A DNA stretch of 64,000 nucleotides. It comes from Thermogladius calderae 1633 (GTDB lineage Archaea; Thermoproteota; Thermoprotei_A; Sulfolobales; Desulfurococcaceae). The stretch covers positions 186,001 to 250,000 of the forward strand of contig NC_017954.1 in assembly GCF_000264495.1 (NCBI RefSeq). The letters run 5' to 3'. Shown here piece after piece: positions 1 to 64,000 of this stretch. Both the position numbers and the translations under genes were made by a program. Every line of letters starts with the position of its first letter. The stretch's first letter is position 1. A model generated the notes under the pieces. That model was not told the DNA's origin and made no database searches. It was given only the letters and a program-made list of their open reading frames with translations.

Positions 1-1377
1 AAGAGGCTGGACCTGGGAGGCTACCCCGTCGACCTCTACATCGAGGTATACGGCCTCAGCAAGGGCTACGTGTACTACTGGTACCCCAGCCTGGAGTCGG
101 GCACAACAATACCCCTGGCGTCCTTCTACGTGGCCCTCAGGTTCAAGCCCGCCGGCCCCTACGCACTGCTACTAAACGGGACCGCCTCTGTCGAGGTCCG
201 CTTACCCGGAATAGCCTTCCCTCCGAAACCCACTGTGAGCGTCCCCTTCTACGTCCCCGGCACTAACGTCTGCGACGCTGTGCTAAACGACTACCTCGGC
301 CCCTCCGCCCTCGTCCCCCTAGTACTAGCCCCCTACTCCACCTTCACCTCGAACGCCAGCTTCATCGCCTACGTGGTCAAGACAGGGGTGTCGGGGGGCT
401 TCAACTCCACCAGGCTTTACTCCTTCACCAACGCGACCGTGATATCCGCGCTCTCGGACGGGCCCTTCTACGCGGCTAACGCGGCGGGTGTCTTCACCAC
501 GAGCGACTACCTTGTAGTCCTAGCGGCGGGCACCTACTTGTTCCCACCGCTCACAGACCCGGTGTCCGTAGCCAGCGTAGCCGTGACCCTAGTACTCGAC
601 ACCCTCACCGTGGCCCCACCCCCCTACGTCGCCGCCCCCGTCCCCGAGTCCTTCAACGCGACCTTAGAGAGGCTCGTCGACTACAGCCCCCCACCCCTCC
701 TCCAGAAGTCGTGGTACACGCTGGGCTACAAGGTGGTATCGGACTACTTGACTCCGAGGGCCCTCGTCAACGTCAGCGTGGCTGGGGGCGTCCAAGTAGA
801 GCTCGGGTACGGGGCCTCCACGGTCCTCTACGCACCGACCCGCGACCTCATACTGCTGGACACGCTCGCGCGAGCGCCCGTGGAGTCCACCTGGAACCTG
901 ACGTGCGCTGGGAGCGGCGTGCCGTCTACTACTGGAAACCCGCTGTACTTCAACTTGACCGCCTACGCCGTGAGGCTCGCCTCCCCCGCACCACCCGCCC
1001 CTCTAGCCCTCTCACTCTACAACGGCTCAGCTACGTTGAGGATGCTCGTCTCCCCCGCCAGGTCCCCGGTAGCACTATCGTACGGGGGGTACGAGCAGAC
1101 GTTGTACGCCTACGCTTACAGGGGCTACAACGTGACGCTTGTCAACACGTACAACGCCAGCCTCCAGGCGCTACTAGTGAGACTGCGGCAAAGCAACGGG
1201 GTCTTGGTCTACGACACTAGTTCCAGCCCTGTACTGAGCTTTGTTCTGAGCCCGGGCCTCAACAGCCTCCAGCTCCCGGCGTGGCTCGAGAGAGGGTTCT
1301 ACGCCCTAGTGGTTAAACCGGTTGATGAAGCGACCCCGGGAGTGGTCAGCGGCCTAGTACTCCTTTACGTTATTTAA
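1..1377 (+). CDS. Surface/secreted protein of unknown function, 5'-truncated by window edge
   Basis: The frame is open from base 1, so the start lies outside the window; the stop is TAA at 1375-1377. The visible 458 residues are rich in Tyr, Pro, Ser, Thr and Val, poor in Lys and Cys, and carry many N-x-S/T sequons (for example NGT, NAS, NAT, NLT, NVS). This is the composition of an extracytoplasmic glycosylated beta-rich protein. There is no C-terminal membrane anchor; the protein ends in a beta-strand-like stretch. I recognise no family. It sits immediately upstream of, and codirectional with, the maltodextrin-type ABC transporter, but a promoter-like TTTAAATAA separates them, so it need not be cotranscribed. 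Codon use matches its neighbours. Product class is inference; the reading frame is secure. Confidence 0.75.
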   Translation, partial: KRLDLGGYPVDLYIEVYGLSKGYVYYWYPSLESGTTIPLASFYVALRFKPAGPYALLLNGTASVEVRLPGIAFPPKPTVSVPFYVPGTNVCDAVLNDYLGPSALVPLVLAPYSTFTSNASFIAYVVKTGVSGGFNSTRLYSFTNATVISALSDGPFYAANAAGVFTTSDYLVVLAAGTYLFPPLTDPVSVASVAVTLVLDTLTVAPPPYVAAPVPESFNATLERLVDYSPPPLLQKSWYTLGYKVVSDYLTPRALVNVSVAGGVQVELGYGASTVLYAPTRDLILLDTLARAPVESTWNLTCAGSGVPSTTGNPLYFNLTAYAVRLASPAPPAPLALSLYNGSATLRMLVSPARSPVALSYGGYEQTLYAYAYRGYNVTLVNTYNASLQALLVRLRQSNGVLVYDTSSSPVLSFVLSPGLNSLQLPAWLERGFYALVVKPVDEATPGVVSGLVLLYVI

Positions 1378-1428
1378 ACATCTAAGTCAAGGAGCCTGCG
1401 GGCGCCCCCTCGCGCGCCGACCAAACAC

Positions 1429-1460
1429 GTTTAAATAATTGCGTGTAATGATTTTATATA
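1429..1460 (+). promoter_or_regulatory. Promoter region of the sugar transporter operon
   Basis: Two TATA-like elements, TTTAAATAA (1430-1438) and TTTATATA (1453-1460), precede the binding-protein gene. The first is 37 bp before the chosen ATG at 1475 and fits a short leader; the second is only 15 bp away and is less likely to be the core TATA. The surrounding sequence is GC rich, so the AT island stands out. Confidence 0.45.
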
Positions 1461-1474
1461 TTGGCGAGTGGGCT

Positions 1475-3001
1475 ATGTACGCGTTAACGAAGGTACAGGC
1501 CGTACTGATCGTTATCGTAATCGTCCTAGCAGCGATAGGCGTGGCGATGTACTTCGCGACTTCTAAACCCTCAGCGCCACCCACGACCACCCCGCCCGCG
1601 ACGACAACTACCACGACTACTACTACGACCACCACTACGACGACCACGACGCCGTCCGTTCCAACCCTCACCATAGGCAACACCACTATCAGGGTTTCCA
1701 GCGACCTGGCAAACTTCGTCGCCGCGTGCAAGTCCGGGAGTATACCGGCCGGCAGCGTCGAGATAATATTCGGCCACGCCCTGGCCAGCAACGAGATACC
1801 CGCCTTCAACAAGGTTATCCAGGACTTCATGAGGGAGTACCCGTGCATCAAGGTCACAGTTAAGCCCTACGCCGACATGAACTCCCTGAAGTCCGCTGTG
1901 ATAGCCGCCGTGGCCGTGGGGCAGCCGGGCGCTGGCCCAGACGTGTTCACGTGGGCCCACGACTGGATAGGCAGCTTCGCCGACGCTGGTAGGATAGTCG
2001 CCCTGGACAAGTACCTGCCGCCCGAGTCGATCCAGGACATCAGGGCCCAGCTCCTACCCGTGGCGGCTACAGCCGTAACGTACAAGCTCAAGATGTACGG
2101 CGTACCCTACGCTGGCGAGGCCATAGCCCTGATCATAAACAAGAGGATGGTCTCGACGCCCCCGACCACCTTCGACGAGATGAAGGCCATTATGCAGCAG
2201 TTCTACAACCCAGGCCAGGAGAAGTACGGGCTGGCGTACCAGATAGACCCCTACCACATATACCCGTGGATAACAGCGTTCGGAGGGTACTGGTACGACC
2301 AGTTGACCGACACCATAGGTGTCAACTCGACGCAGACGAGAGAGGGCCTGATATTCTTCATCGAGAACATACTGCCCTACCTCTACTACCAGGCACTGGA
2401 CGCACCCGCTCAGCCCAACCTGTTCTTCACTGAGAAGGCCCCAATGATCATAACAGGACCCTGGAACCTGGCCGGCATAAACCAGACCATCGGTCTTAAC
2501 AACGTGATCGTCGAGGCCATACCGCCGATCATCATAAACAACACCAAGTACATACCGAAGCCGTTCAGCGGCTTCAGGAACATGTACATAACGGCCCTGG
2601 CCGAGCAGGGCGGTAAGAACAGGGTACTAGCTTCTATACTCTTTACCCTCTACGTCGGGCTCAACGACGACGACGTCAAGACTCTCATGGTCGAGAACGG
2701 CTACGTCCCCGTCAAACTGAGCGTTCTACAGTACCTCGAGGCCAACAAGGACAAGTACCCCATCGTCTACGGCTTCGCTCAGGCGGTAATCAACAGTACC
2801 CCGATGCCGAACTCGCCCAAGATGGACGTCGTGTGGAACGTGGGCACCTACCTGAACGCCATTATAAACGCGTACACTGATGCTATGAGCGCCGGTAAGC
2901 CGCAGAGCGAGGCTATACAGGCAGCCGTAGCAAAGGTCGGGCCGCAGCTAGACCAGGCCTACGCCGAAATAATGCAGGCCCTGTCTACGTTGACCACATA
3001 G
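1475..3001 (+). CDS. ABC transporter substrate-binding protein (MalE-like, family 1)
   Basis: 508-residue extracytoplasmic sugar-binding protein, probably for maltodextrin, given the permeases downstream and the GH57 amylopullulanase nearby. A hydrophobic N-terminal segment (about residues 6-26) acts as signal or membrane anchor. It is followed by a run of 17 Thr residues, a likely O-glycosylated stalk, and then a family 1 solute-binding fold with typical elements such as DVFTWAHDW, the PYAGEAIAL motif and a C-terminal helical lobe. I chose ATG 1475 over a TTG at 1439 because the 12 extra residues would precede the signal segment and overlap the promoter. A poly-T tract follows the stop, consistent with higher expression of this gene than of the permeases. 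Sugar specificity cannot be read from sequence. Confidence 0.85.
   Translation: MYALTKVQAVLIVIVIVLAAIGVAMYFATSKPSAPPTTTPPATTTTTTTTTTTTTTTTTPSVPTLTIGNTTIRVSSDLANFVAACKSGSIPAGSVEIIFGHALASNEIPAFNKVIQDFMREYPCIKVTVKPYADMNSLKSAVIAAVAVGQPGAGPDVFTWAHDWIGSFADAGRIVALDKYLPPESIQDIRAQLLPVAATAVTYKLKMYGVPYAGEAIALIINKRMVSTPPTTFDEMKAIMQQFYNPGQEKYGLAYQIDPYHIYPWITAFGGYWYDQLTDTIGVNSTQTREGLIFFIENILPYLYYQALDAPAQPNLFFTEKAPMIITGPWNLAGINQTIGLNNVIVEAIPPIIINNTKYIPKPFSGFRNMYITALAEQGGKNRVLASILFTLYVGLNDDDVKTLMVENGYVPVKLSVLQYLEANKDKYPIVYGFAQAVINSTPMPNSPKMDVVWNVGTYLNAIINAYTDAMSAGKPQSEAIQAAVAKVGPQLDQAYAEIMQALSTLTT
1601..1651 (+). repeat. Thr-codon simple repeat (ACN)17
   Basis: Seventeen consecutive Thr codons using all four ACN codons, so the tract is maintained at protein level rather than by replication slippage of one unit. 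It encodes the stalk between membrane anchor and binding domain. Confidence 0.9.
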
Positions 3002-3009
3002 CTTTTTTC
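3001..3009 (+). terminator. Poly-T tract after the binding-protein gene
   Basis: GCTTTTTTC begins directly after the stop codon. Archaeal termination is driven by U-rich tracts, so partial termination here would give excess binding-protein mRNA over permease mRNA. No hairpin is needed or seen. Confidence 0.5.
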
Positions 3010-3034
3010 CCCAACTTCCCATCGGGGGGTCCAG

Positions 3035-4477
3035 ATGCCCTCTCGCAAGACAAGGGCCGAGGTGCTCTACCCTAGGAGAGTAGCCTACTCTCTCGTTGTC
3101 GCGAGTATAGCCCTCTACCTGTTCTTCTCTATATGGCCAATCCTGTTCTCGATAGGGATAGCCTTCACTAACGCGAACGACGTCAACATAGCCCCGAACC
3201 CCCAGCTAGTCGGGTCGATCAACAACGCCATAGCGTGCGCGGAGGCCCTCAGAGACAACGCGTCGTACGTCGAGAGGGCCGTCGACGCGGTCAAGCGCGT
3301 GGACGAGCTGTTGACCTCGATAAACCAGAGCCTCGCGAACATATACAACATGGTCTCTAACGGGACAAGCCCCTCGAGCCTCGAGTACCAGCTGGCGGTC
3401 TCAGACCTCTACAACAAAGCGAACATGTTGCCGGGTATACTGAGCGACTTCGAGAAGGCGTTCAACTGCACGGCCTTGGGGTACCCCACGGACAAGACCA
3501 TTATCAGCTCTGCCGTAGAGTCCAACCTGACCAGGCTCATGGAGCTCTCCTCTTACCTCCCCACGCTACAGGACCCCAACAGGATACTCAACTTGACGTC
3601 GATGGGCCTGAGCATCGTCTCGGCTAGCGAGGCGTACTTCAAGTCCATCGAGACGGACTACAAGGGCTACTTCAACTCGGTGATCAAGAGCCTAGAAGCC
3701 GACAAGTACAGCGTGGAGATGCACTTCGTGGGCTTGAGCAACTTCCAGAAGCTCTTCACGGACCCCAGGTTCGTCTACTCGCTCTACAAGACACTCCTCT
3801 TCGTGGCTACGAGCGTCCCCTTGAAGGTCTCCGTCGGAGTACTACTGGCCTTCCTGTACTCCACGCCGCTAGTCTACGGTAGGAGGGTGTGGAGAGGCCT
3901 GCTCCTTACGCCGTGGGCTCTACCGATACTCCTATCTGGAATGATGTGGAAGTACATATTCTATCCCAGCGGACCACTGGGCATGGCGTTCCACCTAGAC
4001 ATAAACAACAACGAGTGGCACGCCTTCCTAGTCTACAACCTGTTCGAGGCCTGGCTAGCCTACCCCTTCATAATGACCGTGACAATGGGGGCTCTCTCGG
4101 GCGTCTCCAAGGACTTGATCGAGGCATCCTACATAGACGGGGCCAGCCTCTTCTTCAGGGTGAGGCACGTGGTCCTACCACTGATATCCAGGCCCCTGGT
4201 ACTAGCCACTATACTGACAACAGGCGCCTCTCTCCAGGCCTTCATGGTACCGCTGCTCATAAACGGCGGCGGGCCCACAAAGACTATAACCGTCCCCTAC
4301 CTCGGCTCCGCAACAGGGAACGCGAACGAGGTTCTGCTACTCTTCGGCTACGACAGGGTGACCATAGACAAGCAGTACGGCTACGCGGCGGCGACGTACG
4401 TGGTCGTGGTCTTGATAATACTCGCGTACGTAGCTCTATGGTTCTACTACAGTAGGAGGGGTGGTAGAGGGTGGTGA
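3035..4477 (+). CDS. Sugar ABC transporter permease (MalF-like) with large external insertion
   Basis: 480-residue inner-membrane permease. TM1 lies at about residues 16-38; the standard permease core resumes at 'FVGLSNFQKLF' (about 231) and holds the remaining helices and the EAA loop EASYIDGAS (about 363) that docks on the ATPase. Between TM1 and the core is an extra segment of about 190 residues, mostly helical with heptad-like leucine spacing and several N-x-S/T sequons, so probably outside the cell. E. coli MalF also has a large periplasmic loop (P2) that contacts the binding protein, but between TM3 and TM4; here the insert is after TM1. ATG 3035 follows the Shine-Dalgarno GGGGGGT. The next permease overlaps its stop. 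Confidence 0.88.
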   Translation: MPSRKTRAEVLYPRRVAYSLVVASIALYLFFSIWPILFSIGIAFTNANDVNIAPNPQLVGSINNAIACAEALRDNASYVERAVDAVKRVDELLTSINQSLANIYNMVSNGTSPSSLEYQLAVSDLYNKANMLPGILSDFEKAFNCTALGYPTDKTIISSAVESNLTRLMELSSYLPTLQDPNRILNLTSMGLSIVSASEAYFKSIETDYKGYFNSVIKSLEADKYSVEMHFVGLSNFQKLFTDPRFVYSLYKTLLFVATSVPLKVSVGVLLAFLYSTPLVYGRRVWRGLLLTPWALPILLSGMMWKYIFYPSGPLGMAFHLDINNNEWHAFLVYNLFEAWLAYPFIMTVTMGALSGVSKDLIEASYIDGASLFFRVRHVVLPLISRPLVLATILTTGASLQAFMVPLLINGGGPTKTITVPYLGSATGNANEVLLLFGYDRVTIDKQYGYAAATYVVVVLIILAYVALWFYYSRRGGRGW

Positions 4478-5337
4478 GGTCTATCACATTCACTAACATA
4501 ATGCTGAGAGTGGCCTTGACAGTAGCCGGCGTACTGGTAGTCTCGATACTACTGTACCCAGTAGCCTACGCGTTCCTCATGTCGGTCATGGGGAAGGAGG
4601 GGATATTCCTAACCAGCCTCAGCCAGCTGGAGAAGTACGGGATAGACCCATGGAGGTACGTCCAAGTCCTGAGGGACCCGGAGTTCGTCAAGTCTCTCGT
4701 CACGAGCCTCGTCGTAGCGTTCCTCACCATACTGATATCGGTCATCGTAATCACGCCCGCCGCCTACGGGTTCTCGAGGTTCAGGTTCTGGGGCAGGGAC
4801 TCCCTGCTCTACGTCTACCTGATAATGAGCCAGGTGGGCGGCGGCTTCGGCATCATGGCGACGGTGGCACTGTACATATTCCTGCTGAGGCTCAACGCCA
4901 TGGGCGTACCGGTGCTGGGGAACATGTTCGTACTCCCGGTGATCTACAGCTCCGGGCTGGTACCTTTCATGACCTGGTTACTGAAGACCTACTTCGACAG
5001 CCTACCAAAGGAGCTGGACGAGGCAGCCTTCATGGACGGCGCGAGCTGGACTACGATCGTGTTCAGGGTGATACTGCCCGCCTCCAGGTCGGCTATCATC
5101 ATAATAACCCTGTTCGCTTTCATGAGCGCCTGGGGCGAGTTCATCCTAGCTAACTTCCTCGGCGTCAGCACGCTGGCGCAGTACATCTTCCAGACCGCCT
5201 TCGGAGCCAGAGGGCTGGAGCTCCCGGCCAGGTTCGCCGCTAACGCCATACTCTTCGCTATACCCACGATAGTGATCTACGTAGTGGCGCAGAGGTACAT
5301 CGGCGAAGCGATGAGAATGGGGGCTGTGCGAGGCTGA
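4471..5337 (+). CDS. Sugar ABC transporter permease (MalG-like)
   Basis: 288-residue second permease of the transporter, six predicted membrane helices, EAA loop EAAFMDGAS at about residue 183 for coupling to the nucleotide-binding subunit. It overlaps the end of the MalF-like gene by 7 bp (GTG 4471; a second GTG at 4474 is an alternative). The Shine-Dalgarno GGAGGGG at 4456-4462 lies inside the upstream gene, indicating translational coupling. It has ordinary family length. It works as a heterodimer with the preceding permease; the substrate is inferred from the nearby GH57 enzyme. Confidence 0.9.
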   Translation: MVRSITFTNIMLRVALTVAGVLVVSILLYPVAYAFLMSVMGKEGIFLTSLSQLEKYGIDPWRYVQVLRDPEFVKSLVTSLVVAFLTILISVIVITPAAYGFSRFRFWGRDSLLYVYLIMSQVGGGFGIMATVALYIFLLRLNAMGVPVLGNMFVLPVIYSSGLVPFMTWLLKTYFDSLPKELDEAAFMDGASWTTIVFRVILPASRSAIIIITLFAFMSAWGEFILANFLGVSTLAQYIFQTAFGARGLELPARFAANAILFAIPTIVIYVVAQRYIGEAMRMGAVRG

Positions 5338-5341
5338 AAAA

Positions 5342-6505
5342 CTAGACTATAAGCTTACCCGTTTTTTTATCGAATACCAGCACTCTCCTCGGGTCGATTA
5401 AGAGGTACGCCTTGTCGCCCGGCTTGAACCTGGCCTCCCCTGTCAACTTCACCTTGACGAGCTCGTCGCCTAGCCTCGTCGTAGCGATAGCCTCGGAGCC
5501 GAGGTTCTCCACCATCTCGACCGTCGTCTCCGTCACCGCGACCTCCCTCACCCTCTTACCCGAGAGGGCCAGGTGCTCCGGCCTAATACCTACGTAGACC
5601 TCGTCCACGCCCGCTATCTTGGAGGCGATCCCCGGCTCGATAGGTAGCGCGATGCCGGGGCACTCTAGTCTAAAGGTCGTCTTAACCTTACCAGACCCCA
5701 TCACACCACCTGACAGATCCTCGGGGACCGCGTACTCCACGGGCTCGGCCTCCCTCACTCTACAAGGGAGGAGGTTCATCGGCGGGGAGCCTATGAAAGT
5801 CGCCACGAAGGTGTCGGCCGGCTTGTGGTAGAGCTCGCTCGGCGACCCGACTTGGAGGACCCTACCGGCGTTCATTACGGCTATCCTGTCCGCCATGCTC
5901 ATGGCCTCTACCTGGTCGTGCGTCACGTAGACCGTGGTTATCCCCAGCTTCATCTGGATCTTCTTTAGCTCGGTCCTCATGGCTACTCTCAGCTTCGCGT
6001 CCAGGTTGCTGAGAGGCTCGTCTAGGAGCCAGACCTTGGGCTTCCTCACCAGGGCTCTCGCCAGCGCCACTCTCTGCTGCTGCCCTCCACTCAACTGCGA
6101 CGGGTACTTCTCCAGGTGCTCTTTAATGCCCAGGAACTCGGCTACGGAGACCACGAGGCTCCTTATGTCGTCCTCGGTCAAGCCGAGTTGCTTCTTCCTA
6201 GCCCTCAGGGGGAACGCTATGTTGTCGAAGACAGTCATGTGGGGGTAGAGAGCGTAGTTCTGGAACACCATGGCTACGTCTCTGTCCCTGGGGTGTACGT
6301 CGTTCACGAGCCTGTCGTCTATGTAGACCTCCCCCTCGTCGGGGGTCTCGAGCCCGGCTATGATCCTCAGAGTAGTGGTCTTACCGCAACCAGACGGGCC
6401 GAGTAGAGCGAAGAACTCCCCGTCCCCTATGTCGAGGTTGACGTGGTCTACCGCTACGACCCTCCCGTACCTTTTAACGACGTTGACGAGCCTAACCCTA
6501 GCCAA
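5342..6505 (-). CDS. Sugar ABC transporter ATP-binding protein (MalK/MsmK-like)
   Basis: 387-residue ATPase that energises the permease pair. Walker A GPSGCGKT at 36-43, signature LSGGQQQR at about 135, Walker B VWLLDEPLSNLDAK, switch His in YVTHDQ, followed by a C-terminal TOBE-type regulatory domain typical of the CUT1/MalK class. It is encoded convergently to the permeases, only 4 bp from the MalG-like stop, so it has its own promoter and may serve several transporters. Start is TTG at 6505 preceded by GGGGGAGTGG; no ATG or GTG fits better. All catalytic motifs are intact. Confidence 0.93.
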   Translation of the reverse strand: MARVRLVNVVKRYGRVVAVDHVNLDIGDGEFFALLGPSGCGKTTTLRIIAGLETPDEGEVYIDDRLVNDVHPRDRDVAMVFQNYALYPHMTVFDNIAFPLRARKKQLGLTEDDIRSLVVSVAEFLGIKEHLEKYPSQLSGGQQQRVALARALVRKPKVWLLDEPLSNLDAKLRVAMRTELKKIQMKLGITTVYVTHDQVEAMSMADRIAVMNAGRVLQVGSPSELYHKPADTFVATFIGSPPMNLLPCRVREAEPVEYAVPEDLSGGVMGSGKVKTTFRLECPGIALPIEPGIASKIAGVDEVYVGIRPEHLALSGKRVREVAVTETTVEMVENLGSEAIATTRLGDELVKVKLTGEARFKPGDKAYLLIDPRRVLVFDKKTGKLIV

Positions 6506-6543
6506 CTAGACCACTCCCCCACATATTATTTGTGTGAACGGGT

Positions 6544-6552
6544 GTGAAAAAA
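6544..6552 (-). terminator. Poly-T tract after the GH57 gene
   Basis: On the minus strand GTTTTTTC follows 15 bp after the GH57 stop. It lies between that gene and the ATPase gene, which runs in the same direction, so it separates the two transcripts. Confidence 0.45.
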
Positions 6553-6566
6553 CTTTTGAGCTCAAG

Positions 6567-9500
6567 CTACTTCGCCCTCAACCCGAGGAGTACCGCCGCT
6601 ACTAGGACGACGACCACTACTACGACGATCACCCACAGCTCAACTGCTGGCGCGCCCGCAGGCGGTGTAGCCGGCGTAGTGGCAGGTGTTGTGACCGGTG
6701 CTGTAGTGGTTGTCGTGGTAGTGGTCGTGGTAGTCGTTGTCGTCGTGGTGGTCGTGGTCGGAGGCGGCGTGGTCGTAGTAGTTGTAGTAGTCGTAGTGGT
6801 CGTTGCCGTGGGCGGAGTGTACGTAGTGTACGAGGGGCCGAAACCGACTATGACCGCCAGCTTCCCGGTGTTAGGGTCGAAGGAGTTGAGCATCTCGTAC
6901 TGGTCCTTGGCAGTCGGGGCAAGGATGTCGAAGACGTAGGGTGCCACACCCTTCGCCACCGCCAGAGCGTACTTGCTACCAGTACCACACACCCACTGCT
7001 CCGCGTCCACGCTGAAAGCCCTCACCTTGGTAGCCGAATAGCCGTCGTAGCTAGTGACGGCAACAGCGAACCTCCACTGGTTGATGTTGGACAAGTCGAA
7101 CAACATGGACTTCGGTACTTCGGCTACTATAGAGTTCGAGGTCGGGTCGGCGTACACCTTGAAGCCGTTGGTGTCCTGGACTACAACCGTGTCGTTGTAG
7201 TAGTAGAGGGCCGATCTCTGGCCCTTGGGAACCGGGTCCGTTTCCCAACCAGGCGCTAGTAGGAGAGCTATGTGCCAGGCGCTATCAGTAGACAAGTTGA
7301 CGTTCAGCCCGTAGGTGTCAGTCCTACCCCCGCTCATAGTCGTGTGTATGTATATGTGTACGTACTGTAGCGACCAGCCGTTGGGCCCGTTCCACGGGTT
7401 GCCGCCCAGATTAGCTAGTGTCACCGTGAACACTAGTTTGTCCCCAGCGTCGACGACCTTGAACTCCGTCAAGTCGAAGACCCCCTTCACGAAGACGTTG
7501 GCCTTCGGGTACATGTAGCCTCCCGGACCGTCGTCGTCTCCCACAGGGTCTTTCATGTCGAAGACTACCGCTCCTCCAACCGCACCCCTCGGCACCTGTA
7601 CCAGGTAGACCAGCCCAAGCCTGGTCGAGGAGCCCACATACTGCCCGTTCGCGTAGGAGGCGACGGTGATGTAGACTCTGTCGCCCTGGGTGAAGTTGAG
7701 TGTGCTCCAGGGTACCGCTACGTTTACTATCGTCCCGTTGTCCTGGACGAGCTTGCTCGAAGCTGTGCCGACGGCGACCCAGCCTCCTCTGCCGTCCGCC
7801 TTCAGCACCACTGCGCTGCCCGTCGCCTGGTCGACCTTGACAGCGTACACCAGGTAGACGCCTAGGTCCGCAGTGCTGTTCTCCGGGTACACGTTGTAGC
7901 CGGGGTTGAACGGCGAGAGGCTCACCTTGGGGGAGGGCATGTAGAAGACGGCCACGCCGTTCGTCGAGGCGGTTGTGAAGTGGGCCGCGAGGTAGAGGTT
8001 ACTGCCGTCAACTCCCACGTAGGCGTAGTCCACGAAGCTGGGCTCGACTGGGAGGACCAGCGCAGTGCCCGCGGAGACCAGGCTGTTCCAGTCCGAGAGC
8101 TTGTTGCCCAACGGGCTGGACGGGACCGGCTTGGGCACGTCCGGGTTGAGCCAGCCAATGGGCTGGCCGTCGGGGTACGCCGTCACGTTCAGGTAAGCCG
8201 GCGGCGTCAGGCCCGCCTTAAGGTAGGCCTCTCTCAGGAAGCCCTTGAAGATCGGGTCGAAGGTCTGCGCCGACCCCGTCTCCTGCCCGTACCACCACCA
8301 CCAGTCGCTGGCCTCGGCCCTCAGCAGGTACTCCGCGACGTCCTTGTTGACCTTGATAGCGTCCACGAGGGTTGAGACGCCTAGTTTAGACAGGATCTCG
8401 TCTCTCGCTTTAGCCAGCCACATCCAGGCCACGTTCTCCTGCCTGTCTCCGATCCACATTGCGAGGTTGCCGCCCCAGGAGCCCTCGGGTATCCTCCCGC
8501 TGACCGTCTTCACGGGGAGCATGGAGTAGCCGTCGCCGTAGCTGTCGGGCGGTATGTTGGATATGTCCTTCCCAGCCAGGTCGAAGTACTGGTACTGCTT
8601 CAGCGGCAGCTCTTTCGCCGTGCTGGAGTAGAGCCTTACGAACTCGCCTGGAGTAATGGTCTTAATGACGCCCTGGCTCTGGAGCTGCTCGAGCGTACTG
8701 TAGAGCTTGTTCAGGAAGTCGTCACCGAAGTTGACGTAGTTCTCCCACGGGTTCTCCCCGTCGAGGGCTATAACCACGACCCTGGGACCGGTCGCGCTAG
8801 ACGCCGCCGCCTTGACCCTGTTCACGAGGTCGTTTACAGCCGAGTCCGTCGCCCAGGCGCTGTACTGGAAGCTCACCATGTTGCTAATGTCCGTGTTCCT
8901 AAAGAACACGTATATTATCGACCCGCCGTAGTCGGCGTACCAGGGTACACCGTAGTTGTTTATATCCGAGGCGTCCACGCCCGTCGCTGCGAGAATAGAC
9001 TGGTCGGTGACAGCCCACGTCATGCCGGCCGAGGCGAACGCCTGTAGTACGTAGTCGTTCACCGCCTGCTCAGCCGGCCAGACGCCGACGGGCGTGTAGC
9101 TGAAGTACGTCTTGAAGAGCTCTATGCTCCTGGTTATGTGGGCTACCAAGTCGCTACTCCAGCCGAAGTCGGCTATGAGGGGTGCCAAGGGGTGGCTGTA
9201 GGGCACTGGTATGAGCTCCGCCTGCCCCTTGCCGGCCAGGTCCCTGTATATGCCGGTTATCTTCGACATTATGTCCTTCTGAACGCTGAGGACGAGCTTC
9301 AGGTCGTCCCTTGTGAACATGGGGTTAGCCGAGGACTTAGCCCTCTGCATCAGGTCGTATACCTGCGGGTACTGCTCCCTAGCGACCTGGGGGTCTATCC
9401 AGAACAGGTTGAAGAGGACCGCTAGGTCTATCACTCTCTGGGAGGAGTAGTTGCCCGCAGTGAACTGGTTCGCCACGCACTTGATGAACTCCTGTTGTGT

Positions 9501-10010
9501 CAGCGGCTGCGCGCTGCAGATCTGGAACGCCGACTGAGCCGCGTTCCTCAGCTCTGCGTACCTGGGTATTATGTTCACGATCCTGTTCCAGTTTATGTCG
9601 AAGAACCCGCCGGGTATCTTGATCATGTTGTATACGTCCTCGGCTGTCAGGTTCTCGTTGTTGGCCACCTTGTAGGCGAGTATCTGGTAGCTGTCCATCC
9701 TACCGGTGGTCACGTAGTCGACCAACTGGTAGAGGAGCGAGCCCGAGAACGTGAAGGTGACCTTGATGTCCGGGTATTTAGAGAGGATGTACGCCATCTT
9801 GTAGTAGTTACCGACGCTGTGCATCCTGACCCAGGGCAACACGAAGTAGGTGCCGTCGGGGCTGTAGTACCAGGGCTGGTGGTAGTGCCATATGAAGGCT
9901 ACGTATATAGGCTGGCTCTCGCCGACCATCACTGGTTGTACTGACACTAATATAGACATAATGAGGACGAGTTGCAGAACTAACAGTATTTTCCTCAATA
10001 TACCACCCAA
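6567..10010 (-). CDS. Secreted, membrane-anchored GH57 amylopullulanase-type glycoside hydrolase
   Basis: 1147 residues. Order: signal peptide (about 5-30); GH57 catalytic domain with HYHQPWYY (about 42), nucleophile motif GVWPAE (Glu near 313) and ALDGENPWENY with the acid/base Asp near 416; a long beta-rich middle; a C-terminal glucodextranase-type carbohydrate-binding module (DPVGDDDGPG onward, about 835-1040); two Thr-rich runs; a hydrophobic anchor (about 1120-1142) and basic tail. Known relatives in Thermococcus hydrolyse alpha-1,4 and alpha-1,6 bonds of starch. It would supply maltodextrins to the adjacent ABC transporter. Start TTG 10010; a second TTG at 9998, with GGTGGT directly upstream of it, is an equally good start. 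Exact specificity is inferred. Confidence 0.88.
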   Translation of the reverse strand: MGGILRKILLVLQLVLIMSILVSVQPVMVGESQPIYVAFIWHYHQPWYYSPDGTYFVLPWVRMHSVGNYYKMAYILSKYPDIKVTFTFSGSLLYQLVDYVTTGRMDSYQILAYKVANNENLTAEDVYNMIKIPGGFFDINWNRIVNIIPRYAELRNAAQSAFQICSAQPLTQQEFIKCVANQFTAGNYSSQRVIDLAVLFNLFWIDPQVAREQYPQVYDLMQRAKSSANPMFTRDDLKLVLSVQKDIMSKITGIYRDLAGKGQAELIPVPYSHPLAPLIADFGWSSDLVAHITRSIELFKTYFSYTPVGVWPAEQAVNDYVLQAFASAGMTWAVTDQSILAATGVDASDINNYGVPWYADYGGSIIYVFFRNTDISNMVSFQYSAWATDSAVNDLVNRVKAAASSATGPRVVVIALDGENPWENYVNFGDDFLNKLYSTLEQLQSQGVIKTITPGEFVRLYSSTAKELPLKQYQYFDLAGKDISNIPPDSYGDGYSMLPVKTVSGRIPEGSWGGNLAMWIGDRQENVAWMWLAKARDEILSKLGVSTLVDAIKVNKDVAEYLLRAEASDWWWWYGQETGSAQTFDPIFKGFLREAYLKAGLTPPAYLNVTAYPDGQPIGWLNPDVPKPVPSSPLGNKLSDWNSLVSAGTALVLPVEPSFVDYAYVGVDGSNLYLAAHFTTASTNGVAVFYMPSPKVSLSPFNPGYNVYPENSTADLGVYLVYAVKVDQATGSAVVLKADGRGGWVAVGTASSKLVQDNGTIVNVAVPWSTLNFTQGDRVYITVASYANGQYVGSSTRLGLVYLVQVPRGAVGGAVVFDMKDPVGDDDGPGGYMYPKANVFVKGVFDLTEFKVVDAGDKLVFTVTLANLGGNPWNGPNGWSLQYVHIYIHTTMSGGRTDTYGLNVNLSTDSAWHIALLLAPGWETDPVPKGQRSALYYYNDTVVVQDTNGFKVYADPTSNSIVAEVPKSMLFDLSNINQWRFAVAVTSYDGYSATKVRAFSVDAEQWVCGTGSKYALAVAKGVAPYVFDILAPTAKDQYEMLNSFDPNTGKLAVIVGFGPSYTTYTPPTATTTTTTTTTTTTPPPTTTTTTTTTTTTTTTTTTTAPVTTPATTPATPPAGAPAVELWVIVVVVVVVLVAAVLLGLRAK
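6702..6806 (-). repeat. Two Thr-codon tracts (stalk of the GH57 enzyme)
   Basis: On the minus strand two runs of Thr codons, 19 and 12 long, are separated by three Pro codons and mixed in all four ACN forms. They encode a rigid glycosylated stalk before the membrane anchor, the same design as in the binding protein but at the opposite protein end. Confidence 0.9.
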
Positions 10011-10130
10011 TTTTATCTTGAAGCCACAAGTTTTAAAACTTAAATTGTTTTTGTATAACGAAACGCTTAAAACGTTTGTTTAAAGATTTAGTTATTTAGG
10101 GTTCCAGAAATAGTGTAGATACGGGTATTT

Positions 10131-11213
10131 ATGGAGACGGGCTTCTCCTGGTTTTGTCCCAAGTGCGGTTTTAGAGAGGAGTTTGGCAAGTCCTACTACT
10201 ACAAGTGCCCGAAGTGTGGAGGCCCCCTGACGATCTCTACTAGCAAGAGATACGAGTTGTCCGAGGGTAAGGGCCTCTACAAGTTCAAGAGCGTTCTCCC
10301 CGTCCTCCCGTACAAGTACACCGGTGAGGGGGGTACACCCCTAGTCGAGGTCGTTGAGGAAGGGGTAAACGTGTGGTTTAAACTCGAATACACGAACCCT
10401 AGCGGTAGCTTCAAGGACAGGGGTACGAGCCTATCCCTCGCATACGCTAAGAGGCTGGGGTACACGAAGGTCGTTGACGACTCCTCCGGTAACACCGCTA
10501 TATCCATATCGCTCTACTCCCGTGTACTCGGGCTAAAGCCCGTCCTCTTCGTGCCCAAGACCGCGCCTGAGGGCAAGAAGAGGGCTCTCAGGTTCCTCGG
10601 GGCCACGCTCTACGAGTCGGAGAGTAGGGGGGCCGCGAGCGTGGACGTGGTTAAGTACGTTGAGAGAAACCCCGGCACGTACTACGTGGCTCACACCTGG
10701 AGCTACTTCTACGTGTTAGGTGCCGCCACCATCTCCTTCGAGGTATTCGAGGAGGCTGGGGTACCGGACTACGTGATAGCCCCCATAGGCTCGGGGGGCC
10801 TACTACTAGGGCTGACACACGGCTTCAAGACGCTCCTCGAACAAGGCCTGACGACCAAGATGCCCAGGGTGATAGGCGTACAGGGCTACAGCGCCCAACC
10901 AGTCAGCGTAGCTCTCAAGGGTGTCGAGACGCCCGGAGAGGACTCCAGCCTAGCCGACGGCATAATGGTCCCCAACCCTCCCAGGCTTGGCGAGATCGTA
11001 GAAGCGATCAAGGAGACGGGTGGAGACGTCTACCTGGTGGGCAACAGCGAAATCAGGGAGGCGTGGTCTAAGCTAATAGACCAGGGCTTCCTCGTAGAGC
11101 CGACCTCGGCAGCCGCGTACGCAGTACTCCAGAAGCTGAAGAGCAGGCTCCAGGGCAAGACAGTGCTGATACCCCTCACCGGCTCGGGGCTGAAGATAAT
11201 ATCGCAGGCCTAG
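10131..11213 (+). CDS. thrC: Threonine synthase
   Basis: 360-residue PLP enzyme converting O-phosphohomoserine to threonine. N-terminal zinc-ribbon-like CPKCGF...CPKCGG (residues 9-31) is typical of archaeal threonine synthases. PLP-lysine motif NPSGSFKDRG (about 88-97), phosphate-binding SSGNTAIS, and the Gly-rich IGSGGLLLG loop are intact. The ATG at 10131 has no clear Shine-Dalgarno; a TTTAAAGATTTA element lies about 45 bp upstream, so the leader is short. It is divergent from the GH57 gene and convergent with the SRP RNA gene, whose 3' end touches this stop codon. No other Thr-pathway gene is adjacent. Confidence 0.93.
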   Translation: METGFSWFCPKCGFREEFGKSYYYKCPKCGGPLTISTSKRYELSEGKGLYKFKSVLPVLPYKYTGEGGTPLVEVVEEGVNVWFKLEYTNPSGSFKDRGTSLSLAYAKRLGYTKVVDDSSGNTAISISLYSRVLGLKPVLFVPKTAPEGKKRALRFLGATLYESESRGAASVDVVKYVERNPGTYYVAHTWSYFYVLGAATISFEVFEEAGVPDYVIAPIGSGGLLLGLTHGFKTLLEQGLTTKMPRVIGVQGYSAQPVSVALKGVETPGEDSSLADGIMVPNPPRLGEIVEAIKETGGDVYLVGNSEIREAWSKLIDQGFLVEPTSAAAYAVLQKLKSRLQGKTVLIPLTGSGLKIISQA

Positions 11214-11507
11214 CCCACGGGCCCGGCCCCGCTGAACCCTACACAGGTTGACCACCAGAGCCGTCCCACGCCCGGCTCAGCCCCGTTGACCCATGAACGC
11301 CAGCGTCCGGGGTTAGGTTGCTCCCTTCCGGGCCTGGCCAGGTTCCCCCAGCTAAGGCGGTTGACCCCTCTCCTCCGAGAGGGGCTCCGCCTCCGCTAGC
11401 CCCATGGGGCGGGGGTCACAGCCTACTGCGTGGGGGATGGTGGGCCTGTGTAGGGCCCAGCGGTTATCTGGCCCCGTGTTACAGGGCCCTACCCGCGGCC
11501 CGTGGGC
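11213..11507 (-). ncRNA. ffs: Signal recognition particle RNA (7S, archaeal SRP RNA)
   Basis: The minus strand carries the conserved domain IV hairpin with CAGGCCCGGAAGGGAGCA (around 11325-11345) and an Alu-domain region with the paired loops near the 5' end. The two ends pair perfectly: GCCCACGGGCC at the 5' end and GGCCCGTGGGC at the 3' end, defining about 295 nt, the usual size for archaeal 7S RNA. It is extremely GC rich. The 3' end overlaps the last base of the thrC stop codon on the opposite strand. Confidence 0.95.
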
Positions 11508-11529
11508 GATATTATATTTTGTCACACGG

Positions 11530-11539
11530 GCTTAAAAAC
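11530..11539 (-). promoter_or_regulatory. Promoter of SRP RNA
   Basis: TTTTTAAGC on the minus strand sits about 25 bp before the deduced 5' end of the RNA at 11507, the correct spacing for an archaeal TATA box. It overlaps the 3' end region of the site-2 protease gene spacer. Confidence 0.6.
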
Positions 11540-11542
11540 ACG

Positions 11543-12613
11543 CTAGGGGACAGGAGCGAGCGATAAGACTAGGGCGAGCAGCGAGGCCGCGTTGACCAAG
11601 AGAGCCGCCTTCTTGAACCTCTCGCCTAAGACCTCGAAGACTATCCTACCCCCGTCCGTGATGAAGAGGGGGGCCGCGTTCAGTATAGCGAGGTTGAAGT
11701 TCACTAGGTAGAGCCAGAAGAAGGCTCTCATGAACTGGACTGCGGGGTAGACCCCGACCGCGTCGATAAGCCAGCTCGCGGGGGGCGTAGTCACGTACAC
11801 GCCCAGCGCCCTCTCGGTAGCGTTTCTCACTATGGAGATAGTCTCGACCACGCCCCTAGGAGTCAGGAGCGTTATGTTCAATACCGTAGTAGTCGTGTTA
11901 GATAGCAGAGACCTTAGGTCTTCTACGCCTCTCAGGCTGACCCCGTTAACGCTCAGCAGGATGCTGTAGGGCTCGATACCAGCTCTGGAGGCGAGGCTGC
12001 CCGGGACTACGCCGGTGACCAGTACACCGCTGGGCGACGCGGCGATATTGAAGAGGGCTAGGCCTAGTAAGCCGAGAGCCAGGTTCGCGGCCACCCCGGC
12101 CGCGAGAATACTCGTTTTAACGAAGCGGCTCGACTTGTTAAAGTCCGACTCCTCGATCTCGGTGAAAGCCAGGGGTACGATGACGGCTACAGCGAGGCCG
12201 AAGGACTTCACTCCCACGTTGTGGCTTACCGCTGTTTTCCCGTGGAAGAGCTCGTGCAAGACCACCGCGACCCCCACGGCTACGACGAAGTAGACCAGGT
12301 CGAGACCCGTGATGTCGACGCCGGGGACGAGGACTCTCAAGGCGCCTGTACCGTTGAGCTTCGCATCGATACCGCTGTACACTACTAGGAAGAACCACGC
12401 GACCGAGACTGCGTATGAGGCGACCAGTAGTACAGACGCCCGCCTCCAGGCTCCACTGGCTCCTCTCACTCTCCCGGCGCGGTAAACGAGTACACCACCG
12501 TACATCAGCCGTATACGCCTCGACTCGAAGAACTCCCTCTTGCGGTAGTAAAGCAGGTTTAGAGTAGACCAGGCGGCCAGTAGACCCCCCAGCACTGTGA
12601 GAGCGGTGTTCAA
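11543..12613 (-). CDS. Site-2 protease family intramembrane metalloprotease with PDZ domain (M50)
   Basis: 356-residue multi-pass membrane protein. Zinc site HELFH (within VVLHELFHGK, about residue 120) and the second site NAAPLFITDGG (about 307) match the HExxH and NxxPxxxxDG motifs of S2P proteases. A PDZ-like domain (about 195-280) sits between them. It presumably cleaves membrane-bound substrates such as anti-sigma-like or regulatory proteins; the archaeal targets are unknown. Start is TTG 12613 behind AAGGGT; no better start exists. It is divergent from the nucleotidyltransferase gene and downstream abuts the SRP RNA promoter. Confidence 0.88.
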   Translation of the reverse strand: MNTALTVLGGLLAAWSTLNLLYYRKREFFESRRIRLMYGGVLVYRAGRVRGASGAWRRASVLLVASYAVSVAWFFLVVYSGIDAKLNGTGALRVLVPGVDITGLDLVYFVVAVGVAVVLHELFHGKTAVSHNVGVKSFGLAVAVIVPLAFTEIEESDFNKSSRFVKTSILAAGVAANLALGLLGLALFNIAASPSGVLVTGVVPGSLASRAGIEPYSILLSVNGVSLRGVEDLRSLLSNTTTTVLNITLLTPRGVVETISIVRNATERALGVYVTTPPASWLIDAVGVYPAVQFMRAFFWLYLVNFNLAILNAAPLFITDGGRIVFEVLGERFKKAALLVNAASLLALVLSLAPVP

Positions 12614-12666
12614 TACTGTAACCCTTACCGAGCTTCTTAATAAGTTCGAAACACCTGCATAGTAAG

Positions 12667-13422
12667 ATGAGCGCCGCTTATAAAAGTGTATTGGAGATGG
12701 TCAGAGAGAAGGTCGAGAAGACGCCCGAATACCGGGAGGTCGAGTACACTCCCGACCACTGGGTGCTACTAGCCGAGTTGAGGAGGACGGCAGGGGAGTT
12801 GATGAGTGTACTGGCCTCTCGCGGGCTGTACTCCGTAGTCCACGGGAGTATCGCTCGGGGCGACGTCCACGAGAAGAGCGATATCGACGTCTTCATACCA
12901 TACGTTATATCGTCCTTCAAGCTCGAGCAAGTCCTGGAAGACGCCGGGCTGAAAGTCTACTCTAGGACCATCATCATGGCCACGCCCCAGAGCACCCCCA
13001 AGGCGTACTACGCTCTAGACCCCGAGGAGAGAGTCGTTATCAGCTACCCGCTCGCAAAGCTGAAGCCCCGCGAGATAGAGTTCTACAAGTTCGGGGGCAT
13101 GCTCGAGCTCGAGGAGCTGGAGAGGGGCGTCCGGAAGCCGGGTGTCAACAAGAAGCTCGTCCTGATAGTCCCCTCGGAGAAGGGCCACCTGGAGGCACCG
13201 GTGATAGGCTTCGAGAGCTACGTGGCTAGGGTCATAGGAGTCAGCGTCGACACAGTCCTTGAGAGGGTGCGGGTCTTGACCAGGAGGGACGAGGTCGGCA
13301 GGACCGGCGTCTTCCTAAAGATAAACGTGCCTTCAACGCTGAGCATCGAAGAGGCCTTAGCCGAGGAGACGACCAGGAACCAGTACTTGCGGAGGGTACT
13401 CGTCGAGGCCGACCTCCTCTGA
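12667..13422 (+). CDS. Nucleotidyltransferase-domain protein
   Basis: 251 residues. The central motif HGSIARGDVHEKSDIDV (about residues 58-74) is the GSxxRGxxxxxSDxD signature of the pol-beta-type nucleotidyltransferase fold, with both metal-binding Asp residues present. The rest is specific to a crenarchaeal family whose substrate I do not know. It starts at ATG 12667 and is followed at once by pelota, suggesting cotranscription and perhaps a role in RNA metabolism, but that is only a guilt-by-association inference. There is no membrane segment or signal. Confidence 0.8.
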   Translation: MSAAYKSVLEMVREKVEKTPEYREVEYTPDHWVLLAELRRTAGELMSVLASRGLYSVVHGSIARGDVHEKSDIDVFIPYVISSFKLEQVLEDAGLKVYSRTIIMATPQSTPKAYYALDPEERVVISYPLAKLKPREIEFYKFGGMLELEELERGVRKPGVNKKLVLIVPSEKGHLEAPVIGFESYVARVIGVSVDTVLERVRVLTRRDEVGRTGVFLKINVPSTLSIEEALAEETTRNQYLRRVLVEADLL

Positions 13423-13432
13423 GGTGCTAAGA

Positions 13433-14488
13433 TTGAAGATCCTCGAAGCAGACGAGAAGAAGGGGGTCTACAAGATCCTGGTCGAGGACGAAGAGGACCT
13501 GTGGGCACTGAGGAACATACTGAGAGAGGGCGACCTGGTCGAGGCTGTTACGACCAGGGAGGTCAAGCCTGGGGAGGGCGGTGAGAGCCGGCGGTTCCCA
13601 ATGGTACTCAGGGTGAGAGTGAAGGACGTAGAATTCCAGCCTTTCACGGACAGGCTCAGGATCAGGGGGGTTGTCGTCGAGGGGCCCGACAAGTTCGGTG
13701 TCGTGGGTAAACACCACACACTCAGCATAAAGCCGGGGGACACCGTGGTCTTCGTCGAGAAGGAGCTCGACGACTTTAGCAGGAGGTTTATCGAGACCTA
13801 CTCGAGGAAGAGGAGGATACTCGTCGTAGCACTAGACTACGACGAGGTCTGCATATCCCTGGTGTCGGAACAGGGTGTCAAGGCTGTGAGAGAGTACTAC
13901 ACCAACCTGCCCGGGAAAGACGCTGTAGAGGAGTACGAGGAATCCGTCAGGAGGATGGTAGAGCAGGTCGTCGAGGAAGTAGTCGAGTACTCCAGGTCGC
14001 TCAGAGTAGACGGCGTCATAGTAGGCTCACCGGGTTTCCTGAAAGACGAGGTCGTAGCCAGGCTGAAGAGCAGGGGGCTCGACAAGCCGCTGTTCGCGGA
14101 CTCCGTATCCTACGGTGGTTGCAAGGGCGTTGACGAGATACTGAGGAGGGGCGGCGAAAAGAACGTCGTGAGGGAGCTGAACATAACGGCGGCCGTGAAG
14201 TACTTCGAGGAGTTCAAGGAAACCGTGACGCGAGACCCGGAGCAGGTGGCCTACGGGCTGGAGAACGTCGCGAAGGCCGTGGAGCCCAACGCTGTGAGAG
14301 TACTACTGGTGTCCAGCAGGCTCCTCTGGTCCGGCGGGGAGGGCGTAGACCCCAACGCCGTCGTGCTCGAGGCCTTCAAGAAGAGAGCCGAGGTCTACAT
14401 CGTGCCACCGGACTCCAACATCGCGCCGGAGCTGGAGGGTTTCGGCGGCATAGTAGCCCTCCTCAGGTTCAGGCTCCCCCTGGGCTAA
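13433..14488 (+). CDS. pelA: Pelota (Dom34), mRNA surveillance protein
   Basis: About 351 residues, with the three pelota/eRF1-like domains: an Sm-like N-terminal domain (MKILEADEKKG...DDLWALRN region), a central domain and a C-terminal domain. With aEF1A/aABCE1 it rescues stalled ribosomes and, in archaea, substitutes for Dom34-Hbs1. I chose TTG 13433 because GAGGTG (13421-13426) is a well-spaced Shine-Dalgarno for it and the family begins MKI; a GTG at 13424 inside that site is the alternative, adding three residues. The gene overlaps nothing and lies 1-10 bp after the nucleotidyltransferase. Confidence 0.93.
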   Translation: MKILEADEKKGVYKILVEDEEDLWALRNILREGDLVEAVTTREVKPGEGGESRRFPMVLRVRVKDVEFQPFTDRLRIRGVVVEGPDKFGVVGKHHTLSIKPGDTVVFVEKELDDFSRRFIETYSRKRRILVVALDYDEVCISLVSEQGVKAVREYYTNLPGKDAVEEYEESVRRMVEQVVEEVVEYSRSLRVDGVIVGSPGFLKDEVVARLKSRGLDKPLFADSVSYGGCKGVDEILRRGGEKNVVRELNITAAVKYFEEFKETVTRDPEQVAYGLENVAKAVEPNAVRVLLVSSRLLWSGGEGVDPNAVVLEAFKKRAEVYIVPPDSNIAPELEGFGGIVALLRFRLPLG

Positions 14489-14565
14489 GTATACCGCACC
14501 CAGTCGTGGCTCTCGTTAAGGTTTATCACGTTCGAAAACATGATTAACCATTGTGAGGTCTAATA

Positions 14566-16968
14566 ATGAAGATAGAGTTCTACATGCTCGACGACACCTA
14601 CGAGGTCGTCGGGAACGAGCCGCACGTCCTCATCTACGGTGTTACCAGGGACGGGAGAAGGGTCGTCCTGAGGGACAGGCGTTTCAGGCCCTACTTCTAC
14701 GTCGTACTGTCGCCCGACGCCGACCCCGACACCGTCGCGAAGAAAATCAAGGCCCTCTCCGAGACGTCCTCGCCCATTATAGACGTGAGCGTCGTGGACA
14801 AGAAGTACTTTGGCAGGCCCGTCAAAGCCCTCAAAGTCACGACCGTGATACCGGAGAGTGTTAGGAGGTACAGAGAGAAGGTCAAGGGCGTACAGGGGGT
14901 CGCCTACGTTCTCGAGGCGGACATCAGGTTCAGCCTGAGGTACGTCCTAGACCACGGGCTTAGACCGTGCGGCTGGCACGTAGCAGAGGTCACCGAGATC
15001 CCAAAGAAGCCCGGCCTGAGAGTAGACGCCGAGTACGAGGTGACCGGCCCGATCGAGTCGCTCGAGGACTCAACACCGCCCCGCGACTTGAGGATACTCG
15101 CCTTCGACATCGAGACGTACACGAAGACGGGCAGCCCCAAGCCCAGCCAAGACCCCGTCATCATCATTGGAGTAATGAACGACAAGGGGGAGCTGAGGTC
15201 CTTCACCTCGGACGGCCTAGACGACAAGAAGGTCATACAGGAGTTCGTCAAGTACGTACAGGAGTACGACCCCGACATAATCGTAGGCTACAACTCCGAC
15301 GCCTTCGACTGGCCGTACCTGCTGGAGAGAGCCAAGAGAGTAGGCGTCAAACTAGAGGTCACCCGCAGACTGGGCGTGGAGCCCCAGACCAGCACTTACG
15401 GGCACGTGAGTATACAGGGCAGGCTTAACGTGGACCTCTACAGGTTCGCGGAGGAGATACCCGAGATAAAGGTGAAGAGCCTCGACGTGGTCGCGGAGTA
15501 CCTAGGCGTGATGAAGAGGAGCGAGAGGACTCTAGTCGAGTACACCGACTTCCCGAAGTACTGGGACGACCCGTCGAAGAGAGGAGTGCTCGTGAAGTAC
15601 AACCAAGACGACGTTAGGTCTACCATGGGCTTAGCCGAGAAGTTCCTGCCCTTCGCGATGCAGCTGTCCTACGTAACGAGGCTCCCGCTAGACCAGGTGG
15701 GCGCGGCAAGTGTCGGTAACAGGCTAGAGTGGTTCCTGATGTACGAGGCGATGAAGGCGGGGGAGCTGATACCCAACAGGGAGGAGAAGGAGGCCGAGCC
15801 GTACAAGGGCGCCGTGGTCCTCCAGCCCGTTAGAGGCATACACGACAACGTAGCCGTGCTAGACTTCTCCAGTATGTACCCCAACCTGATGATCAAGTAC
15901 AACGTGGGCCCCGACACCATTGAGAGAGCGGGCGAGTGCGATGTCGGGACCCACAACATAGCACCCGAGGTAGGGCACTGCTTCAGGAGAGAGCCGCCCG
16001 GCTTCTTCAAGGACGTCTTGACTAAACTACTCGAGCTAAGGAAGTCTATTAGGAGCGAGATGAAGAAGTACAAGCCCGACACCGTGGAGTACAGGATACT
16101 GGACGAAAGGCAGAGAGCTATCAAGATACTGGCCAACGCGACGTACGGCTACATGGGCTGGGTCGGGGCCAGGTGGTACTGCCGCGAGTGCGCTGAGGCC
16201 GTGACAGCCTGGGGTAGGGCCACGATCACCAACGTCATCAAGTACGCAGAGGGGCTAGGCCTGAAGGTCATATACGGCGACACGGACTCGATCTTCGTCA
16301 AGTACGACAAGGAGAAGGTCGACAAGCTCATCAAGTACGTGGAAGAGGAGCTCGGCTTAGAGATCAAGATCGACAAGCTCTACACCAGGGTCTTCTTCAC
16401 AGAGGCGAAAAAGAGGTACGCAGGGCTCCTCGAGGACGGGCGCGTCGACATAGTGGGCTTCGAGGCTGTCAGGGGCGACTGGGCCGAAATAGCCAAGGAG
16501 GTCCAGGAGGAGATAACCGAGATACTGTTGAAAGACGGCGACTTGAACAAGGCCATCGAGTACGTGAGGAGCGTCGTGAGCCAGGTCAAGTCCGGGAGTG
16601 TACCAGTAGAGAAGCTAGTAATATGGAAGACCCTGACCAAGAGGCCTGAGGAGTACTCGGCTGAGGCCCCCCACGTGTCGGCCGCTAGAAAGCTGATGAA
16701 GAGAGGAGTCCGCGTCGACATCAACGACAAGATCGGCTACGTGGTCGTGAAGGGGGCCGGCAAGATATCCGACAGGGCCGAGCCGTACATATTCGTGAAG
16801 GACCCCAAGTCGGTTGACGACGCGTACTACGTAGACCACCAGATAATACCCGCCGCTATGAGAATACTCGAGTACTTCGGGGTGTCCGAGGCGCAGTTGA
16901 AGAAGACTTCGCAACAGGCCCCTAGCCAGAAGAGCCTGCTAGACTTCCTGAAACAGAAGAAAAACTAG
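14566..16968 (+). CDS. polB: DNA polymerase family B (PolB3-like)
   Basis: 800-residue replicative/repair polymerase. Exonuclease motifs FDIET (about 179), NSDAFDWPY (about 243) and YNQDD (about 345) retain all acidic residues, so proofreading should be active. Polymerase motif A DFSSMYPNL (about 433), motif B KILANATYG (about 519) and motif C YGDTDS (about 571) are intact. The C-terminus QKSLLDFLK (about 786) is a PCNA-binding PIP box. No intein interrupts the motifs. Length fits the crenarchaeal PolB3 group rather than the longer PolB1; the subgroup is inference. The N-terminal uracil-reading pocket region (RRFRPYFYV) is conserved. ATG 14566 follows GTGAGGTC. Confidence 0.95.
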   Translation: MKIEFYMLDDTYEVVGNEPHVLIYGVTRDGRRVVLRDRRFRPYFYVVLSPDADPDTVAKKIKALSETSSPIIDVSVVDKKYFGRPVKALKVTTVIPESVRRYREKVKGVQGVAYVLEADIRFSLRYVLDHGLRPCGWHVAEVTEIPKKPGLRVDAEYEVTGPIESLEDSTPPRDLRILAFDIETYTKTGSPKPSQDPVIIIGVMNDKGELRSFTSDGLDDKKVIQEFVKYVQEYDPDIIVGYNSDAFDWPYLLERAKRVGVKLEVTRRLGVEPQTSTYGHVSIQGRLNVDLYRFAEEIPEIKVKSLDVVAEYLGVMKRSERTLVEYTDFPKYWDDPSKRGVLVKYNQDDVRSTMGLAEKFLPFAMQLSYVTRLPLDQVGAASVGNRLEWFLMYEAMKAGELIPNREEKEAEPYKGAVVLQPVRGIHDNVAVLDFSSMYPNLMIKYNVGPDTIERAGECDVGTHNIAPEVGHCFRREPPGFFKDVLTKLLELRKSIRSEMKKYKPDTVEYRILDERQRAIKILANATYGYMGWVGARWYCRECAEAVTAWGRATITNVIKYAEGLGLKVIYGDTDSIFVKYDKEKVDKLIKYVEEELGLEIKIDKLYTRVFFTEAKKRYAGLLEDGRVDIVGFEAVRGDWAEIAKEVQEEITEILLKDGDLNKAIEYVRSVVSQVKSGSVPVEKLVIWKTLTKRPEEYSAEAPHVSAARKLMKRGVRVDINDKIGYVVVKGAGKISDRAEPYIFVKDPKSVDDAYYVDHQIIPAAMRILEYFGVSEAQLKKTSQQAPSQKSLLDFLKQKKN

Positions 16969-18165
16969 CTATGTGAACTCGGAGAACGTCAGTACTAGTA
17001 CTTCGGGCGGTTTAAGGGTTATCTTGCCCACTTTGGCCCCGACGAGTATCTTAACGTTTTTCTCCACCGCCTTGTCAAGGAGCCTCTGCGTCACGATACC
17101 GTCGAACACGACCGCGTTTACCGAGCCCTCCTGCACGTTTGACAGCTCGTCTACCAGGTCTCTAGTCGGTATCCTCTTTATCTTACCCCAGTTACTGTCG
17201 TACAAGATAGCCTCGAGGGTGCCTACCAGGGACTTTATGTCCTCCACGACCGTGGAGGGTATCACCACCTCCTCCCTTGTTACCTCCTCGGTCTCCTTCC
17301 TCAGCCTCTCTTGCGCCTGGAGTAGTTGCTGAGCGTCCTTAACGCCCTCTTTCGATAGCTCCTCGAGGTAGGTCTTGTAGTCCACAGCCTTGCTCAATGC
17401 CTCCTCGATGTCCTTGCCCGTTAAGTCCTCTACCTCCTTGCCCGGCGGCGCTCTCGCGATCAGGTCCACCTTGATGCTCCTGAGCAACTCTCTCAGTATC
17501 AGGTCGCCTATGTGGTCCCCGTCCACGAAGACTATTGTCTTCTTCTTCCTCGCCAGCTCTTTCACCGTGTCGGGGACTTTCCTCGCGCCGCCTATCGCTA
17601 TGACGTTGGTCTTACCATACCTCAGAAGGTTTATGACGTCGGCTCTCCCCTCGACAATTATCACCGTGTCGGACTTGTCTACGTCGGGGCCTGCTGGAAG
17701 CTCTTCTTTACCGTAGGATATCGGCTCGGGTACTTTGAGCATCTCCTGTATGTCTCTCAGTATCTCTTTTATGTCAACGGTCTTCTCCTTACCCCATCTC
17801 CTGAGTATGTCGACAGCCCTGTCCATTATCTTCTTGAGCCTCTCGATCCTCAGGTCGACTATCTCGGTTACCTCGACTTTGGCATCGTAGGGGCCTACCC
17901 TATCGACGATCTCGATCATGGCCGCCAGTAGTGCTGTCTCGACCCTGTCGAGGTTGCTCGGTATCTGGATCTCCCCCACAGTCTTGCCGCCCTGGGTCTT
18001 CATATTCACTATTATCCTTCCCACCCTGCCCTTGTCCTGGAGGGCCTTCAAGTCGAACTGCTCGCCGAACAACCCCTCTGTTTGACCGAAGAGAGCGCCG
18101 ATTATGTCGTGCTTCTCCACGATGCCGTCTACCTGGATACGTGCCCTGATAAGGTACTTGCTCAT
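16969..18165 (-). CDS. dnaG: Archaeal DnaG-like primase
   Basis: About 398 residues. The N-terminal archaeal DnaG module (KYLIRARIQVDG...FGQTEGLFGEQFDL) is followed by a TOPRIM domain with VIIVEGRADVINLLR (Glu) and VFVDGDHIGD (DxD-like) in the middle. Archaeal DnaG has primase activity and is also a structural subunit of the RNA exosome. The start is taken at ATG 18165, which matches the family start MSKYLIRA; TTG 18186 and GTG 18174 are upstream alternatives. A TTTAAAAAC element about 30 bp upstream suggests a nearly leaderless mRNA. Its stop is adjacent to the convergent polB stop, pairing two replication genes tail to tail. Confidence 0.93.
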   Translation of the reverse strand: MSKYLIRARIQVDGIVEKHDIIGALFGQTEGLFGEQFDLKALQDKGRVGRIIVNMKTQGGKTVGEIQIPSNLDRVETALLAAMIEIVDRVGPYDAKVEVTEIVDLRIERLKKIMDRAVDILRRWGKEKTVDIKEILRDIQEMLKVPEPISYGKEELPAGPDVDKSDTVIIVEGRADVINLLRYGKTNVIAIGGARKVPDTVKELARKKKTIVFVDGDHIGDLILRELLRSIKVDLIARAPPGKEVEDLTGKDIEEALSKAVDYKTYLEELSKEGVKDAQQLLQAQERLRKETEEVTREEVVIPSTVVEDIKSLVGTLEAILYDSNWGKIKRIPTRDLVDELSNVQEGSVNAVVFDGIVTQRLLDKAVEKNVKILVGAKVGKITLKPPEVLVLTFSEFT

Positions 18166-18250
18166 ATACTCCACGCTACTAGCCAAACAGATCTCAATTC
18201 TTAATAATGTTTTTAAAGACCTAAATTAAGGCTGTTTAAGCAAGGCTCCT

Positions 18251-18439
18251 TTAGACTATCCTAACCCTGTTGACCTTCTTGTTAGCCCAGCTATACCTCC
18301 TAATCCTCTTGCTCCTACCGAATCCGCAGGCAGCACAGTAGCCCTTGGCCACGTTGAAACTGTGCCTCCCGCACCTCCTACACCTGATGTGCGTCTTGCT
18401 CCTACCGTGTTTACCCATTGCCGTTGTTCCTTTGACCAT
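18251..18439 (-). CDS. rpl37e: Ribosomal protein L37e (eL37)
   Basis: 62-residue zinc-binding large-subunit protein. It carries the CxxC...CxxC knuckle [10 protein letters not shown] and CAACGFG, very basic composition ([10 protein letters not shown]) and the conserved [11 protein letters not shown] tail. It starts at ATG 18439, 11 bp after the LSm stop, so both are one transcript. The lsm-rpl37e pair is a conserved archaeal arrangement. Confidence 0.95.
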
Positions 18440-18450
18440 GGCTCAAACCC

Positions 18451-18681
18451 TCAGGCCTGGAGAGGTGATATGAGTACTACAGTGTCTCCTCTTATAACTA
18501 GAGTTCCGAGCTTCCTGCTAGAACCGTCTCCTCTGACCTCCTCGGCGTCGTCGAGGACTATGTTCAAGTGCTGGTCGTAGCTCCTGAGCTTCCCTCTTAT
18601 AGAGACCTCGCCTTTCATTTTGATCAGCACTATTTTACCAACGTTCTCTTCGAGCAGCTTGTACGTTGTCTCAGCAATCAT
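18451..18681 (-). CDS. lsm: LSm/Sm-like RNA-binding protein
   Basis: 76 residues covering a single Sm fold: Sm1 (IVLIKMKGEVSIRGKLRSYDQHLNIVLDDAEEV) and Sm2 (GTLVIRGDTVVLI), with the RNA-binding residues D-x-H-x-N in DQHLN and RG in IRGD. Forms heptameric rings that bind U-rich RNA. First gene of the two-gene operon with rpl37e. Divergent from the PUA-domain gene with only about 80 bp between coding regions. Confidence 0.94.
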   Translation of the reverse strand: MIAETTYKLLEENVGKIVLIKMKGEVSIRGKLRSYDQHLNIVLDDAEEVRGDGSSRKLGTLVIRGDTVVLISPLQA

Positions 18682-18762
18682 GAAGTCATCCCTAGACCAG
18701 GTATCTAATGCGTGTTAAAATACCTGACACTCTTTAAATACTTGACTAGCAGGTTTACTGGA

Positions 18763-19239
18763 ATGCTGCGACACCCGTTGTCCAAAAAGGAGAAGAGGGG
18801 CCTACTCCAGGAGTTGTCGGCCAAGTTCGGGTTTCTCGGGCTAGACGTAGAGCAACCTCTCGAGCACGGTAGAGACGAGGACGGGGAGTACATCATAGTG
18901 GGCAGGAGCATAGCCCTGGTCAAGACAGGGGACAAGTGGTTCCCCGCACTAAGGTATGTGCTGGAGAGGGGTCTCAAGCCGAGCCCGGGTATCTACGTCG
19001 ACAGAGGCGCCACCAACGCGCTTCTCCGCGGCGCCGACCTCATGGCACCTGGTGTGAGGAGAGTCGAGGGCAACTTCAGTAAAGACGACATAGTCTTCGT
19101 ATACGACGAGGAGTCGGGTAAGCCAGTGGCCCTCGGCGTTGCGCTCTACTCCTCAGACGAGCTCAAGTCGTTGAACCGGGGTAAAGTAGTGAAGGTAATC
19201 CACTTCGTTGGCGACAAGTTCTTCAACAAGAAGGTCTAG
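18763..19239 (+). CDS. PUA-domain protein (archaeal MCT-1/Tma20-like)
   Basis: 158 residues. N-terminal pre-PUA region (RHPLSKKEKRGLLQEL...) and a C-terminal PUA domain (about 75-150) with the Gly-rich PGIYVDRGA and DIVFVYDEESGKPVALGVA elements. Eukaryotic MCT-1/Tma20 acts in translation re-initiation and ribosome recycling; the archaeal homologue is presumed to bind rRNA or ribosomes. I start at ATG 18763 because TTTAAATA (18733-18740) lies about 26 bp upstream, indicating a leaderless mRNA; a GTG at 18712 would lie upstream of that promoter. Confidence 0.88.
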   Translation: MLRHPLSKKEKRGLLQELSAKFGFLGLDVEQPLEHGRDEDGEYIIVGRSIALVKTGDKWFPALRYVLERGLKPSPGIYVDRGATNALLRGADLMAPGVRRVEGNFSKDDIVFVYDEESGKPVALGVALYSSDELKSLNRGKVVKVIHFVGDKFFNKKV

Positions 19240-19339
19240 CACGCGAGAGACAACAGCGGGGGTACCGGCCGGGGAGCGGGTTTAAGAAACGTCATTCTTT
19301 AAAAAACCGTATACAGCTCTAATTAAAGAGGTGGTTTAG

Positions 19340-20053
19340 ATGCCATTCGAGAAAGGGGACTTCCTGTTAGTAGACTACACCGTGAGGGTTAAAGAGACGG
19401 GCAACCTCGTCGACACGACCGACGCGAACACGGCGAAGCAGGAGAACATGTACGACGAGACGAGGGTCTACGGCCCGACGCTAGTAGTCCTAGGGAAGGG
19501 GTGGATGAACCAGTTCGTCGAAGAAGAGATCATGAAGATGAGCGAAGGCGAGGAGAAGACTATTGAAGTCCCGCCTGATAAGGCCTACGGTGACAGAGAC
19601 CCGAACAAGGTAAAGATCTACAGCCTTAGAGAGTTCACTAAGAGGGGCTACGACGTCAAGGTGGGAGACATAGTCGAGACGGAGTCCGGGAGAGGAGTAG
19701 TCAAGAACATAAGCGGGGGTAGGGTCGTAGTAGACTTCAACCACCCGCTAGCTGGTAAGGTGCTAGTGTACAAGGTCAAGGTCGTGAGGAAGCTCGCCGA
19801 CGCCAAGGAAAAGCTCCTCTACCTCGCGGTTAGACACCTGGGTATACCCGGCGAGGAGCTCAAAGTAGACCTCGACGAGGCTTCGAAGAGAGTGACGGTT
19901 AGTCTCCCCGGCAAGTACATCAGCAGGAGGGACCTACCGTATGCCAAGATAAGCCTCGCCACGGACATCCTAGAGACGTTTAAGGACGCCGTCAACGAGG
20001 TCGTATTCCAAGAAGTGATCGCCAGGAAGTCCGAGCAGTCGCAGAAGAGCTAG
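19340..20053 (+). CDS. FKBP-type peptidyl-prolyl isomerase (SlyD-like, long archaeal form)
   Basis: 237-residue protein-folding enzyme. FKBP core with [25 protein letters not shown] and the [12 protein letters not shown]-like [12 protein letters not shown], an inserted IF chaperone domain (about 95-140), and an extra C-terminal domain (about 155-237) found in long archaeal FKBPs. Cytosolic, no signal peptide. ATG 19340 follows GAGGTGG at good spacing; TTCTTTAAAAAACC upstream is the probable promoter. Its stop overlaps the convergent G1P dehydrogenase stop by 4 bp. Confidence 0.92.
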
Positions 20054-21108
20054 GCGACACCAGTCTCCTTAACGAGCCTCCAAGCGGCCTCCCACGTCAA
20101 GCCGTTTTCGCCGAGTATAGTGTATCGCTCGGGCCTTATTTTGTGAGCGATTGTAAGAGCCTTGACTATGGTCTCGACTGGTATACCTATCTCGTCGGCT
20201 CTCGTGGGCAGACCTATCTTTCTCATGACGTCCCTGACGAGCCTCCACCTCCTATCCCCGTACAAGTAGAGCATGAGTATAGTCCCGAGGGCGACCTGCT
20301 CGCCGTGTAGTGCTCGCCCCGGGGCTAGTATGTCTAGTGCGTGGCTGAACAAGTGCTCGCTACCGCTCGCGGGCCTACTCGACCCAGCTATACACATGGC
20401 GACCCCGCTACTAATGAGAGCCTCTACGAGTATCCTTACACCCTCCTCGCTACCGCTAGCGATCAGCTCGTGGTACCTCAGGACGTGCTTAGCGCTCATT
20501 AGTGCCAGTTGGGCAGCGTACTCCCCGTAGTACTCCCCCTTCAGCCTGTGGGCGAGCCTCCAGTCTTTAACAGCCGTGAACTTCCCCAGTAAGTCCCCTA
20601 CCCCGGCTAGTATCAGCCTCCTAGGCGATCTAGATATAACGCCCGTATCGGCGATAATAGCACTGGGCGTCGTCGCATACACGCTGGTCGGCCTCTCCAG
20701 GCCCTTTAAGCTCGCGAAGGGGCTCGCGATACCGTCGTGACTAGGGGCCGTGGGGACGCTCACCATTCTGGCACCCGCTTTCCCAGCCGCGAACTTCGCC
20801 AAGTCTATAGACCTGCCACCGCCAACACCCAGCACGAAGCTCACGTTCTCTCCTCTCACCTGCTCCGCGATCTTCTCTGCCACACCGACGCTGGCCTCCC
20901 CTGCCTCGAAGACCCTCACCCTAAAGCCGCCGGCTTTCAGGTTCTCCGCGACCTCTCTACCGGCGACTTCGAAAGTGCTCCTCCCCGTGACTATGCCCAC
21001 TAGGTCGCCAGGCCGGCCGCCCAGGGCCTCCAGGACACCAGCGGTCTTGCCGAGTACTCTACTGCCGACGACGACTATGAACGGCAGTTTTATCTCGTGT
21101 ATACTCAA
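20050..21108 (-). CDS. egsA: sn-glycerol-1-phosphate dehydrogenase
   Basis: 352 residues. Makes sn-glycerol-1-phosphate from DHAP with NAD(P)H, setting the archaeal lipid stereochemistry. The nucleotide-binding [15 protein letters not shown], the motif [12 protein letters not shown] and the zinc ligands (Asp in the SHDG region, His in [10 protein letters not shown] and LHGEQVALG) are all visible. Start TTG 21108 behind AAGGGTG; a TATATAAG element lies just upstream. It shares a divergent promoter region with the proteasome beta gene. Ordinary length for the family. Confidence 0.95.
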
Positions 21109-21180
21109 GTCAACACCCTTTAGACATACGTTTATATAAGCTTAAAACCCGATTCATAACACCAAAGAGGTGTCCTCTAC

Positions 21181-21801
21181 TTGAATACCGAGAGCAGGAC
21201 GACGACTGTCGGCCTAGTAGTAGGCGACTACGTAGTGCTGGCCGCTGACAAGAGGGCTACTGGAGGCCCCATGGTATACCACAAGAGGGTCAAGAAAATA
21301 CACAAGATAACGGACTACGCAGCAATGACTATATCCGGGCTTGTGGCGGACGCGCAAGTACTCGTCGACGAGGCGAGGTACATAGCCAGGCTCTACGAGC
21401 TGGACTACGGGAGGAGGATCACCTTAAGGTCCCTCTCGAACTACATGTCCCTCATACTCTCAGCGTACCTGAGGTACGTCCCCTTCATAGTCCAGCTCCT
21501 GCTCGGGGGCGTCGACGAGGAGGGGCCCTCACTATACTACCTGGACCTGTACGGCTCCATCTCCAAGGAGAAGTACGCTTCCACGGGCAGCGGGTCGCCA
21601 GTAGCTTACGGGGTTCTAGAGAAGGAGTACAGGAAGGACATGAGCCTCGAAGAGGCAAAACACCTGGCATTCAAGGCTGTAGAGGCAGCTCTGAGCAGGG
21701 ACGGTTTCAGCGGCGAGGGCGTTGACGTGGTGGTCATAGGCCCCAACTACTACACCGAGGAGTCGTTCCTCTTCGCGAAGAAGCTCTTGTCCAACCAATA
21801 G
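21181..21801 (+). CDS. psmB: Proteasome beta subunit, catalytically competent
   Basis: 206-residue 20S proteasome core subunit. A short propeptide (MNTESR) precedes TTTVG; autocleavage would expose Thr1. Counting from it, Asp17 (in LAADKRA) and Lys33 (in KRVKK) are in the correct places, and the C-terminal GSGSPVAYG...DG repeats with Ser/Asp are conserved, so the active site is complete. Start TTG 21181 with GAGGTGT upstream. A second beta subunit with a degraded site is encoded at 34899-35507, so this organism likely builds mixed beta rings. No alpha subunit gene is in the window. Confidence 0.94.
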   Translation: MNTESRTTTVGLVVGDYVVLAADKRATGGPMVYHKRVKKIHKITDYAAMTISGLVADAQVLVDEARYIARLYELDYGRRITLRSLSNYMSLILSAYLRYVPFIVQLLLGGVDEEGPSLYYLDLYGSISKEKYASTGSGSPVAYGVLEKEYRKDMSLEEAKHLAFKAVEAALSRDGFSGEGVDVVVIGPNYYTEESFLFAKKLLSNQ

Positions 21802-21891
21802 GCTTAAAAGTATAAAAGTTAATTAACGTCTTACACAAAGATCCACACAGAACCACGACTTCTCCCCGCGTAATTAAGGGTGTGTAGGGAA

Positions 21892-23853
21892 GTGACTTTA
21901 CCTAGCGACATACTGGACAAGAACAGGAAAACGTTAGTGGAGCTACTATTGAAGGAGATACCGCCGGAGCTCAACTTGGCGAGCATCGAGTTTGAGGGGC
22001 CGGAGATAGTCCTCTACGTCAACAACAGGCAGGCAATCGTAAAGTTCCTAGACACCATAAAGGCCATTGCCAAGAAGATACGTAAGAGGGTCGTGGTAAG
22101 GGCCAGCCCTGATGCGAGGCTCCCCCCGGAGGAGGCCAAGAAGAAGATCCTCGAGCTAGTCCCGAAAGACGCGAACGTCGACCCGAACAGTATAGTCTTC
22201 GACGAGACCCTCGGCGAGGTCTGGATAAAGGCAGAGAAGCCGGGTGCGATAGTCGGCAAGGGCAACATCATAAGGCACTTCGTCCTGGCTGAAACGGGCT
22301 GGAGGCCCGTACCCCAGAGAGCCTCGCCGCTAGAGTCCAAGATGTTGAACACCATTATGTCCAACCTGCTAAAGCAAAGCAAGTACAGGCTAGAGTTCCT
22401 CAGAAGAGTCGGCGAGAGGATTCACAGAGACGTGATCTTCAAGAACAACTACGTCAGGGTCACCGCTCTCGGGGGCTTCATGGAGGTGGGCAGGTCTGCG
22501 ATCCTCGTCGAGACAAAGGAGAGTAGAGTGCTACTAGACCTCGGCATTAACGTGGGCGCTATACACGACCCCCTCAAGGCTTACCCCGAGATCGACCTCG
22601 ACGCTATCAGAGTAGACGAGCTCGACGCTGTCATCGTGACTCACTCGCACCTAGACCACGTAGGGGTAGTACCGCTACTCTACAAGTACGGGTACAGGGG
22701 CCCGACGTACATGACCAAGCCCACTAGGGAGCTGTCGGCGATCATGATCCAGGACTTGATCCAGGTCGCCAGGAGAGAGGGGAGAGACATCCCCTTCGGC
22801 GAGAAAGACCTGTCCACAATGATACTCCACACAATACCAGTGGAGTACGACGAGGTCACCGACGTAGCGCCCGACATAAAGCTCACAATGTACAACGCTG
22901 GGCACATACTGGGGTCGGCTATCGTCCACCTCCACATAGGCATGGGGTTACACAACATAGTGTACACGGGGGACTTCAAGTACTCTAGCACCAGGTTGCT
23001 GGACAAGGCGGTTAGCGAGTTCCCTAGAGTAGAGACTCTAATAATAGAGAGCACCTACGGTGCCACTAAGCAGCAGAGTAGGCAGGCCGCCGAGCAACAG
23101 TTGGTAGACATAGTTAAGAGGACTATAGAGAGACGCGGCGTCGTCCTAATACCTGTCTTCGCCGTGGGTAGAGGACAGGAGATCATGGTAGTACTAAACG
23201 AGGCTATCGAGAAGAAGCTGATCCCGCCTGTAAACATTTACATCGAGGGCCTGATAAACGAGGTGACAGCTATACACACCGAGTACCCCGAGTACATGAG
23301 CAAGAGCCTGAGAGACGCCATATACAGGGGCGAGAACCCGTTCACTAGCGAGCACTTCAAGATCATAGAAGGGGACGTCGGCAGGCCCGATATCGTGGAG
23401 GACAGGCCTTCCATAATCATGGCTACCAGCGGCATGCTCACCGGCGGCCCCGCCGTCGACTACCTCAGGCTGATAGCCAGCGACGAGAGGAGCTCCTTGA
23501 TCTTCGTCGGGTACCAGGCCGAGGGGACACTGGGGCGGAAGATAAAGGACGGTATGAGGGAGATAACGAATGTCGTCGAGGGCAAAGTCGAGGTACTCAA
23601 GATAAACCTTGAGGTTCACAGCATAGACGGCTTCAGCGGCCACAGCGACCAGACAGAGCTTGTCAGGTACGTGTTGAACATCAAGCCTAAACCGAGGAAC
23701 ATAATACTGAACCACGGCGAGCCCAACGCTATATACACCTTCGCCAGGCTCATATCGCGGGCTGTCAGAGACCCGTCTAGCGGCTACCAGACCGTGCCGA
23801 ACATCTTCACTCCGAGTATCCTGGACAGCGTCAACTTGACAGCCTCTAGATAG
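21892..23853 (+). CDS. aCPSF1/FttA, KH and beta-CASP metallo-beta-lactamase ribonuclease
   Basis: About 653 residues. Two N-terminal KH domains (residues 1-150, with the GxxG-like VGKGNIIRH), then a metallo-beta-lactamase domain with THSHLDHVG, GHILGSA and TGDFK zinc motifs, and a beta-CASP domain with ESTYG, TSGMLTGGP and the His motif SGHSDQ. This protein is the general archaeal transcription termination factor that cleaves nascent RNA at U-rich 3' ends. GTG 21892 is chosen over GTG 21880 because GGTGTG (21879-21884) then serves as Shine-Dalgarno. An AGTATAAAAG promoter follows the psmB stop. Confidence 0.94.
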   Translation: MTLPSDILDKNRKTLVELLLKEIPPELNLASIEFEGPEIVLYVNNRQAIVKFLDTIKAIAKKIRKRVVVRASPDARLPPEEAKKKILELVPKDANVDPNSIVFDETLGEVWIKAEKPGAIVGKGNIIRHFVLAETGWRPVPQRASPLESKMLNTIMSNLLKQSKYRLEFLRRVGERIHRDVIFKNNYVRVTALGGFMEVGRSAILVETKESRVLLDLGINVGAIHDPLKAYPEIDLDAIRVDELDAVIVTHSHLDHVGVVPLLYKYGYRGPTYMTKPTRELSAIMIQDLIQVARREGRDIPFGEKDLSTMILHTIPVEYDEVTDVAPDIKLTMYNAGHILGSAIVHLHIGMGLHNIVYTGDFKYSSTRLLDKAVSEFPRVETLIIESTYGATKQQSRQAAEQQLVDIVKRTIERRGVVLIPVFAVGRGQEIMVVLNEAIEKKLIPPVNIYIEGLINEVTAIHTEYPEYMSKSLRDAIYRGENPFTSEHFKIIEGDVGRPDIVEDRPSIIMATSGMLTGGPAVDYLRLIASDERSSLIFVGYQAEGTLGRKIKDGMREITNVVEGKVEVLKINLEVHSIDGFSGHSDQTELVRYVLNIKPKPRNIILNHGEPNAIYTFARLISRAVRDPSSGYQTVPNIFTPSILDSVNLTASR

Positions 23854-23871
23854 CCTCTACTGGTGGGGTCT

Positions 23872-24390
23872 GTGGGCCGGGTACTCTACCCCGGGAGATT
23901 TCAGCCGTTCCACAACGGGCACGCATACGCGATAGGGTGGCTCCTAGAGAGGTACGACGAGGTCGTAGTGGCTGTGGGCAGCGCCCAAGAGGGCTTCACC
24001 TGCCAGAACCCCTTCACCGGCGGCGAGAGAGTCGAGATGATCAGGAGTTACACCAAGGCGCGGGGTATAGACGGGAGAGTCTGGATTATAACGGTCCCCG
24101 ACATAAGGATGCCGCCGGCCTGGACCTCCTACACGCTCTCTTTATCACCCCGGGTTGAGGCCGTCGCCTCGGGGAACCCCCAGGTACTCGACCCGTTCAA
24201 GTGGCTGGGGCTCAAGACTATTGAAATACCCCTCGAGAAGCCCGAGCTCTACAAAGGCACCGTGATCAGAGGGTTTATGGCGAAGGGGTTGGAGTGGAGG
24301 CACCTTGTACCAGAAGAAGTGGCGTACTTTATAGACGAGATCGGCGGTGTCGAAAGAGTCAGGAGAGTGTGTAGTAGTGAGGGTCGTTGA
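23872..24390 (+). CDS. nadM: Nicotinamide-nucleotide adenylyltransferase (archaeal NMNAT)
   Basis: 172 residues; final step of NAD synthesis from NMN and ATP. GRFQPFHNGHAYAI is the HxGH-type nucleotidyltransferase motif, NPFTGGERVEMI the family block, and GTVIRGFM corresponds to the C-terminal ISSTxxR-like motif. The residues before the NPFT block are FTCQ where many relatives have SH, a mild deviation. I place the start at GTG 23872 with Shine-Dalgarno GGTGGGG at 23862-23868; GTG 23863 lies inside that site. Its end overlaps the next gene by 14 bp, so rtcA is cotranscribed. Confidence 0.9.
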   Translation: MGRVLYPGRFQPFHNGHAYAIGWLLERYDEVVVAVGSAQEGFTCQNPFTGGERVEMIRSYTKARGIDGRVWIITVPDIRMPPAWTSYTLSLSPRVEAVASGNPQVLDPFKWLGLKTIEIPLEKPELYKGTVIRGFMAKGLEWRHLVPEEVAYFIDEIGGVERVRRVCSSEGR

Positions 24391-25450
24391 AATAGACGGT
24401 AGCATGGGAGAGGGAGGGGGCCAGATACTCAGGTACAGCCTAGCTCTCTCGGCCCTCACACTAAGGCCTGTGAGGATCTACAACATCAGGGCTAAGCGGG
24501 ACAACCCTGGCTTGAGGCCCCAACACCTTACAGCCGTCAACGCCTTGAAAGAGGCCACCAACGCCATCGTGAGGGGCGCCGAAGTAGGGAGCATGGAGCT
24601 GTACTTCGAGCCCAGAGAGAGGAGAGGGGGCTTCATGAGGCTCGACATCGGGACTGCTGGCAGTATAAGCCTGGTCATGCAGGCCATGATACCAGTGCTG
24701 CTCTTCAGCGAGAGGGAGGCCAGAGTCCAGATAACAGGGGGCACAGACGTCGAGTGGAGCCCTCCCATCGACTACATGAAGCACGTCTTCGCGTACAACA
24801 TGAGGCTACTGGGAGTTGAGGTGAGAATTGACGTGTTGAAGAGAGGGCACTACCCACGCGGCGGGGGCCTAGTAGAGTTCACAGTGAAGAAGACCGCCAG
24901 CGTGTTGAAGCCAGTCAAGCTGGTCGAGCACGGGGGTGTCGTAGCGGTCAGGGGGGTTAGCCACGCCGTGAGGCTGCCGAAGCACGTCGCAGAGAGGCAG
25001 GCATCTAGCGCGGCCAGCGTCGTGATGAGCAGGCTCGGCATCAAGCCCGCGATCGACCTAGAGTTCTACGAGCCGGGCAAAGACCACCACTTGGGCCCCG
25101 GTAGCGGCATCGTGCTGTACGCCGAGACAAGGTCTGGCACTAGGCTGGGAGCAGACTCGCTGGGGGCTAGGGGGAAGCCGGCCGAGAGAGTAGGCACCGA
25201 GGCCGCAGAGGCTCTCGTCGAGGAAGTCTCGACAGGAATGTGCTTTGACAGGCACATGGGCGACATGCTCGTGCCATACCTTGTCTTAGCGGGGGGTCAA
25301 AGCGAGGTAGGCGTGTCTTCTATAACACTCCACACCCTGACGGCAATAGAAGTTGCGAAAATATTCTTCCCAGAGACAGAGATCAGAGTAGAAGGGGGTC
25401 TAAATAAACCCGGTATTATAAGGGTCAAGGGGGTCTCTTACCAGCCGTAA
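24377..25450 (+). CDS. rtcA: RNA 3'-terminal phosphate cyclase
   Basis: About 357 residues. Converts RNA 3'-phosphates to 2',3'-cyclic phosphates using ATP. Family blocks EIDGSMGEGGGQILR, RAKRDNPGLRPQHL, HYPRGGG and the nucleotidyl-acceptor His in FDRHMGDMLVPY are intact. GTG 24377 is preferred, since GGAG lies upstream and the family begins shortly before the EIDGS block; GTG 24347 would add ten residues. The 3' end overlaps the convergent GTPase gene by 26 bp, which is unusually long for this window. Confidence 0.93.
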   Translation: MRVVEIDGSMGEGGGQILRYSLALSALTLRPVRIYNIRAKRDNPGLRPQHLTAVNALKEATNAIVRGAEVGSMELYFEPRERRGGFMRLDIGTAGSISLVMQAMIPVLLFSEREARVQITGGTDVEWSPPIDYMKHVFAYNMRLLGVEVRIDVLKRGHYPRGGGLVEFTVKKTASVLKPVKLVEHGGVVAVRGVSHAVRLPKHVAERQASSAASVVMSRLGIKPAIDLEFYEPGKDHHLGPGSGIVLYAETRSGTRLGADSLGARGKPAERVGTEAAEALVEEVSTGMCFDRHMGDMLVPYLVLAGGQSEVGVSSITLHTLTAIEVAKIFFPETEIRVEGGLNKPGIIRVKGVSYQP

Positions 25451-26456
25451 GCTTCTCCAACACTACTTTCTTCAAGTAGTCTAAATTCAGTTCTTTCAGG
25501 GCTGAGACTCGTACTAGTTCCCCGGGTATCTTCTCGCCGAGCTCTCTTGCGAGCTTCTCGAGTTCGTCTTCGCGCAGGACGTCGACCTTGTTCAACACCG
25601 CGATCACGGGTTTGTCGCCCAGTAGGCTTCTCACGGTACTGTACGTCTTCAACTGCTGTTCGAGGCTGTAGTAGCTGTTCGGGTTAGCGTCGAACACGTA
25701 AATAGCCGCGTCGGCGAGGTACTTGACTGCGTAGACGGCTTTGAGCTCTATCTCGTTCATCTCGTCCACGGGCCTGTCCAGTATACCCGGTGTGTCGACG
25801 AAGACGACCGTCCCATACTCGCTCTCCCAGTGCCCGACTATAATGGTCTTGGTCGTGAACGGGAACATCCCTATCTCTGGCTTAGCCCGGGTCAGCTTGC
25901 TGAGGAGAGTGGACTTCCCCACCTGGGGCATGCCCGCTATGACCACGACGTAGTCTCCTTTAACACTGGGCATCTTTGCCAGCTCTGCGACCCCCTGCTT
26001 TACTCTCACGACGTCCCTGTTGAGCCTCTTGTATAGTGAAAGGCACCTACCCAAGCCTTCTCTAAACGACGCGACCGCTTCCCTCCTAGTCCCGGCGCTC
26101 CTCAACCTGCTAGCGTAGTCCTCCTCTATCCTGCCAACAAGCCTGCGGCTCCTCCTCAACTTGCCGAGCAGTGCGTCCAAGTCTAGCCTAGTGTACAACT
26201 CGAACAGCTTAGCGTAGAACTCGCCCATGCTCTTAACTAGGGAGACGGCCTCCTCTACCCTCTCAAGCTCCTCTCGAACGGTCTCGCAGGAGACTCTGAG
26301 CTTAGCTGTGAGAACCCTCCTGATCTTCTCGTCGCCCACGAGCCTGCGAGCTCCCACACTCTTGTCGGTAATAGACCTCATCTTCTCGTCTACTAGAGCG
26401 TAGACCTCTTTGAAAGACCTCACCCTAACCCTCTTGAACTCCTCCAGCGAGATCAC
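25425..26456 (-). CDS. NOG1/Obg-type GTPase
   Basis: 343 residues. Helical N-terminal half (about 1-165) like the NOG1 N-domain, then a GTPase domain with G1 GMPQVGKST, G2 FPFTTKT, G3 DTPG, G4 NKVD and G5 SALKE. NOG1-type GTPases act in 60S/50S ribosome assembly; the archaeal role is inferred from that family. The protein ends at the G-domain, without the C-terminal extension of eukaryotic NOG1. Start GTG 26456 behind GAGGCC. The last 26 bp overlap the rtcA 3' end on the other strand. Confidence 0.88.
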   Translation of the reverse strand: MISLEEFKRVRVRSFKEVYALVDEKMRSITDKSVGARRLVGDEKIRRVLTAKLRVSCETVREELERVEEAVSLVKSMGEFYAKLFELYTRLDLDALLGKLRRSRRLVGRIEEDYASRLRSAGTRREAVASFREGLGRCLSLYKRLNRDVVRVKQGVAELAKMPSVKGDYVVVIAGMPQVGKSTLLSKLTRAKPEIGMFPFTTKTIIVGHWESEYGTVVFVDTPGILDRPVDEMNEIELKAVYAVKYLADAAIYVFDANPNSYYSLEQQLKTYSTVRSLLGDKPVIAVLNKVDVLREDELEKLARELGEKIPGELVRVSALKELNLDYLKKVVLEKLTAGKRPP

Positions 26457-26507
26457 CGCGTGGCCTCAGTCACGGCTCCGCTTCACGCTTATGGAAAACG
26501 TCTGAAA

Positions 26508-26562
26508 ACCCTTATTTAGCCGATAGCTCGTAAGTGCACTCGTACCACGGTGATGGTGCACT
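26508..26562 (+). promoter_or_regulatory. Promoter with duplicated GTGCACT site
   Basis: TTATTTAG (26510-26517) is the likely TATA box of the radical SAM gene. Two copies of GTGCACT (26534-26540 and 26556-26562), each containing the palindrome GTGCAC, are 22 bp apart, two helical turns, and straddle the expected start of transcription. This looks like a dimeric operator; the regulator is unknown. Confidence 0.35.
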
Positions 26563-26565
26563 ACC

Positions 26566-27924
26566 TTGGTCTTGTCCAGCGGGAACCTAAAGGTCCACTG
26601 GCTTCTCAGGAGACCGGCTCGCATGGAGCTGTTCAAGGTCGTAGACGCAGGCTTACACACTAAAATGGTTGGAGAGAGCATGAGAGACAGGAGGATAGGC
26701 GTCTACGTTCACATACCGTACTGCAAGACTACATGCCCCTTCTGCCCCTACTTCAAGACCGTACTGAGATCAAGGGACGAGGTCGAGAAGTACCTCCGCG
26801 CCGTCGTGAGCGAGATAGATGTCTACGGGAGACTACTCGAGGGCGGCGGCTACGAGGTCGTCGAGATACACGTGGGCGGCGGCACGCCGAGTCTAGTACC
26901 AGCATCCTTCTTCAAGGAGCTCTACGAGAAGCTGTCAGAGTACTTCACCTTGAAGACGAACATCGGGATAGAGGCGAACCCCGAGGACCTAACCAGTAGC
27001 GAGTACACTGGTGAGCTCTACAAGAACGAAGTCGGCGAGGTGAGTATAGGGGCCCAGAGCTTCAACGGGAAGGTCTTGAAGGCGCTCGGCAGGAAGCACA
27101 CTGTCGAAGACAACGTTAGGGCTGTCGAGAACGCTGTCAAGGCTGGTTTCAAGTGGGTTAACGTAGACTTGATGTTCCTTCCGCCTAGTATAAGAGGCTA
27201 CGTGGAGATCAGCCCGGAGGAGGGCTTGACCATATTCGAGGACGACCTAAAGAGGGCTCTCGAGCTAGGAGCGCACCAGATAACGTTTTATCCCACAATA
27301 ATCCCACGCCACTCGCCAGGTTTCAAGCTGGTGGAACAGGGTAGACTAGCCCAGGACGAGAGACTAGTCGACAAGTTCGTGGAGAGGGCCCTGGACTTCG
27401 TGGAAAACAAGAAACTCAGATTAGTCAGAGTGTACTCGATCTCGAGAGAGCAGTACGAGTACGCGACCGTGAACCTGGAGATGGTCGGCCCACTCTTAGG
27501 CCTTGGCGCAGGGGCGTGGAGTAACACGGGTCTCTACCAGTACATCAACGTGCACGATGTCCAGTCCTATGTACGTCTAGTGAACGAAGGTAAGCCGCCG
27601 GCAGTGTACTACAGGAGCCTCGAGAAGTCCACTATCGCTTGGAGAGCCCTCTTCGACCAGTTGAGTAGTGGAGTGGTCAAGACAAGGCTTTTCAACGAGC
27701 TAGGTGTAGAAAAGATCCCCTACAGTATTAGGGCCTTCCTCGAGTTGGCTACTCTAGCGGGGCTCCTGGAGAAGAGAGGTGGAGACTACTACCTGACGAG
27801 AAAGGGCGTCGTCGAGGTCTACAAGTCCGTCATAAACTACGTCGCCGAAATACCCGTGAAAGCAACAATGATCCTCGAGAAGCACAGCAGGCAGGAGAGC
27901 ATGCCGGATAAGATAGTAGTTTAG
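26566..27924 (+). CDS. HemN/HemW-like radical SAM protein
   Basis: 452 residues. The 4Fe-4S cluster motif CKTTCPFC is at about residue 53-60, followed by HVGGGTPSLV (the GGGTPS SAM loop), the EANPEDL block and SIGAQSFN, all typical of the coproporphyrinogen oxidase/HemW branch. The C-terminal winged-helix-like part is shorter and divergent (about 360-452). Haem biosynthesis versus haem trafficking cannot be separated by sight, and the archaeal role may differ. TTG 26566 is the longest start; ATG 26623 (MELFKVVDAG) and ATG 26680 (MRDRRIGV) are alternatives. Confidence 0.82.
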   Translation: MVLSSGNLKVHWLLRRPARMELFKVVDAGLHTKMVGESMRDRRIGVYVHIPYCKTTCPFCPYFKTVLRSRDEVEKYLRAVVSEIDVYGRLLEGGGYEVVEIHVGGGTPSLVPASFFKELYEKLSEYFTLKTNIGIEANPEDLTSSEYTGELYKNEVGEVSIGAQSFNGKVLKALGRKHTVEDNVRAVENAVKAGFKWVNVDLMFLPPSIRGYVEISPEEGLTIFEDDLKRALELGAHQITFYPTIIPRHSPGFKLVEQGRLAQDERLVDKFVERALDFVENKKLRLVRVYSISREQYEYATVNLEMVGPLLGLGAGAWSNTGLYQYINVHDVQSYVRLVNEGKPPAVYYRSLEKSTIAWRALFDQLSSGVVKTRLFNELGVEKIPYSIRAFLELATLAGLLEKRGGDYYLTRKGVVEVYKSVINYVAEIPVKATMILEKHSRQESMPDKIVV

Positions 27925-27977
27925 AGTAATGCCATAACAGACTGACACAGTAAACTCCTTGTAATCTCTAGGAGGGT

Positions 27978-28020
27978 TATTTTTAATTGGTTACCTAGGT
28001 AACCTATTACCTAGGTAACC
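27978..28020 (+). promoter_or_regulatory. Tandem palindromic operators between TATA box and start codon
   Basis: TTATTTTTAA (27978-27987) is the TATA box. Directly downstream is a perfect 16-bp palindrome GGTTACCTAGGTAACC (27989-28004) and a second copy matching 14 of 16 bases (28005-28020, core TTACCTAGGTAA). Centres are 16 bp apart. The pair covers the transcription start and ends 3 bp before the ATG at 28024, an arrangement expected to block polymerase when bound. Confidence 0.7.
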
Positions 28021-28023
28021 TGC

Positions 28024-28977
28024 ATGTTGTTTGACCTAAGACCCAAGGAGAAGAGAGAAGAGTTATACGGGCGGGAGAAAGAGCTCGAGGAGCTACACAG
28101 GCTCACCAAAAGCGAGTGGGTTGTAGTCCTCGGCAGGAGAATGACGGGTAAGACCTCGCTCCTAAAGGTCTTCTTAAACGAGGTGGGCGGTTTGTACGTG
28201 AACCTCGCTGGAGTAAGGAGTATGCGAGGGTTTGTCGAAGAGTTGATGAAACACGCTAGGAAACTGAACATAGAAATAACCATGGGGCCCCTGACTATAA
28301 GCTGGACAAGGCTCGCTGAGGATGTCTTCTCGAAGCTTGAGGGCAGAATTATCGGGTTAGACGAGGTGCAGGAACTCCCACGTAACTACATGTTGAAACT
28401 ACTCAAGAAGGTCTGGGACACTTACGACGTAAAGCTCGTCTTCACGGGTTCCCTGGTGGGAGTTATCACGGGGCTACTAGAGCCCACGCCGCAGAGCCCC
28501 TTGTATGGGAGGCAGCCGGCGAAGATAGAGCTAAAGCCTTTCCCTAGCGATGTCGGAGTCGAGTTCCTGGAAGCAGGCTTTAGAGAGTTCGATATGAGGC
28601 CTCCCCGGCTTGAGGTGGAGGAAGCGGTGGAGTCGCTAGGAGGCTACCCTGGCTGGCTTGCTTACTACGGGAACATGAGGTGTGTCAGGGGTCTAGGGCA
28701 TAGAGAGGCCCTAGAACAAGTCTACTCCGAGGGAAAGCAAGTCCTTACCCAGGAGCTCAAGAAGTTCCTAGCGGGGAGGAAGAACCCGGAGAGATATGTC
28801 AGGCTCCTCAAACTTCTCCCAGCCAAGTGGAGCGAGCTCGAGACCGCGCTAGGCATCAACGCTAAAGTGCTCTCAGACATGCTAGACAGCCTAGAGAGAG
28901 CCATGATCATAGAGAAAAAGGGTAGCACCTATACGATACCCGACCCTATAATGAGAAGACTAGTCTTGGAGCTCTGA
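28024..28977 (+). CDS. Archaeal AAA-type ATPase (PF01637-like) with C-terminal winged helix
   Basis: 317 residues. Walker A GRRMTGKTS (about 38-46), Walker B IIGLDEVQE (about 108), sensor-1-like VFTGSLVG (about 140), then a helical part and a C-terminal winged-helix (about 250-317). Family members are abundant in Thermoprotei and of unclear function; some are linked to mobile or stress elements. The strong double operator before the start implies tight repression, perhaps by its own winged helix. Codon use is somewhat less GC-biased than neighbours (more AAA, AGA and TTA), a weak hint of later acquisition. Confidence 0.85.
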   Translation: MLFDLRPKEKREELYGREKELEELHRLTKSEWVVVLGRRMTGKTSLLKVFLNEVGGLYVNLAGVRSMRGFVEELMKHARKLNIEITMGPLTISWTRLAEDVFSKLEGRIIGLDEVQELPRNYMLKLLKKVWDTYDVKLVFTGSLVGVITGLLEPTPQSPLYGRQPAKIELKPFPSDVGVEFLEAGFREFDMRPPRLEVEEAVESLGGYPGWLAYYGNMRCVRGLGHREALEQVYSEGKQVLTQELKKFLAGRKNPERYVRLLKLLPAKWSELETALGINAKVLSDMLDSLERAMIIEKKGSTYTIPDPIMRRLVLEL

Positions 28978-29011
28978 AAAAACGCCCGCCACCCCCTCTC
29001 GGCGGTGGGGA
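28976..29011 (-). terminator. Hairpin plus poly-T downstream of the DUF89 gene
   Basis: Read on the minus strand, a GC hairpin (CCACC / GGTGG or alternatively CCGCC / GGCGG) is followed by CGTTTTTTC. It lies between two convergent genes and would terminate the DUF89 transcript. The same stretch on the plus strand matches another site near 62.6 kb (see findings). Confidence 0.4.
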
Positions 29012-29081
29012 TGAATCGCGCGAGCGTTACGAGACTGGGCGGGGTGTAGGTTAGCGCGGTCGCTTAACACGTTGTCTACTT

Positions 29082-29975
29082 CTACTCTTTCCTTAACACG
29101 ACTATCTTGCCCTGGCATTTGGGGTCTCCCAGGCTCCTGGCTACAGGCGGGCACTTCGGTATGAGTATGAAGAACACCTGCTTGCCGAGGTCTACCTCCG
29201 ACAAGTACTCGTAGTGGCTCATGCCCTTGGCGACGACCACGTCTGCTTCCTTGACTAGCCTCCTCGCCTCGTCGCCCAGTTTCTCCAAGTGTACTGTGGA
29301 GCACCTGCAGCCGTAGGACGCGACGCGGTCTAACACCCTGTCCAGCCCGATGAGTGCGGCGTCCTCTATAGTGACGTCGTTCTGGAAGCCCGGCTCGTCC
29401 TTAACCAGGCCCCACACCGTGTTGCCGTACCTCTTGACCTCCCTGATCAACAGTGTGTCGTAGACAGCCTCGCCGGCGTTGTCGAAGAGCCAGAGCACCC
29501 GGAGCCCGCCACGCGAGACGGCCTCGTAGAGCTCCACCGTGTCGTCTATGCAGAACTCGTACCCCTCTACCAGGCCCGGTGTGAGCGCTTCCGGGTTGAT
29601 GTGGTTATGCCCGGCTACCCCGAGGTCTATCAAGTTGCCTAGAGCTGATAGCTTGACCAGGTACCTGAACCTACTAGGCCCGTCCAGCCCTGTAGCGTAG
29701 TCTTGGTGGAGGCCCAGGCTCCTGATCGCCAGCTCGTTCAGCTCTCTCTTGACCTTCTTGTAGTAGTCGACCACGCTGGGGAGGAGGGTTGTCAACGTGT
29801 TGTACAAGTCTGTCGCTAAATGCGTCAGCTCGGCCTCATAGCCGAAGGACGACTCGGCCAGAGAGAGGACTCTCCTAGCCGTCTCGAGCTTTTCCTCGCT
29901 GCTTGCTCTCGAGTTCTCGACCTCTCTAAGCCTGATGGTCAACAGGCAGCGTAGGCACTCGAAACTCGGCTTCAT
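29082..29975 (-). CDS. DUF89/ARMT1-like metal-dependent phosphatase
   Basis: 297 residues. An N-terminal CLRC motif (ECLRCLL) is followed by the DUF89 core with LWLFDNAGEAVYD, the NDVT element and VVAKGMSHYE, where Asp and Asn bind the metal. DUF89 enzymes hydrolyse damaged or overflow sugar phosphates (damage-control phosphatases). ATG 29975 is preferred, with GGGGTC seven bases upstream; GTG 29993 is the longer alternative. It lies downstream of tRNA-Arg on the same strand. Confidence 0.85.
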   Translation of the reverse strand: MKPSFECLRCLLTIRLREVENSRASSEEKLETARRVLSLAESSFGYEAELTHLATDLYNTLTTLLPSVVDYYKKVKRELNELAIRSLGLHQDYATGLDGPSRFRYLVKLSALGNLIDLGVAGHNHINPEALTPGLVEGYEFCIDDTVELYEAVSRGGLRVLWLFDNAGEAVYDTLLIREVKRYGNTVWGLVKDEPGFQNDVTIEDAALIGLDRVLDRVASYGCRCSTVHLEKLGDEARRLVKEADVVVAKGMSHYEYLSEVDLGKQVFFILIPKCPPVARSLGDPKCQGKIVVLRKE

Positions 29976-30024
29976 GCTAGAGACCCCGTGCACTGCTGAA
30001 TGATAGACTGGCTACCAGCGCTAG

Positions 30025-30099
30025 CGGGCCCGCCGGGACTTGAACCCGGGTCCTCCGGCTCCGCAGGCCGGCGCCCTATCCAAGCTAGGCGACGGGCCC
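30025..30099 (-). tRNA. tRNA-Arg (anticodon GCG)
   Basis: Read on the minus strand: acceptor GGGCCCG pairs with CGGGCCC, D arm GCCT...GGGC, anticodon stem CCGGC/GCCGG with loop CTGCGGA giving anticodon GCG, T arm CCGGG-TTCAAGT-CCCGG. The discriminator is G and no CCA is encoded. No intron. It decodes CGC and CGU. Confidence 0.95.
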
Positions 30100-30156
30100 T
30101 ACTTAACTCTCATCTACTAGGCCCAATTTTAACTTGCAGAGACGGCCCCGCGGTTT

Positions 30157-30819
30157 TCAAGGAGTCTTTCTGTCTAAGAGCCTCTTGACTTCCCTCGAGT
30201 ACAGGTCTGCCTGGTAGAGCGGCTCGGGCAGCTTGTGGCCTAGGAGGGTTTTCTTGACGAGTCTCACGGCCTGCTCTAGTGTAACGCTGTAGCCTATACT
30301 AACGTAGAGCTCCGCGCCGCCGTGCTCGACCACGACGCCCGCCTTCACGCCGTGGGCGTACACGTACCTGACACCGCCCTCCACCTTCTCCTCCCCGTAT
30401 AGCCTGCTCTTCGCCACCCCTACGCTGGGAATCCCGGTCACGAGCCCGACGTGGGAGGCTATACCGAAGCCCCTGGGGTGGGTTAGACCGTGCCCGTCGA
30501 CCATTAACACGTCCGGCTTCTTCTCGAGCTCTAGCAGTGCTCTTATAACCCCCGGCGCCTCTCTGAAGGCGAGTAGCCCCGGTACGTACGGTATACCCGC
30601 TCTTACAACCGCGTACTTTTTGTCGACCACCCGCATTTCGTGTAAGTCCATTAGCACCGCAACGCCGACCGAGAGGCCCCGCGTATACGAAGCGTCCAGC
30701 CCCGCGACAAGCCGGGCCTCGTCTTCGCGGAAGAGAGGCCTCTCTACGCTCGCAATGACCTGTTTAAACAGTTCTCTCTGTAACCTGGTCGCCCTGCTGT
30801 AGTCGAACAACTCCACCAT
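30157..30819 (-). CDS. nfi: Endonuclease V
   Basis: 220 residues. Cleaves DNA (and possibly RNA) next to deoxyinosine. Conserved metal-binding residues are in VAGLDASY (Asp), LLAFREAP (Glu) and MVDGHGLTHPRGFGIASHVG (Asp, His); YVPG is the wedge motif that senses the lesion. Hot acidic or hyperthermophilic life raises adenine deamination, which fits its presence. ATG 30819. It is downstream of the large protease gene, separated by a poly-T tract, so it is a separate transcript. Confidence 0.95.
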   Translation of the reverse strand: MVELFDYSRATRLQRELFKQVIASVERPLFREDEARLVAGLDASYTRGLSVGVAVLMDLHEMRVVDKKYAVVRAGIPYVPGLLAFREAPGVIRALLELEKKPDVLMVDGHGLTHPRGFGIASHVGLVTGIPSVGVAKSRLYGEEKVEGGVRYVYAHGVKAGVVVEHGGAELYVSIGYSVTLEQAVRLVKKTLLGHKLPEPLYQADLYSREVKRLLDRKTP

Positions 30820-30842
30820 CTAGTGAGAGAATGTGGGTGCCG

Positions 30843-30851
30843 GGAAAAAAG
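30843..30851 (-). terminator. Poly-T tract after the subtilase gene
   Basis: CCTTTTTTCC on the minus strand, about 12 bp after the protease stop and before the endonuclease V gene. Confidence 0.45.
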
Positions 30852-30862
30852 GGGTTTCAGGT

Positions 30863-33800
30863 TTAGAAGCCGGTCGTGATGACCGCGTTGTACGCTATGC
30901 TGAAGACTACCAGGCTGTTCGAGGTAGTGTTGTAGTAGTAGAGGCCTGTCGCGTGCCACGTCCAGCTGGGTAGTACCATTACAGTCTCGACGTAGCTCGC
31001 CGAGGAGACCGTGTAGGACACGTAGTAGTTGATGCCGTTGCTCGAGGTGCCCAGGTAGTAGCCCTGGCCTTCCAGCACTGTCGCTGTTGAGCCGTTCTGG
31101 AACGTCCTCGTGCCGAGAGGTATAGTGCTCAGGCTTGCGCCGGCTACACTACCGTCTGTGACAGCGTAGGCCTTAGCACCTAGTAGCGGATACGCTATCG
31201 AGGGCGCGGTGAAGTAGGCTGTCACGCTCAGCCCGCTGGCGGTCTGTGTCTTGACCTGGTAGGCCCTCACCACGGTTATCTCTAGCGTGACGGGGTCGTA
31301 GACGAGCCTACCGCTGTAGCTGTTGAAGGCGACTAGAATCCTGTAGAGCCCGCTCAAGGCACCTGGATACGCGTAAGTTATTGGTATGGTCGTCTCCGTG
31401 TAGCTCGTCGGCGAGACTGTTATCCTGTAGTGTGCGAGTATATCGGCGTAGGCGTGTAACGTACTCCACTTCACGGGCGCGTAGAGCCTCAAGACACTGC
31501 TCAACTGGTCACTGGGGTTCGGGTTGTACACGTAGCCTATCGACGCCGCGAGCTTGTAGCCCGAGAACAGGTTGAGGTCTCCTGAAGGCAGGAATGAGCC
31601 TCCCGGCGGCTGGACCAGGAGCTCGAGGGAGCTGGCGGGCCCGCTAGACCACCTGGCTATCAGTAGAATGCCGGCTATCCTCGGGTCTGACACGTAGACA
31701 GGTATCATCCTCCAGTCGAGGCTCTCAGTGTACCTGCCGGAGGCAGGGTCTGCGAGGCCGACCGGCGTGTAGGAGTCGTACGACAGCACTGACTTGAAGC
31801 CGCCTAGCCTGACGTACCACGTGGAGTCTAGTACAGCCGGTACGACTACTGTGGCTGGTATCACTATTACCTTGTTAGACGTGTACACCTGTATCTTGAA
31901 GTCGTAGACTCCTGGAGGCTGAGTCGAGGGCACCACTATTCTACCCGTTATCGAGCCCGTGCCGTTGACGTAGGCGTAAGGTACACTGAGCGACACCAGG
32001 TACGGTGACGCCTCCTTGTACACCCTGGCAACTATACTGACAACAACGGGCGTGGGGGCGGGGACGCTCGGGTTTGGCCTGAGCCTCAGTACAAGGTCTC
32101 CTTTAACTCTCTGCATCACGTTGCCCACAGGGATCCTGTCCTCGGTCGCTACCTTGGCGTCCGTGGTCAGCCTGTACAAGCTACCGTTGTAGCTGTCGAA
32201 GATGTCCGCCCTGATCATGTAGCCGTTGCTCGAGGGCAACATACCGTAGTATGGCGGATTGTAGGACAGGTTCTGGAAGACTATGTAGAACTCTACGTAG
32301 TCCGCGTCAGCGAAGTACACCCTGGGTAGTACGAAGTACCTCGTGGTGAAGTAGTACACGCCGCTGTAGACGGGTACCTCCCTAACGAGCTGGTGCCACA
32401 CAGCTCTCGCGAAAGCTGGGCCCTGGCCCTTCAGGTATATCGTGAAGTCGTAGGAGGAGCCCGGCGGGACTACGGCGTACAGCGCCGTGTCGGCTAACAT
32501 GCCCGCTATAACACTCGTGTAGCTACCGTACACGTTAGCGTAGTTCTCGGTGAAGGCCGCTGCTATCGGCTGCGTCAAGTACGCTGTCATGCCCCCGCTC
32601 AGTATCGTGGATACCAGTTTGTACGCGTCGACCAGCCCGCTACCCTGCTCTAGGGCAGGGTACTTCAAGTCGTTCGTGCTGCTCTTGAGCAGCACCTTGA
32701 GCTCTATGGGGGATGGCACGTAGCCGTACTTGGACATGTAGGCCTGTACGCCTAGGGCTAGGACGCCGCTAGTGAAGGGTGTCGCCTCGCTTGTACCGCC
32801 GAATAGCGTTAAGCCCCCGCCGGCACCCTCGTTGTACCCTATTACGCCACGGCCTCTACCGTCGACCGTCCTAACGCCGGCCCACTCGAACGCGCCTATG
32901 GCAGCGACGTCGGGCTTCGGGTAGCCGAGCGCGTTGGGCCCTCTGCTACTGAAGGGTACTATATCACCGCTGTAACCGGGCGGGAACCCGTACAACCTGA
33001 AGTACTCCATGTTCGTGGAAGCGGCAACCTCTATTATCAACAGGTCGGCACCGGGCGCGGATATAGTCGTGTAGCCCGGCCCGTAGTTCCCAGCCGCGAA
33101 CACTATGGTTACGTTGTGGTTGACCAGCAGGTTGACGGATATTATCTGGTCAAAGACTGCCGACAGGTAGTCCATGCCGGGGCCCTGGTGACCCCACCTA
33201 GCCAGGTTTACGTAGCCCCAGCTGTTGCTGATTATGTGAGCCCTCCTCACGCCGCTAGGCACAGGGTAGAGGGCGTTGTAAGTCGGGTCGTAGACCCAGT
33301 CCCAGCCACCCAGCCAGTACTCCACTGGTATCAGGTCTCCGAAGTAGAACCCCGTGCCGGCAGATAGCTTGGCCTCGGGGGCGACACCGAATAGTTTGTA
33401 CACCTCACCGGGGGTTTTGGAGTAGCCTGTGTAGTTGAGCCTACCCCTAGCGGCGATAACTGTAGCCACACTAGTGCCGTGCCCCTGCCAGTCCGTCAGT
33501 ATAGCGATGTAGTTGCCTCTAGGGTCTAAGCCGGGGTACTCGCCGGGCTGACCGAACGTGAAGGTGGGGTACGAGTAGGTGTAGTTCGCTAAACCGTACG
33601 AGTCTATGTAAGCGCCCGCTATCACGCCGACGCCGAAGTCTATAATGCCGTCACCATTGAAGTCCCTGCCGACCACGTCGTTTACGCCCAGCTTGAAGAG
33701 TTGCTCGTCGTTAAAGCTGTAGTCTAGCCAGGCGGGGTTCGGGGCAGCCCATAACACTGTGCCCAGCGTGCTGTTCTCCAGGCTCCTCATGGTCACGGAC

Positions 33801-34801
33801 AAGGCGTAGAACGCCGAAGACAAGTCGAACATCACGGCGTTGTACACTCCGGGAGTGTCGGCGTCCACGAGCAGAGTGGGGATCCTTACTCTTACGTAGT
33901 TGCCTGTCAGCGAGTCGGAGAAGAACCACTCTAGGAAGCCGAACTTGTAGACGCCGCTCTTACTCACGGGCGGAGCCGTGTAGTTGACCGTCACCCTTAC
34001 TGTGTACACGTATGGGTACCCGTACTGACCGGAGTAGAGGGTGCTGAACACTGGGACGATAGCGCCGCTCGTGTTCAGGTAGCCGTTAGCGTCTCTCACA
34101 ACAGTAATGGGCGTCAGCGCTATGTGCTCGTCGTTGACTACCACGAGCGGTGTACCAGAGGAGTCCCTCGCGACCGCGTCTAGCCCAAGCTCGGGGTTGG
34201 TGAAGTCTACACCGGTGTCTACTATGCCAACTATCACTCCCTTACCTTTGTAGCCGTAGGTGGACCACTCCCTCTTTACGCCTAGTACGTCTAGGCTCGA
34301 GAAAGTACTGTAACCGCCAGCGCCAGCGACCTGGCTGGGGCTCTTGTCCTCGAACGCCATCGACTTAAGCCTGGCCTGGTCCGAGAACAGCTCCTCCAAG
34401 GATGGTGAAGGCATGATACTCAAGACGCCGGGTAGCCCGGCTAGCTTGACGAGCCCCTCTCTCGAGACAGCCACGTGCGCGACTACTACGCCGTTGGGTA
34501 GCGGGACGTAGTACTTTATCTTAGCGTACTCCCTGACGTAGGAGAGCGCCTGCTTGAACGCCACGAGGATGAAGGGCTTGTATACCTGTGAGCCACCGCT
34601 GGTTACGACCTGGACGCCCGGCTCCTGCGCGTCTACAACCTTGGGGCTAGGGCTATCGAAGACCTCTAGCAGGCTCTTCACGTCCGTGACCCTGCTTGGA
34701 GGCAGGTTCGCTGCCTGACCCACCGGCACTACTGTAAGGAGGGGTAGTACTACTATAGCCAGGAAGAGTATAGGGAAAACTGCCTTCACGCGTATATTCA
34801 T
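30863..34801 (-). CDS. Large secreted subtilisin-like serine protease (S8)
   Basis: About 1312 residues. Signal peptide (residues 1-30), a propeptide-like region, then a subtilase domain with catalytic Asp in GIVDTGVDF (about 196), His in GHGTSVA (about 440) and Ser in FGGTSEATPF (about 670). A long insert between Asp and His, and more than 600 residues of beta-rich C-terminal domains, resemble pyrolysin/STABLE-type cell-surface proteases of hyperthermophiles. No clear C-terminal anchor. ATG 34801 is chosen with AGGTG upstream; GTG 34822 overlaps a putative operator. It likely digests extracellular protein for peptide growth. Confidence 0.9.
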   Translation of the reverse strand: MNIRVKAVFPILFLAIVVLPLLTVVPVGQAANLPPSRVTDVKSLLEVFDSPSPKVVDAQEPGVQVVTSGGSQVYKPFILVAFKQALSYVREYAKIKYYVPLPNGVVVAHVAVSREGLVKLAGLPGVLSIMPSPSLEELFSDQARLKSMAFEDKSPSQVAGAGGYSTFSSLDVLGVKREWSTYGYKGKGVIVGIVDTGVDFTNPELGLDAVARDSSGTPLVVVNDEHIALTPITVVRDANGYLNTSGAIVPVFSTLYSGQYGYPYVYTVRVTVNYTAPPVSKSGVYKFGFLEWFFSDSLTGNYVRVRIPTLLVDADTPGVYNAVMFDLSSAFYALSVTMRSLENSTLGTVLWAAPNPAWLDYSFNDEQLFKLGVNDVVGRDFNGDGIIDFGVGVIAGAYIDSYGLANYTYSYPTFTFGQPGEYPGLDPRGNYIAILTDWQGHGTSVATVIAARGRLNYTGYSKTPGEVYKLFGVAPEAKLSAGTGFYFGDLIPVEYWLGGWDWVYDPTYNALYPVPSGVRRAHIISNSWGYVNLARWGHQGPGMDYLSAVFDQIISVNLLVNHNVTIVFAAGNYGPGYTTISAPGADLLIIEVAASTNMEYFRLYGFPPGYSGDIVPFSSRGPNALGYPKPDVAAIGAFEWAGVRTVDGRGRGVIGYNEGAGGGLTLFGGTSEATPFTSGVLALGVQAYMSKYGYVPSPIELKVLLKSSTNDLKYPALEQGSGLVDAYKLVSTILSGGMTAYLTQPIAAAFTENYANVYGSYTSVIAGMLADTALYAVVPPGSSYDFTIYLKGQGPAFARAVWHQLVREVPVYSGVYYFTTRYFVLPRVYFADADYVEFYIVFQNLSYNPPYYGMLPSSNGYMIRADIFDSYNGSLYRLTTDAKVATEDRIPVGNVMQRVKGDLVLRLRPNPSVPAPTPVVVSIVARVYKEASPYLVSLSVPYAYVNGTGSITGRIVVPSTQPPGVYDFKIQVYTSNKVIVIPATVVVPAVLDSTWYVRLGGFKSVLSYDSYTPVGLADPASGRYTESLDWRMIPVYVSDPRIAGILLIARWSSGPASSLELLVQPPGGSFLPSGDLNLFSGYKLAASIGYVYNPNPSDQLSSVLRLYAPVKWSTLHAYADILAHYRITVSPTSYTETTIPITYAYPGALSGLYRILVAFNSYSGRLVYDPVTLEITVVRAYQVKTQTASGLSVTAYFTAPSIAYPLLGAKAYAVTDGSVAGASLSTIPLGTRTFQNGSTATVLEGQGYYLGTSSNGINYYVSYTVSSASYVETVMVLPSWTWHATGLYYYNTTSNSLVVFSIAYNAVITTGF

Positions 34802-34820
34802 ACAGAGGTACACCTGTCCC

Positions 34821-34861
34821 ACTCGACTAATTATTCTAGACTTAAGTCGAGTAAATAAATT
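34821..34861 (-). promoter_or_regulatory. Protease promoter with inverted repeat operator
   Basis: On the minus strand TTTATTTA (34861-34854) is the TATA box. Immediately downstream an 8-bp inverted repeat, ACTCGACT (34821-34828) and AGTCGAGT (34845-34852), encloses the small palindrome ACTTAAGT. The repeat covers the expected transcription start about 28 bp before the ATG, so a repressor could act there. Confidence 0.5.
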
Positions 34862-34898
34862 TTCACCAACGGTCTTAGAAAAGCGGAAGGGTCTTCCC

Positions 34899-35507
34899 TC
34901 AGCGGGTCGTGGACCTGGCCAGCAAGTGTTCCTCGCTCTTAATACCCTCCCTAGTTATGACTAGGACGTCGACGCCGTCGCCCGACAAGACGTCCCTCTC
35001 TATAGCGGCCAAGACAGCTTTGACAGCCAGGTTCTTCGCCTCTTCGAGCGGCATGTCCTCCCTGTAGCTCTGCTCGATTATGCTCAGAGCTAGCTGAGAG
35101 CCCGAGCCCAGCGCAGTGTACCTCTCCTCTAGCAGACTGCCTACGGCGTCTAGCACGAAAAGGCTCGGGGCCTCGTCGAAGCCGCCCACCACTGCCTCTG
35201 TCAGCATTGGGAATAGCTTGTAACTGTAGAGGATTATAGAGAGCAGCTTGGCGAGGCTCCTGGTCTTGATCTCCCTCCCGTGCTCGAGCTCGTAGTTCTT
35301 TGCCTCGGTCTTGAGCACTCTATACAGGAAGTTCATGTCCCCTGTTAAGCCCGCGAACCCTACCGCTGTGTGCTCGGTGATCGGGAACAGCTTCCTTACA
35401 CTCTTACTCAAGATGAAGCCGTCGTATGTCATCCTCTTCTCGCCGGCCAGGACTACGCCGCTGCTGGTCTTGATCCCGATTACTGTGCCTGGTAGAACAG
35501 CCCCCAA
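34899..35507 (-). CDS. psmB: Proteasome beta subunit, non-canonical active site
   Basis: 202 residues. A clear 20S beta fold (GIKTSSGVVLAGEKR, GSGSQLALS, SGDGVDVLVI), but the N-terminus reads LPGTVIGIKT where active subunits have TTTVGIK: the Thr1 position aligns with Gly, and Asp17 is Glu. Lys33 is kept. The first beta subunit of Sulfolobus is similar and is regarded as structural. TTG 35507 is chosen because AAGGTGG lies just upstream; GTG 35516 is inside that site. Together with the active subunit at 21181 it would form mixed rings. A one-residue realignment placing the Thr at position 1 cannot be excluded. Confidence 0.9.
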   Translation of the reverse strand: MGAVLPGTVIGIKTSSGVVLAGEKRMTYDGFILSKSVRKLFPITEHTAVGFAGLTGDMNFLYRVLKTEAKNYELEHGREIKTRSLAKLLSIILYSYKLFPMLTEAVVGGFDEAPSLFVLDAVGSLLEERYTALGSGSQLALSIIEQSYREDMPLEEAKNLAVKAVLAAIERDVLSGDGVDVLVITREGIKSEEHLLARSTTR

Positions 35508-35646
35508 TACAACCACCTTGGCTAATGATAGACTTTACAAGGTTAATAAACGAACTCTACCCAATACTTTCGCTTAACCCTCCCCCTCCCCTCGGTTGAA
35601 GCCTCCTCTAATAACAACGGCTGACGTATGCTAGCTTGGTGTCGTG

Positions 35647-36282
35647 ATGGAGAAATGCCCTGTATGCGGGTCCAGCCTCGTATGGGACTACGAGGAGGGT
35701 TTCGTGGTATGTAGTGCTTGCGGCCTCGTCGTAGACAGGATTTACGACTGTGGACACGCACCCGACACCGACGAGGACGAGGCAGTGCACAGGCGAAGGC
35801 ACGGCCCGAGGAGCGTGATCGACAGGAAGACGTACAAGTTCAAACTCAGGCTGTACAACAAGGCCTACAAGATCGCTAGGGAGAAGCCTTGGATGATCGT
35901 CGACACAGACAAAGTCCTAGAGACAGGCAGGTTTGTTAACACGGTTAAGAGCAAGGCGTCTATAGTGGCAGAGAAGAACATCGAGAAAGAGGGGGTGAAG
36001 ACCTACGTGGAGAGAGGGCTCGAGATCATTAGAAGGGAGAACCCAGCTCTCCTCTCCAGGAGTCTCCGTGGCAGGTACGCGCTAGCGTACATGGTGGCCT
36101 ACGCGGCTTCAACGAGAGTAGTGCCCCCCGAGGACTTCGTAACCAAGGTGTTTAATATTAGCAGTACGAGCTACAAGCGCCTCAAGTCGATCACCGTGAA
36201 ACTCCTGGGGAAGTACGGCGGCCTCTCTCAGATGCCGGGAGTAGTAGTCGGCGAGGTCCTCTCCTTGGATACCACCGTGTAG
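35647..36282 (+). CDS. Truncated TFIIB-like protein (mini-TFB)
   Basis: 211 residues. N-terminal zinc ribbon KCPVCGSSLVWDYEEGFVV-CSACG is like TFB, with four Cys ligands and the following linker (HRRRHGPRS) where the B-reader would be. Full TFBs have two cyclin repeats and about 300 residues; here only about one divergent cyclin-like repeat remains (about 95-200). It could be a regulatory TFB, comparable in idea to Sulfolobus Tfb3, which lacks normal DNA-binding function, although I cannot show orthology. GTG 35644/ATG 35647 are adjacent; ATG preferred. Divergent from the psmB gene. Confidence 0.72.
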   Translation: MEKCPVCGSSLVWDYEEGFVVCSACGLVVDRIYDCGHAPDTDEDEAVHRRRHGPRSVIDRKTYKFKLRLYNKAYKIAREKPWMIVDTDKVLETGRFVNTVKSKASIVAEKNIEKEGVKTYVERGLEIIRRENPALLSRSLRGRYALAYMVAYAASTRVVPPEDFVTKVFNISSTSYKRLKSITVKLLGKYGGLSQMPGVVVGEVLSLDTTV

Positions 36283-36308
36283 TGTAGGCTGAACCCCCTC
36301 GTAAAACT

Positions 36309-36364
36309 CGTCTCAGCTGAGACAGGTCCGCTCATCTCTCGCGTTTTAGGGGTTCATCACCAAT
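36309..36364 (-). ncRNA. Candidate box C/D guide sRNA (23S target)
   Basis: Minus strand: box C GTGATGA (36360-36354), guide ACCCCTAAAAC, weak D' GCGA, C' GAGATGA (one mismatch), guide GCGGACCTGTCTCAG, box D CTGA (36316-36313). A TATA-like CTTAATAG (36392-36385) lies about 27 bp upstream of the expected 5' end. The D guide is complementary, over 11 bases, to UGAGACAGGUC, which I recall as part of 23S rRNA near E. coli 2596-2606. D' is poor, so perhaps only the D guide works. Confidence 0.5.
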
Positions 36365-36410
36365 TACTACGAACACGATACACGCTATTAAGCTTCTTCA
36401 ACGAGAGCAA

Positions 36411-36434
36411 AGTATTAAATGAGCCTCGCTCATT
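36411..36434 (+). promoter_or_regulatory. ThrRS promoter with palindromic operator
   Basis: AGTATTAAAT (36411-36420) is the TATA box. It runs into a palindrome AATGAGC-CTC-GCTCATT (36418-36434), placed between TATA and the expected start of transcription near 36440. This placement also argues that the ATG at 36436 is not the translation start of thrS. Confidence 0.5.
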
Positions 36435-36462
36435 AATGCACCAAGCCTTAAAGGGATGGGTT

Positions 36463-38301
36463 TTGAGGCTACTTCTAATACACGCGAAGAGGTTCTCGTA
36501 CAAGGCGAGGGAGCCGGCTGTCAAGGAGCCGGAGAGCCTCAGCGAGGCGAGTGCTACAGGTGATTTCGAGAACGCCCTAGTAGTCTTTTCGACTGTGGAG
36601 CAAGGCGACGACGAGAGCGTCGCTGAAAGGGCTGCCAGCGAAATCTACGAGACAGCCTCTAACCTCAAGCCCAGTACCGTGGTGGTCTACCCCTACGCGC
36701 ACTTATCGAGCGAGCTAGCTCCCCCGACGGTAGCCATGGACGTCCTCAGGAAGTTCGCCGACAAGTTGAGGGAGAGGGGTCTAAGGGTAGAGAGAGCCCC
36801 CTTCGGCTGGTACAAGGAGTTCGTCTTGGAGTGTTACGGTCACCCTCTCAGTGAGCTATCCAAGACCATAAGGAAGCAGGAGACAGGTGTAGTGAGGCGG
36901 GCGGTGGAGAAGACCTTCTACATCGTTACCCCAGAGGGGAGAGTGTACAACCCGGCCGAGTTCGACTACTCGAAGTACCCCGACCTGAAGATCCTTGTGG
37001 ACAAGGAAGTATTCGGAGTCGAGCTGGCCGGCGGGGAGAACAGGGTGAACGACTACTGTAGGAAGTTCGGCTTCGAGTGGGAGCCGATGAGCGACCACGG
37101 CCACATGAGGTACGGGCCCCACGCTGTGGTGATAATGGAGTCCGTTATGAGGTACAGCTGGCAGACCGTGAGGAGCCTGGGCATCCCCGTCTTCAAGGTC
37201 ATGGGCAGTAACATGTTCAACCTGAAGGAGAAGCCTGTCCTAGAGCACGCGCTCTTGTTCGGGGACCGGCTGTACGAGGTCGCTGTAGACGAGGACAGGT
37301 ACGTCATGAGGTACGCTGCATGTCACCAGCAGTTCGCCATGTTGAGAGACTGGGTTATAAGCTACAAGGACTTACCGTTCGGCATGTTCGAGGTCGCAGA
37401 CAGCTACAGGCTTGAGCAGAGAGGCGAGCTCAACCTCTGCTTCAGGCTTAGGAAGTTCTACATGCCAGACCTCCACATACTAACCAGAGACCTCAGGGAG
37501 GCCATAGAGGTGTCGAAGCTAGTCCAGGAGAAGATCATGGAGGAGGCTGGTAAAGTCGGTAGGAGGTATGTCGCGCTGTACAACGTCTCGAGAGACTTTT
37601 TCGAGAACAACTTCAACGACATAGTTGAGTTCGTCAAGAGAGAGAACTACCCAGTCCTGGTAGCTGTAATACCGGGCGGTATCTACTACTGGGTTCTCAA
37701 CGTGGAGTACCATATAATAGACAACATCGGGAGGCCTAGGGAGATAGCGACATTCCAGATAGACGTAGGCAACGGTAAGAGGTTCAACATAACCTACACG
37801 ACACCCGAGGGCGAGAAGAAGCACCCAGTGATAATCCACACAGCTATCATCGGCGGCGTCGAGAGGTACATCTACATGCTACTAGACACCGCTGCGCTAG
37901 AGGAGAAGCAGGGGAGGACGCCCAGTATACCCACCTGGCTAGCCCCGGTACAGGTGAGGATAATACCGGTCTCCAAGGACTACGTGGACTACGCCGTCAA
38001 GGTGGCCCAGGAGTTAGCCGGCGAGGGCTACCGGGTAGACGTCGACGACAGAGACGAGAGCCTGGGGAAGAAGATCAGGGACGCGGGGAGGGAGTGGATA
38101 CCGTACATCGTAGTGGTAGGCGAGAGAGAGGTCAAGAGCGGGACGCTCAGCGTCAGGGTGAGGGCGACTAACGAGACTATCGCTATGTCTGTGAGCGAGC
38201 TTCTCACCAAGCTCGGTGAAGAGGTCAAGGGGTACCCTAGGACAGAGCCCACGCTACCTCTCCTGGTCAGTAGGAGGCCTTTGGCGAGCTACCAGCTGTG
38301 A
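36463..38301 (+). CDS. thrS: Threonyl-tRNA synthetase (archaeal type with N-terminal editing domain)
   Basis: About 612 residues. N-terminal D-amino-acid-deacylase-like editing domain (MRLLLIHAKRFSYKAR to about 140, with GHPLSELSKTIR), then the class II core: ACHQQF (zinc Cys), DSYRLEQRGE...FRLRKFYMPDLHI (motif 2 and zinc His), HTAIIGGVERYIYMLLD (motif 3 with third His), and an anticodon-binding domain (LAPVQVRIIPV onward). Editing and catalysis are in one chain, unlike some Crenarchaeota that split them. TTG 36463 is preferred, with AAGGGATGG upstream and the family start M-R-L-L-L-I-H; ATG 36436 lies before the predicted mRNA start. Confidence 0.92.
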   Translation: MRLLLIHAKRFSYKAREPAVKEPESLSEASATGDFENALVVFSTVEQGDDESVAERAASEIYETASNLKPSTVVVYPYAHLSSELAPPTVAMDVLRKFADKLRERGLRVERAPFGWYKEFVLECYGHPLSELSKTIRKQETGVVRRAVEKTFYIVTPEGRVYNPAEFDYSKYPDLKILVDKEVFGVELAGGENRVNDYCRKFGFEWEPMSDHGHMRYGPHAVVIMESVMRYSWQTVRSLGIPVFKVMGSNMFNLKEKPVLEHALLFGDRLYEVAVDEDRYVMRYAACHQQFAMLRDWVISYKDLPFGMFEVADSYRLEQRGELNLCFRLRKFYMPDLHILTRDLREAIEVSKLVQEKIMEEAGKVGRRYVALYNVSRDFFENNFNDIVEFVKRENYPVLVAVIPGGIYYWVLNVEYHIIDNIGRPREIATFQIDVGNGKRFNITYTTPEGEKKHPVIIHTAIIGGVERYIYMLLDTAALEEKQGRTPSIPTWLAPVQVRIIPVSKDYVDYAVKVAQELAGEGYRVDVDDRDESLGKKIRDAGREWIPYIVVVGEREVKSGTLSVRVRATNETIAMSVSELLTKLGEEVKGYPRTEPTLPLLVSRRPLASYQL

Positions 38302-38316
38302 GTAGAGTAGCTAGGG

Positions 38317-38904
38317 ATGTCGCCCAAGAAGTTTCTCGGGAGGCACATAGTCTTCCGGGGAGAGTACGCGGAGAAGATAATCGAGGGTTCTAAAACGACA
38401 ACTATCAGGAGGGGTATTGTAAGGCCGAGATACAAGCAAGTAGTAGTACACGCGGGCTCGCGCCCGATAGCCTTAGCTAGAGTCGAGTACGTGTACTATA
38501 AAAGACTGAGAGACATCAGTGAGAGCGAGGCTAGAAGAGACGGGTTCGAGAGCAGAGCCGAACTCGTGAGCGAGTTAAGGAAGATATACCCTGGTATAAG
38601 AGACGATGAGTACGTCACGGTCATCGGTTTAAGAGTTGTTAAAAGGCTCGATAGTGTCGACACTAGTAAGCCCTTCGGCGGACTAGAGCCGGTTGTTCTA
38701 GCCCGGATAGCCCTAAGGTATCTCTCAGACGTGCTAACGGACTTGGAGGCGAGAGTTCTTTTGGACTTGACTAGGACAGGCGATATAGACCTGACAGCTA
38801 TCAGGGTTCTGGGCGATGTTAATAAGAGGGACCTTGTCGTAGACGTTTTAAACCGGGTACTGAGAATGTTGGTCGAGAAAGGTATACTGCGAGAAAAGGG
38901 GTGA
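38317..38904 (+). CDS. ASCH-domain protein
   Basis: 195 residues. The N-terminal half (about 8-110) is an ASCH fold: GRHIVFRGEYAEKIIEGSKTTTIR is the typical lysine/arginine-bearing ligand loop, followed by the RYKQVVVHAGSRPIALARV strand pair. ASCH domains bind RNA or nucleotides and occur near translation genes. The C-terminal half (about 115-195) is helical and I do not recognise it. It starts 15 bp after thrS and is followed, in the same frame, by a small zinc-ribbon gene, so all three look cotranscribed. Confidence 0.82.
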   Translation: MSPKKFLGRHIVFRGEYAEKIIEGSKTTTIRRGIVRPRYKQVVVHAGSRPIALARVEYVYYKRLRDISESEARRDGFESRAELVSELRKIYPGIRDDEYVTVIGLRVVKRLDSVDTSKPFGGLEPVVLARIALRYLSDVLTDLEARVLLDLTRTGDIDLTAIRVLGDVNKRDLVVDVLNRVLRMLVEKGILREKG

Positions 38905-38910
38905 CCCGGA

Positions 38911-39078
38911 ATACCCTACTGGCTACTGAAGTGTAAAGAGTGTGGCAACACGTGGAAGCTAGAGGTCAGCTTCCCCCTCAAGAAGGAGTTTACACAGCTT
39001 TTCCACTACTGCCCATACTGTCGCCGGAACACGTTCCACGAGATCCTAGAGTACCGGGAAGAGGTAGAGCCCAGTTAA
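38911..39078 (+). CDS. Small zinc-ribbon protein, apparent ATA start codon
   Basis: 55 residues with two Cys pairs, CKECG and CPYC, spaced as in a zinc ribbon; the sequence PYWLLKCKECGNTWKLEVSF looks like a conserved archaeal mini-protein. In frame there is no ATG, GTG or TTG between the upstream TGA (38902-38904) and the first Cys. ATA at 38911 directly precedes the conserved PYW and has GGGGTG (38898-38903) at ideal spacing, so ATA appears to be the start. CTG 38926 would remove the conserved residues. Same frame as the ASCH gene; readthrough of its TGA would give a fusion, which is less likely. Function unknown. Confidence 0.65.
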   Translation: MPYWLLKCKECGNTWKLEVSFPLKKEFTQLFHYCPYCRRNTFHEILEYREEVEPS

Positions 39079-39082
39079 CGTA

Positions 39083-39107
39083 AATAGCCGGTTTAAAAAC
39101 AGCTATT
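39083..39107 (+). promoter_or_regulatory. radA promoter flanked by inverted repeat
   Basis: TATA element GGTTTAAAAAC (39090-39100) is bracketed by AATAGC (39083-39088) and GCTATT (39102-39107). A protein binding both arms would cover the TATA box. Downstream is GGGTGGT as Shine-Dalgarno for GTG 39126. Confidence 0.4.
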
Positions 39108-39125
39108 ACATAGTAGGGTGGTCGT

Positions 39126-40094
39126 GTGAGCGAGGGTGGGTCTTCTAGCAAGGTAATTTACGTGAAGGATTTACCGGGCGTCAACCCTCAAATAGCCGAG
39201 AAGCTCGAGTCTGCTGGGTACACTACTGTTTGGGCTCTAATAGTCGCTAGACCCGAGGAGGTCTCGGAGAAGACCGGGCTGCCCCCCACAACGGTGTCGA
39301 GGATCATTGACTCCGCGAGGAAGGTTCTCGGGCTGACCTTCAAGACGGCCAAGGACGTAAAGTACGAGAGGCTGTCTATAAAGAAGATAACGACGGGTAG
39401 TAGAGAGCTCGACAACATCCTAGGCGGAGGGGTCGAGACCAAGACCATTACCGAGTTCTTCGGCGAGTACGGCACGGGGAAGACCCAGATATGCCACCAG
39501 CTCAGCGTTAATGTGCAACTACCGCCCGAGAAGGGTGGACTGTCTGGGAAGGCGGTCTACGTAGACACCGAGGGGACTTTCAGGTGGGAGAGGATCGAGG
39601 CGATGGCTAGAGCTGTGGGTCTAGAGCCCGACAAGGCTATGGAGAACATATTCTACCAGAGGGCGTACAACAGCGACCACCAGATCAGCATAGTCGAGGA
39701 GCTCTTCAGCTTCGTGCCCAAGAACAACGTGAGGCTTGTAGTGTTAGACAGCGTCACGAGCCACTTCAGGGCGGAGTACCCTGGTAGAGAGCACCTGGCC
39801 GAGAGGCAGCAGAAGCTCAACGCGCACCTACACCAGTTAATGAGGCTCGCGGAGGCTTACAATCTAGCGGTGGTCGTGACAAACCAGGTAATGGCCAGGC
39901 CCGACGTGTTCTACGGCGACCCTACCGTAGCCGTGGGAGGGCACGTACTAGCGCATACACCCGGTGTTAGAGTCCAGCTGAGAAAGTCGAAAGGCAACAA
40001 AAGGATAGCAAGGATCGTCGACGCCCCCCACCTACCAGAGGGGGAGGCGGTCTTCGTAATAACGGAGGAGGGTATTAGGGACGCCGAGGAGTGA
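39126..40094 (+). CDS. radA: DNA repair and recombination protein RadA
   Basis: 322-residue archaeal recombinase, the RecA/Rad51 homologue. N-terminal helix-hairpin-helix domain ([19 protein letters not shown]), polymerisation motif region, Walker [10 protein letters not shown] (about 113), Walker [10 protein letters not shown], and L1/L2 loops ending at [18 protein letters not shown]. Catalyses strand exchange on ssDNA. No intein. GTG 39126 with GGGTGGT upstream. Convergent with the prepilin peptidase gene, 3 bp apart. Confidence 0.96.
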
Positions 40095-40097
40095 GGT

Positions 40098-40865
40098 CTA
40101 GAAGCCCCTTACCAGGAATATTATGAAGCCAAACAATATGTAAACCACTAGCGGGTGGCCGTAAGAGGCCCATACTACTTCGTCGTGTTTGACTAGCCCT
40201 CTTTCCAGGAACTCGCCGATTCTAGACCTCAACTCCGAGTCCTCTACTTTCGTTAGTCCCTTAAGTCTCCACTCGACTCCCAGAGGGGTCTCGAAGGGCT
40301 CTTGTAGTGGCACGTAGTAGTCTTTCTCCAGTAGTTCGCTAACTGTAAGAGGCCAACCCGCTACCACCAGGAAGACCTTGTCCCACGCGCTAAAGCCTTT
40401 GGGAACCCTAAACCCCAACCCGTGTAATCTCACTACGAGAACCCCGTAGTGGACCGCGATCTGGAGTACTAGGGCGTAGATCAAGACCGAGTAGACTATA
40501 GGAGGTACAGGGACGCTGTATCCACCTAGTAGAGTGGGGTAGTTGAGCGGTGCAGAGTATGCGATGGCGATCGAAGTTACCACGTAGAAGTCGGCTAGCC
40601 CCACGAGCTCTAGCTTAGTCAGGATCAGTAGCACTAGCGGGACAGGCACCACGGACACTAGAGTGTATAGAGCCTGGGCTTGGAAGGGTATGAGGTCTTT
40701 TACCAAGTAGAAATTCAGGAAACAGAAGACCGCCGACACCGCTAGGAACAAGTACACGAGTTTGTCCGGTATGTCCCTCTTCTTGTAGTCGTAGACGGAG
40801 AAGGGGGCTAGGAAGAGCAGTGTAATAGCGTACTCGACTACTGCGAGTAGCGATGGCTCGATCAA
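40098..40865 (-). CDS. Prepilin/preflagellin peptidase-like A24 aspartic protease
   Basis: 255-residue membrane protein with about six helices. Catalytic Asp residues lie in SVYDYKKRDIPDKL (about residue 25) and in the GxxD motif LVGLADFY (about 91), matching the GxGD-type PibD/FlaK peptidases that cleave class III signal peptides of archaeal pili and archaella. The C-terminal third (about 185-245) is a soluble cytosolic domain longer than in PibD. TTG 40865. No pilin gene is in the window. Substrate unknown. Confidence 0.82.
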   Translation of the reverse strand: MIEPSLLAVVEYAITLLFLAPFSVYDYKKRDIPDKLVYLFLAVSAVFCFLNFYLVKDLIPFQAQALYTLVSVVPVPLVLLILTKLELVGLADFYVVTSIAIAYSAPLNYPTLLGGYSVPVPPIVYSVLIYALVLQIAVHYGVLVVRLHGLGFRVPKGFSAWDKVFLVVAGWPLTVSELLEKDYYVPLQEPFETPLGVEWRLKGLTKVEDSELRSRIGEFLERGLVKHDEVVWASYGHPLVVYILFGFIIFLVRGF

Positions 40866-40962
40866 ATAAGACCACTCTCGTCTGTAGACAGCGTTTTTGT
40901 TGATTTACTACACATATAATCTGCTCTGAGCTAAAATATGCTATGCGACGAGGTGTCTACAT

Positions 40963-41442
40963 TTGAGGATACTCTGGTCGCCCTGGAGGTACCAGTACGT
41001 CAAGACGCTGGCGGGCGCGCAGGAGTGCCTCTTCTGCAAACTCCAGGGCGCGAGGGACGAGGAGGCCTACATAGTGTACAGGGGGCGGTTCAACTTCGTG
41101 GTGTTAAATACCTTCCCCTACAACAGCGGCCATGTAATGGTGGCGCCCTACAGGCACGTGGACAGCCTCGAGAAGATGAGTGACGAAGAGCTTCTAGAAC
41201 TAGTGCAGCTTGTTAACAAGAGCATGGTCGCCATAAGGAAGTCTCTCAACCCCGAGGGCTTCAATATCGGGGTTAACATAGGCAGGCCCGCCGGCGCAGG
41301 TGTGCCAGGTCACGTCCACGTCCACGTAGTACCTAGGTGGACAGGCGACAGCAACTTCATGCCGATAATAGCCGAGACCAAGACCCTCCCCGTGGCCTTA
41401 TCTGAGGTCTACAAGTTATTAAAGGAGAATTGGCCTAGTTAG
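40963..41442 (+). CDS. HIT-family nucleotide hydrolase
   Basis: 159 residues. Histidine triad GHVHVHVVPRW (about 112-122) and the Cys pair CLFCK (about 23-27) of Ap4A-hydrolase-like HIT proteins. It cleaves dinucleoside polyphosphates or nucleotide-linked phosphoramidates. TTG 40963 behind GAGGTGTC; ACATATAAT about 50 bp upstream is the promoter. A predicted box C/D sRNA begins just after its stop. Confidence 0.92.
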   Translation: MRILWSPWRYQYVKTLAGAQECLFCKLQGARDEEAYIVYRGRFNFVVLNTFPYNSGHVMVAPYRHVDSLEKMSDEELLELVQLVNKSMVAIRKSLNPEGFNIGVNIGRPAGAGVPGHVHVHVVPRWTGDSNFMPIIAETKTLPVALSEVYKLLKENWPS

Positions 41443-41445
41443 AGA

Positions 41446-41500
41446 TTGTATGAGGAAGTCCTCGATCGCTGAGGAGTGATGATAAAGGGGTTGGCTGATT
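41446..41500 (+). ncRNA. Candidate box C/D guide sRNA ending at a start codon
   Basis: Plus strand: box C ATGAGGA (41450-41456, one mismatch), 12-nt guide AGTCCTCGATCG, D' CTGA (41469-41472), 3-nt spacer, C' GTGATGA (41476-41482), 12-nt guide TAAAGGGGTTGG, D CTGA (41495-41498). The 12/3/12 geometry is exactly that of archaeal dual-guide C/D sRNAs. TTATTAAAG (41416-41424) is a TATA box 26 bp upstream of the expected 5' end. The D box directly abuts the TTG start of the next gene. Predicted methylations: target CCAAC and CGAUC, at the last base of each. Confidence 0.6.
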
Positions 41501-41717
41501 GAGCGAGGTGTCGAAGAGCGACCTAGTCTTGGTCGAAAAGTACGTTTTCCTGGGTAAGACGAGGTACAGGATAGCGTTGTCGGGCACGAACATAGTCTTC
41601 AACGTGGAGGCGTCCAGCGACGAGGAGGCTTACAATAAGGTGCTCGAGATCGTTAGGAAAATGGGTATAGACAGGAGTTTGCTCGAGTCTATTAGGGCGA
41701 AGGTTAAGAAGAGCTAG
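41499..41717 (+). CDS. Small conserved-looking protein of unknown function
   Basis: 72 residues, alternating beta strands then helix (EKYVFLGKTRYRIALSGTNIVFNVEASSDEEAYNKVLEIVRKMG), with a basic end. No motif recognised; it resembles small crenarchaeal alpha/beta proteins. TTG 41499 immediately follows the D box of the sRNA above; GTG 41508 is an alternative start. The only Shine-Dalgarno-like run (GGGGTTGG) lies in the sRNA guide. Its stop overlaps the XPB gene end by 4 bp on the other strand. Confidence 0.65.
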   Translation: MSEVSKSDLVLVEKYVFLGKTRYRIALSGTNIVFNVEASSDEEAYNKVLEIVRKMGIDRSLLESIRAKVKKS

Positions 41718-43351
41718 GAGAAGTCGCTTAAGCCGGTGCTCTTCCTCTTCCTCGCCTGGAACTCCTCGCTCGTCTTCTCCAGGACTATCTCGTACAACCT
41801 GGCCTCGCCACCACCGGGCTTCGGTCTCAGGATCCTGCCCAGCCTCTGTACGAACTGCCTCCTAGACCCCGTGCCGGAGACTATTATACCGACGTTCGCA
41901 TCGGGTATGTCCAGCCCCTCGTCGCCTACAGTCGTGACCACGAGTATACCCGACTTCGCAGACTTGAACTCCTCGAGGGCCCTCCTCCTCTCCTCCCCGG
42001 GCGTCTCGCCTGTCAGCAGCCAGGCGTTAAGCCTCTTCGCTAACTCCTCGGCCTGCTCGACGTACTGTGTGAAGACTATGATCTTGCCCCCCTTCGCGAG
42101 CTCGCTTCTGGCGATTTCAACAGCCTTCTCTATTTTGGCCTTAGACTTCGCGAGGATCCCCCTGATCTTGCTGTGGACCCTGAGCGCTTCGGCAGCCGAC
42201 TTGTCCCCTCTAGACGCGTCGTCCACTAGTTGCTCAAACGTTCTGCCCGCAGCGTACTTCTCAAATACAGTCCTCAACTCGAGGTACTCCTTCCACTCGT
42301 TGGGAGGGAGCCTGGTCTTCACCGTGTAGACCACGTACCTCGCCAGGTAACCCTGCTCAGCCAGCTCGCCGGGCGTCTTGTAGTACACTACTCCCCCGAG
42401 TAGCGGGAACAGCTCTTCGTGCCTCCCGTCCTCCCTGTATGGTGTAGCCGACAAGCCCATCCTGTAGGGCGCTACGGCGTGGACGGCGATGAACCTGAAC
42501 TTGTCCGCGGGCAGGTGGTGCACCTCGTCTACTATTAAGAGGCTGTACTGCGGTGCTATCTCCTTGATCATCCTGAAGCCTGTTTGGTAGGTTGTTATCG
42601 TGATGGGTGCTATCCTCTTCTCCTCGCTGTAGAGCAGGCCTACCATGTGGCTGGGCGTGTTCGTGTACTTCAGTATCGTCTCTCTCCATTGGACAGCCTG
42701 CTCTTTCGTGTAGGTAACAATGAGGGTCCTCTCGGAGATCTTCGTGATGGCCGCCACCCCTATGACCGTCTTCCCGGACCCCGTCGGCAGGGCTATAATA
42801 CCGGTGCCCTTGTTCTCGAGCCACTTCGCGAGAGCCTCTTCCTGGTAGTCTCTCAGCTTTACGTTGACGAGCTCGGGCTTGAAGGGTAGTTCCTTCTTGG
42901 CGGTCAAAGCTTGCCTGTCCTCGATGGATAAACCCGACGCCTCCACGACCATCCGGGCTGTATGTAGCATGTAGGGGGGTAGCCTGTACACGACAAGCCC
43001 GTTCTGCACGCCGAGTCTCCTAGCACCTATCTCCCTCAGCTTGTCCTTGATCCTGCCCACGACCCCCAGCGGTACTCGAAACAGGACGTAGCCGGACAAC
43101 GAGTCGTAATCCACCGATACACGGAACTTATCGAACTCGCGTTTCAGCTCCTCTATGGATCCCTCGACCTCTAGCTGGAGGTCGTTGACCAGGTTGAGGA
43201 CGTCCTCGAAAGTGTAGCCGTTCGATACCGCCTTGTCCACGTCGATCTCGAAGGAGACGCTGCCCCCCGTTCTACCGATATAGTTAGCTACCTTGAGTAG
43301 CTCCTGGAAGTCCTCTTCGCTGAGCCACTTGCTCGCTCTGACTAAGACCAC
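41714..43351 (-). CDS. xpb: XPB/Rad25-type DNA helicase
   Basis: 545 residues, superfamily 2. N-terminal damage-recognition-like domain (about 1-165), helicase domain 1 with Walker A LPTGSGKT (about 188) and DEVHH (about 280), the RED motif YREDGR, and helicase domain 2 with TTVGDEGLDIPDA and QRLGRILRP. XPB unwinds DNA in nucleotide excision repair. GTG 43351 behind GAGGGAG. It overlaps the stop of the upstream gene by one base, so the two are coupled. Confidence 0.93.
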   Translation of the reverse strand: MVLVRASKWLSEEDFQELLKVANYIGRTGGSVSFEIDVDKAVSNGYTFEDVLNLVNDLQLEVEGSIEELKREFDKFRVSVDYDSLSGYVLFRVPLGVVGRIKDKLREIGARRLGVQNGLVVYRLPPYMLHTARMVVEASGLSIEDRQALTAKKELPFKPELVNVKLRDYQEEALAKWLENKGTGIIALPTGSGKTVIGVAAITKISERTLIVTYTKEQAVQWRETILKYTNTPSHMVGLLYSEEKRIAPITITTYQTGFRMIKEIAPQYSLLIVDEVHHLPADKFRFIAVHAVAPYRMGLSATPYREDGRHEELFPLLGGVVYYKTPGELAEQGYLARYVVYTVKTRLPPNEWKEYLELRTVFEKYAAGRTFEQLVDDASRGDKSAAEALRVHSKIRGILAKSKAKIEKAVEIARSELAKGGKIIVFTQYVEQAEELAKRLNAWLLTGETPGEERRRALEEFKSAKSGILVVTTVGDEGLDIPDANVGIIVSGTGSRRQFVQRLGRILRPKPGGGEARLYEIVLEKTSEEFQARKRKSTGLSDFS

Positions 43352-43809
43352 TACTCCCTCCCGCCCTCGATAAATTCTCTCTCCTCAAATAACGCCTCTT
43401 CGACTCTTATATCAGAGGGCTCTTTGTCCCCGCAGAGCATGAGCCGCGCCGGCTTGGCGAATTCGGGGGTGAGGTAGAAGTACACTCTACTGCCCTTTTT
43501 CACGATGGTCCGCGAAAGCGCGAAGAGCCTCTCGACCAGCTTATCGAATGGGTGCTGTTCGCTCACCGAGACTCTAGCCCCCCTCACGCCGACCTCGAAG
43601 TAGTCGCCCTGGAAAGTTATCGAGGAGACCACGCAGTACTCCCACTCGCTACAGGAGCCGCAGACGAGGACGTAGTCCAGCCCTTCTAGTACGCTCTCAA
43701 GGAACTTCTCGTATACCGTCTCGACCCTGATACCGAGCTCTGTAAACGCCTCGTCGAACTTTAACTCGACCAGTTCAACCCACCGGTCGTAGCGTGGGTT
43801 TCTCCTCAT
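43351..43809 (-). CDS. Uncharacterised XPB-coupled protein
   Basis: 152 residues, soluble, with Cys residues in VCGSCSEWEYC and LCGDKEP and no recognised motif. Translational coupling (1-bp overlap) to the XPB helicase gene suggests a helper in repair. In many archaea XPB is next to the nuclease Bax1, but this protein is much shorter and I do not see its nuclease motifs. ATG 43809 preferred over TTG 43812. Confidence 0.72.
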   Translation of the reverse strand: MRRNPRYDRWVELVELKFDEAFTELGIRVETVYEKFLESVLEGLDYVLVCGSCSEWEYCVVSSITFQGDYFEVGVRGARVSVSEQHPFDKLVERLFALSRTIVKKGSRVYFYLTPEFAKPARLMLCGDKEPSDIRVEEALFEEREFIEGGRE

Positions 43810-43900
43810 CAAGGTCGGTACTTAAGACCCCACTCATCCCACTTTGAATAAGTTTTTATTTAGCCGTATTAAAGTTATCATAGACGAGAAGGTCGGTAGC

Positions 43901-44710
43901 ATGGTCAGGAGTTCGATAACCTCGATAGTCGTGAGAAAACCCCTCGACAGCGAAGTATCTCAAATGATGAGCAACATTAACAGAGTCTACGGTACAACGA
44001 AGGCCAACAGGATGAAGATCAGGCTATTAGCTAACGAGATGCTACGACTCCTGAAGATCAACCTGTCCTACAAGGACCTCTCCATGCTCACGGGCATACC
44101 GGAATCCGTTCTCTGCAGGTACGTGAGAGGGAACATAATACCCAGCTACGAGCAGGCCGTCAACATACTCTCGAAGCTGACTCTCTCGATAGACATAAAC
44201 CACCTACTACGAGAGCTGGTAGAACACGAGAAGAGCACCCTCATAGACTTGTCGAGGGTCCTCAAAGACCCCTACGTCATCAGGCTGCTCTCCATCGTCC
44301 TACTACTAGAGCTGGTCCCGACGAACATCACTAAGATCGTCGTGACGGCCGAGTCCGTGCTACCTCTAGGCACACTCCTGGGGATGGAGCTGGGGGCGCC
44401 CATTATACTGGTCAAAAGGAGGAGCTACCCGGGCGTCCAGTACTTCAGCTCTATAGTCGTGAGGAGCCCGAAGGAGGCCGAGGCCCTCTACCTGGACAAG
44501 GACATGCTGAGTAGGAAAGACTTCGTCCTCATACTGGCCGACGTCGTCTACTCGGGTAAGACCATGAGGGCTGTAATAGACATGCTCGAGAAGGCGAGGG
44601 TGACCATATCGGACATAATAGTGATACTAGGGCTAGGCGAGATGTGGAAAGAGAGGCTCAAAGACTACCCGGTTAAAACTCTCACTATAATACCTCCTCC
44701 CATCAGCTAG
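43901..44710 (+). CDS. HTH plus phosphoribosyltransferase-domain transcriptional regulator
   Basis: About 269 residues. N-terminal helix-turn-helix (LSYKDLSMLTGIPESVLCRYVRG), then a PRTase-like domain with VVTAESVLPLGTLLGMEL and the PRPP loop LADVVYSGKTMRAV. Fusions of this type (GfcR/PurR-like) sense PRPP or nucleotides and regulate sugar or nucleotide metabolism. ATG 43901 with GAGAAGGTCGG upstream is chosen; the TTG at 43844 lies before the TATA-like TTTTTATTTA at 43852-43861. No obvious target genes are adjacent. Confidence 0.82.
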   Translation: MVRSSITSIVVRKPLDSEVSQMMSNINRVYGTTKANRMKIRLLANEMLRLLKINLSYKDLSMLTGIPESVLCRYVRGNIIPSYEQAVNILSKLTLSIDINHLLRELVEHEKSTLIDLSRVLKDPYVIRLLSIVLLLELVPTNITKIVVTAESVLPLGTLLGMELGAPIILVKRRSYPGVQYFSSIVVRSPKEAEALYLDKDMLSRKDFVLILADVVYSGKTMRAVIDMLEKARVTISDIIVILGLGEMWKERLKDYPVKTLTIIPPPIS

Positions 44711-44770
44711 CCCCTGAGGCAACACTTTTATACCCAGCGTGAGGTAAGATCTCCGCAGGGACTTCCACAG

Positions 44771-45685
44771 TTGACGATCGAGATTCTGAACCTGCACAAG
44801 TCTTTTGGGCGCAAAAAGGTTCTCGAGGACGTGTCTTTCAAAGTATCCAATGGCGAAGTAGTCGGGTACGTCGGCCTCAATGGGGCCGGTAAGACGACCA
44901 CTATTAGAATAGCTGTCGGGGTGCTGCCGCCCGACTCCGGGGACGTCGTTGTAGACGGCTACTCCGTGACCAAGGAGAAGAGGGCCGCCTCTAGGAGAGT
45001 CGGCTGGGTTCCCGAGCTACCTATCTTCGAGACGGATTTCAGGGCGCTAGACTACTTCGTCTACCTCGCGGGCTACTACGGGATTACTGGCACAGAGGCT
45101 AGGAAGCTCGGCAGAGAGCTCCTCGAGGAGTTCGGGTTGGGTAACGCCCTCTACACGAAGCTGTCCTCCTACTCCCAGGGGATGAAGAAGAGGTTTGCCC
45201 TAGCCGTGTCTATGATAAACGACCCACCTAACTTCATACTCGACGAGGTCTTGAACGGCCTAGACCCGCAGGGGATCGCCTTCTTCAGGGAGTTGACTAA
45301 GGAGTTCAGGAAGAAGGGTAAAGCAGTCCTCTTCTCATCCCACATACTGAGCGAGGTTGAAGACATAGCAGACCGAGTCGTCTTCATACACAAGGGTAGG
45401 ATAATAGGCGTACACGCGATGGAGGAGATCAAGAGCAAGGCTAGCCCGGGAATCTACCTGGCCTTAAGTAGAGTGGACGAAAACACGCTCAGGATACTCG
45501 GCAGGTTCGGCGAGCCCGTCGTCCTGGAAGGGGGTAGGATCCTCGTTAGGAGGCCCTCGGGTAGCGTGGAAGAGGTCGTCGCCGAGCTCGTCAAGAACGG
45601 TGTCGGCGTTTTGGAGGTTAGGAGGGAGGAGAGGAGTCTCGAAGACTTCTTCTTCAGCTTGATTAAGGAGGCCGAGAGTCCGTGA
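44771..45685 (+). CDS. ABC transporter ATP-binding protein (export type)
   Basis: 304 residues. Walker A GLNGAGKTT (about 37-45), signature YSQGMKKR, Walker B FILDEVLNGLDPQG (the catalytic Glu follows Asp), H-loop SSHILSE. ABC-2 exporter class (CcmA/NodI-like). TTG 44771 with GCAGGG upstream and TTTTATACC as promoter. Four-base overlap with the permease gene. Substrate unknown. Confidence 0.92.
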   Translation: MTIEILNLHKSFGRKKVLEDVSFKVSNGEVVGYVGLNGAGKTTTIRIAVGVLPPDSGDVVVDGYSVTKEKRAASRRVGWVPELPIFETDFRALDYFVYLAGYYGITGTEARKLGRELLEEFGLGNALYTKLSSYSQGMKKRFALAVSMINDPPNFILDEVLNGLDPQGIAFFRELTKEFRKKGKAVLFSSHILSEVEDIADRVVFIHKGRIIGVHAMEEIKSKASPGIYLALSRVDENTLRILGRFGEPVVLEGGRILVRRPSGSVEEVVAELVKNGVGVLEVRREERSLEDFFFSLIKEAESP

Positions 45686-47406
45686 ACCCCGTGCTCTACG
45701 ACTTCAAGAGAGGTCTTCTAAGACTATCCGTAGTAGTGGCACTATCATTGTTTGTCCTAGCCGGGGTAGGGCTCGCCTACTTAACCTCCAGCACCCTGGC
45801 CACTACGCCCGGGACTACTTACGTCGCGCTATATTCGTATGTAAGCCCCGCTAGAAATCAGTTCTACCTCGAGGCGCTACTGCTGACGCCCGATCTCAAA
45901 TTGACGGAGGGGGGTATATTCTACGAGCTGGGTAATTTCACGTTTTCCAAGCCTAATACGCCACCCGAGACCACTGTCTTAGATAGCGGCGTGGTCACTG
46001 GGTACGGCAAGATCTCCGTGTTCAAAAACTTGACTAGCCCGATCGGCCAGTTTGACAAGCAGTCTAGCCTGTACTTAAAGGTAGATGTCACGACTAAGAC
46101 GGGTAGCTACTCTTTCACCACATCGTATAGTAGACCATTCACTCTCGACAACGACACCGTCTACGTGGCGAGCTCAATCCCGTTCAGCCCCCCAGCCAAC
46201 TGGGCGTTCTACTGCCTGAACGAGACTTCGATCCCTATTAAGGAGTTAATACCCCAAACGAGACCTCCTGGGGTAATAATTCTGACTCCACTACAAGGCA
46301 GGACGTTGTCGGACAAGTACCTTGATACAGCCTTCTTACTGGTGAGTCACGGACAGGGCAGGTACGAGCTTGTATCTGTGGTCCTTCTACTAGACAGGGA
46401 CAACTTAACCTACGAGCTCTACCTGGTACCGAACTCCACAAGTCTCCCAGACAAAGTTGACTACGGCAACCTCGCCTCCTACCTGATACCCCTCGGCGAA
46501 GTCGCGCCAGGCCTGAACTTGGTCAGGTTTAATGTTGGGAACTCTAGCGAGCTCGAGAAAATAGTGTGGGATTTCCGGAGCGTCACGACGACTACTGGCG
46601 AGGACATAGTTGGGTCACTACACGTGTTGTTAGTGGCGCGTAACAGCAGCTGCGTCATAGTCGGCTACGTTAACCCGTTGGTGTCCACGGTGAGGAGTGC
46701 GTCTATGAGTAAGATCGTGGCGGGCGTCCTGGCCGGGACGGTAGGGTTGGCCCCGTTCTCGACGTTCTTCCCGATCCTGATGATATACCTAGCCTACGTA
46801 TACCTGGCTAAGCCCAGGTCGTCGGGCTCCCTCGAGTTCCTCCTAGCGAGGCCTATTACCCGCCTGGACGTCTACATAACGAGGTTTGTAGCGGGCGTAC
46901 TAGTGGCTCTGGCGTCGTCCCTGCTGTTCTTCGCATCAACAATGCTAACGCTGCACGCCCTGATTGGGGTTTACTTCGACCTGTACTCCTACCTCTTGCT
47001 CTTCGCCGGGCTGGCCGCTTCCCTGATAGCGTTCTACAGCCTTTGCTACGCTATCGCGAGCTCTACCAGGGGAGGAGCCTACATCGCGCTAGCCGTGGCA
47101 GCGTACTTGCTATTCACTATACTCTACCAGATCATAGTGTTCGTGGTGACCCAAATGCAGGGGATAGGGCCTGGCCTCTACGAGAGGCTCCGGGTGAACA
47201 CGTACATATCGTACTACCTCTCGCCTCTGGGCCCGACATCTTTCTCCCAGTACTACTTCGGGATCCACAACGGTCTCAGCATCGAGCCTAAAAGCGTTGG
47301 GTCCGTCGTTAACCCGTTACTGGTCGTAGTCTCGGCAGTGTTGTGGATCGTTGTGCCCTTCGTAATAGGCTGGTTAAAGTTCAGGAAAGCCAATTTGCTC
47401 GGATGA
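45682..47406 (+). CDS. ABC-2 type transporter permease with large external domain
   Basis: 574 residues. TM1 (about 14-34), then about 300 residues with N-x-S/T sequons (NFT, NLT, NDT, NET, NST, NSS), likely outside the cell, and a C-terminal bundle of about six helices (about 335-570). This layout is seen in NosY-like ABC-2 subunits. GTG 45682 overlaps the ATPase stop (GTGA). Partner of the preceding ATPase. What it exports is unknown. Confidence 0.85.
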   Translation: MNPVLYDFKRGLLRLSVVVALSLFVLAGVGLAYLTSSTLATTPGTTYVALYSYVSPARNQFYLEALLLTPDLKLTEGGIFYELGNFTFSKPNTPPETTVLDSGVVTGYGKISVFKNLTSPIGQFDKQSSLYLKVDVTTKTGSYSFTTSYSRPFTLDNDTVYVASSIPFSPPANWAFYCLNETSIPIKELIPQTRPPGVIILTPLQGRTLSDKYLDTAFLLVSHGQGRYELVSVVLLLDRDNLTYELYLVPNSTSLPDKVDYGNLASYLIPLGEVAPGLNLVRFNVGNSSELEKIVWDFRSVTTTTGEDIVGSLHVLLVARNSSCVIVGYVNPLVSTVRSASMSKIVAGVLAGTVGLAPFSTFFPILMIYLAYVYLAKPRSSGSLEFLLARPITRLDVYITRFVAGVLVALASSLLFFASTMLTLHALIGVYFDLYSYLLLFAGLAASLIAFYSLCYAIASSTRGGAYIALAVAAYLLFTILYQIIVFVVTQMQGIGPGLYERLRVNTYISYYLSPLGPTSFSQYYFGIHNGLSIEPKSVGSVVNPLLVVVSAVLWIVVPFVIGWLKFRKANLLG

Positions 47407-47462
47407 TTAACAGTCTTTTCATCGTTCTAAACAATAGCTCGACCGCTAGTCCGGTAGGAGGA

Positions 47463-47527
47463 TGTGGAAGTCTGGGTGGCGAAACACCGACCAGTTTCCA
47501 AGGGCGTTAACCCTGTAGAAAGCCACA
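47463..47527. other. Structured intergenic element (two hairpins), possible ncRNA
   Basis: Within the 199-bp gap 47407-47605: hairpin 1 pairs TGGAA-CTGG (47465-47475) with CCAG-TTCCA (47491-47500); hairpin 2 pairs AGGG with CCCT (47501-47514). Alternatively TGTGG (47463-47467) pairs with CCACA (47523-47527), closing a three-way junction. A TATA-like CTTATAAAAG (47557-47566) reads in both directions, serving the AbrB-ACT gene (+) and possibly a minus-strand RNA from about 47535. No C/D boxes. Family unknown. Confidence 0.35.
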
Positions 47528-47605
47528 GCTCTGGATAGCAGTTTGTTTGCTATAGCTTATAAAAGGCGTTTACAAATTAAACAAGTAGCAAAGGGGGTCT
47601 CGTGA

Positions 47606-48019
47606 ATGGTTAAGATAGAGGAGCTTGTCCGTGTAGACTCCAAAGGCAGGATCACGATACCCTTGACAATTAGAGAGGCGCTCGACATACGGGAGGGCAT
47701 GTTCGTGGTGGTGGTCGGGGACAGAGACAAGAAGGAGATAGTCATAACACCCCTCCCGGTGTCGGCGAAACTGGTTAGACTAATGATGAGGATAGAGGAC
47801 AGGCCTGGAGTGCTGGCCGAGATAACGAAGTACCTGGCGGACTACGGTGCCGATATTGTGATGACCAAGTGTGTCGTGATCAAGAGGGGCGATATCGCTG
47901 AGTGCGAGATCATAGTCGACGTCTCCAAGACGGACATAAAGCAGCCGAGCTTGATAGCGGATAAACTGAAGATGTTGGAGTCCGTCAAGAACATCGAGGC
48001 CGTGTGGTTCACAGGGTAA
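47606..48019 (+). CDS. AbrB-ACT domain transcriptional regulator
   Basis: 137 residues. N-terminal SpoVT/AbrB swapped-hairpin DNA-binding domain (VRVDSKGRITIPLTIREALDI) and a C-terminal ACT domain (RIEDRPGVLAEITKYLADYGADI), a small-molecule sensor for amino acids. This fusion is found in archaea; the ligand is not evident. ATG 47606 with GGGGGTCTCG upstream. Only 6 bp separate it from the DUF72 gene, so the two are one transcript. Confidence 0.87.
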   Translation: MVKIEELVRVDSKGRITIPLTIREALDIREGMFVVVVGDRDKKEIVITPLPVSAKLVRLMMRIEDRPGVLAEITKYLADYGADIVMTKCVVIKRGDIAECEIIVDVSKTDIKQPSLIADKLKMLESVKNIEAVWFTG

Positions 48020-48025
48020 ACCGTG

Positions 48026-48778
48026 ATGGTAGTCAAGGTAGGCTGTTGCGGGTTCCCTAAAGCGAGGAAGAAGTACTACGAGTCCCTGAGCCTAGTCGAG
48101 CTCCAGAACACTTTCTACGACCTCCCCACCGTCGAGTGGGCGGAGAACCTCAGGAGCGAGGCTCCGAGAGACTTCGAGTTCACCGTGAAAGCCTGGCAGG
48201 CTATAACACACCCCCCGACCTCACCCACGTGGAAGAGGATGAAGAAGAAGCCGAGGGGCGACCTCGCGAACTACGGCTTGTTAAAGCCGACAAAGGAGAA
48301 CCTCGAGGCGCTAGAGGAGACCCTGAGAGTCGCGGAGGCCCTTGGGGCCAAGGTCGTAGTTTTACAGACCCCGCCAAGCCTCCCCTTCAACGAGGAGTCC
48401 GTGAGGTGGGTCAAGGAGTTCTTCAGTGAAGCGAGCGAGGTCTCTCAGGGCTTCGTTTTAGGCTGGGAGCCGAGAGGAGAGTGGGTCCACTCGGACGAGC
48501 TACGCAGGATCTTCGAGGAGTTCGGTATAGTGCACGTGGTAGACCCCTTTAGAAACAGGCCGATTTCAGAGAATACAGACGTGGTCTACTTCAGGCTCCA
48601 CGGTATCGGTCCTGGTGAAGTTAATTACAGGTACAAGTACACCGACAGCGACCTGGAGAAGCTGAAGAACATTGTATCCGAGTACAGAGACAGGGAGGTC
48701 TACGTACTATTCAACAACGTCTACATGTTCGACGACGCTCTCAGGTTCAAGAAGGTACTCCATGAAAGTGGGTTGTAG
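48026..48778 (+). CDS. DUF72 family protein
   Basis: 250 residues. TIM-barrel-like DUF72 protein: VGCCGFP at the start, QNTFYDLPT, FEFTVKAWQ, the VVLQTPPS strand and VYFRLHG. Biochemical role unknown; related structures suggest a hydrolase or nucleic-acid-linked enzyme. ATG 48026, with GTG 48023 immediately before. Cotranscribed with the AbrB-ACT regulator. Downstream are minus-strand sRNAs and genes. Confidence 0.9.
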   Translation: MVVKVGCCGFPKARKKYYESLSLVELQNTFYDLPTVEWAENLRSEAPRDFEFTVKAWQAITHPPTSPTWKRMKKKPRGDLANYGLLKPTKENLEALEETLRVAEALGAKVVVLQTPPSLPFNEESVRWVKEFFSEASEVSQGFVLGWEPRGEWVHSDELRRIFEEFGIVHVVDPFRNRPISENTDVVYFRLHGIGPGEVNYRYKYTDSDLEKLKNIVSEYRDREVYVLFNNVYMFDDALRFKKVLHESGL

Positions 48779-48792
48779 AGCTCTCAGCCACC

Positions 48793-48857
48793 GTTGTCAG
48801 ACAGGGTTCGTTAGTCTTCATCCTGGCGCGTCGTTGGATAGGGCGCTCATCACTAGT
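48793..48857 (-). ncRNA. Candidate box C/D guide sRNA downstream of the 167-aa gene
   Basis: Minus strand: box C GTGATGA (48853-48847), guide GCGCCCTATCCA (12 nt), weak D' ACGA, C' AGGATGA (one mismatch), guide AGACTAACGAACCCTGT (17 nt), D CTGA (48800-48797). CTATTAAGG (48883-48875) is a TATA box about 26 bp upstream of the expected 5' end. Internal boxes are less perfect than in the other candidates. It lies on the same strand as, and just after, the gene at 48895-49398. Confidence 0.45.
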
Positions 48858-48894
48858 TCATAGTCTCCGCCTACGCCTTAATAGAGATTACCTC

Positions 48895-49398
48895 TCACGC
48901 CAGGCTCCTAACGTAAGAAGATAGGACTTCAAGGCTCTTGCCTATCGAGGTTATTAGCTTGTCGAAGCCTTCTCTCTCAGTACACACGGTGAAAATAGAG
49001 GAGGGAGGGCTCACGAGGTCTCTCAACGACCCTCTCAAGGCAACTCTGACCAAGACTCCTTTAGGGCTACATCTAATGTAGAGCTGCGTCCCTTCTATGG
49101 TATCCGAACACGCGACCCAGTCTCCCACCTTAACGAGGGGTTTGTTACACGGGCACTTTGACGCCCTGGCCCAATACTCAAGGCACACACTCCTAACGTA
49201 CTCGGTTGAGCCCGCGGACTTCACCTTGTATATCACGTCGTGAACCGCCCCGATCTCCGCGGACAGCAGTGCTATTAAAGAGACGGGTGGAAGTACTTCG
49301 ACTCTAAAACCCTTCTCTCTCAGAGCACGGGCTAGCTTGGGGAGCGCGACCTCGCTTACAGCGTCCATGTAGAGTTTGACTAGAAGCGTCGCCCCCAA
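48895..49398 (-). CDS. Hypothetical protein flanked by C/D sRNAs
   Basis: 167 residues, not recognised. It has a Cys-rich middle (CLEYWARASKCPCNK, VACSD, IRC) that could bind metal, an N-terminal alpha/beta part and a C-terminal helix. No signal or membrane segment. TTG 49398 has AGGGTG (49410-49405) at good spacing, located immediately after the D box of the upstream sRNA. It therefore sits between sRNAs at 49.4 and 48.8 kb on the same strand, and the three may form one precursor. Confidence 0.6.
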   Translation of the reverse strand: MGATLLVKLYMDAVSEVALPKLARALREKGFRVEVLPPVSLIALLSAEIGAVHDVIYKVKSAGSTEYVRSVCLEYWARASKCPCNKPLVKVGDWVACSDTIEGTQLYIRCSPKGVLVRVALRGSLRDLVSPPSSIFTVCTEREGFDKLITSIGKSLEVLSSYVRSLA

Positions 49399-49407
49399 AC
49401 GCTACAC

Positions 49408-49462
49408 CCTATCAGGCAGGGATAACCTCCTCACCGATCAGGGCTCCCTTATCATCACCAAA
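49408..49462 (-). ncRNA. Candidate box C/D guide sRNA (23S peptidyl transferase region target)
   Basis: Minus strand: box C GTGATGA (49458-49452), 10-nt guide TAAGGGAGCC, D' CTGA (49441-49438), spacer TCG, C' GTGAGGA (one mismatch), 12-nt guide GGTTATCCCTGC, D CTGA (49415-49412). ATTTAAGT (49490-49483) is a TATA box 26-30 bp upstream. The D guide is complementary over 10 nt to CAGGGAUAAC, the universally conserved 23S segment ending at C2452. The N+5 rule predicts Gm2446 (E. coli numbering), which by my recollection equals the yeast snR38 site Gm2815. Confidence 0.72.
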
Positions 49463-49499
49463 GTTACTTTCACTAGTAGACCACTTAAATTGGTTACCG

Positions 49500-49556
49500 G
49501 GTTTCAGAAACACGAGCCGTCTTCACTAATCCGATAAGTGGCGACTCATCATCACA
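49500..49556 (-). ncRNA. Candidate box C/D guide sRNA
   Basis: Minus strand: box C ATGATGA (49552-49546), 12-nt guide GTCGCCACTTAT, D' CGGA (one mismatch), spacer TTA, C' GTGAAGA (one mismatch), 12-nt guide CGGCTCGTGTTT, D CTGA (49507-49504). The 12/3/12 geometry is textbook. AATAAATTTGG (about 49586-49575) is a TATA box at correct distance; read the other way it serves the DUF2208-like gene. It lies in tandem directly upstream of the next sRNA. Predicted targets AUAAG and AAACA (modified last base) are not identified. Confidence 0.62.
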
Positions 49557-49618
49557 ACCTAATATTACTATCCAAATTTATTAATCTACCAGCCAATAGT
49601 GTTCTTAGCGTGTCCGCG

Positions 49619-50338
49619 ATGATGGGCCAGCCCAAGAGGCACGTCAGCATCCTGATCAACGCCGTCAGCATAATAGTCATAGCCCTCTTGACAACCCTGC
49701 TACCGGCGTACAGTCTACTGATATTCTTCGTCTTCTACATGTTCGTCTTATTCATCGTCTACAGGTTCACAATGAAAACTGGTAAAATGCCCCCGCCGAG
49801 CGAGCTTGGGACCCCCTTATACAAAGAGTCTAACGCCATGAAGGTCGCGGTCTCAGACCCGGGCCTAAACAAAGACCTAGGACAGCAATTCAAGTTCCTC
49901 ATGGTAACTATCGCAATCTCTATACTGGCGATCTTCCTGTACTCGCTTTACAACGGGCTAGCCGGCGTAGAGTTGGTGAGCCTCCTTCTTACTGTGACGG
50001 GGAGTAGGTTGCTTTCCAATTTCCTGAACTATGTTACGATGTACGCCTTCATCTTCGTCATACTTTACTCGTTGAGGTGGGCCGTCACGAGGAAGATGAC
50101 CTACGTGAACTTGATCATACCCTATAGCTTCGCAGTATATAGGAAGGGTATCGTGATAAACAACAAGAACTTTATAGCACTAGACCACAACCTCTGCCTT
50201 ATTTTCAACAAGCAGAGGAGGTTCATCGAACTACTAGACCCTCGATCCAAGTCCTCTAGGATCAGGCTCTACACCGAGACTCCTACAACCTTATACGAGA
50301 GGCTAGTCGAGGTGGGTTTCAACGAGTGTAAAGCATAA
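49619..50338 (+). CDS. Multi-pass membrane protein (DUF2208-like)
   Basis: About 239 residues with four to five predicted helices (near residues 10-45 as a pair, 95-115, 120-145 and 150-175) and a basic cytosolic C-terminal domain (about 185-239). It resembles a crenarchaeal family I recall as DUF2208; function unknown. AAATTTATTAATC (49575-49587) about 28 bp before GTG 49610/ATG 49619 suggests a leaderless mRNA, so I reject the longest start at 49538. It overlaps the small zinc-binding gene that follows. Confidence 0.72.
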   Translation: MMGQPKRHVSILINAVSIIVIALLTTLLPAYSLLIFFVFYMFVLFIVYRFTMKTGKMPPPSELGTPLYKESNAMKVAVSDPGLNKDLGQQFKFLMVTIAISILAIFLYSLYNGLAGVELVSLLLTVTGSRLLSNFLNYVTMYAFIFVILYSLRWAVTRKMTYVNLIIPYSFAVYRKGIVINNKNFIALDHNLCLIFNKQRRFIELLDPRSKSSRIRLYTETPTTLYERLVEVGFNECKA

Positions 50339-50345
50339 GTGTGTC

Positions 50346-50561
50346 GTGTGTGGAAGGCCTTTCCCGGAAGGGCAGGGTATTGTAGTACAGTACGGCGACC
50401 TGAAACTCGAGTTCCACAGTAGCAAGTGTGCCAGTAAGTTCTTCAAGAGCTTGTTAGAGAGAGTAGAGCCGCGTGTCTTGTCTCCGTATATCAAGAGGCT
50501 AGTCGAGGAGTATACCGAGGTAGTCGAGTCGAAGGCCAGGAAAAGGATAAAAGTGATCTAG
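50346..50561 (+). CDS. Small TRASH/L24e-like zinc-binding protein, start uncertain
   Basis: 71 residues from GTG 50346. The sequence CGRPFPEGQGIVV...FHSSKCASKFF is a TRASH-type treble-clef zinc motif. The expected first ligand Cys (TGT 50340) lies upstream of this GTG: the frame reads K-C-V-V-C-G from 50337, so a functional protein should start earlier. Back to the in-frame TAG (50304) there is no ATG, GTG or TTG; only ACG 50322 or GTA 50328 follow the good Shine-Dalgarno GAGGTG (50309-50314). Either initiation is non-standard or the gene is expressed by frameshift from the membrane-protein gene it overlaps. Confidence 0.6.
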   Translation: MCGRPFPEGQGIVVQYGDLKLEFHSSKCASKFFKSLLERVEPRVLSPYIKRLVEEYTEVVESKARKRIKVI

Positions 50562-50562
50562 A

Positions 50563-50627
50563 GGCGTCAGATCGCGGTAATTTCGTCATCCATGCGTCGT
50601 CTGGGGGCAAGTGTCTTCATCCAGGCT
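50563..50627 (-). ncRNA. Candidate box C/D guide sRNA (16S 530-loop target)
   Basis: Minus strand: C TGGATGA (50623-50617), guide AGACACTTGCCCC, D' CAGA (one mismatch), C' TGGATGA (50592-50586), guide CGAAATTACCGCGAT, D CTGA (50570-50567). Both C boxes deviate from RUGAUGA, which lowers confidence. In favour: GTTTAAAGG (50654-50646) is a strong TATA box with no protein gene behind it, and both guides match neighbouring 16S segments as I recall them (CGCGGUAAU of the 530 loop; GGGGCAAGU just before it). Predicted Cm528 for the D guide. Confidence 0.5.
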
Positions 50628-50659
50628 ATACCTTTGCAACCAAGCCTTTAAACGCGTCT

Positions 50660-51310
50660 TCACCTGTCGGCCAGGTATAGGATGACGTCGAGTAGGCTGA
50701 GGAAGTACAGCATTGCGTTCTCTCTGCACTTCGAGGGTATCTTAAGGTTCACAACCCTCTTCTCTCCAACCGACACTTCAAGCAACCTAACCCCGCCTGG
50801 TTCCGAGACTAGCCCTGGCTCGCCTGTGTATGGCTGGCCAGGTTTCACACCGGCGTAGTGGTATGGTGCCGTGTAGAAGCCTGTCGCGTATACTTCTTGG
50901 CAACCTTCTTCTACAACTCCTAGACGGATCTCGATGTTCTGGTCTAGGCTAATCCCCCCGCAGTTGTTCTCCAGTACGCACTCCTGGAGAGCCTCGGCGA
51001 CTGCTAGTAGAGTCCTCGTGCTAACCCACTTCAGGTCCAGCCACGTGTCCCTGGCTGTGACGTAGGCTACAGGGGTCTTCGAGAGCGTCTCCGGTAGAGT
51101 TGCGGGGTCCACGCCGCTTATGACAATGGCGAAGGGGGGTATGGCTACATCGACTACCCTCTCGCCTAGGCGCGCTAGTATGACGCCTGGTCTAGTCGTA
51201 ACGCCAACTCTACTCTGGTCATCTACACTCTTGAGAAGGGCCACCAGCTCTCGTACAGTTAGCCTCCAGGTCTCCAAGACCACGCTGCCCGCTAGTACAC
51301 GTGGCAACAT
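50660..51310 (-). CDS. Hypothetical protein
   Basis: 216 residues; soluble, mixed alpha/beta, with a beta-rich segment (VGVTTRPGVILARLGERVVDVAIPPF) and several Cys. I recognise no family. ATG 51310 is preceded by GGTGGT, very close; TTG 51307 is an alternative. It is divergent from a small winged-helix gene, with overlapping promoter regions (TATTAAAAC near 51325). Its 3' end faces the C/D sRNA promoter. Confidence 0.65.
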   Translation of the reverse strand: MLPRVLAGSVVLETWRLTVRELVALLKSVDDQSRVGVTTRPGVILARLGERVVDVAIPPFAIVISGVDPATLPETLSKTPVAYVTARDTWLDLKWVSTRTLLAVAEALQECVLENNCGGISLDQNIEIRLGVVEEGCQEVYATGFYTAPYHYAGVKPGQPYTGEPGLVSEPGGVRLLEVSVGEKRVVNLKIPSKCRENAMLYFLSLLDVILYLADR

Positions 51311-51363
51311 ACCACCGTTGTTTTAATACAGGGTTGGCTAATCCCATGACTCGTGGGGTAATT

Positions 51364-51657
51364 ATGGACGAGCAGAGAGTTAAATTCCTCAAAAAAAGAG
51401 ACTTCTTGTCGTATATAGCCCTTTGCTTAGACCGCAGAGAGCCCCTGAACATAGGGGAGGCGGTCGATATACTGAAAGACAGGTTTTGCCTACCTAACAA
51501 GACCGCTTTGAGCATAGTGAGGAAGCTGGTTAAGAGGAACCTGCTCGTTAAAGCCGGGGACTTGGAGTACCGGTGTGTAGACCCCCTTGTTTACCTCAGG
51601 GGGCTCGTCGAGAAGTATTCGGCCATGAGGAGGAGGCGGTCGAAGATGGCCTGTTAA
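51364..51657 (+). CDS. Small winged-helix-like DNA-binding protein
   Basis: 97 residues. Helical N-terminal half with KKRDFLSYIALCLD...IGEAVDILKDRF-LPNKTALSIVRKLVKRNLLV, which looks like a winged helix (recognition helix KTALSIVRKLVKR), and a basic C-terminus (MRRRRSKMAC). ATG 51364 with GTGGGGT upstream; longer starts at 51301 and 51346 overlap the divergent gene. Its target is unknown; it may regulate the divergent hypothetical gene. Confidence 0.68.
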   Translation: MDEQRVKFLKKRDFLSYIALCLDRREPLNIGEAVDILKDRFCLPNKTALSIVRKLVKRNLLVKAGDLEYRCVDPLVYLRGLVEKYSAMRRRRSKMAC

Positions 51658-51708
51658 TGGGCACTCGTTAAAAATAGTGTTTACTAACTATGTCGTATAA
51701 CCGGTCCT

Positions 51709-52002
51709 TTACTCCTTTACCTTGATCTTGATCTCGATGATGCTGACCCTGCTCTCCTTGCCCTGAGGGTTGGTCACTGTCTGGCTGCCGATCTTTATCT
51801 CCTCTACGTCGACCTTGCCTGGCAGGAACCTGTTCCTCACTATCTCGACTGTGTCTACAGCCTTGCTAATGGCTCTACCGCGGGCTTTCACGTATATCTC
51901 TTTGATACCCTGGTGTACTAGGGTTAGTACGGCTATTACGTAGTTCATTACGGGCTTCTTACCTACCAACACGGTGTTGGCACTTTGTGGTTGGACTGCC
52001 AT
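51709..52002 (-). CDS. alba: Chromatin protein Alba
   Basis: 97 residues. Alba fold with [11 protein letters not shown] (including the conserved Lys pair that is acetylated in Sulfolobus), [21 protein letters not shown] and the C-terminal strand [11 protein letters not shown]. Binds and compacts DNA and RNA in organisms lacking histones. ATG 52002 preferred, with GGGTGAAGG upstream; GTG 52011 is inside that region. GCTTTTATACGG is the promoter. A second paralog is at 56227. Confidence 0.95.
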
Positions 52003-52165
52003 TTCCTTCACCCTTTTCTGACTTAGGTATATAGCTGAAATCTATAACATTATGAGAACCGTATAAAAGCTTTACTATCTACGCGGAGGAACCACAGTAA
52101 TACGGCACCACGCCTCTTTAAACGAATCCTTCTAGCGGTATAACCACATAGGGGCATTAAAGCAA

Positions 52166-55100
52166 ATGCTGAAGTTAAACCCACTGTACTCGTCTTCTTG
52201 CCCTGTTTGCGGCGGAGACGCTTATTCTGAGGAACTCGAGACTACTGGTGTTTGCAGGCTGTGCTCTAGGCGGGAAGGCCTGGAGGGTAGTCTAGAAGCC
52301 TTCTTGAGCAGCGAGTTAGAGGACTTCAACGGTTTCTTCGAAAAGGCAGTAGGGTCTCCGATGTGGGGTGGTCAAAGAGCGTGGGCGATGAGGCTACTGA
52401 GCGGAGAAAATACGGCGATAATAGCTCCAACAGGGCTAGGGAAAACGACCCTACTCGCCGTTTTCGCAGTGTACTCTTCCACCGTGTACAAGAAAAAAGT
52501 CTTGTTCTTGGTACCGACGAGGGCCCTAGTCAGCCAGGTGTACAATAAACTAGTGGAGGTTTCCGAGAAGTCGAAGACCGAACTGAGAGTAGTGGCCTAC
52601 GACTCGAAAATGTCGAAGAAGGCGCGCGAGAGTTTATTAAGTGACATAGCGAACGGCTCCTTCGACATACTGGTAGCGACCAACAGCTTCTTCTCGAGGT
52701 ACGAGAGCGTCCTACGTGGCTCTCGTGTAGACGTCGTGATAGTAGACGACGTCGACAGCCTCCTCAGAAGCCAGAAGAACATCGTGAGGCTCCTCAGGAT
52801 CGTCGGCTTCGACGAGGACGTGGTGGCCTTAGTGAAAGCTAAGATGAGCCTTCTTTGGAAGCTCCTCGTCTCGAGGGCTCTTGGAGACGACGAGGGATAC
52901 ATGAAGCTAGCAGGCGAGCTGGTCGAGCTCGAGAAGAGAGTAAACGAAGCCTATAACAAGGTGGGTGGTAAGCAGGTCGTGTTCTCGTCTGCGACTGGGC
53001 GGATGAAGGGGTTGTACTCCAGGATCTTGAGAGAGCTACTGAGAGTTGACATATCGGGCGTGACTGTGTACGGGAGAGACGTAACCGACTCCTACCTCCC
53101 CGTGGTGTCGTGCAAGGAGATAGTTGACATCGTAAGTAGGCTGGGTAGAGGCGGTATCGTCTACGTCAGCCCCAGACACCCGCTCAGGGGCTTTTTCGAC
53201 GAGTGCGTCGGGAACCTGAAGCAGGGGGCAGCCGCTGGTCTAAAGGTCGAGGAGGCCTCTCCCGCGTCGATCGAGAAGCTCAGGAGAGGAGAGGTCGACT
53301 TGATCTACGGTAGCGCGAACTACTACGGCGTCAGTGTTAGGGGCGTGGACGCCCCAGAGGCGATCAAGTACATAGTCTTCCTGGGCACGCCACTGTTCAC
53401 GATGAAGCTGGAGGACTACGCCTCTAGTCTGAACGGCCTACTCCGGCTCGCCATACTTGCACGGGACAAAGGGGTAGATGCTGGAAGTGTGATACAGGAG
53501 TTGAGAGCCTACGTGTTAAAACTCTCCCCGAGCGAGCTGAGGCTGGTCTCCCAAGTACTCAAGGGTAAAGTTGACCCCGACTCGCTGAGCGACTACTTGA
53601 GAAACATAGTCTCGAGGCTCATCGAGATAAAGAAAAAGCTAGTAGAGGTTGTTCACGAGATTGTAGCCAAGAGCGGGGTGGTCGAAGCAGGTTCCCTCAC
53701 TCTCACTTACACAGAAAACGGTGTCCTCGTACTCATACCAGACCTGATGACGTACATTCAAGCCACAGGTAGGGCTAGTAGGATGCTCAAAGGCCGCATG
53801 ACACACGGCTTATCGGTGATATTCGAGCACGCCCAGCTGGTGAACGTGGTTAGAGGGCTGGAGGCACGCCTTAAAAGTATATCGAACGACGCTCTCTCGA
53901 TCAAGAGGCTGGACCAGCTAGACCTAGGAAGAGAGCTCCAGTTGATTGACTCCTCGCGGAGAGGGGAGGGTGGGGAGTTCGGCTTCAAGAGCATACTGGT
54001 TGTTGTCGAGTCACCTACCAAGGCAAAGACGATAGCGAGCTTCTTCGGCAGGCCGTTGAAGAGAGTGGTGGGCAGGACGCCTGTGTACGAGATCCCGTTT
54101 ATAAAAGATGGGCGTGTAACCCACTTAGTCATAATGGCTACCAGAGGACACCTGTACGACCTCACAACCAACCCAGAGCGAGGTCTACACGGTATCGTCT
54201 TTTACGGGGACGCCATATCCCCCGTCTACGAGACGATCAAGAAGTGTTTAATATGCGGGACCCAGTTCACCTACGGGGACTCTTGCCCTAAGTGCGGGAG
54301 CAGGGTGTATAGCGACGCCTCGGAGACCATAGCATCGCTGAGGAAAGTCGCACGGGAGGTGGATGAGGTGTACATAGCGACCGACCCAGATGAGGAGGGG
54401 GAGAAAATAGCGTACGACGTGTACCTGTCGATAAGGTATCTCGGGAAGAAGGTGTACAGGGTTGAGATGCACGAGATAACTCTAAGAGAGTTCTTCAGAG
54501 CCCTAGAAAACAAGAGGAGCGTCGAGAAGAGACTCGTCGAGGCTGAGATGTATAGGAGAGCCTTGGACAGACTCGTCGGCTTCAGCCTCAGCACTCACTT
54601 GTGGGAGAAGTACAACGCCAGGTATCTCGGGGCCGGGCGCGTACAGACACCTGTTCTTGGTTTCATCATACAGAGAATGAGGGAGTACAACGAGTCAAAG
54701 TGCTGGAAGGTGTCACTTCAACTAGACCTCCAAGGCGGACTGTGGGTCAACGCCTGTCTCGACGAAAGGGAGGTCGCTGAGAGAGTGGCCTCTGCTAGGT
54801 CTGCTACACTGGTAAGGAGGTCTAGTGCTGTACAGGTCTTCAACCCCCCACCACCTTTCACGACAGACGACTACCTGGCCGCAGTGTCGAAAATCGGTAT
54901 AACTGCCGGGATCGCGATGAGAGTTGCCCAAGACCTGTTCGAGATGGGTTTGATCACATACCACAGGACCGACTCAACGCACGTGTCGTCGACTGGTATT
55001 GGCTTGGCCTTGAAGTACCTTGAGTCTAGGAACATGTCTCACCTGGCCAACCCGAGTAGCTGGGGCAGTAGTGGCGCCCACGAGGCGATAAGGCCGACAA

Positions 55101-55780
55101 GGCCTCTCGACGTCGACATGTTGGAGAGGTCGATCTCGGAGGGCGTCATTGTGTTGACGAGGCCCATCACGAGACTCCACCTAAGGATCTACGACCTCAT
55201 ATTCAGACGGTTTATCGCGAGCCAGATGAAGCCCTTCAAGGCTGTTGTGTCGGAGTACGCTGTTATCCTGGACGGTCTCACCTTGTCGGAGCTGAGACTC
55301 ATAGAAGAGGTGGTAGAGGAAGGCTTCAACCTGATTCAACAGCCCAGGCTAGTCAAGGTCGGTGCCGACGTAGCCACTGTAGGGGTAGCCTCGTCGAGCG
55401 TTGTTAGGGGGAGTCGAGTCGCGCTGTATAGCGAGGGCGACGTCGTCTCCTTGATGAAGAAGACTGGGATTGGGAGACCCAGCACCTACGCGAAGATAAT
55501 CGAGAGTATCAAGCGTCACGGCTACGTCGTAGAGACGAAGAAGAAAAAGAGGCTTGTGCCAACGAAGTTAGGCGTAGAGGTCTACGAGTACCTGTCATCG
55601 GAGTACCCGTCTCTGGTGAGCGTCGATATGACCAGGAGGATGGAGAGGACTATCGACGACATAGTCAAGGGGTCCACCTACGCCTCCCTCGAGATCAGTA
55701 GAGTTGTCGACGAGCTGGAGAAGCACAACCTGATACGACGCCAGCTAAAACCAGCATACGAGGCCGCCACCATAGCCTAA
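52166..55780 (+). CDS. rgy: Reverse gyrase
   Basis: 1204 residues. N-terminal zinc finger (CPVCG...CRLC, residues 12-33), SF2 helicase with Walker A APTGLGKTT (about 86) and VDDVDS, a latch region, then topoisomerase IA from VESPTKAKTIASFFG (about 614) with a second zinc finger CLICG...CPKCG (about 694) and active-site Tyr in GLITYHRTDS (about 930). Introduces positive supercoils; the hallmark of hyperthermophiles. ATG 52166, promoter TTTAAACG about 50 bp upstream. Length is normal. Not split and no intein. Confidence 0.97.
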   Translation: MLKLNPLYSSSCPVCGGDAYSEELETTGVCRLCSRREGLEGSLEAFLSSELEDFNGFFEKAVGSPMWGGQRAWAMRLLSGENTAIIAPTGLGKTTLLAVFAVYSSTVYKKKVLFLVPTRALVSQVYNKLVEVSEKSKTELRVVAYDSKMSKKARESLLSDIANGSFDILVATNSFFSRYESVLRGSRVDVVIVDDVDSLLRSQKNIVRLLRIVGFDEDVVALVKAKMSLLWKLLVSRALGDDEGYMKLAGELVELEKRVNEAYNKVGGKQVVFSSATGRMKGLYSRILRELLRVDISGVTVYGRDVTDSYLPVVSCKEIVDIVSRLGRGGIVYVSPRHPLRGFFDECVGNLKQGAAAGLKVEEASPASIEKLRRGEVDLIYGSANYYGVSVRGVDAPEAIKYIVFLGTPLFTMKLEDYASSLNGLLRLAILARDKGVDAGSVIQELRAYVLKLSPSELRLVSQVLKGKVDPDSLSDYLRNIVSRLIEIKKKLVEVVHEIVAKSGVVEAGSLTLTYTENGVLVLIPDLMTYIQATGRASRMLKGRMTHGLSVIFEHAQLVNVVRGLEARLKSISNDALSIKRLDQLDLGRELQLIDSSRRGEGGEFGFKSILVVVESPTKAKTIASFFGRPLKRVVGRTPVYEIPFIKDGRVTHLVIMATRGHLYDLTTNPERGLHGIVFYGDAISPVYETIKKCLICGTQFTYGDSCPKCGSRVYSDASETIASLRKVAREVDEVYIATDPDEEGEKIAYDVYLSIRYLGKKVYRVEMHEITLREFFRALENKRSVEKRLVEAEMYRRALDRLVGFSLSTHLWEKYNARYLGAGRVQTPVLGFIIQRMREYNESKCWKVSLQLDLQGGLWVNACLDEREVAERVASARSATLVRRSSAVQVFNPPPPFTTDDYLAAVSKIGITAGIAMRVAQDLFEMGLITYHRTDSTHVSSTGIGLALKYLESRNMSHLANPSSWGSSGAHEAIRPTRPLDVDMLERSISEGVIVLTRPITRLHLRIYDLIFRRFIASQMKPFKAVVSEYAVILDGLTLSELRLIEEVVEEGFNLIQQPRLVKVGADVATVGVASSSVVRGSRVALYSEGDVVSLMKKTGIGRPSTYAKIIESIKRHGYVVETKKKKRLVPTKLGVEVYEYLSSEYPSLVSVDMTRRMERTIDDIVKGSTYASLEISRVVDELEKHNLIRRQLKPAYEAATIA

Positions 55781-55808
55781 CCTGGACAGGCGACCCAGTC
55801 GAAGCAAT

Positions 55809-55831
55809 GGGGGCGAACCGCCGGTTCCCCC
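55809..55831 (+). terminator. GC hairpin downstream of reverse gyrase
   Basis: GGGGG-CG-AACC (55809-55819), loop GCC, then GGTT-CCCCC (55823-55831): a nine-pair stem with a two-base bulge, 29 bp after the reverse gyrase stop. It is not followed by a U-run, so it may be a 3'-end stabiliser rather than a terminator. Its core GAACCGCCGGTTC recurs at 56138 as GAACCACCGGTTC. Confidence 0.4.
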
Positions 55832-56041
55832 CTATTCTCCCCATACGTTCCATCATAAACACCTCAAACACCCAACACTGGAGGGCTGGATCATTGATAG
55901 CTAAACATTTACTTACTAGATTTCAGTCTCGACTGTACTATCGCTTCTTAATTTTCTTTTGTCTTACTTTATACAAACTTATAATACTGGTCGTTTCAAA
56001 GACAGCACTTCCTGCAGTTGAATTATAGGGGTGGGTGAGCT

Positions 56042-56101
56042 GGCCAGGTGATCCACTTGACACAGACCTGTAAAACCACAGGTTTCCACAGTGGATCGGC
56101 C
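56042..56101 (+). other. Hairpin element with own TATA, possible ncRNA
   Basis: The 446-bp gap 55781-56226 holds no credible gene. Within it GATCCACT (56050-56057) pairs with AGTGGATC (56090-56097), ACCTGT (56066-56071) with ACAGGT (56078-56083), separated by an 8/6-nt internal loop; GGCC flanks both ends. AATTATAG (56020-56028) about 25 bp upstream could be its promoter. The shape is like an H/ACA pocket, but I see no ACA box at the right place. Beyond it, AAAATATATAATAC (56177-56190) is the Alba2 promoter. Confidence 0.4.
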
Positions 56102-56226
56102 GACGAGTACAGTGGTTGTAGTAGAAGAGGAGGGGTAGAACCACCGGTTCACAGCTACGACTATCCTTTCAGCAAAATATATAATACAGGGGTGTCTAAA
56201 GCTAACTCAAGATAAGGTGACCTGGC

Positions 56227-56499
56227 GTGTCTGCCGGCCAAGTTAACAAGGTTATCAATGTGAGGAGGGGTAGTATAGACGACTACGTTATAGAGGCTAT
56301 AGTAGGCTTCCAGGAAGGGCCTGGCCTCGTTTTACTGAAAGGTAGGGGCCCATACATCTCGAAAGCCGTGGACGTGTACAACGAGCTGGTTCACAGGCTT
56401 GGAGACGGGCTCGAGCTGGTGAAGGTGGAGATAGGGAGCGAGAGGGTTAAGGGGAGGGTGTTCTCCTACATAACCATATCCTTAAAGAAGAAGTTCTAG
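56227..56499 (+). CDS. Alba paralog (Alba2-like)
   Basis: 90 residues. Same fold as Alba: VINVRRGSIDDYVIEAIVGF, KGRGPYISKAVDVYNELVHRL, ERVKGRVFSYITISLKKKF. The Lys pair of Alba1 is replaced by RR-GS, as in Alba2 proteins that form heterodimers with Alba1 and change DNA bridging. GTG 56227 with GGTGACC upstream. Followed by the RNase P RNA gene; RNase P in some archaea also contains Alba-like subunits, so proximity may not be accidental. Confidence 0.9.
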   Translation: MSAGQVNKVINVRRGSIDDYVIEAIVGFQEGPGLVLLKGRGPYISKAVDVYNELVHRLGDGLELVKVEIGSERVKGRVFSYITISLKKKF

Positions 56500-56538
56500 T
56501 AGCATAAGCTTAAGGGGTCTAGAGCAAAGTAGAATTGT

Positions 56539-56857
56539 GGGGCCGGGGAGCCCGCTTCGCCCCGTGAGGGGTGAGGAAACACCGTCCACCGGGCGACACC
56601 GCGGCTCCGCAAGGAGCACGGGTAGAACCCGTGGCTACGGCACAGAAACGACACGGCCACCGCTCTCATGGCGATGGGGCCGCGTGAGGCCCCCGGCGAC
56701 GGGGGTCTGGTAACCGGCCGAGGACGGCGGTGGATGCGTTGAAACGGCCGTCCCGCGGGGTGTAAGGCCTGGGGCCGGTGTGACCTGTCGCCGGACCGGT
56801 ACAGGCCGCTTAGTCCAATGCGGGCGAGAGACAGAAGACGGGTTAATCCCCGGCCCC
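56539..56857 (+). ncRNA. rnpB: RNase P RNA (archaeal type A)
   Basis: About 319 nt. Conserved core segments GAGGAAACACCGTCC (56571-), ACAGAAACGACAC, and GCCGCTTAGTCCAATGC with GACAGAAGACGGGTTAA near the 3' end. The ends pair (GGGGCCGGGG with CCCCGGCCCC). Matures pre-tRNA 5' ends. GCTTAAGG (56506-56513) is the TATA box about 26 bp upstream. The 3' end stops one base short of the convergent Tsr3 stop codon. Confidence 0.96.
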
Positions 56858-56858
56858 G

Positions 56859-57380
56859 TCAACAGGGGTTGACGCCCCAGTACTCGACGACGACTTTCCC
56901 TAGTTCGGCAGGTGTACTGGCCCTCGAGTACTCCTCTAGTAGCTCCTTGTTGAGCTCGTGGAACGTGTGCATCCACTTGAACAACCCCAGTAGCTTCACG
57001 TAGTCCTCCTTGAAACCCGTTATGTAGAGCGCTGCCGCGACTGCCTCTACACTGGATAGCACACAGGGCTTTCCGTAGTTTACGGGGTTTGCTGCCAGGA
57101 GAGGAGGTAGTTTCACGTGTATTCCACGTATCCCTCTGAAGACGTCCGGGTGTAGCTTCTTCCAGCTCGCGTCGACGACGACAACACCACCGGCCTCCAC
57201 TTCACCCCTCAGCCAGGCCCCTAGTACATCCTTCGAGAACGGGTCTAGAACGACACCCCTCCTAACCGAGCCAGGTCTAACTCTCTCTGCGAGCCCTTTC
57301 CTCACCATTTTAATGGACGTATTCTTCCTCGGGTCGTCCTCTCTCTTGTAGATCACGAGTATTCTAGGCAAGGTTTTCAA
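56859..57380 (-). CDS. tsr3: 16S rRNA aminocarboxypropyltransferase Tsr3
   Basis: 173 residues. Transfers the 3-amino-3-carboxypropyl group of SAM to a hypermodified pseudouridine in the small rRNA. Family blocks DASWKKLHPDVFRG, LLAANPVNYGKPCVLSSVEAVAAALYI and FKWMHTFHELNKELLEEY are conserved. TTG 57380; TTTTATAAAAA lies about 28 bp upstream, so it is nearly leaderless. Its TATA region is shared with the divergent RAM-domain gene. Stop codon adjacent to the RNase P RNA 3' end. Confidence 0.92.
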   Translation of the reverse strand: MKTLPRILVIYKREDDPRKNTSIKMVRKGLAERVRPGSVRRGVVLDPFSKDVLGAWLRGEVEAGGVVVVDASWKKLHPDVFRGIRGIHVKLPPLLAANPVNYGKPCVLSSVEAVAAALYITGFKEDYVKLLGLFKWMHTFHELNKELLEEYSRASTPAELGKVVVEYWGVNPC

Positions 57381-57429
57381 CGACAGATATTTATTTTACA
57401 ACAGGATTTTTATAAAATGGGGGTGTGAA

Positions 57430-57696
57430 ATGCCCAAGGCGACCGCGATAGTATTAATTCAGACCGAGATCGGAGCAGAGTCGCGTGTCCTAGACGAGCT
57501 TTACAAGATCCCGGAGGTTACTGAGGCTTACATTGTTTATGGGACTTACGACGTAGTGGTGAAGATTGAGTCGGAGTCCCTAGAGAAGATAAGGGAGATA
57601 GTCACAAACAAGATAAGGAAACTACCCGACATAAGGACCACAATTACAATGATCGTGGTCGAGGAGAGACTCAAGAGTAAGAGTAGCCAAGGTTAG
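57430..57696 (+). CDS. Stand-alone Lrp/AsnC ligand-binding (RAM) domain protein
   Basis: 88 residues comprising only the RAM/alpha-beta ferredoxin-like sensor domain (TAIVLIQTEIGAESRVLDEL, VYGTYDVVVKIES, TITMIVVEE), with no DNA-binding helix-turn-helix. Such proteins assemble with full-length Lrp members or act as amino-acid sensors. ATG 57430 with GGGGGTG upstream. Divergent from tsr3. Confidence 0.9.
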   Translation: MPKATAIVLIQTEIGAESRVLDELYKIPEVTEAYIVYGTYDVVVKIESESLEKIREIVTNKIRKLPDIRTTITMIVVEERLKSKSSQG

Positions 57697-57790
57697 CTCA
57701 AATAAGGCACTCTAACAGTTTTTCCCAGCCAAACCTGTATTTGTATACTGTTGTAAAGGACACGCCCACTTCCTGAACAGTTAAGTGGAG

Positions 57791-57894
57791 TGGACCGGCC
57801 GGGACTTGAACCCGGGACCTCCGCCTCTCCTGCGACCTCGGTTGAAGCTAAGGCCTTGCAAGGGCGGCGCTCTTCCAGGCTGAGCTACCGGCCC
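57791..57894 (-). tRNA. tRNA-Ala (anticodon TGC) with 30-nt intron
   Basis: Minus strand: acceptor GGGCCGG pairs with CCGGTCC including the G3-U70 identity pair of tRNA-Ala; D arm GCTC/GAGC; anticodon stem CCGCC/GGCGG; anticodon TGC; T arm CCGGG-TTCAAGT-CCCGG; discriminator A; no CCA encoded. After A37 an insert of 30 nt (57856-57827) precedes A38, the canonical 37/38 archaeal intron position, removable by the splicing endonuclease through a bulge-helix-bulge. Confidence 0.94.
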
Positions 57895-57933
57895 GCTATT
57901 ATTTTAATGGATTTCTATATGGATTTTAAACTC

Positions 57934-59013
57934 TCACCTTGTCACCTTTGCGTGCCTCAACTCTTCGAGTAGAGCGACAGCCTCCCCGCTACTGAACAAC
58001 CTCCTCCTAATGTCCTCTAAGAGCTTGTTGAGGCTCTGCGCGGTGGCCTTCTTTAAGTCCAGCGGGTGTAGCTTGCCCTCGACGTAGGCCCTCTCCAGCT
58101 CGTAATAGTCGTTGTAGACAACAGTCCCTCCGTACTTCTCCGGTCTTTCGACGACGAGTCTGAAGCCCTCCTGCTGGAATAGGAGGTACTTGTTCAACTC
58201 CATTACAGGGTTGAACTCGACCACCCTCGGTGGGCAGTAGGCTCTCATCACCTTTGACTCGACCTCCTCAGGACTGTCGTGGATGAATATGGCTGTCTCG
58301 GGTTTGCTCTTGCTCATTTTAGCGTCGGCTAACACGTCGTCTACTTCAAGCCCCTCCATTCTCCGCCCCGGCCCGCTGAGGCCGGTCAGAATCGGTGTGT
58401 GGACGGCTATCGGCTTCTTGAAACCCAGCTTCTCCGCGATGTCGCGTGCGAGCATGTGGGCCTTCCTCTGGTCCATCCCGCCCAGAGCTATGTCGACTCC
58501 CAGGTAGAAGATGTCTGTGACCTGCATTAACGGGTATATGACCTTGGAGGAGTCCAGCTCGGCCTCCTCGGCTCTACGCCCCATGATTGTGAGTGCCCTC
58601 TTCACCCTAGCGAGACTCGTCGCCTTAGCTGCCTTGAGCAACAACCCCCAGTAACTCTCGTTGGAGACCAGCTCCTCTGCGTCTACGAACCTGATATTGG
58701 ACTCGACTCCAACAGCCCTCAGGACGTGCCGAACGAACCTGGCGGCCTTTCTTATCATGTCCATGTCTCCTCCCAACTTGTCGTTGATGTACGCGTGCCA
58801 CGTGGCCTCTAGCACCGTGAAGTCCACGCCTATGCTCGTCAAGTCCCTTACTTTGAACATCCATATGAGCCACCCTACATGGACTAGCCCGCTCGGCTCG
58901 AAGCCCAGGTAGCCCGTCACCCTCTGCCCGCTTTCCAACTTCTGCGAAAGTTCCTCGGGCAAGACTACTTCGAGAGTGTTCCTGACGGCTATATCGAACC
59001 TGCTCTTGGACAA
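57934..59013 (-). CDS. tyrS: Tyrosyl-tRNA synthetase
   Basis: 359 residues, class I. HIGH-like motif in GFEPSGLVHVGWL (about 37-49) and KMSKS (about 232) for ATP, VTDIFYLGVDIALGGMDQRK for tyrosine binding. Archaeal/eukaryotic type without the bacterial S4 domain. TTG 59013. The upstream element CTTAAATAAGC (about 59056-59066) is close to symmetric and can drive both this gene and the divergent C/D sRNA. Tail-to-tail order with tRNA-Ala is same-strand, about 40 bp apart. Confidence 0.95.
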   Translation of the reverse strand: MSKSRFDIAVRNTLEVVLPEELSQKLESGQRVTGYLGFEPSGLVHVGWLIWMFKVRDLTSIGVDFTVLEATWHAYINDKLGGDMDMIRKAARFVRHVLRAVGVESNIRFVDAEELVSNESYWGLLLKAAKATSLARVKRALTIMGRRAEEAELDSSKVIYPLMQVTDIFYLGVDIALGGMDQRKAHMLARDIAEKLGFKKPIAVHTPILTGLSGPGRRMEGLEVDDVLADAKMSKSKPETAIFIHDSPEEVESKVMRAYCPPRVVEFNPVMELNKYLLFQQEGFRLVVERPEKYGGTVVYNDYYELERAYVEGKLHPLDLKKATAQSLNKLLEDIRRRLFSSGEAVALLEELRHAKVTR

Positions 59014-59086
59014 AGCTGTACACCACTATTCTATAACTCGACTATACTGCGTCAACTTAAATAAGCTAGCAAGGAGACAGTGTCCA

Positions 59087-59144
59087 CTTGGTGATGACGA
59101 GACCTAGAAGCCGACTCGTGACGACCCACGCAGGATCTGATGAA
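59087..59144 (+). ncRNA. Candidate box C/D guide sRNA
   Basis: Plus strand: box C GTGATGA (59091-59097), 13-nt guide CGAGACCTAGAAG, D' CCGA (one mismatch), spacer CTC, C' GTGACGA (one mismatch), 12-nt guide CCCACGCAGGAT, D CTGA (59137-59140). ACTTAAATAAGC (59054-59065) is a TATA box about 26 bp upstream of the expected 5' end. No protein gene follows on this strand. Predicted modified bases: last U of CUUCU and of AUCCU; I cannot name the targets. Confidence 0.65.
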
Positions 59145-59151
59145 AGCGAAT

Positions 59152-59224
59152 GTACCCCGCCCCTGACACCCGTGCTCACTAGACCTCTACGGGTCTTTTA
59201 CACGGGCTCTTTAGGCGGGGCTAC
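59152..59224. other. Long nested hairpin in the tyrS/MBL gap, possible ncRNA or terminator
   Basis: Three stacked stems: CCCCGCC (59155-59161) with GGCGGGG (59214-59220), extended by GTA/TAC; CCCGTG (59169-59174) with CACGGG (59201-59206); AGACC (59181-59185) with GGTCT (59192-59196). Internal loops are 7/7 and 6/4 nt. The 7/7 loop above a 7-10 bp base stem is H/ACA-like, but no clear ANA box follows. It lies between the C/D sRNA and the convergent MBL gene, so it may instead terminate either. Confidence 0.45.
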
Positions 59225-59262
59225 TTAATAGTATTGCTGAAAACCTTTTTATCCGAGGCTCT

Positions 59263-59949
59263 CTACGGGTACTGTAACTCGTCGCCTGGCCTCAAGACTA
59301 CTACTCTAGAGGGCGTCGTAGCCTCAACGAGCTCCTTGAACCTGGCGGGGTCTTCCTTTATGACGGGGAAGGTGTTGTAGTGCATAGGCACGACGACCCT
59401 GGGCCTTATTAGTTCGACTGCTTTAACAGCCTCCCTGACACCCATCGTGAAGTGACCGCCTATAGGTAGCATAGCTACATCCGGGCTGTACAACTCGCCG
59501 ATGAGGCTCATCTCGCAGAACAACCCGGTGTCGCCTGCGTGGTAGAACGACACGTCCTGCCCTTTCACGACGAAGCCGACAGGTGTACCCTTGGAAGAGG
59601 AGTGCGTGGCGGGCGTCATGACTACGAGGAGGTCTCCGATTTTCAATGGGCCACCTATGTTCCCCCCTATCGACTTAAAACCCCTAGACTCTGCTTCCTC
59701 GGCCAGCTCGTAAACGCCGACTATAGTCGCCCCTGTAACCTCGGCGATCTCGAAGGCGTTCCCTAAGTGGTCGCCGTGGTCGTGCGTAACCAGGATGTAG
59801 TCGACCTTCTTGCCCTTGAAGTAGTCTAGCCTAACAGGGCTCAAGGGGTTGTCGATCCACGGGTCTACGAGCACGGTCTTCTCCTTACCGTCTAGGCCTT
59901 TCAAAACCACTTCAAAGGCGCTGTGGCCTAGGTACTTGATGCGGGCCAT
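59263..59949 (-). CDS. UPF0173 metal-dependent hydrolase (MBL fold)
   Basis: 228 residues. LGHSAFEV, the zinc motif THDHGDHLG (about 55), the second-shell ATHSSS and HAGDTG, and the final VPMHYNTFP His are conserved for the UPF0173 group of metallo-beta-lactamase proteins. Substrate unknown. ATG 59949 is chosen because GGGGGTT lies just upstream; ATG 59961 would add MGVL. Divergent from methionine aminopeptidase. Confidence 0.9.
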   Translation of the reverse strand: MARIKYLGHSAFEVVLKGLDGKEKTVLVDPWIDNPLSPVRLDYFKGKKVDYILVTHDHGDHLGNAFEIAEVTGATIVGVYELAEEAESRGFKSIGGNIGGPLKIGDLLVVMTPATHSSSKGTPVGFVVKGQDVSFYHAGDTGLFCEMSLIGELYSPDVAMLPIGGHFTMGVREAVKAVELIRPRVVVPMHYNTFPVIKEDPARFKELVEATTPSRVVVLRPGDELQYP

Positions 59950-60007
59950 GAGAACCCCCATGTATAAAATATCTTCTGTTACGACATAAAATGTTCAAGG
60001 TGGTTAA

Positions 60008-60898
60008 ATGGACGAAGAGGAAGTAAGGAGCTACATAAAGGCCGGGGAGATCGCCAGGAGAGTCAGAGAGAAGGCGGAGAAGATGGTGAGGCCAGGTATA
60101 GGGGTTCTCGAGCTGGCCCGAGAGCTCGAGAGGGAGATCGTCGAGCTGGGCGGCCAGCCGGCGTTCCCGGTGAACATAGGGATTAACGAGGTAGCGGCTC
60201 ACTACACCCCTACTCCCGAGGACACGGGTGTCATACCAGACGGCTCCGTAGTCAAGGTGGACCTGGGGGTTCACGTCAACGGTTACATAGCCGACACGGC
60301 CACCACTGTGTGCTTTAACCCGGCTCTCGAGGGTCTTGTCGAGGCTACCAGGAGGGCCCTAGAGGAGGTGGTCAAAGTCTTCAAGCCGGGTGTGAGGGCG
60401 AGGGAGATAGGCAGAGTCGTGGAGAGGGTTGTGAAGTCCGCCGGCTATAAGCCGATAGTCAACTTGAGTGGTCACAGCATGGACCTCTACCTAATCCACA
60501 GTGGTAAGACCATCCCCAACTACGACGACTTGACAGCTCTGTGGAGGATAGGGGAAGGGGCTTTCGCGGTCGAGCCGTTCGCGACAGACGGCTCGGGCCT
60601 CGTGAGGGAGGGTAGCGAAGTCACTATCTACGCTCTGAGACCTGTTAGGCGCGTGGAGCTAACCGCCCCCGAGGGGGACTTCTACAGGCGAGTCTACGGG
60701 GAGAGGAGGACTCTCCCCTTCACCTTTAGGTGGTACCCGGACTATTACGGCCAGTCGCAGCGCATACTGGGCTCGCTGAGCGGTAGGGGGCTGCTCGTGA
60801 AGTATCCCGTCCTGGTCGAGAAGACGAACAGGCCGGTAGCGCAGTTCGAGCACACGTTCCTCGTCCTGGGAAAGGACGTCATTGTAACGACGATGTGA
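60008..60898 (+). CDS. map: Methionine aminopeptidase, type II
   Basis: 296 residues. Removes N-terminal Met from nascent proteins. Metal ligands are in VKVDLGVHVNGYIADTA (two Asp), LSGHSMDLY (His), FAVEPFATDGSG (Glu) and the C-terminal QFEHTFLVL (Glu); the type II helical insertion is present (about 195-255). ATG 60008 behind AAGGTGG. Archaeal type with no N-terminal extension. Confidence 0.95.
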   Translation: MDEEEVRSYIKAGEIARRVREKAEKMVRPGIGVLELARELEREIVELGGQPAFPVNIGINEVAAHYTPTPEDTGVIPDGSVVKVDLGVHVNGYIADTATTVCFNPALEGLVEATRRALEEVVKVFKPGVRAREIGRVVERVVKSAGYKPIVNLSGHSMDLYLIHSGKTIPNYDDLTALWRIGEGAFAVEPFATDGSGLVREGSEVTIYALRPVRRVELTAPEGDFYRRVYGERRTLPFTFRWYPDYYGQSQRILGSLSGRGLLVKYPVLVEKTNRPVAQFEHTFLVLGKDVIVTTM

Positions 60899-60970
60899 CG
60901 CGCCCGGCTTAGTCGGCTTTATCTTAAAAACTCTCTTAAAGAATAGTGTTCTTAAGTCAGTTGATGCCGA

Positions 60971-62065
60971 ATGAACGGAGACACGATTTCCCTGATAACC
61001 CAGATAATCTGGCTGATAATATTCATACTGTTGATCACCGGGCTAAACACGAAAATCCAGATGAGAATCTGGGCAATGGATATTAGGAACAAATTGAACC
61101 TGATCAAGAGGATCATTGACGAGGACAGGGTCCGAGTCGAGAAGATGATCTCGAACCTTGGTTACCAGACGCCCTCGGCCCTCGTAGGGAGGGTCCTGGA
61201 CTTCTTCACGATAGAGCCCGTTAGTATCGAGCCAGTGGACATCATAAAGAGACTGGACCACATGATAAGAACCAGTGAGGCGACCGTAAGGAGGTTTGTC
61301 GAGAGCTCTCTACCAAACACTGGTAAATTCGAGAGGAGCCTTGTCGAGACCAGCATCGAGGTGTTAGCGGGTCTAAACCTTATATACAAGGTGATAAGGC
61401 ACTACCTCTTAACTGGAGAGAAAGAGAACAACTGGGTTCTTCTAATGCAACTAGAACTCCTAATGCCTACGATTATGAGGTACGTTGAGACCTACCATAT
61501 GGCCCTAGACCCGTTCATGTCCGGGAAGCCCGTTGGAGACTCTGTCGGCCCCCTCGTAGTCTACAATCTACTCGAGAAGTCGAAGGTCGTGTCGAAGAGG
61601 GTTATCGAAGACACCAGCGTGTTCGAGACTTGGCTAGAGGACAGGAGGGTCTTCTTCGTGAAGGCCGAGGGGCCGGGTAGCAACGTCGGCCACCCAGGGG
61701 CGGTAATAAGAAAACTGGTGGAGGAGCTCAAGGGCAACGTGGACTTGATCGTGACGATAGACGCCGCCCTAAAACTAGAGGGAGAGGAGACAGGCTCAAT
61801 AGCGGAGGGTGTGGGTGCTGCCATCGGAGACCCCGGCCCCGAGAAGATCGCGATCGAGAGGGCCGCGGCAGAGTACGGGATACCCTTGAGAGCGCTAATC
61901 GTAAAGATGGACTACAGGGAGGCTCTCACCGTTATGAAGAAGGAGATATTCGAGGCTTCTAGGAAGGCCGTTGACTACGTCCTCAAGCTTATCAAGGAGG
62001 AGACCAAGCCGAATGCCACCGTTATAGTAGCGGGTATAGGCAACACCATAGGGGTGCCTATGTGA
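60971..62065 (+). CDS. DUF1512-like membrane-anchored protein
   Basis: 364 residues. A single N-terminal membrane helix (about 7-25) is followed by a large cytosolic domain. The C-terminal half has PGSNVGHPGAVIRKLVEEL, DLIVTIDAALKLEGEETG and GVGAAIGDPGPEKIAIER, which I recall as the archaeal DUF1512 family. These look like a nucleotide- or metal-binding site, but function is unknown. ATG 60971; AT-rich promoter CTTAAAAAC at 60922-60932. Its stop overlaps the next gene start (TGATG), so both may form a membrane complex. Confidence 0.82.
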   Translation: MNGDTISLITQIIWLIIFILLITGLNTKIQMRIWAMDIRNKLNLIKRIIDEDRVRVEKMISNLGYQTPSALVGRVLDFFTIEPVSIEPVDIIKRLDHMIRTSEATVRRFVESSLPNTGKFERSLVETSIEVLAGLNLIYKVIRHYLLTGEKENNWVLLMQLELLMPTIMRYVETYHMALDPFMSGKPVGDSVGPLVVYNLLEKSKVVSKRVIEDTSVFETWLEDRRVFFVKAEGPGSNVGHPGAVIRKLVEELKGNVDLIVTIDAALKLEGEETGSIAEGVGAAIGDPGPEKIAIERAAAEYGIPLRALIVKMDYREALTVMKKEIFEASRKAVDYVLKLIKEETKPNATVIVAGIGNTIGVPM

Positions 62066-62340
62066 TGAACACGCTGGATCCATACACTTTGTTCATGATC
62101 GTGCTCACAGTACTATTAATAGTCTACATGTACCTGGAGACCAGGAAGAGGCCTACTAGGACAGAGTACGTTACGCGTGAACTACTAGTCTGCGAGGGCT
62201 GCGGGTTCCAAGTAGAGAGGGACTTCGAGCCAGGCGACTTCATAGGGCTCGTTAAGGGTAAGTGCCCAAGGTGCGGGAGGGAGCTTAAGATTAAGGGGAT
62301 TTACTCGGTCGATAAAAGTAAGGTTTTAAAAGCCAGCTAG
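62065..62340 (+). CDS. Small membrane-anchored zinc-ribbon protein
   Basis: 91 residues: one N-terminal membrane helix (about 9-25, LFMIVLTVLLIVYMYLE) and a cytosolic zinc ribbon with CEGCG and CPRCG (about 42 and 70). ATG 62065 overlaps the previous stop (TGATG); GTG 62062 is an alternative. Coupled to the DUF1512 gene. Function unknown. The 5S rRNA promoter (TTTTAAAAG) overlaps its last codons. Confidence 0.8.
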   Translation: MNTLDPYTLFMIVLTVLLIVYMYLETRKRPTRTEYVTRELLVCEGCGFQVERDFEPGDFIGLVKGKCPRCGRELKIKGIYSVDKSKVLKAS

Positions 62341-62356
62341 CCATCAGAATTAGACA

Positions 62357-62481
62357 GCCCGACCCGGCCATAGCGGTTGGGCAACACCCGGTCTCATATC
62401 GAACCCGGAAGTTAAGCCAACCGCGTCAAGGTGGCCGTGAGGTCCGAGAGGCCTCGCAGCCACCTTGAGCCGGGATCGGGC
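62357..62481 (+). rRNA. 5S ribosomal RNA
   Basis: About 125 nt. 5' GCCCGACCC pairs with 3' GGGATCGGGC; the conserved loop segments CCCGGTCTCATATCGAACCCGGAAGTTAAGC and GGTGGCCGTGAGGTCC are typical of crenarchaeal 5S rRNA. GGTTTTAAAAGCC (62323-62335) is the TATA box about 26 bp upstream, inside the preceding gene. It stands alone; no 16S/23S in the window. Confidence 0.97.
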
Positions 62482-63171
62482 CTCTCAGCCTTAACGCTTC
62501 TTCTAGAGGAGCGTGACACCGCGGCTAGGAGTCTCACCGACGTGGTAGGGGAGGGCCTTAGAGGCCTCTCCAGCTACCTAGTAGAAGTAAAATGTCGCCG
62601 CGTCAAACCCCCTCTCTCCGTGCGGGATTGAAGCCGCCCCGGGCCCCACGGGGTCTCGTCCAGCCACCGCAGAGCCTAGCTCGTCAATAAGAGCGTTTCT
62701 CCTGCCCTAGACGAACCAAGAACTCAGCAGACCTCGAAGAGCCGAGGGGCCTGGGCAAACCTATTCTAACGTGTTTCGAGGAAGTCTCATATAGCCGGGA
62801 TGACTGGGAGGAGGGACTTGGCTGGGAGGCTCTACGGCTCGCTTGCCGCACCAGCCATAGCAGTCTTCAACAGCGCCTACACTGTGGGAACTCGCCACCC
62901 CTTCCAAACAGTGTACGTTGTAAGGGTCTCGTGGTTTATAGGAAGACCCTGGTACTTCAAGCCATGCGACTAGGCTCTACGGCTCGCTATCCCTGGAAGC
63001 GCTTCAACAATTCTCAGCGGCATCGCTACTGGGCCTACTACGAGCATAAGCCCGTCGAAAAGCGTCGACTCCCCCCTTCTTCAGCAAATACCACTATACC
63101 CTACCGTCTCCCCACATCGGGCTTAAGCAGAACGAGGATTGCTTAGAAAAAACGCTCCGCTACGCCCACTA
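62482..63171. pseudogene. 690-bp gene-poor stretch with decayed coding remnants
   Basis: No intact gene. One frame (62480-62631) reads on directly from the 5S gene for about 50 residues (LLLEERDTAARSLTDVVGEG...) to a TGA. A second short frame (ATG 62800 to TAG 62973, 57 codons) contains RLYGSLAAPAIAVFNSA. The 17-bp direct repeat AGGCTCTACGGCTCGCT occurs at 62827-62843 and 62972-62988, and both copies encode RLYGSL in one frame. This looks like debris of a disrupted gene or mobile element; parent unknown. Confidence 0.4.
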
Positions 63172-63579
63172 CTAGTGTTGGAATCGCCACTCAAACAGCT
63201 TGCCGAATAGTGCTGGACAGGCATTGCACTTGGCCGGGTTCACGTCTCTCGTGGCTACGTAGTGTATTCCACACGCGTACTTCTTGTACAAAACGTAAAA
63301 AGTGAGGTTTAAGAGCTCAGTGTAGGCGTCTAGGCCGCACTTTCGCCCCGAGGCTACCTCCTCGGCGAGCTTGTCCAGTCTCTCGTCGACGTCCTTAATT
63401 CTCGTGAAGTCGTGTAAGCCCCGCTCGCCCTTAATGTACCTCGTTAAGAGGGCTGGCGAAATGCCTAAGCACGTGCTCACCTTGCCCCGGTCGACTCCTC
63501 TGGCCAGGAGCTTGATTGCGAGGCTCCTCTTTAGCGAGGGCTCTACGTGCCTGGCGGCGAACTCTAGTATGCTCTTCAT
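63172..63579 (-). CDS. HTH transcriptional regulator with Cys cluster
   Basis: 135 residues. Helix-turn-helix LAIKLLARGVDRGKVSTCLGISPALLTRYIKG (about 18-50), then a C-terminal part with spaced Cys (CGLDAY, YACGIHY, AKCNACP) that could hold a metal or Fe-S cluster. It resembles the archaeal predicted-regulator group COG2522. ATG 63579, one base after the PAS gene stop, so the pair is an operon and may form a sensor-regulator couple. Confidence 0.8.
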   Translation of the reverse strand: MKSILEFAARHVEPSLKRSLAIKLLARGVDRGKVSTCLGISPALLTRYIKGERGLHDFTRIKDVDERLDKLAEEVASGRKCGLDAYTELLNLTFYVLYKKYACGIHYVATRDVNPAKCNACPALFGKLFEWRFQH

Positions 63580-63580
63580 T

Positions 63581-64000
63581 CTATAGCACCAGGATCTTCT
63601 TCTTGACCTCCTCGGGGTTGTTCACGACGTCCGTCAAGTCTTCAACTATCTCTAGTGTCCCGAGTAGCTTTCCTTCCCAGTTCTTGACGGGCGCGATTAA
63701 GACCCTTATCATCCTGTCTCCCAGCCTCGTCCAGAACTCTCCGTACTTGAACTGCCCCTTCTTCAAGGCCTCGACGTTTGTCATGACGTACTTCTCGAGC
63801 CTCGGTGGGTGGCAGAACGGTATCCTCCTCCCCAGTATGGTCTTCGTCCTCACAAAGCCGCCGGCTATCTCGCTCTCCGAGAAGAACCTGACTCTGTCGT
63901 TTACGTCGCCGTACGTTACTTCGAGTGGTAGCGCCCTGAAAATGCCTTCAATCTCCTCCGGTGCCAAGAAGCCTGTTTCGAGCTCGAGGTCCCCCTCCCT
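63581..64000 (-). CDS. PAS-domain protein (DUF438-like C-terminal region), 5' end outside window
   Basis: The frame is open to the window edge; residues before TTG 63967 (ELETGF) look like normal coding, so the start lies beyond 64000. The visible part is a PAS domain: VTYGDVNDRVRFFSES, RIPFCHPPRLEKYV, EFWTRLGDRMIRVLIAPVKN. The CHPP motif is typical of the PAS domain that ends DUF438 proteins, which may bind haem or flavin. Directly upstream of the HTH/Cys regulator. Confidence 0.8.
   Translation of the reverse strand, partial: REGDLELETGFLAPEEIEGIFRALPLEVTYGDVNDRVRFFSESEIAGGFVRTKTILGRRIPFCHPPRLEKYVMTNVEALKKGQFKYGEFWTRLGDRMIRVLIAPVKNWEGKLLGTLEIVEDLTDVVNNPEEVKKKILVL

Follow-up and report, generated by a model that had tools for sequence, protein, structure and literature searches.

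Four minus-strand elements clustered within 1.8 kb of the Thermogladius calderae genome (c1 to c4) are very probably genuine archaeal C/D guide sRNA genes, with predicted targets in 16S rRNA, 23S rRNA and tRNA-Arg. The sRNA genes c2, c3 and c4 and the fast-evolving ORF between c3 and c4 recur as a core in at least four families of the order, and c1 is linked to this block only within the family. The transcripts of the cluster, as we propose below, probably arise from separate promoters in Thermogladius and from shared precursors in some relatives.

Box elements and density of the cluster

The host, an archaeon of the Desulfurococcaceae, has a genome of a single contig (1,356,318 bp), in which fibrillarin and Nop5 are encoded as adjacent genes. 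The window, that is, the whole 64-kb stretch analysed, covers bases 186,001–250,000. All four C/D candidates of the original prediction were recovered at the predicted coordinates on the minus strand with C, D', C' and D boxes, as listed below with the neighbouring features in their order of reading.

50647..50652, minus strand: TATA-like TTTAAA before c1 (sequence; −40..−20 enrichment across orthologs)
50567..50620, minus strand: c1, C/D box sRNA; boxes C ATGAAGA, D' ACGA (alternative CAGA), C' ATGACGA, D CTGA; D' guide CACTTGCCCCCAG, D guide AATTACCGCGAT (box scan, 16S pairing, same pairings in three relatives, alignment)
49574..49585, minus strand: TATA-like ATTAATAAATTT before c2 (sequence; ortholog enrichment)
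49504..49552, minus strand: c2, C/D box sRNA; boxes C ATGATGA, D' CGGA, C' GTGAAGA, D CTGA; D' guide GTCGCCACTTAT, D guide CGGCTCGTGTTT (box scan, pairing, relatives, sub-threshold Rfam sR5)
49485..49490, minus strand: TATA-like ATTTAA before c3, nearest visible promoter for the ORF too (sequence; ortholog enrichment)
49412..49458, minus strand: c3, C/D box sRNA; boxes C GTGATGA, D' CTGA, C' GTGAGGA, D CTGA; D' guide TAAGGGAGCC, D guide GGTTATCCCTGC (box scan, pairing, guide/rRNA co-change, four families)
48895..49398, minus strand: ORF of 167 aa between c3 and c4, fast-evolving, with a predicted tandem ferredoxin-like (saddle) fold
48878..48883, minus strand: TATA-like TATTAA before c4 (sequence; ortholog enrichment)
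48797..48853, minus strand: c4, C/D box sRNA; boxes C GTGATGA, D' ACGA, C' ATGAAGA, D CTGA; D' guide GCGCCCTATCCA, D guide CTAACGAACCCTGT (box scan, tRNA pairing, relatives)

Each of c1–c4 carries C and D boxes at its ends, C' and D' boxes inside and guides of about 10–14 nt, with weak D' boxes in c1 and c4 and one mismatch in the C box of c1. As predicted, two of the elements are in tandem (c2 and c3, 45 nt apart) and the 167-aa ORF occupies the space between c3 and c4; its TTG start follows the D box of c3 after 13 nt, and its stop precedes the C box of c4 by 41 nt. A long GTG start at 49538 for the plus-strand DUF2208 ORF was rejected because a relative has stop codons there, and the real start is likely at about 49619; positions 49538–49618 would thus not be coding on the plus strand, and c2 would be intergenic.

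The box scan used a generic C/D box-and-spacing consensus, with a scanner and spacings made for this analysis that are strict, so that the genome-wide number of sRNAs is underestimated. Six matches in the window scored at least 25, namely c1–c4 and two plus-strand elements at 41450–41498 and 59091–59140, and the next best scored 17.1. At a score of at least 22, there were 14 matches in 464 kb of the host genome versus three in 1.39 Mb of dinucleotide shuffles. With the sRNA density estimated from a 400-kb genome sample plus the window (8 per 400 kb outside the window), the Poisson probability of four sRNAs in 1.8 kb was ~7e-8, or ~2e-4 corrected for the whole genome, and the corrected value would rise to ~0.1 if the genome had 128 sRNA genes, like Ignicoccus (PMC4644070). 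That these are C/D sRNAs packed densely around an uncharacterised gene has strong support from the box scans, from the complementarity of the guides and from their conservation in relatives, but the accompanying statement that C/D sRNAs are usually dispersed was too strong, a review placing a significant fraction of them in clusters of two or three (PMC7994747).

Rfam at its cut-offs returned no C/D sRNA family in the window or in 11 relative loci. The nearest approach was that of c2 to sR5 (RF01304), with which it aligns end to end at 39.3 bits, below the cut-off of 40; the likeness lies mostly in the boxes, and no relative reaches the sR5 cut-off in the 11 loci.

The two plus-strand elements are putative fifth and sixth C/D sRNAs. 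The D' guide of the element at 41450–41498 (AGTCCTCGATCG) forms 11 bp with 16S rRNA at Eco 1308 (E. coli numbering), and a relative of this sRNA lies ~300 nt from c1 in the Staphylothermus-like loci L042, L085, L087 and L088, and thus in the same neighbourhood in those genomes. The D guide of the element at 59091–59140 (ACCCACGCAGG) pairs over 11 bp with several tRNAs of a single class, in the region of their T arm. Furthermore, an intron-bearing tRNA missed by ARAGORN was identified by Rfam at 57791–57894 on the minus strand.

Predicted methylation targets

The guides were tested against the host's own 16S rRNA, 23S rRNA and 46 tRNAs, only pairings that include the N+5 nucleotide being allowed, and E. 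coli (Eco) numbers were taken from pairwise MAFFT alignments. At least one guide in each of c1–c4 was complementary to rRNA or tRNA across N+5. The double guide of c1 forms 10 and 9 Watson–Crick pairs with 16S rRNA at sites 24 nt apart; when the D' position aligned across relatives (ACGA/GCGA/GAGA) is used, these sites are predicted to be G465 (Eco G505) and C489 (Eco C528), which belong to the 530-loop pseudoknot region. That of c2 forms 13 bp (one G-U) and 8 bp with 23S rRNA at predicted targets A699 (Eco A575) and G721 (Eco G597), 22 nt apart; the D site of c2 was not kept in two other lineages tested (G020 and G060), in which other 23S sites fit better. Compared with E. coli, the 23S gene of the host (L002) has long extra stretches of 164, 68 and 336 nt near Eco 1846, 1886 and 1926, respectively, which are probably introns.

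The predicted D target of c3 is 23S G3212 (Eco G2446), with 10 bp. The Thermogladius 23S site is CAGGGATAAC and its c3 guide ends in CCCTG, whereas three relatives combine the 23S site CGGGGATAAC with CCCCG guides; guide and rRNA thus change together, T being opposite A in Thermogladius and C opposite G in the other genomes. The D box of c3 is degenerate (CCGA, CAGA, CGGA) in the Staphylothermus-like group. For c4, the predicted D' target is U20a in the D arm of tRNA-Arg, with 13 Watson–Crick pairs to two isoacceptors and 11 to others, a result reached in 0 of 300 shuffles; the core of this target is present in all 11 genomes tested (with one mismatch in G014). The D' guide of c3 and the D guide of c4 had no convincing target among the host 16S rRNA, 23S rRNA and 46 tRNAs. 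The D guide of c4 resembles tRNA T arms (CGAACCC), but its score was not above that of shuffles, and this candidate was rejected.

Taken one by one, most rRNA matches are modest (p 0.01–0.08), the anchored complementarity giving p values of 0.013 for c2 D, 0.037 for c1 D, 0.08 for c1 D' and 0.07 for c3 D. The case for the predicted targets rests instead on the paired sites, on one two-sided change of guide and rRNA, and on recurrence: the same sites were predicted from the relatives' own rRNA in three relatives for c1, two for c2 and three for c3.

Conservation and synteny

The boxes, complementarity, conservation, synteny and overlaps described here were all observed directly in the sequences. 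Between the window and a MAG of the same genus, the four RNAs are 83–91% identical, the spacers 28–53% and the ORF 52%, and boxes and guides of c1–c4 are conserved above their flanks. This is the opposite of the pattern that would count against the original prediction, namely boxes lost in close relatives beside conserved flanks. The synteny proposed as a check was also found, c1 and c2 lying in the same place in 7/7 sampled family genomes as well as in MAG loci, and in about 15 further genomes or MAGs, the corresponding positions around DUF2208 are occupied by all or some of these sRNAs. Single sRNA genes may be flipped inside the conserved spacer: c4 is inverted relative to c2 in three family genomes, and c1 is flipped in place in G030 (loci listed: L043 5316–5257; G009, G030, G041).

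Sequence models run over 59 genomes of the order found c1 in 30, c2 in 25 and c4 in 14. Outside the family, c2 and c4 lie 600–700 bp apart on one strand in G003, G014 and G025 (family f4), G031 (f10) and G048 (f9), and reading of the f4, f9 and f10 loci revealed c3 and an ORF of 168–199 aa between them. Three more families of the order thus have the core c2–c3–ORF–c4. Its neighbours in f4 and f10 are p71 and a large helicase on one side and a second Alba-like gene and reverse gyrase on the other, with one extra gene in f10; in f11, c2 alone is left between the helicase and the Alba-like gene. A neighbourhood of p71, a ~940-aa helicase, c2, an Alba-like gene, reverse gyrase and Alba is conserved in several families (L162 of f11, L150–L153, L157).

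The ORF and its overlaps with c3 and c4

The ORF, described originally as an orphan, is not a true one but a fast-evolving gene at the same place in relatives. An open frame of 160–211 aa is present in nearly all loci, dN/dS is ~0.2 between two same-genus genomes, and the family alignment contains invariant Cys and Pro columns. Searches of Pfam, NCBIfam and PDB sequences gave nothing credible; matches to influenza HA2 (E 0.1–1) were discarded as noise. Weak matches outside the genus (E ~1e-4 to 1e-5) were counted as homologs only if position agreed. The ORFs of f1 and f4/f10 share their position, but their homology is not proven, with a profile comparison at 58% probability and identity between families near background.

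The AlphaFold model (pLDDT 87, pTM 0.82) consists of two ferredoxin-like halves and a long C-terminal helix. Structural comparison gave NapD as the best match to part of the model (Z 8.9, 74 aa, rmsd 2.1). Over its full length, the model aligned with the tRNA-binding N-terminal domain of methanogen-type seryl-tRNA synthetase (2cim; Z 7.3, 128 aa, rmsd 3.5) and with TBP folds (about Z 6, 119 aa, rmsd 4.5). All these matches are suggestive only; the full-length ones come with no sequence similarity, and a Z below 8 may reflect a common arrangement only. LarC2, the best match by Foldseek E-value, was rejected (TM 0.28, rmsd 16).

In the window, the ORF overlaps neither c3 nor c4. In relatives, the longest ORF begins inside c3 in L084, L085, L086, L087, L088, L089, L042, L150, L151 and L152, and where it does so the C'–guide–D stretch of c3 translates as (K)KLSPSEP or LSPxE; the c3 guide GTTATCCCCG is kept to the base, including third codon positions, as expected if the RNA is under selection. 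At its opposite end, the ORF has a TGA stop that is part of the C box of c4 in L042 and L157, the ORF extends into c4 in L089, L150 and L153, and it ends one base short of c4 in L151 and L152.

Promoters and transcripts

The original prediction placed a TATA-like element 25–30 bp before each C box, which is about right, the measured distances being 22–33 nt. Among orthologs, strong TATA-like matches at −40..−20 versus −65..−45 numbered 5/7 versus 0 for c1, 7/13 versus 2 for c2, 2/9 versus 0 for c3 and 3/9 versus 0 for c4, an enrichment in favour of independent promoters for c1 and c2. No AT-rich element belonging to the ORF itself lies at a suitable distance, and its only visible promoter is that of c3; since c3 occupies the space where an ORF promoter would lie, the ORF is likely to be transcribed from the c3 promoter. 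In L079 (3604–3865), ~260 extra bases that are absent in the close relative L080 lie between c3 and the ORF and carry a TATA-like element near their end. The gap between c2 and c3 is 19–22 nt in L086 and L154, and c4 sits within the 3' end of the ORF in f10, so that a shared precursor is likely there.

The suggestion of a processed polycistron found only partial support. In some relatives, c3 or c4 lacks space for a promoter. Co-transcription of c3 and the ORF is likely in Thermogladius, as is that of c2 and c3 or of the ORF and c4 in some relatives, but c1 cannot share a transcript with c2, because antisense reading through two genes would be needed, and each Thermogladius sRNA has its own TATA-like element.

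Alternative explanations

It is extremely improbable that the box matches arose by chance in non-coding spacer sequence. Motifs such as CTGA and TGATGA are short and common, and some D' boxes are weak, but the shuffle control, the agreement of guides with targets and the conservation of boxes and guides across genera and families all argue against chance, and the conservation of the RNAs while their flanks diverge already refutes it. The view that the ORF codes for no protein and stays open only as a spacer lying between sRNAs draws on the near-background identity between families and the weak profile match of f1 to f4/f10; the persistence of the frame in nearly all loci, its dN/dS, the confidently predicted fold and the invariant Cys and Pro columns make it very unlikely.

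A single polycistronic precursor, read from the c2 promoter through c2, c3, the ORF and c4, with the three sRNAs cut out, is a possible but less probable arrangement. These genes lie on the same strand with gaps of 45, 13 and 41 nt, the ORF lacks its own AT-rich element, the c2–c3 gaps of L086 and L154 are too short for a c3 TATA outside c2, and c4 overlaps the ORF end in L042, L089, L150, L153 and L157. However, equally spaced TATA-like elements precede both c3 and c4, not only in the window but also in several relatives, c2 and c3 are ~740 nt apart in L041, and the inversion of c4 relative to c2 in three family genomes indicates that co-transcription is not required. For one precursor with no separate promoters, the TATA-like elements before each sRNA of the window speak against, and the overlaps and 19–22-nt gaps in relatives speak for. 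A dual-output unit, in which one precursor gives either mRNA or guide RNAs and the protein acts in guide-RNA or tRNA biology, is improbable, though conceivable for relatives in which excising c3 would remove the ORF start codon and excising c4 its stop codon. If so, sRNP assembly on c3 or c4 would set the amount of ORF protein, and this protein, for which a two-lobed fold of ferredoxin/TBP-like type is predicted, could have a part in the biology of guide RNAs or tRNAs.

Discussion

Archaeal C/D sRNAs determined by RNA-Seq in seven archaea share with c1–c4 the box set, two guides per RNA and the N+5 rule, and include double guides with nearby targets like those of c1 and c2 (PMC4644070), though none of c1–c4 reaches an Rfam cut-off. 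The same study lists 16S helix 18 and 23S rRNA near the peptidyl transferase centre as methylation-guide hot spots, and related guides in different species are often treated there as convergent; by contrast, the shared position supports orthology of the guides in the present cluster. Single overlaps of C/D sRNAs with ORFs are already known in archaea, and a review citing Tripp et al. 2017 describes stops inside a C box, as in L042 and L157, starts inside an sRNA, as in L042, L085, L086, L089, L150 and L151, and tandem sRNAs in clusters of two or three (PMC7994747). Here, unlike those cases, a single ORF touches or overlaps sRNAs on both sides, in a block that four families have retained. That the four sRNAs are ordinary members of the known class is well supported. 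Groups of two or three being already known, what is new is the depth of block conservation and the double overlap.

Considering these results, we propose the following scenario, in which the expression, RNP assembly, methylation and transcript structure of the cluster are what we infer. Each RNA would be bound by L7Ae, Nop5 and fibrillarin, and a 2'-O-methyl group would be placed on the target nucleotide that pairs with the guide five positions upstream of the D or D' box. In this way, c1 may direct methylation of both strands of the 16S 530-loop pseudoknot, c2 that of 23S rRNA around Eco 575/597, c3 that of 23S Eco G2446, next to the peptidyl transferase centre, and c4 that of the tRNA-Arg D loop. 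The genes c2, c3 and c4 and the ORF probably form an ancient block, c1 being a neighbour that the family has retained. In Thermogladius, separate promoters probably serve the individual sRNAs, and transcription of the ORF probably starts at the promoter of c3, so that c3 would be released from the 5' end of this transcript; in relatives with touching or overlapping c2–c3 or ORF–c4, the sRNAs probably come from cleavage of a shared precursor.

Descriptions of archaeal C/D genes stress their plastic positions and fast-changing guides. In at least four families, a block of three guide RNAs, joined by a fourth within the family, appears to have outlasted the sequence of the protein gene that it encloses. 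Specific methylation sites are predicted in the pseudoknot of the 530-loop, in tRNA-Arg and close to the peptidyl transferase centre. Furthermore, the separate, abutting and overlapping arrangements of sRNA and ORF would provide a natural series for studying C/D transcription and maturation, which also bears on whether overlap sets ORF output.

Follow-up and report, generated by a model that had tools for sequence, protein, structure and literature searches.

Introduction

Yeast 25S Gm2815, a site marked as PTC, is guided by the snoRNA snR38 (PMC8307265), and snR38 has counterparts in human, Arabidopsis and Dictyostelium (PMC8817022); the link between Gm2815 and snR38, stated in a preliminary description of the locus treated here, is borne out by both sources. 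For the Gm2815 site, the table in PMC11542601 gives no P. abyssi equivalent, and the same source names RlmM as the enzyme that methylates E. coli C2498. Archaeal guide sRNAs are described as fast-evolving, and in a survey of seven species no target position was common to all seven (PMC7994747).

Here we describe an element found in a stretch of 64,000 nucleotides from Thermogladius calderae 1633 (NC_017954.1, positions 186,001 to 250,000; hereafter the window, in which all positions without a contig or locus label are counted). Judging from its boxes, its complement in rRNA and its relatives, it is very probably an archaeal C/D box guide sRNA that would direct 2'-O-methylation of G2446 in 23S rRNA (E. 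coli numbering). The sRNA belongs to a known kind. Of particular interest are the conservation of its register across a class, the co-variation of guide and target at nucleotide 2444 and, in related families, the pairing of a G2446 guide with a C2498 guide.

Anatomy of the Element

A scan of the window for elements with all four boxes of a C/D sRNA returned three (the sRNA studied here, its upstream neighbor at 49504-49552 on the minus strand, and one at 59091-59140 on the plus strand), and returned none in 40 dinucleotide-preserving shuffles. In agreement with the preliminary description, the boxes of the sRNA studied are canonical and span 49458-49412 on the minus strand. Its parts are as follows.

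49408 to 49462, minus strand: C/D box sRNA, whole element (four-box scan and orthologs at L010 and L011)
49452 to 49458, minus strand: box C, GTGATGA, perfect against RUGAUGA
49442 to 49451, minus strand: D' guide TAAGGGAGCC, 10 nt, with 23S C2475 (helix 89) or C2816 as candidate targets
49438 to 49441, minus strand: box D', CTGA (CCGA in the sister species)
49428 to 49434, minus strand: box C', GTGAGGA, one mismatch to RTGATGA
49416 to 49427, minus strand: D guide GGTTATCCCTGC, 12 nt, of which 49426-49417 pair over 10 bp with 23S C2443-C2452
49412 to 49415, minus strand: box D, CTGA, perfect against CUGA

From 49459 to 49410 the minus strand reads GGTGATGATAAGGGAGCCCTGATCGGTGAGGAGGTTATCCCTGCCTGATA, and the layout is GTGATGA (C), TAAGGGAGCC, CTGA (D'), TCG, GTGAGGA (C'), GGTTATCCCTGC, CTGA (D), with a short spacer of 3 nt between the internal D' and C' boxes. 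No Rfam family reaches its cut-off for the sRNA at 49408-49462, and the guides in 18 related loci are likewise without a family above cut-off. Folding of the RNA alone is uninformative (z -0.5), as is expected of a C/D sRNA, and scans of the locus for sigma-70 promoters and terminators, whose models are not applicable to archaea, gave nothing. The genes for fibrillarin (PF01269, C1:49941) and Nop5 (PF01798, C1:49152) adjoin each other in the Thermogladius genome.

The Surrounding Region

Two further features lie upstream of the sRNA.

49502 to 49556, minus strand: another C/D box sRNA, in tandem on the upstream side and conserved in Thermogladius
49571 to 49590, minus strand: AT-rich motif GGTAGATTAATAAATTTGGA, some 20-35 nt ahead of box C of the upstream sRNA and conserved in the genus

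The upstream sRNA scores 39.3 bits with Rfam sR5, just below the cut-off of 40, and its D guide forms 13 bp (one G-U) with 23S rRNA around nt 699 of the gene. The two sRNAs are probably co-transcribed in tandem, and the AT-rich motif is a possible archaeal promoter shared by the pair. Divergent from them runs a frame for a DUF2208 membrane protein (49538-50338, plus strand; PF09973, E 7e-62); translation probably starts further in, near 49619, because the long open reading frame overlaps the box C region of the upstream sRNA and the promoter-like motif. On the other side, a 167-amino-acid open reading frame without a Pfam match (48895-49398, minus strand) begins about 10 nt past the sRNA, and its start region is recognizable in one sister genome (G001, locus L011) and not in the other (G003, locus L010). 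The third C/D-like element (59091-59140, plus strand) has all four boxes and shows no in-register 9-bp match to 16S or 23S rRNA.

The D Guide and Its Predicted Target in 23S rRNA

Positions 2-11 of the D guide pair with exactly 10 nt of the genome's own 23S rRNA (CAGGGAUAAC; gene at L038:7042-10724), and position 1 is unpaired. The preliminary description had predicted both this complement and that the nucleotide five upstream of box D (N+5) would pair with G2446. Alignment of the guide with the organism's own 23S sequence confirms the complement, and when the region is aligned with rrlB of E. coli K-12 and with 11 further archaeal 23S sequences, the paired stretch falls at C2443-C2452 and N+5 is G2446. 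Thus 49420 pairs with G2446, and 49418 (T) with A2444. The genome contains three copies of the sequence CAGGGATAAC: in the 23S gene, as the sRNA's own complement, and at a third site (L003) that has no Rfam match and looks protein-coding. The 23S gene is interrupted outside the window (L002:480-992) by an insertion that contains a reading frame for a LAGLIDADG endonuclease (PF00961, E 3e-12), presumably an archaeal intron.

The 10-bp duplex is the best match of the D guide in 16S or 23S rRNA, the runner-up having 9 bp with one G-U, and its 10 Watson-Crick pairs, which span N+5, compare with the at least 9 expected of a guide. About 2% of random 13-nt segments of the window reach at least 10 Watson-Crick pairs with 16S or 23S rRNA, so the pairing by itself is modest evidence; what carries the case for a real guide is conservation, a fixed register and co-variation in relatives.

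Conservation across the Class Thermoproteia

Two other Thermogladius genomes (G001, locus L011; G003, locus L010) carry an ortholog of the sRNA. Their 10-nt pairing core is unchanged and the flanks diverge, with substitutions at position 1 of the D' guide, in box D', in the D'-C' spacer and at positions 1 and 12 of the D guide. Both genomes also keep the upstream neighbor sRNA and the AT-rich motif that precedes it.

We searched a sample of the class comprising 229 genomes from 16 families. The pattern GTTATCCCYGNCTGA gave 71 matches in 67 of these genomes, versus five control matches, and inspection of the surroundings of every match showed that about 60 are C/D sRNAs with C and C' boxes and the same register (matches in G150, G087, G099 and G195 were left out of this count). 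In most class C/D sRNAs with a G2446 guide, box C' lies exactly 12 nt before box D. The guide is present in nine of the 16 families (f1, f4, f6, f7, f8, f9, f10, f12 and f15); its exact form was not seen in most genomes of the class, where many assemblies are incomplete and the pattern applied is strict. With the register left free (box C, GTTATCCC, a spacer of 0-6 nt, CTGA), 20 distinct loci were found in the 229 genomes, and the reversed-pattern control gave no match. Eighteen of the 20 have a 3-nt YGN spacer, so that N+5 stays on G2446.

A sample of the rest of the phylum, searched with the strict pattern, yielded no guide in the G2446 register, and other registers appeared at about the rate expected by chance. 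A broad pattern scan of contigs returned mostly bacterial chance matches, and two archaeal ones (L021 and L035) were discarded because they have no C' box. The G2446 guide turned up in Thermoproteia and, outside that class, in a single genome from another small archaeal phylum; there a compact C/D sRNA (L022:7239-7290) has it in the D' position, which looks like an independent origin.

Co-variation of Guide and Target

In the majority form within the class, 23S rRNA reads CCGGGGAUAAC and the guide GTTATCCCCG; in the Thermogladius form they read CCAGGGAUAAC and GTTATCCCTG. Thermogladius has A2444 in 23S rRNA with T in the guide, whereas most relatives have G2444 with C. Among the 11 genomes in which both guide nucleotide 3 and nucleotide 2444 of the genome's own 23S were read, 10 show C-G and one, Thermogladius, shows T-A. 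G195 was left out of this test because its 23S sequence looks like that of a different lineage and is a possible contaminant. A compensating change in guide and 23S rRNA is therefore seen once directly. A second is suggested in the family of G132 and G133: apart from Thermogladius, G133 is the one genome of the class with a T guide set in C/D anatomy, and A2444 is found in G132; the G133 assembly is without 23S. G132 itself showed no matching guide, even allowing one mismatch. Matches to the T form in G018, G019, G027, G032 and G036 (L004-L008 and L012) are without C/D anatomy and apparently lie in coding sequence; one of them, L004, passed a loose box filter by chance only and was rejected as a C/D sRNA.

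The Partner Guide

The D' guide of Thermogladius has the form GGGAGCY. In the genome studied it forms 6 bp at C2475 (helix 89) and 8 bp at C2816; that of the sister species forms 8 bp with helix 89, with N+5 at C2475. Many G2446 sRNAs in five other families (f4, f6, f7, f8 and f10) have a D' guide of the form ATCGAGGTA, whose N+5 nucleotide is C2498 wherever a target was predicted (with a related genome's 23S where the own 23S is absent). Loci that join a G2446 guide to a C2498 D' guide include L041, L043, L052, L056, L067, L073 and L078. G2446 and C2498 flank helix 89, which would let a single RNP bind the two sites. The partner guide also suggests that a mark made by a protein enzyme in E. 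coli is RNA-guided in these archaea.

Proposed Mechanism and Alternative Explanations

We infer that the sRNA is expressed and assembled into an RNP, with its C/D and C'/D' motifs as the binding sites of L7Ae, Nop5 and fibrillarin. Pairing of the D guide would take place with C2443-C2452 in the central loop of 23S domain V, and fibrillarin would then methylate the 2'-OH of G2446. The D' guide of Thermogladius may contact the nearby helix 89 and, given the C2498 partner guide in the five other families, the RNP may also hold both flanks of that helix during folding.

Could the D guide instead be aimed at helix 8 of 16S rRNA (GGGGGAUAAC; N+5 at G128 of the own 16S), with the 23S match incidental? 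It does pair there over 9 bp with one G-U, and the C-form guide of the relatives would pair over 9 bp without any G-U. However, the change to T in the guide weakens its pairing with 16S (-14.5 kcal/mol, versus -17.0 for 23S rRNA), and guide nucleotide 2 (G), which pairs with 23S C2443, mismatches 16S and is kept in 18 of the 20 loci though the search did not impose it. Moreover, the guide T accompanies A2444 although the own 16S keeps G, which means that the guide followed the 23S sequence. Because guide and nucleotide 2444 changed together, 23S is favored over the similar 16S sequence, and we regard 16S as a very unlikely true target. Even harder to credit is that the locus is a chance C/D-like sequence in an intergenic region and no gene at all. 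That a 10-bp rRNA match alone would arise for about 2% of guides and that no Rfam family scores above cut-off would fit such an origin, but no element of this kind arose in the 40 shuffles, the orthologs keep the pairing core intact while the flanks diverge, and the guide co-varies with its 23S target.

A different possibility is that the RNA is real and acts mainly as a folding chaperone that binds both flanks of helix 89, methylation being dispensable or absent. The D and D' guides do point to nearby domain V sites in several families, and Dennis et al. (2015; PMC4644070) report the proposal of a role of this kind for double-guide sRNAs. Yet a register held on one nucleotide fits selection for a methylated position better than selection for pairing alone, which makes a mainly chaperone role improbable in our judgment. 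The roles of methylation guide and folding chaperone are compatible with each other.

Relation to the Eukaryotic Site

The preliminary description had equated yeast Gm2815 with G2446. We take yeast A2820 to be the equivalent of A2451 and hence chose 2446 for Gm2815. The offsets of the published table, taken alone (anchors 2619 = 2251 and 2921 = 2552; PMC11542601), allow either 2446 or 2447. By numbering offset, then, the target of the sRNA appears to be the same site that is methylated in yeast, plants and humans. The further claim of an ancient conserved site holds within the class Thermoproteia. As a claim of common descent with eukaryotes it is no more than suggestive: in the part of the phylum sampled outside the class, the strict pattern picked up no guide in the same register, and the published table gives no P. 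abyssi equivalent. Convergence is the alternative to common descent of the archaeal and eukaryotic guide and site. It is tempting to speculate, as a tentative and somewhat doubtful picture, that RNA guides in both hyperthermophilic archaea and eukaryotes have preserved Gm2446 as an ancient mark on the peptidyl transferase loop, that in several archaeal families one sRNA adds C2498 and clamps the flanks of helix 89 while the catalytic center folds, and that the guide co-evolves with the rRNA. With its register kept over nine families, its changes shared with the target and a site that appears to be that of a eukaryote-wide snoRNA, the G2446 guide is well suited for asking if marks of this kind are passed on by descent or arise anew time and again.

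Comparison with Known Systems

Among Rfam families the best score for the sRNA is that of sR35 (RF01123), which comes mainly from the shared boxes; at 25.3 bits it lies below the gathering cut-off of 60, and the guides differ. snR38 and its counterparts in human, plants and Dictyostelium are also C/D guides, and their methylation site appears to be G2446 by numbering offset. They are eukaryotic snoRNAs, in contrast to the archaeal sRNA described here, and the likeness is drawn at the level of the site. RlmM, which makes Cm2498 in E. coli, acts on the same nucleotide as the partner D' guide in five related families, but it is a protein enzyme that works alone, with no guide RNA, and the likeness concerns the partner guide of the relatives and not the Thermogladius genome.

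A literature search for a reported archaeal Gm2446 returned no relevant paper. The main text of the survey by Dennis et al. (2015; PMC4644070) names neither this guide nor this target, and an earlier prediction in another species is possible. With the archaeal C/D sRNAs as described in that main text, the Thermogladius sRNA shares the boxes, their spacing, the double-guide layout, the N+5 rule and at least 9 pairs to rRNA, and thus has the sequence features by which such sRNAs are recognized there; its target likewise lies near the hotspots of domain V.
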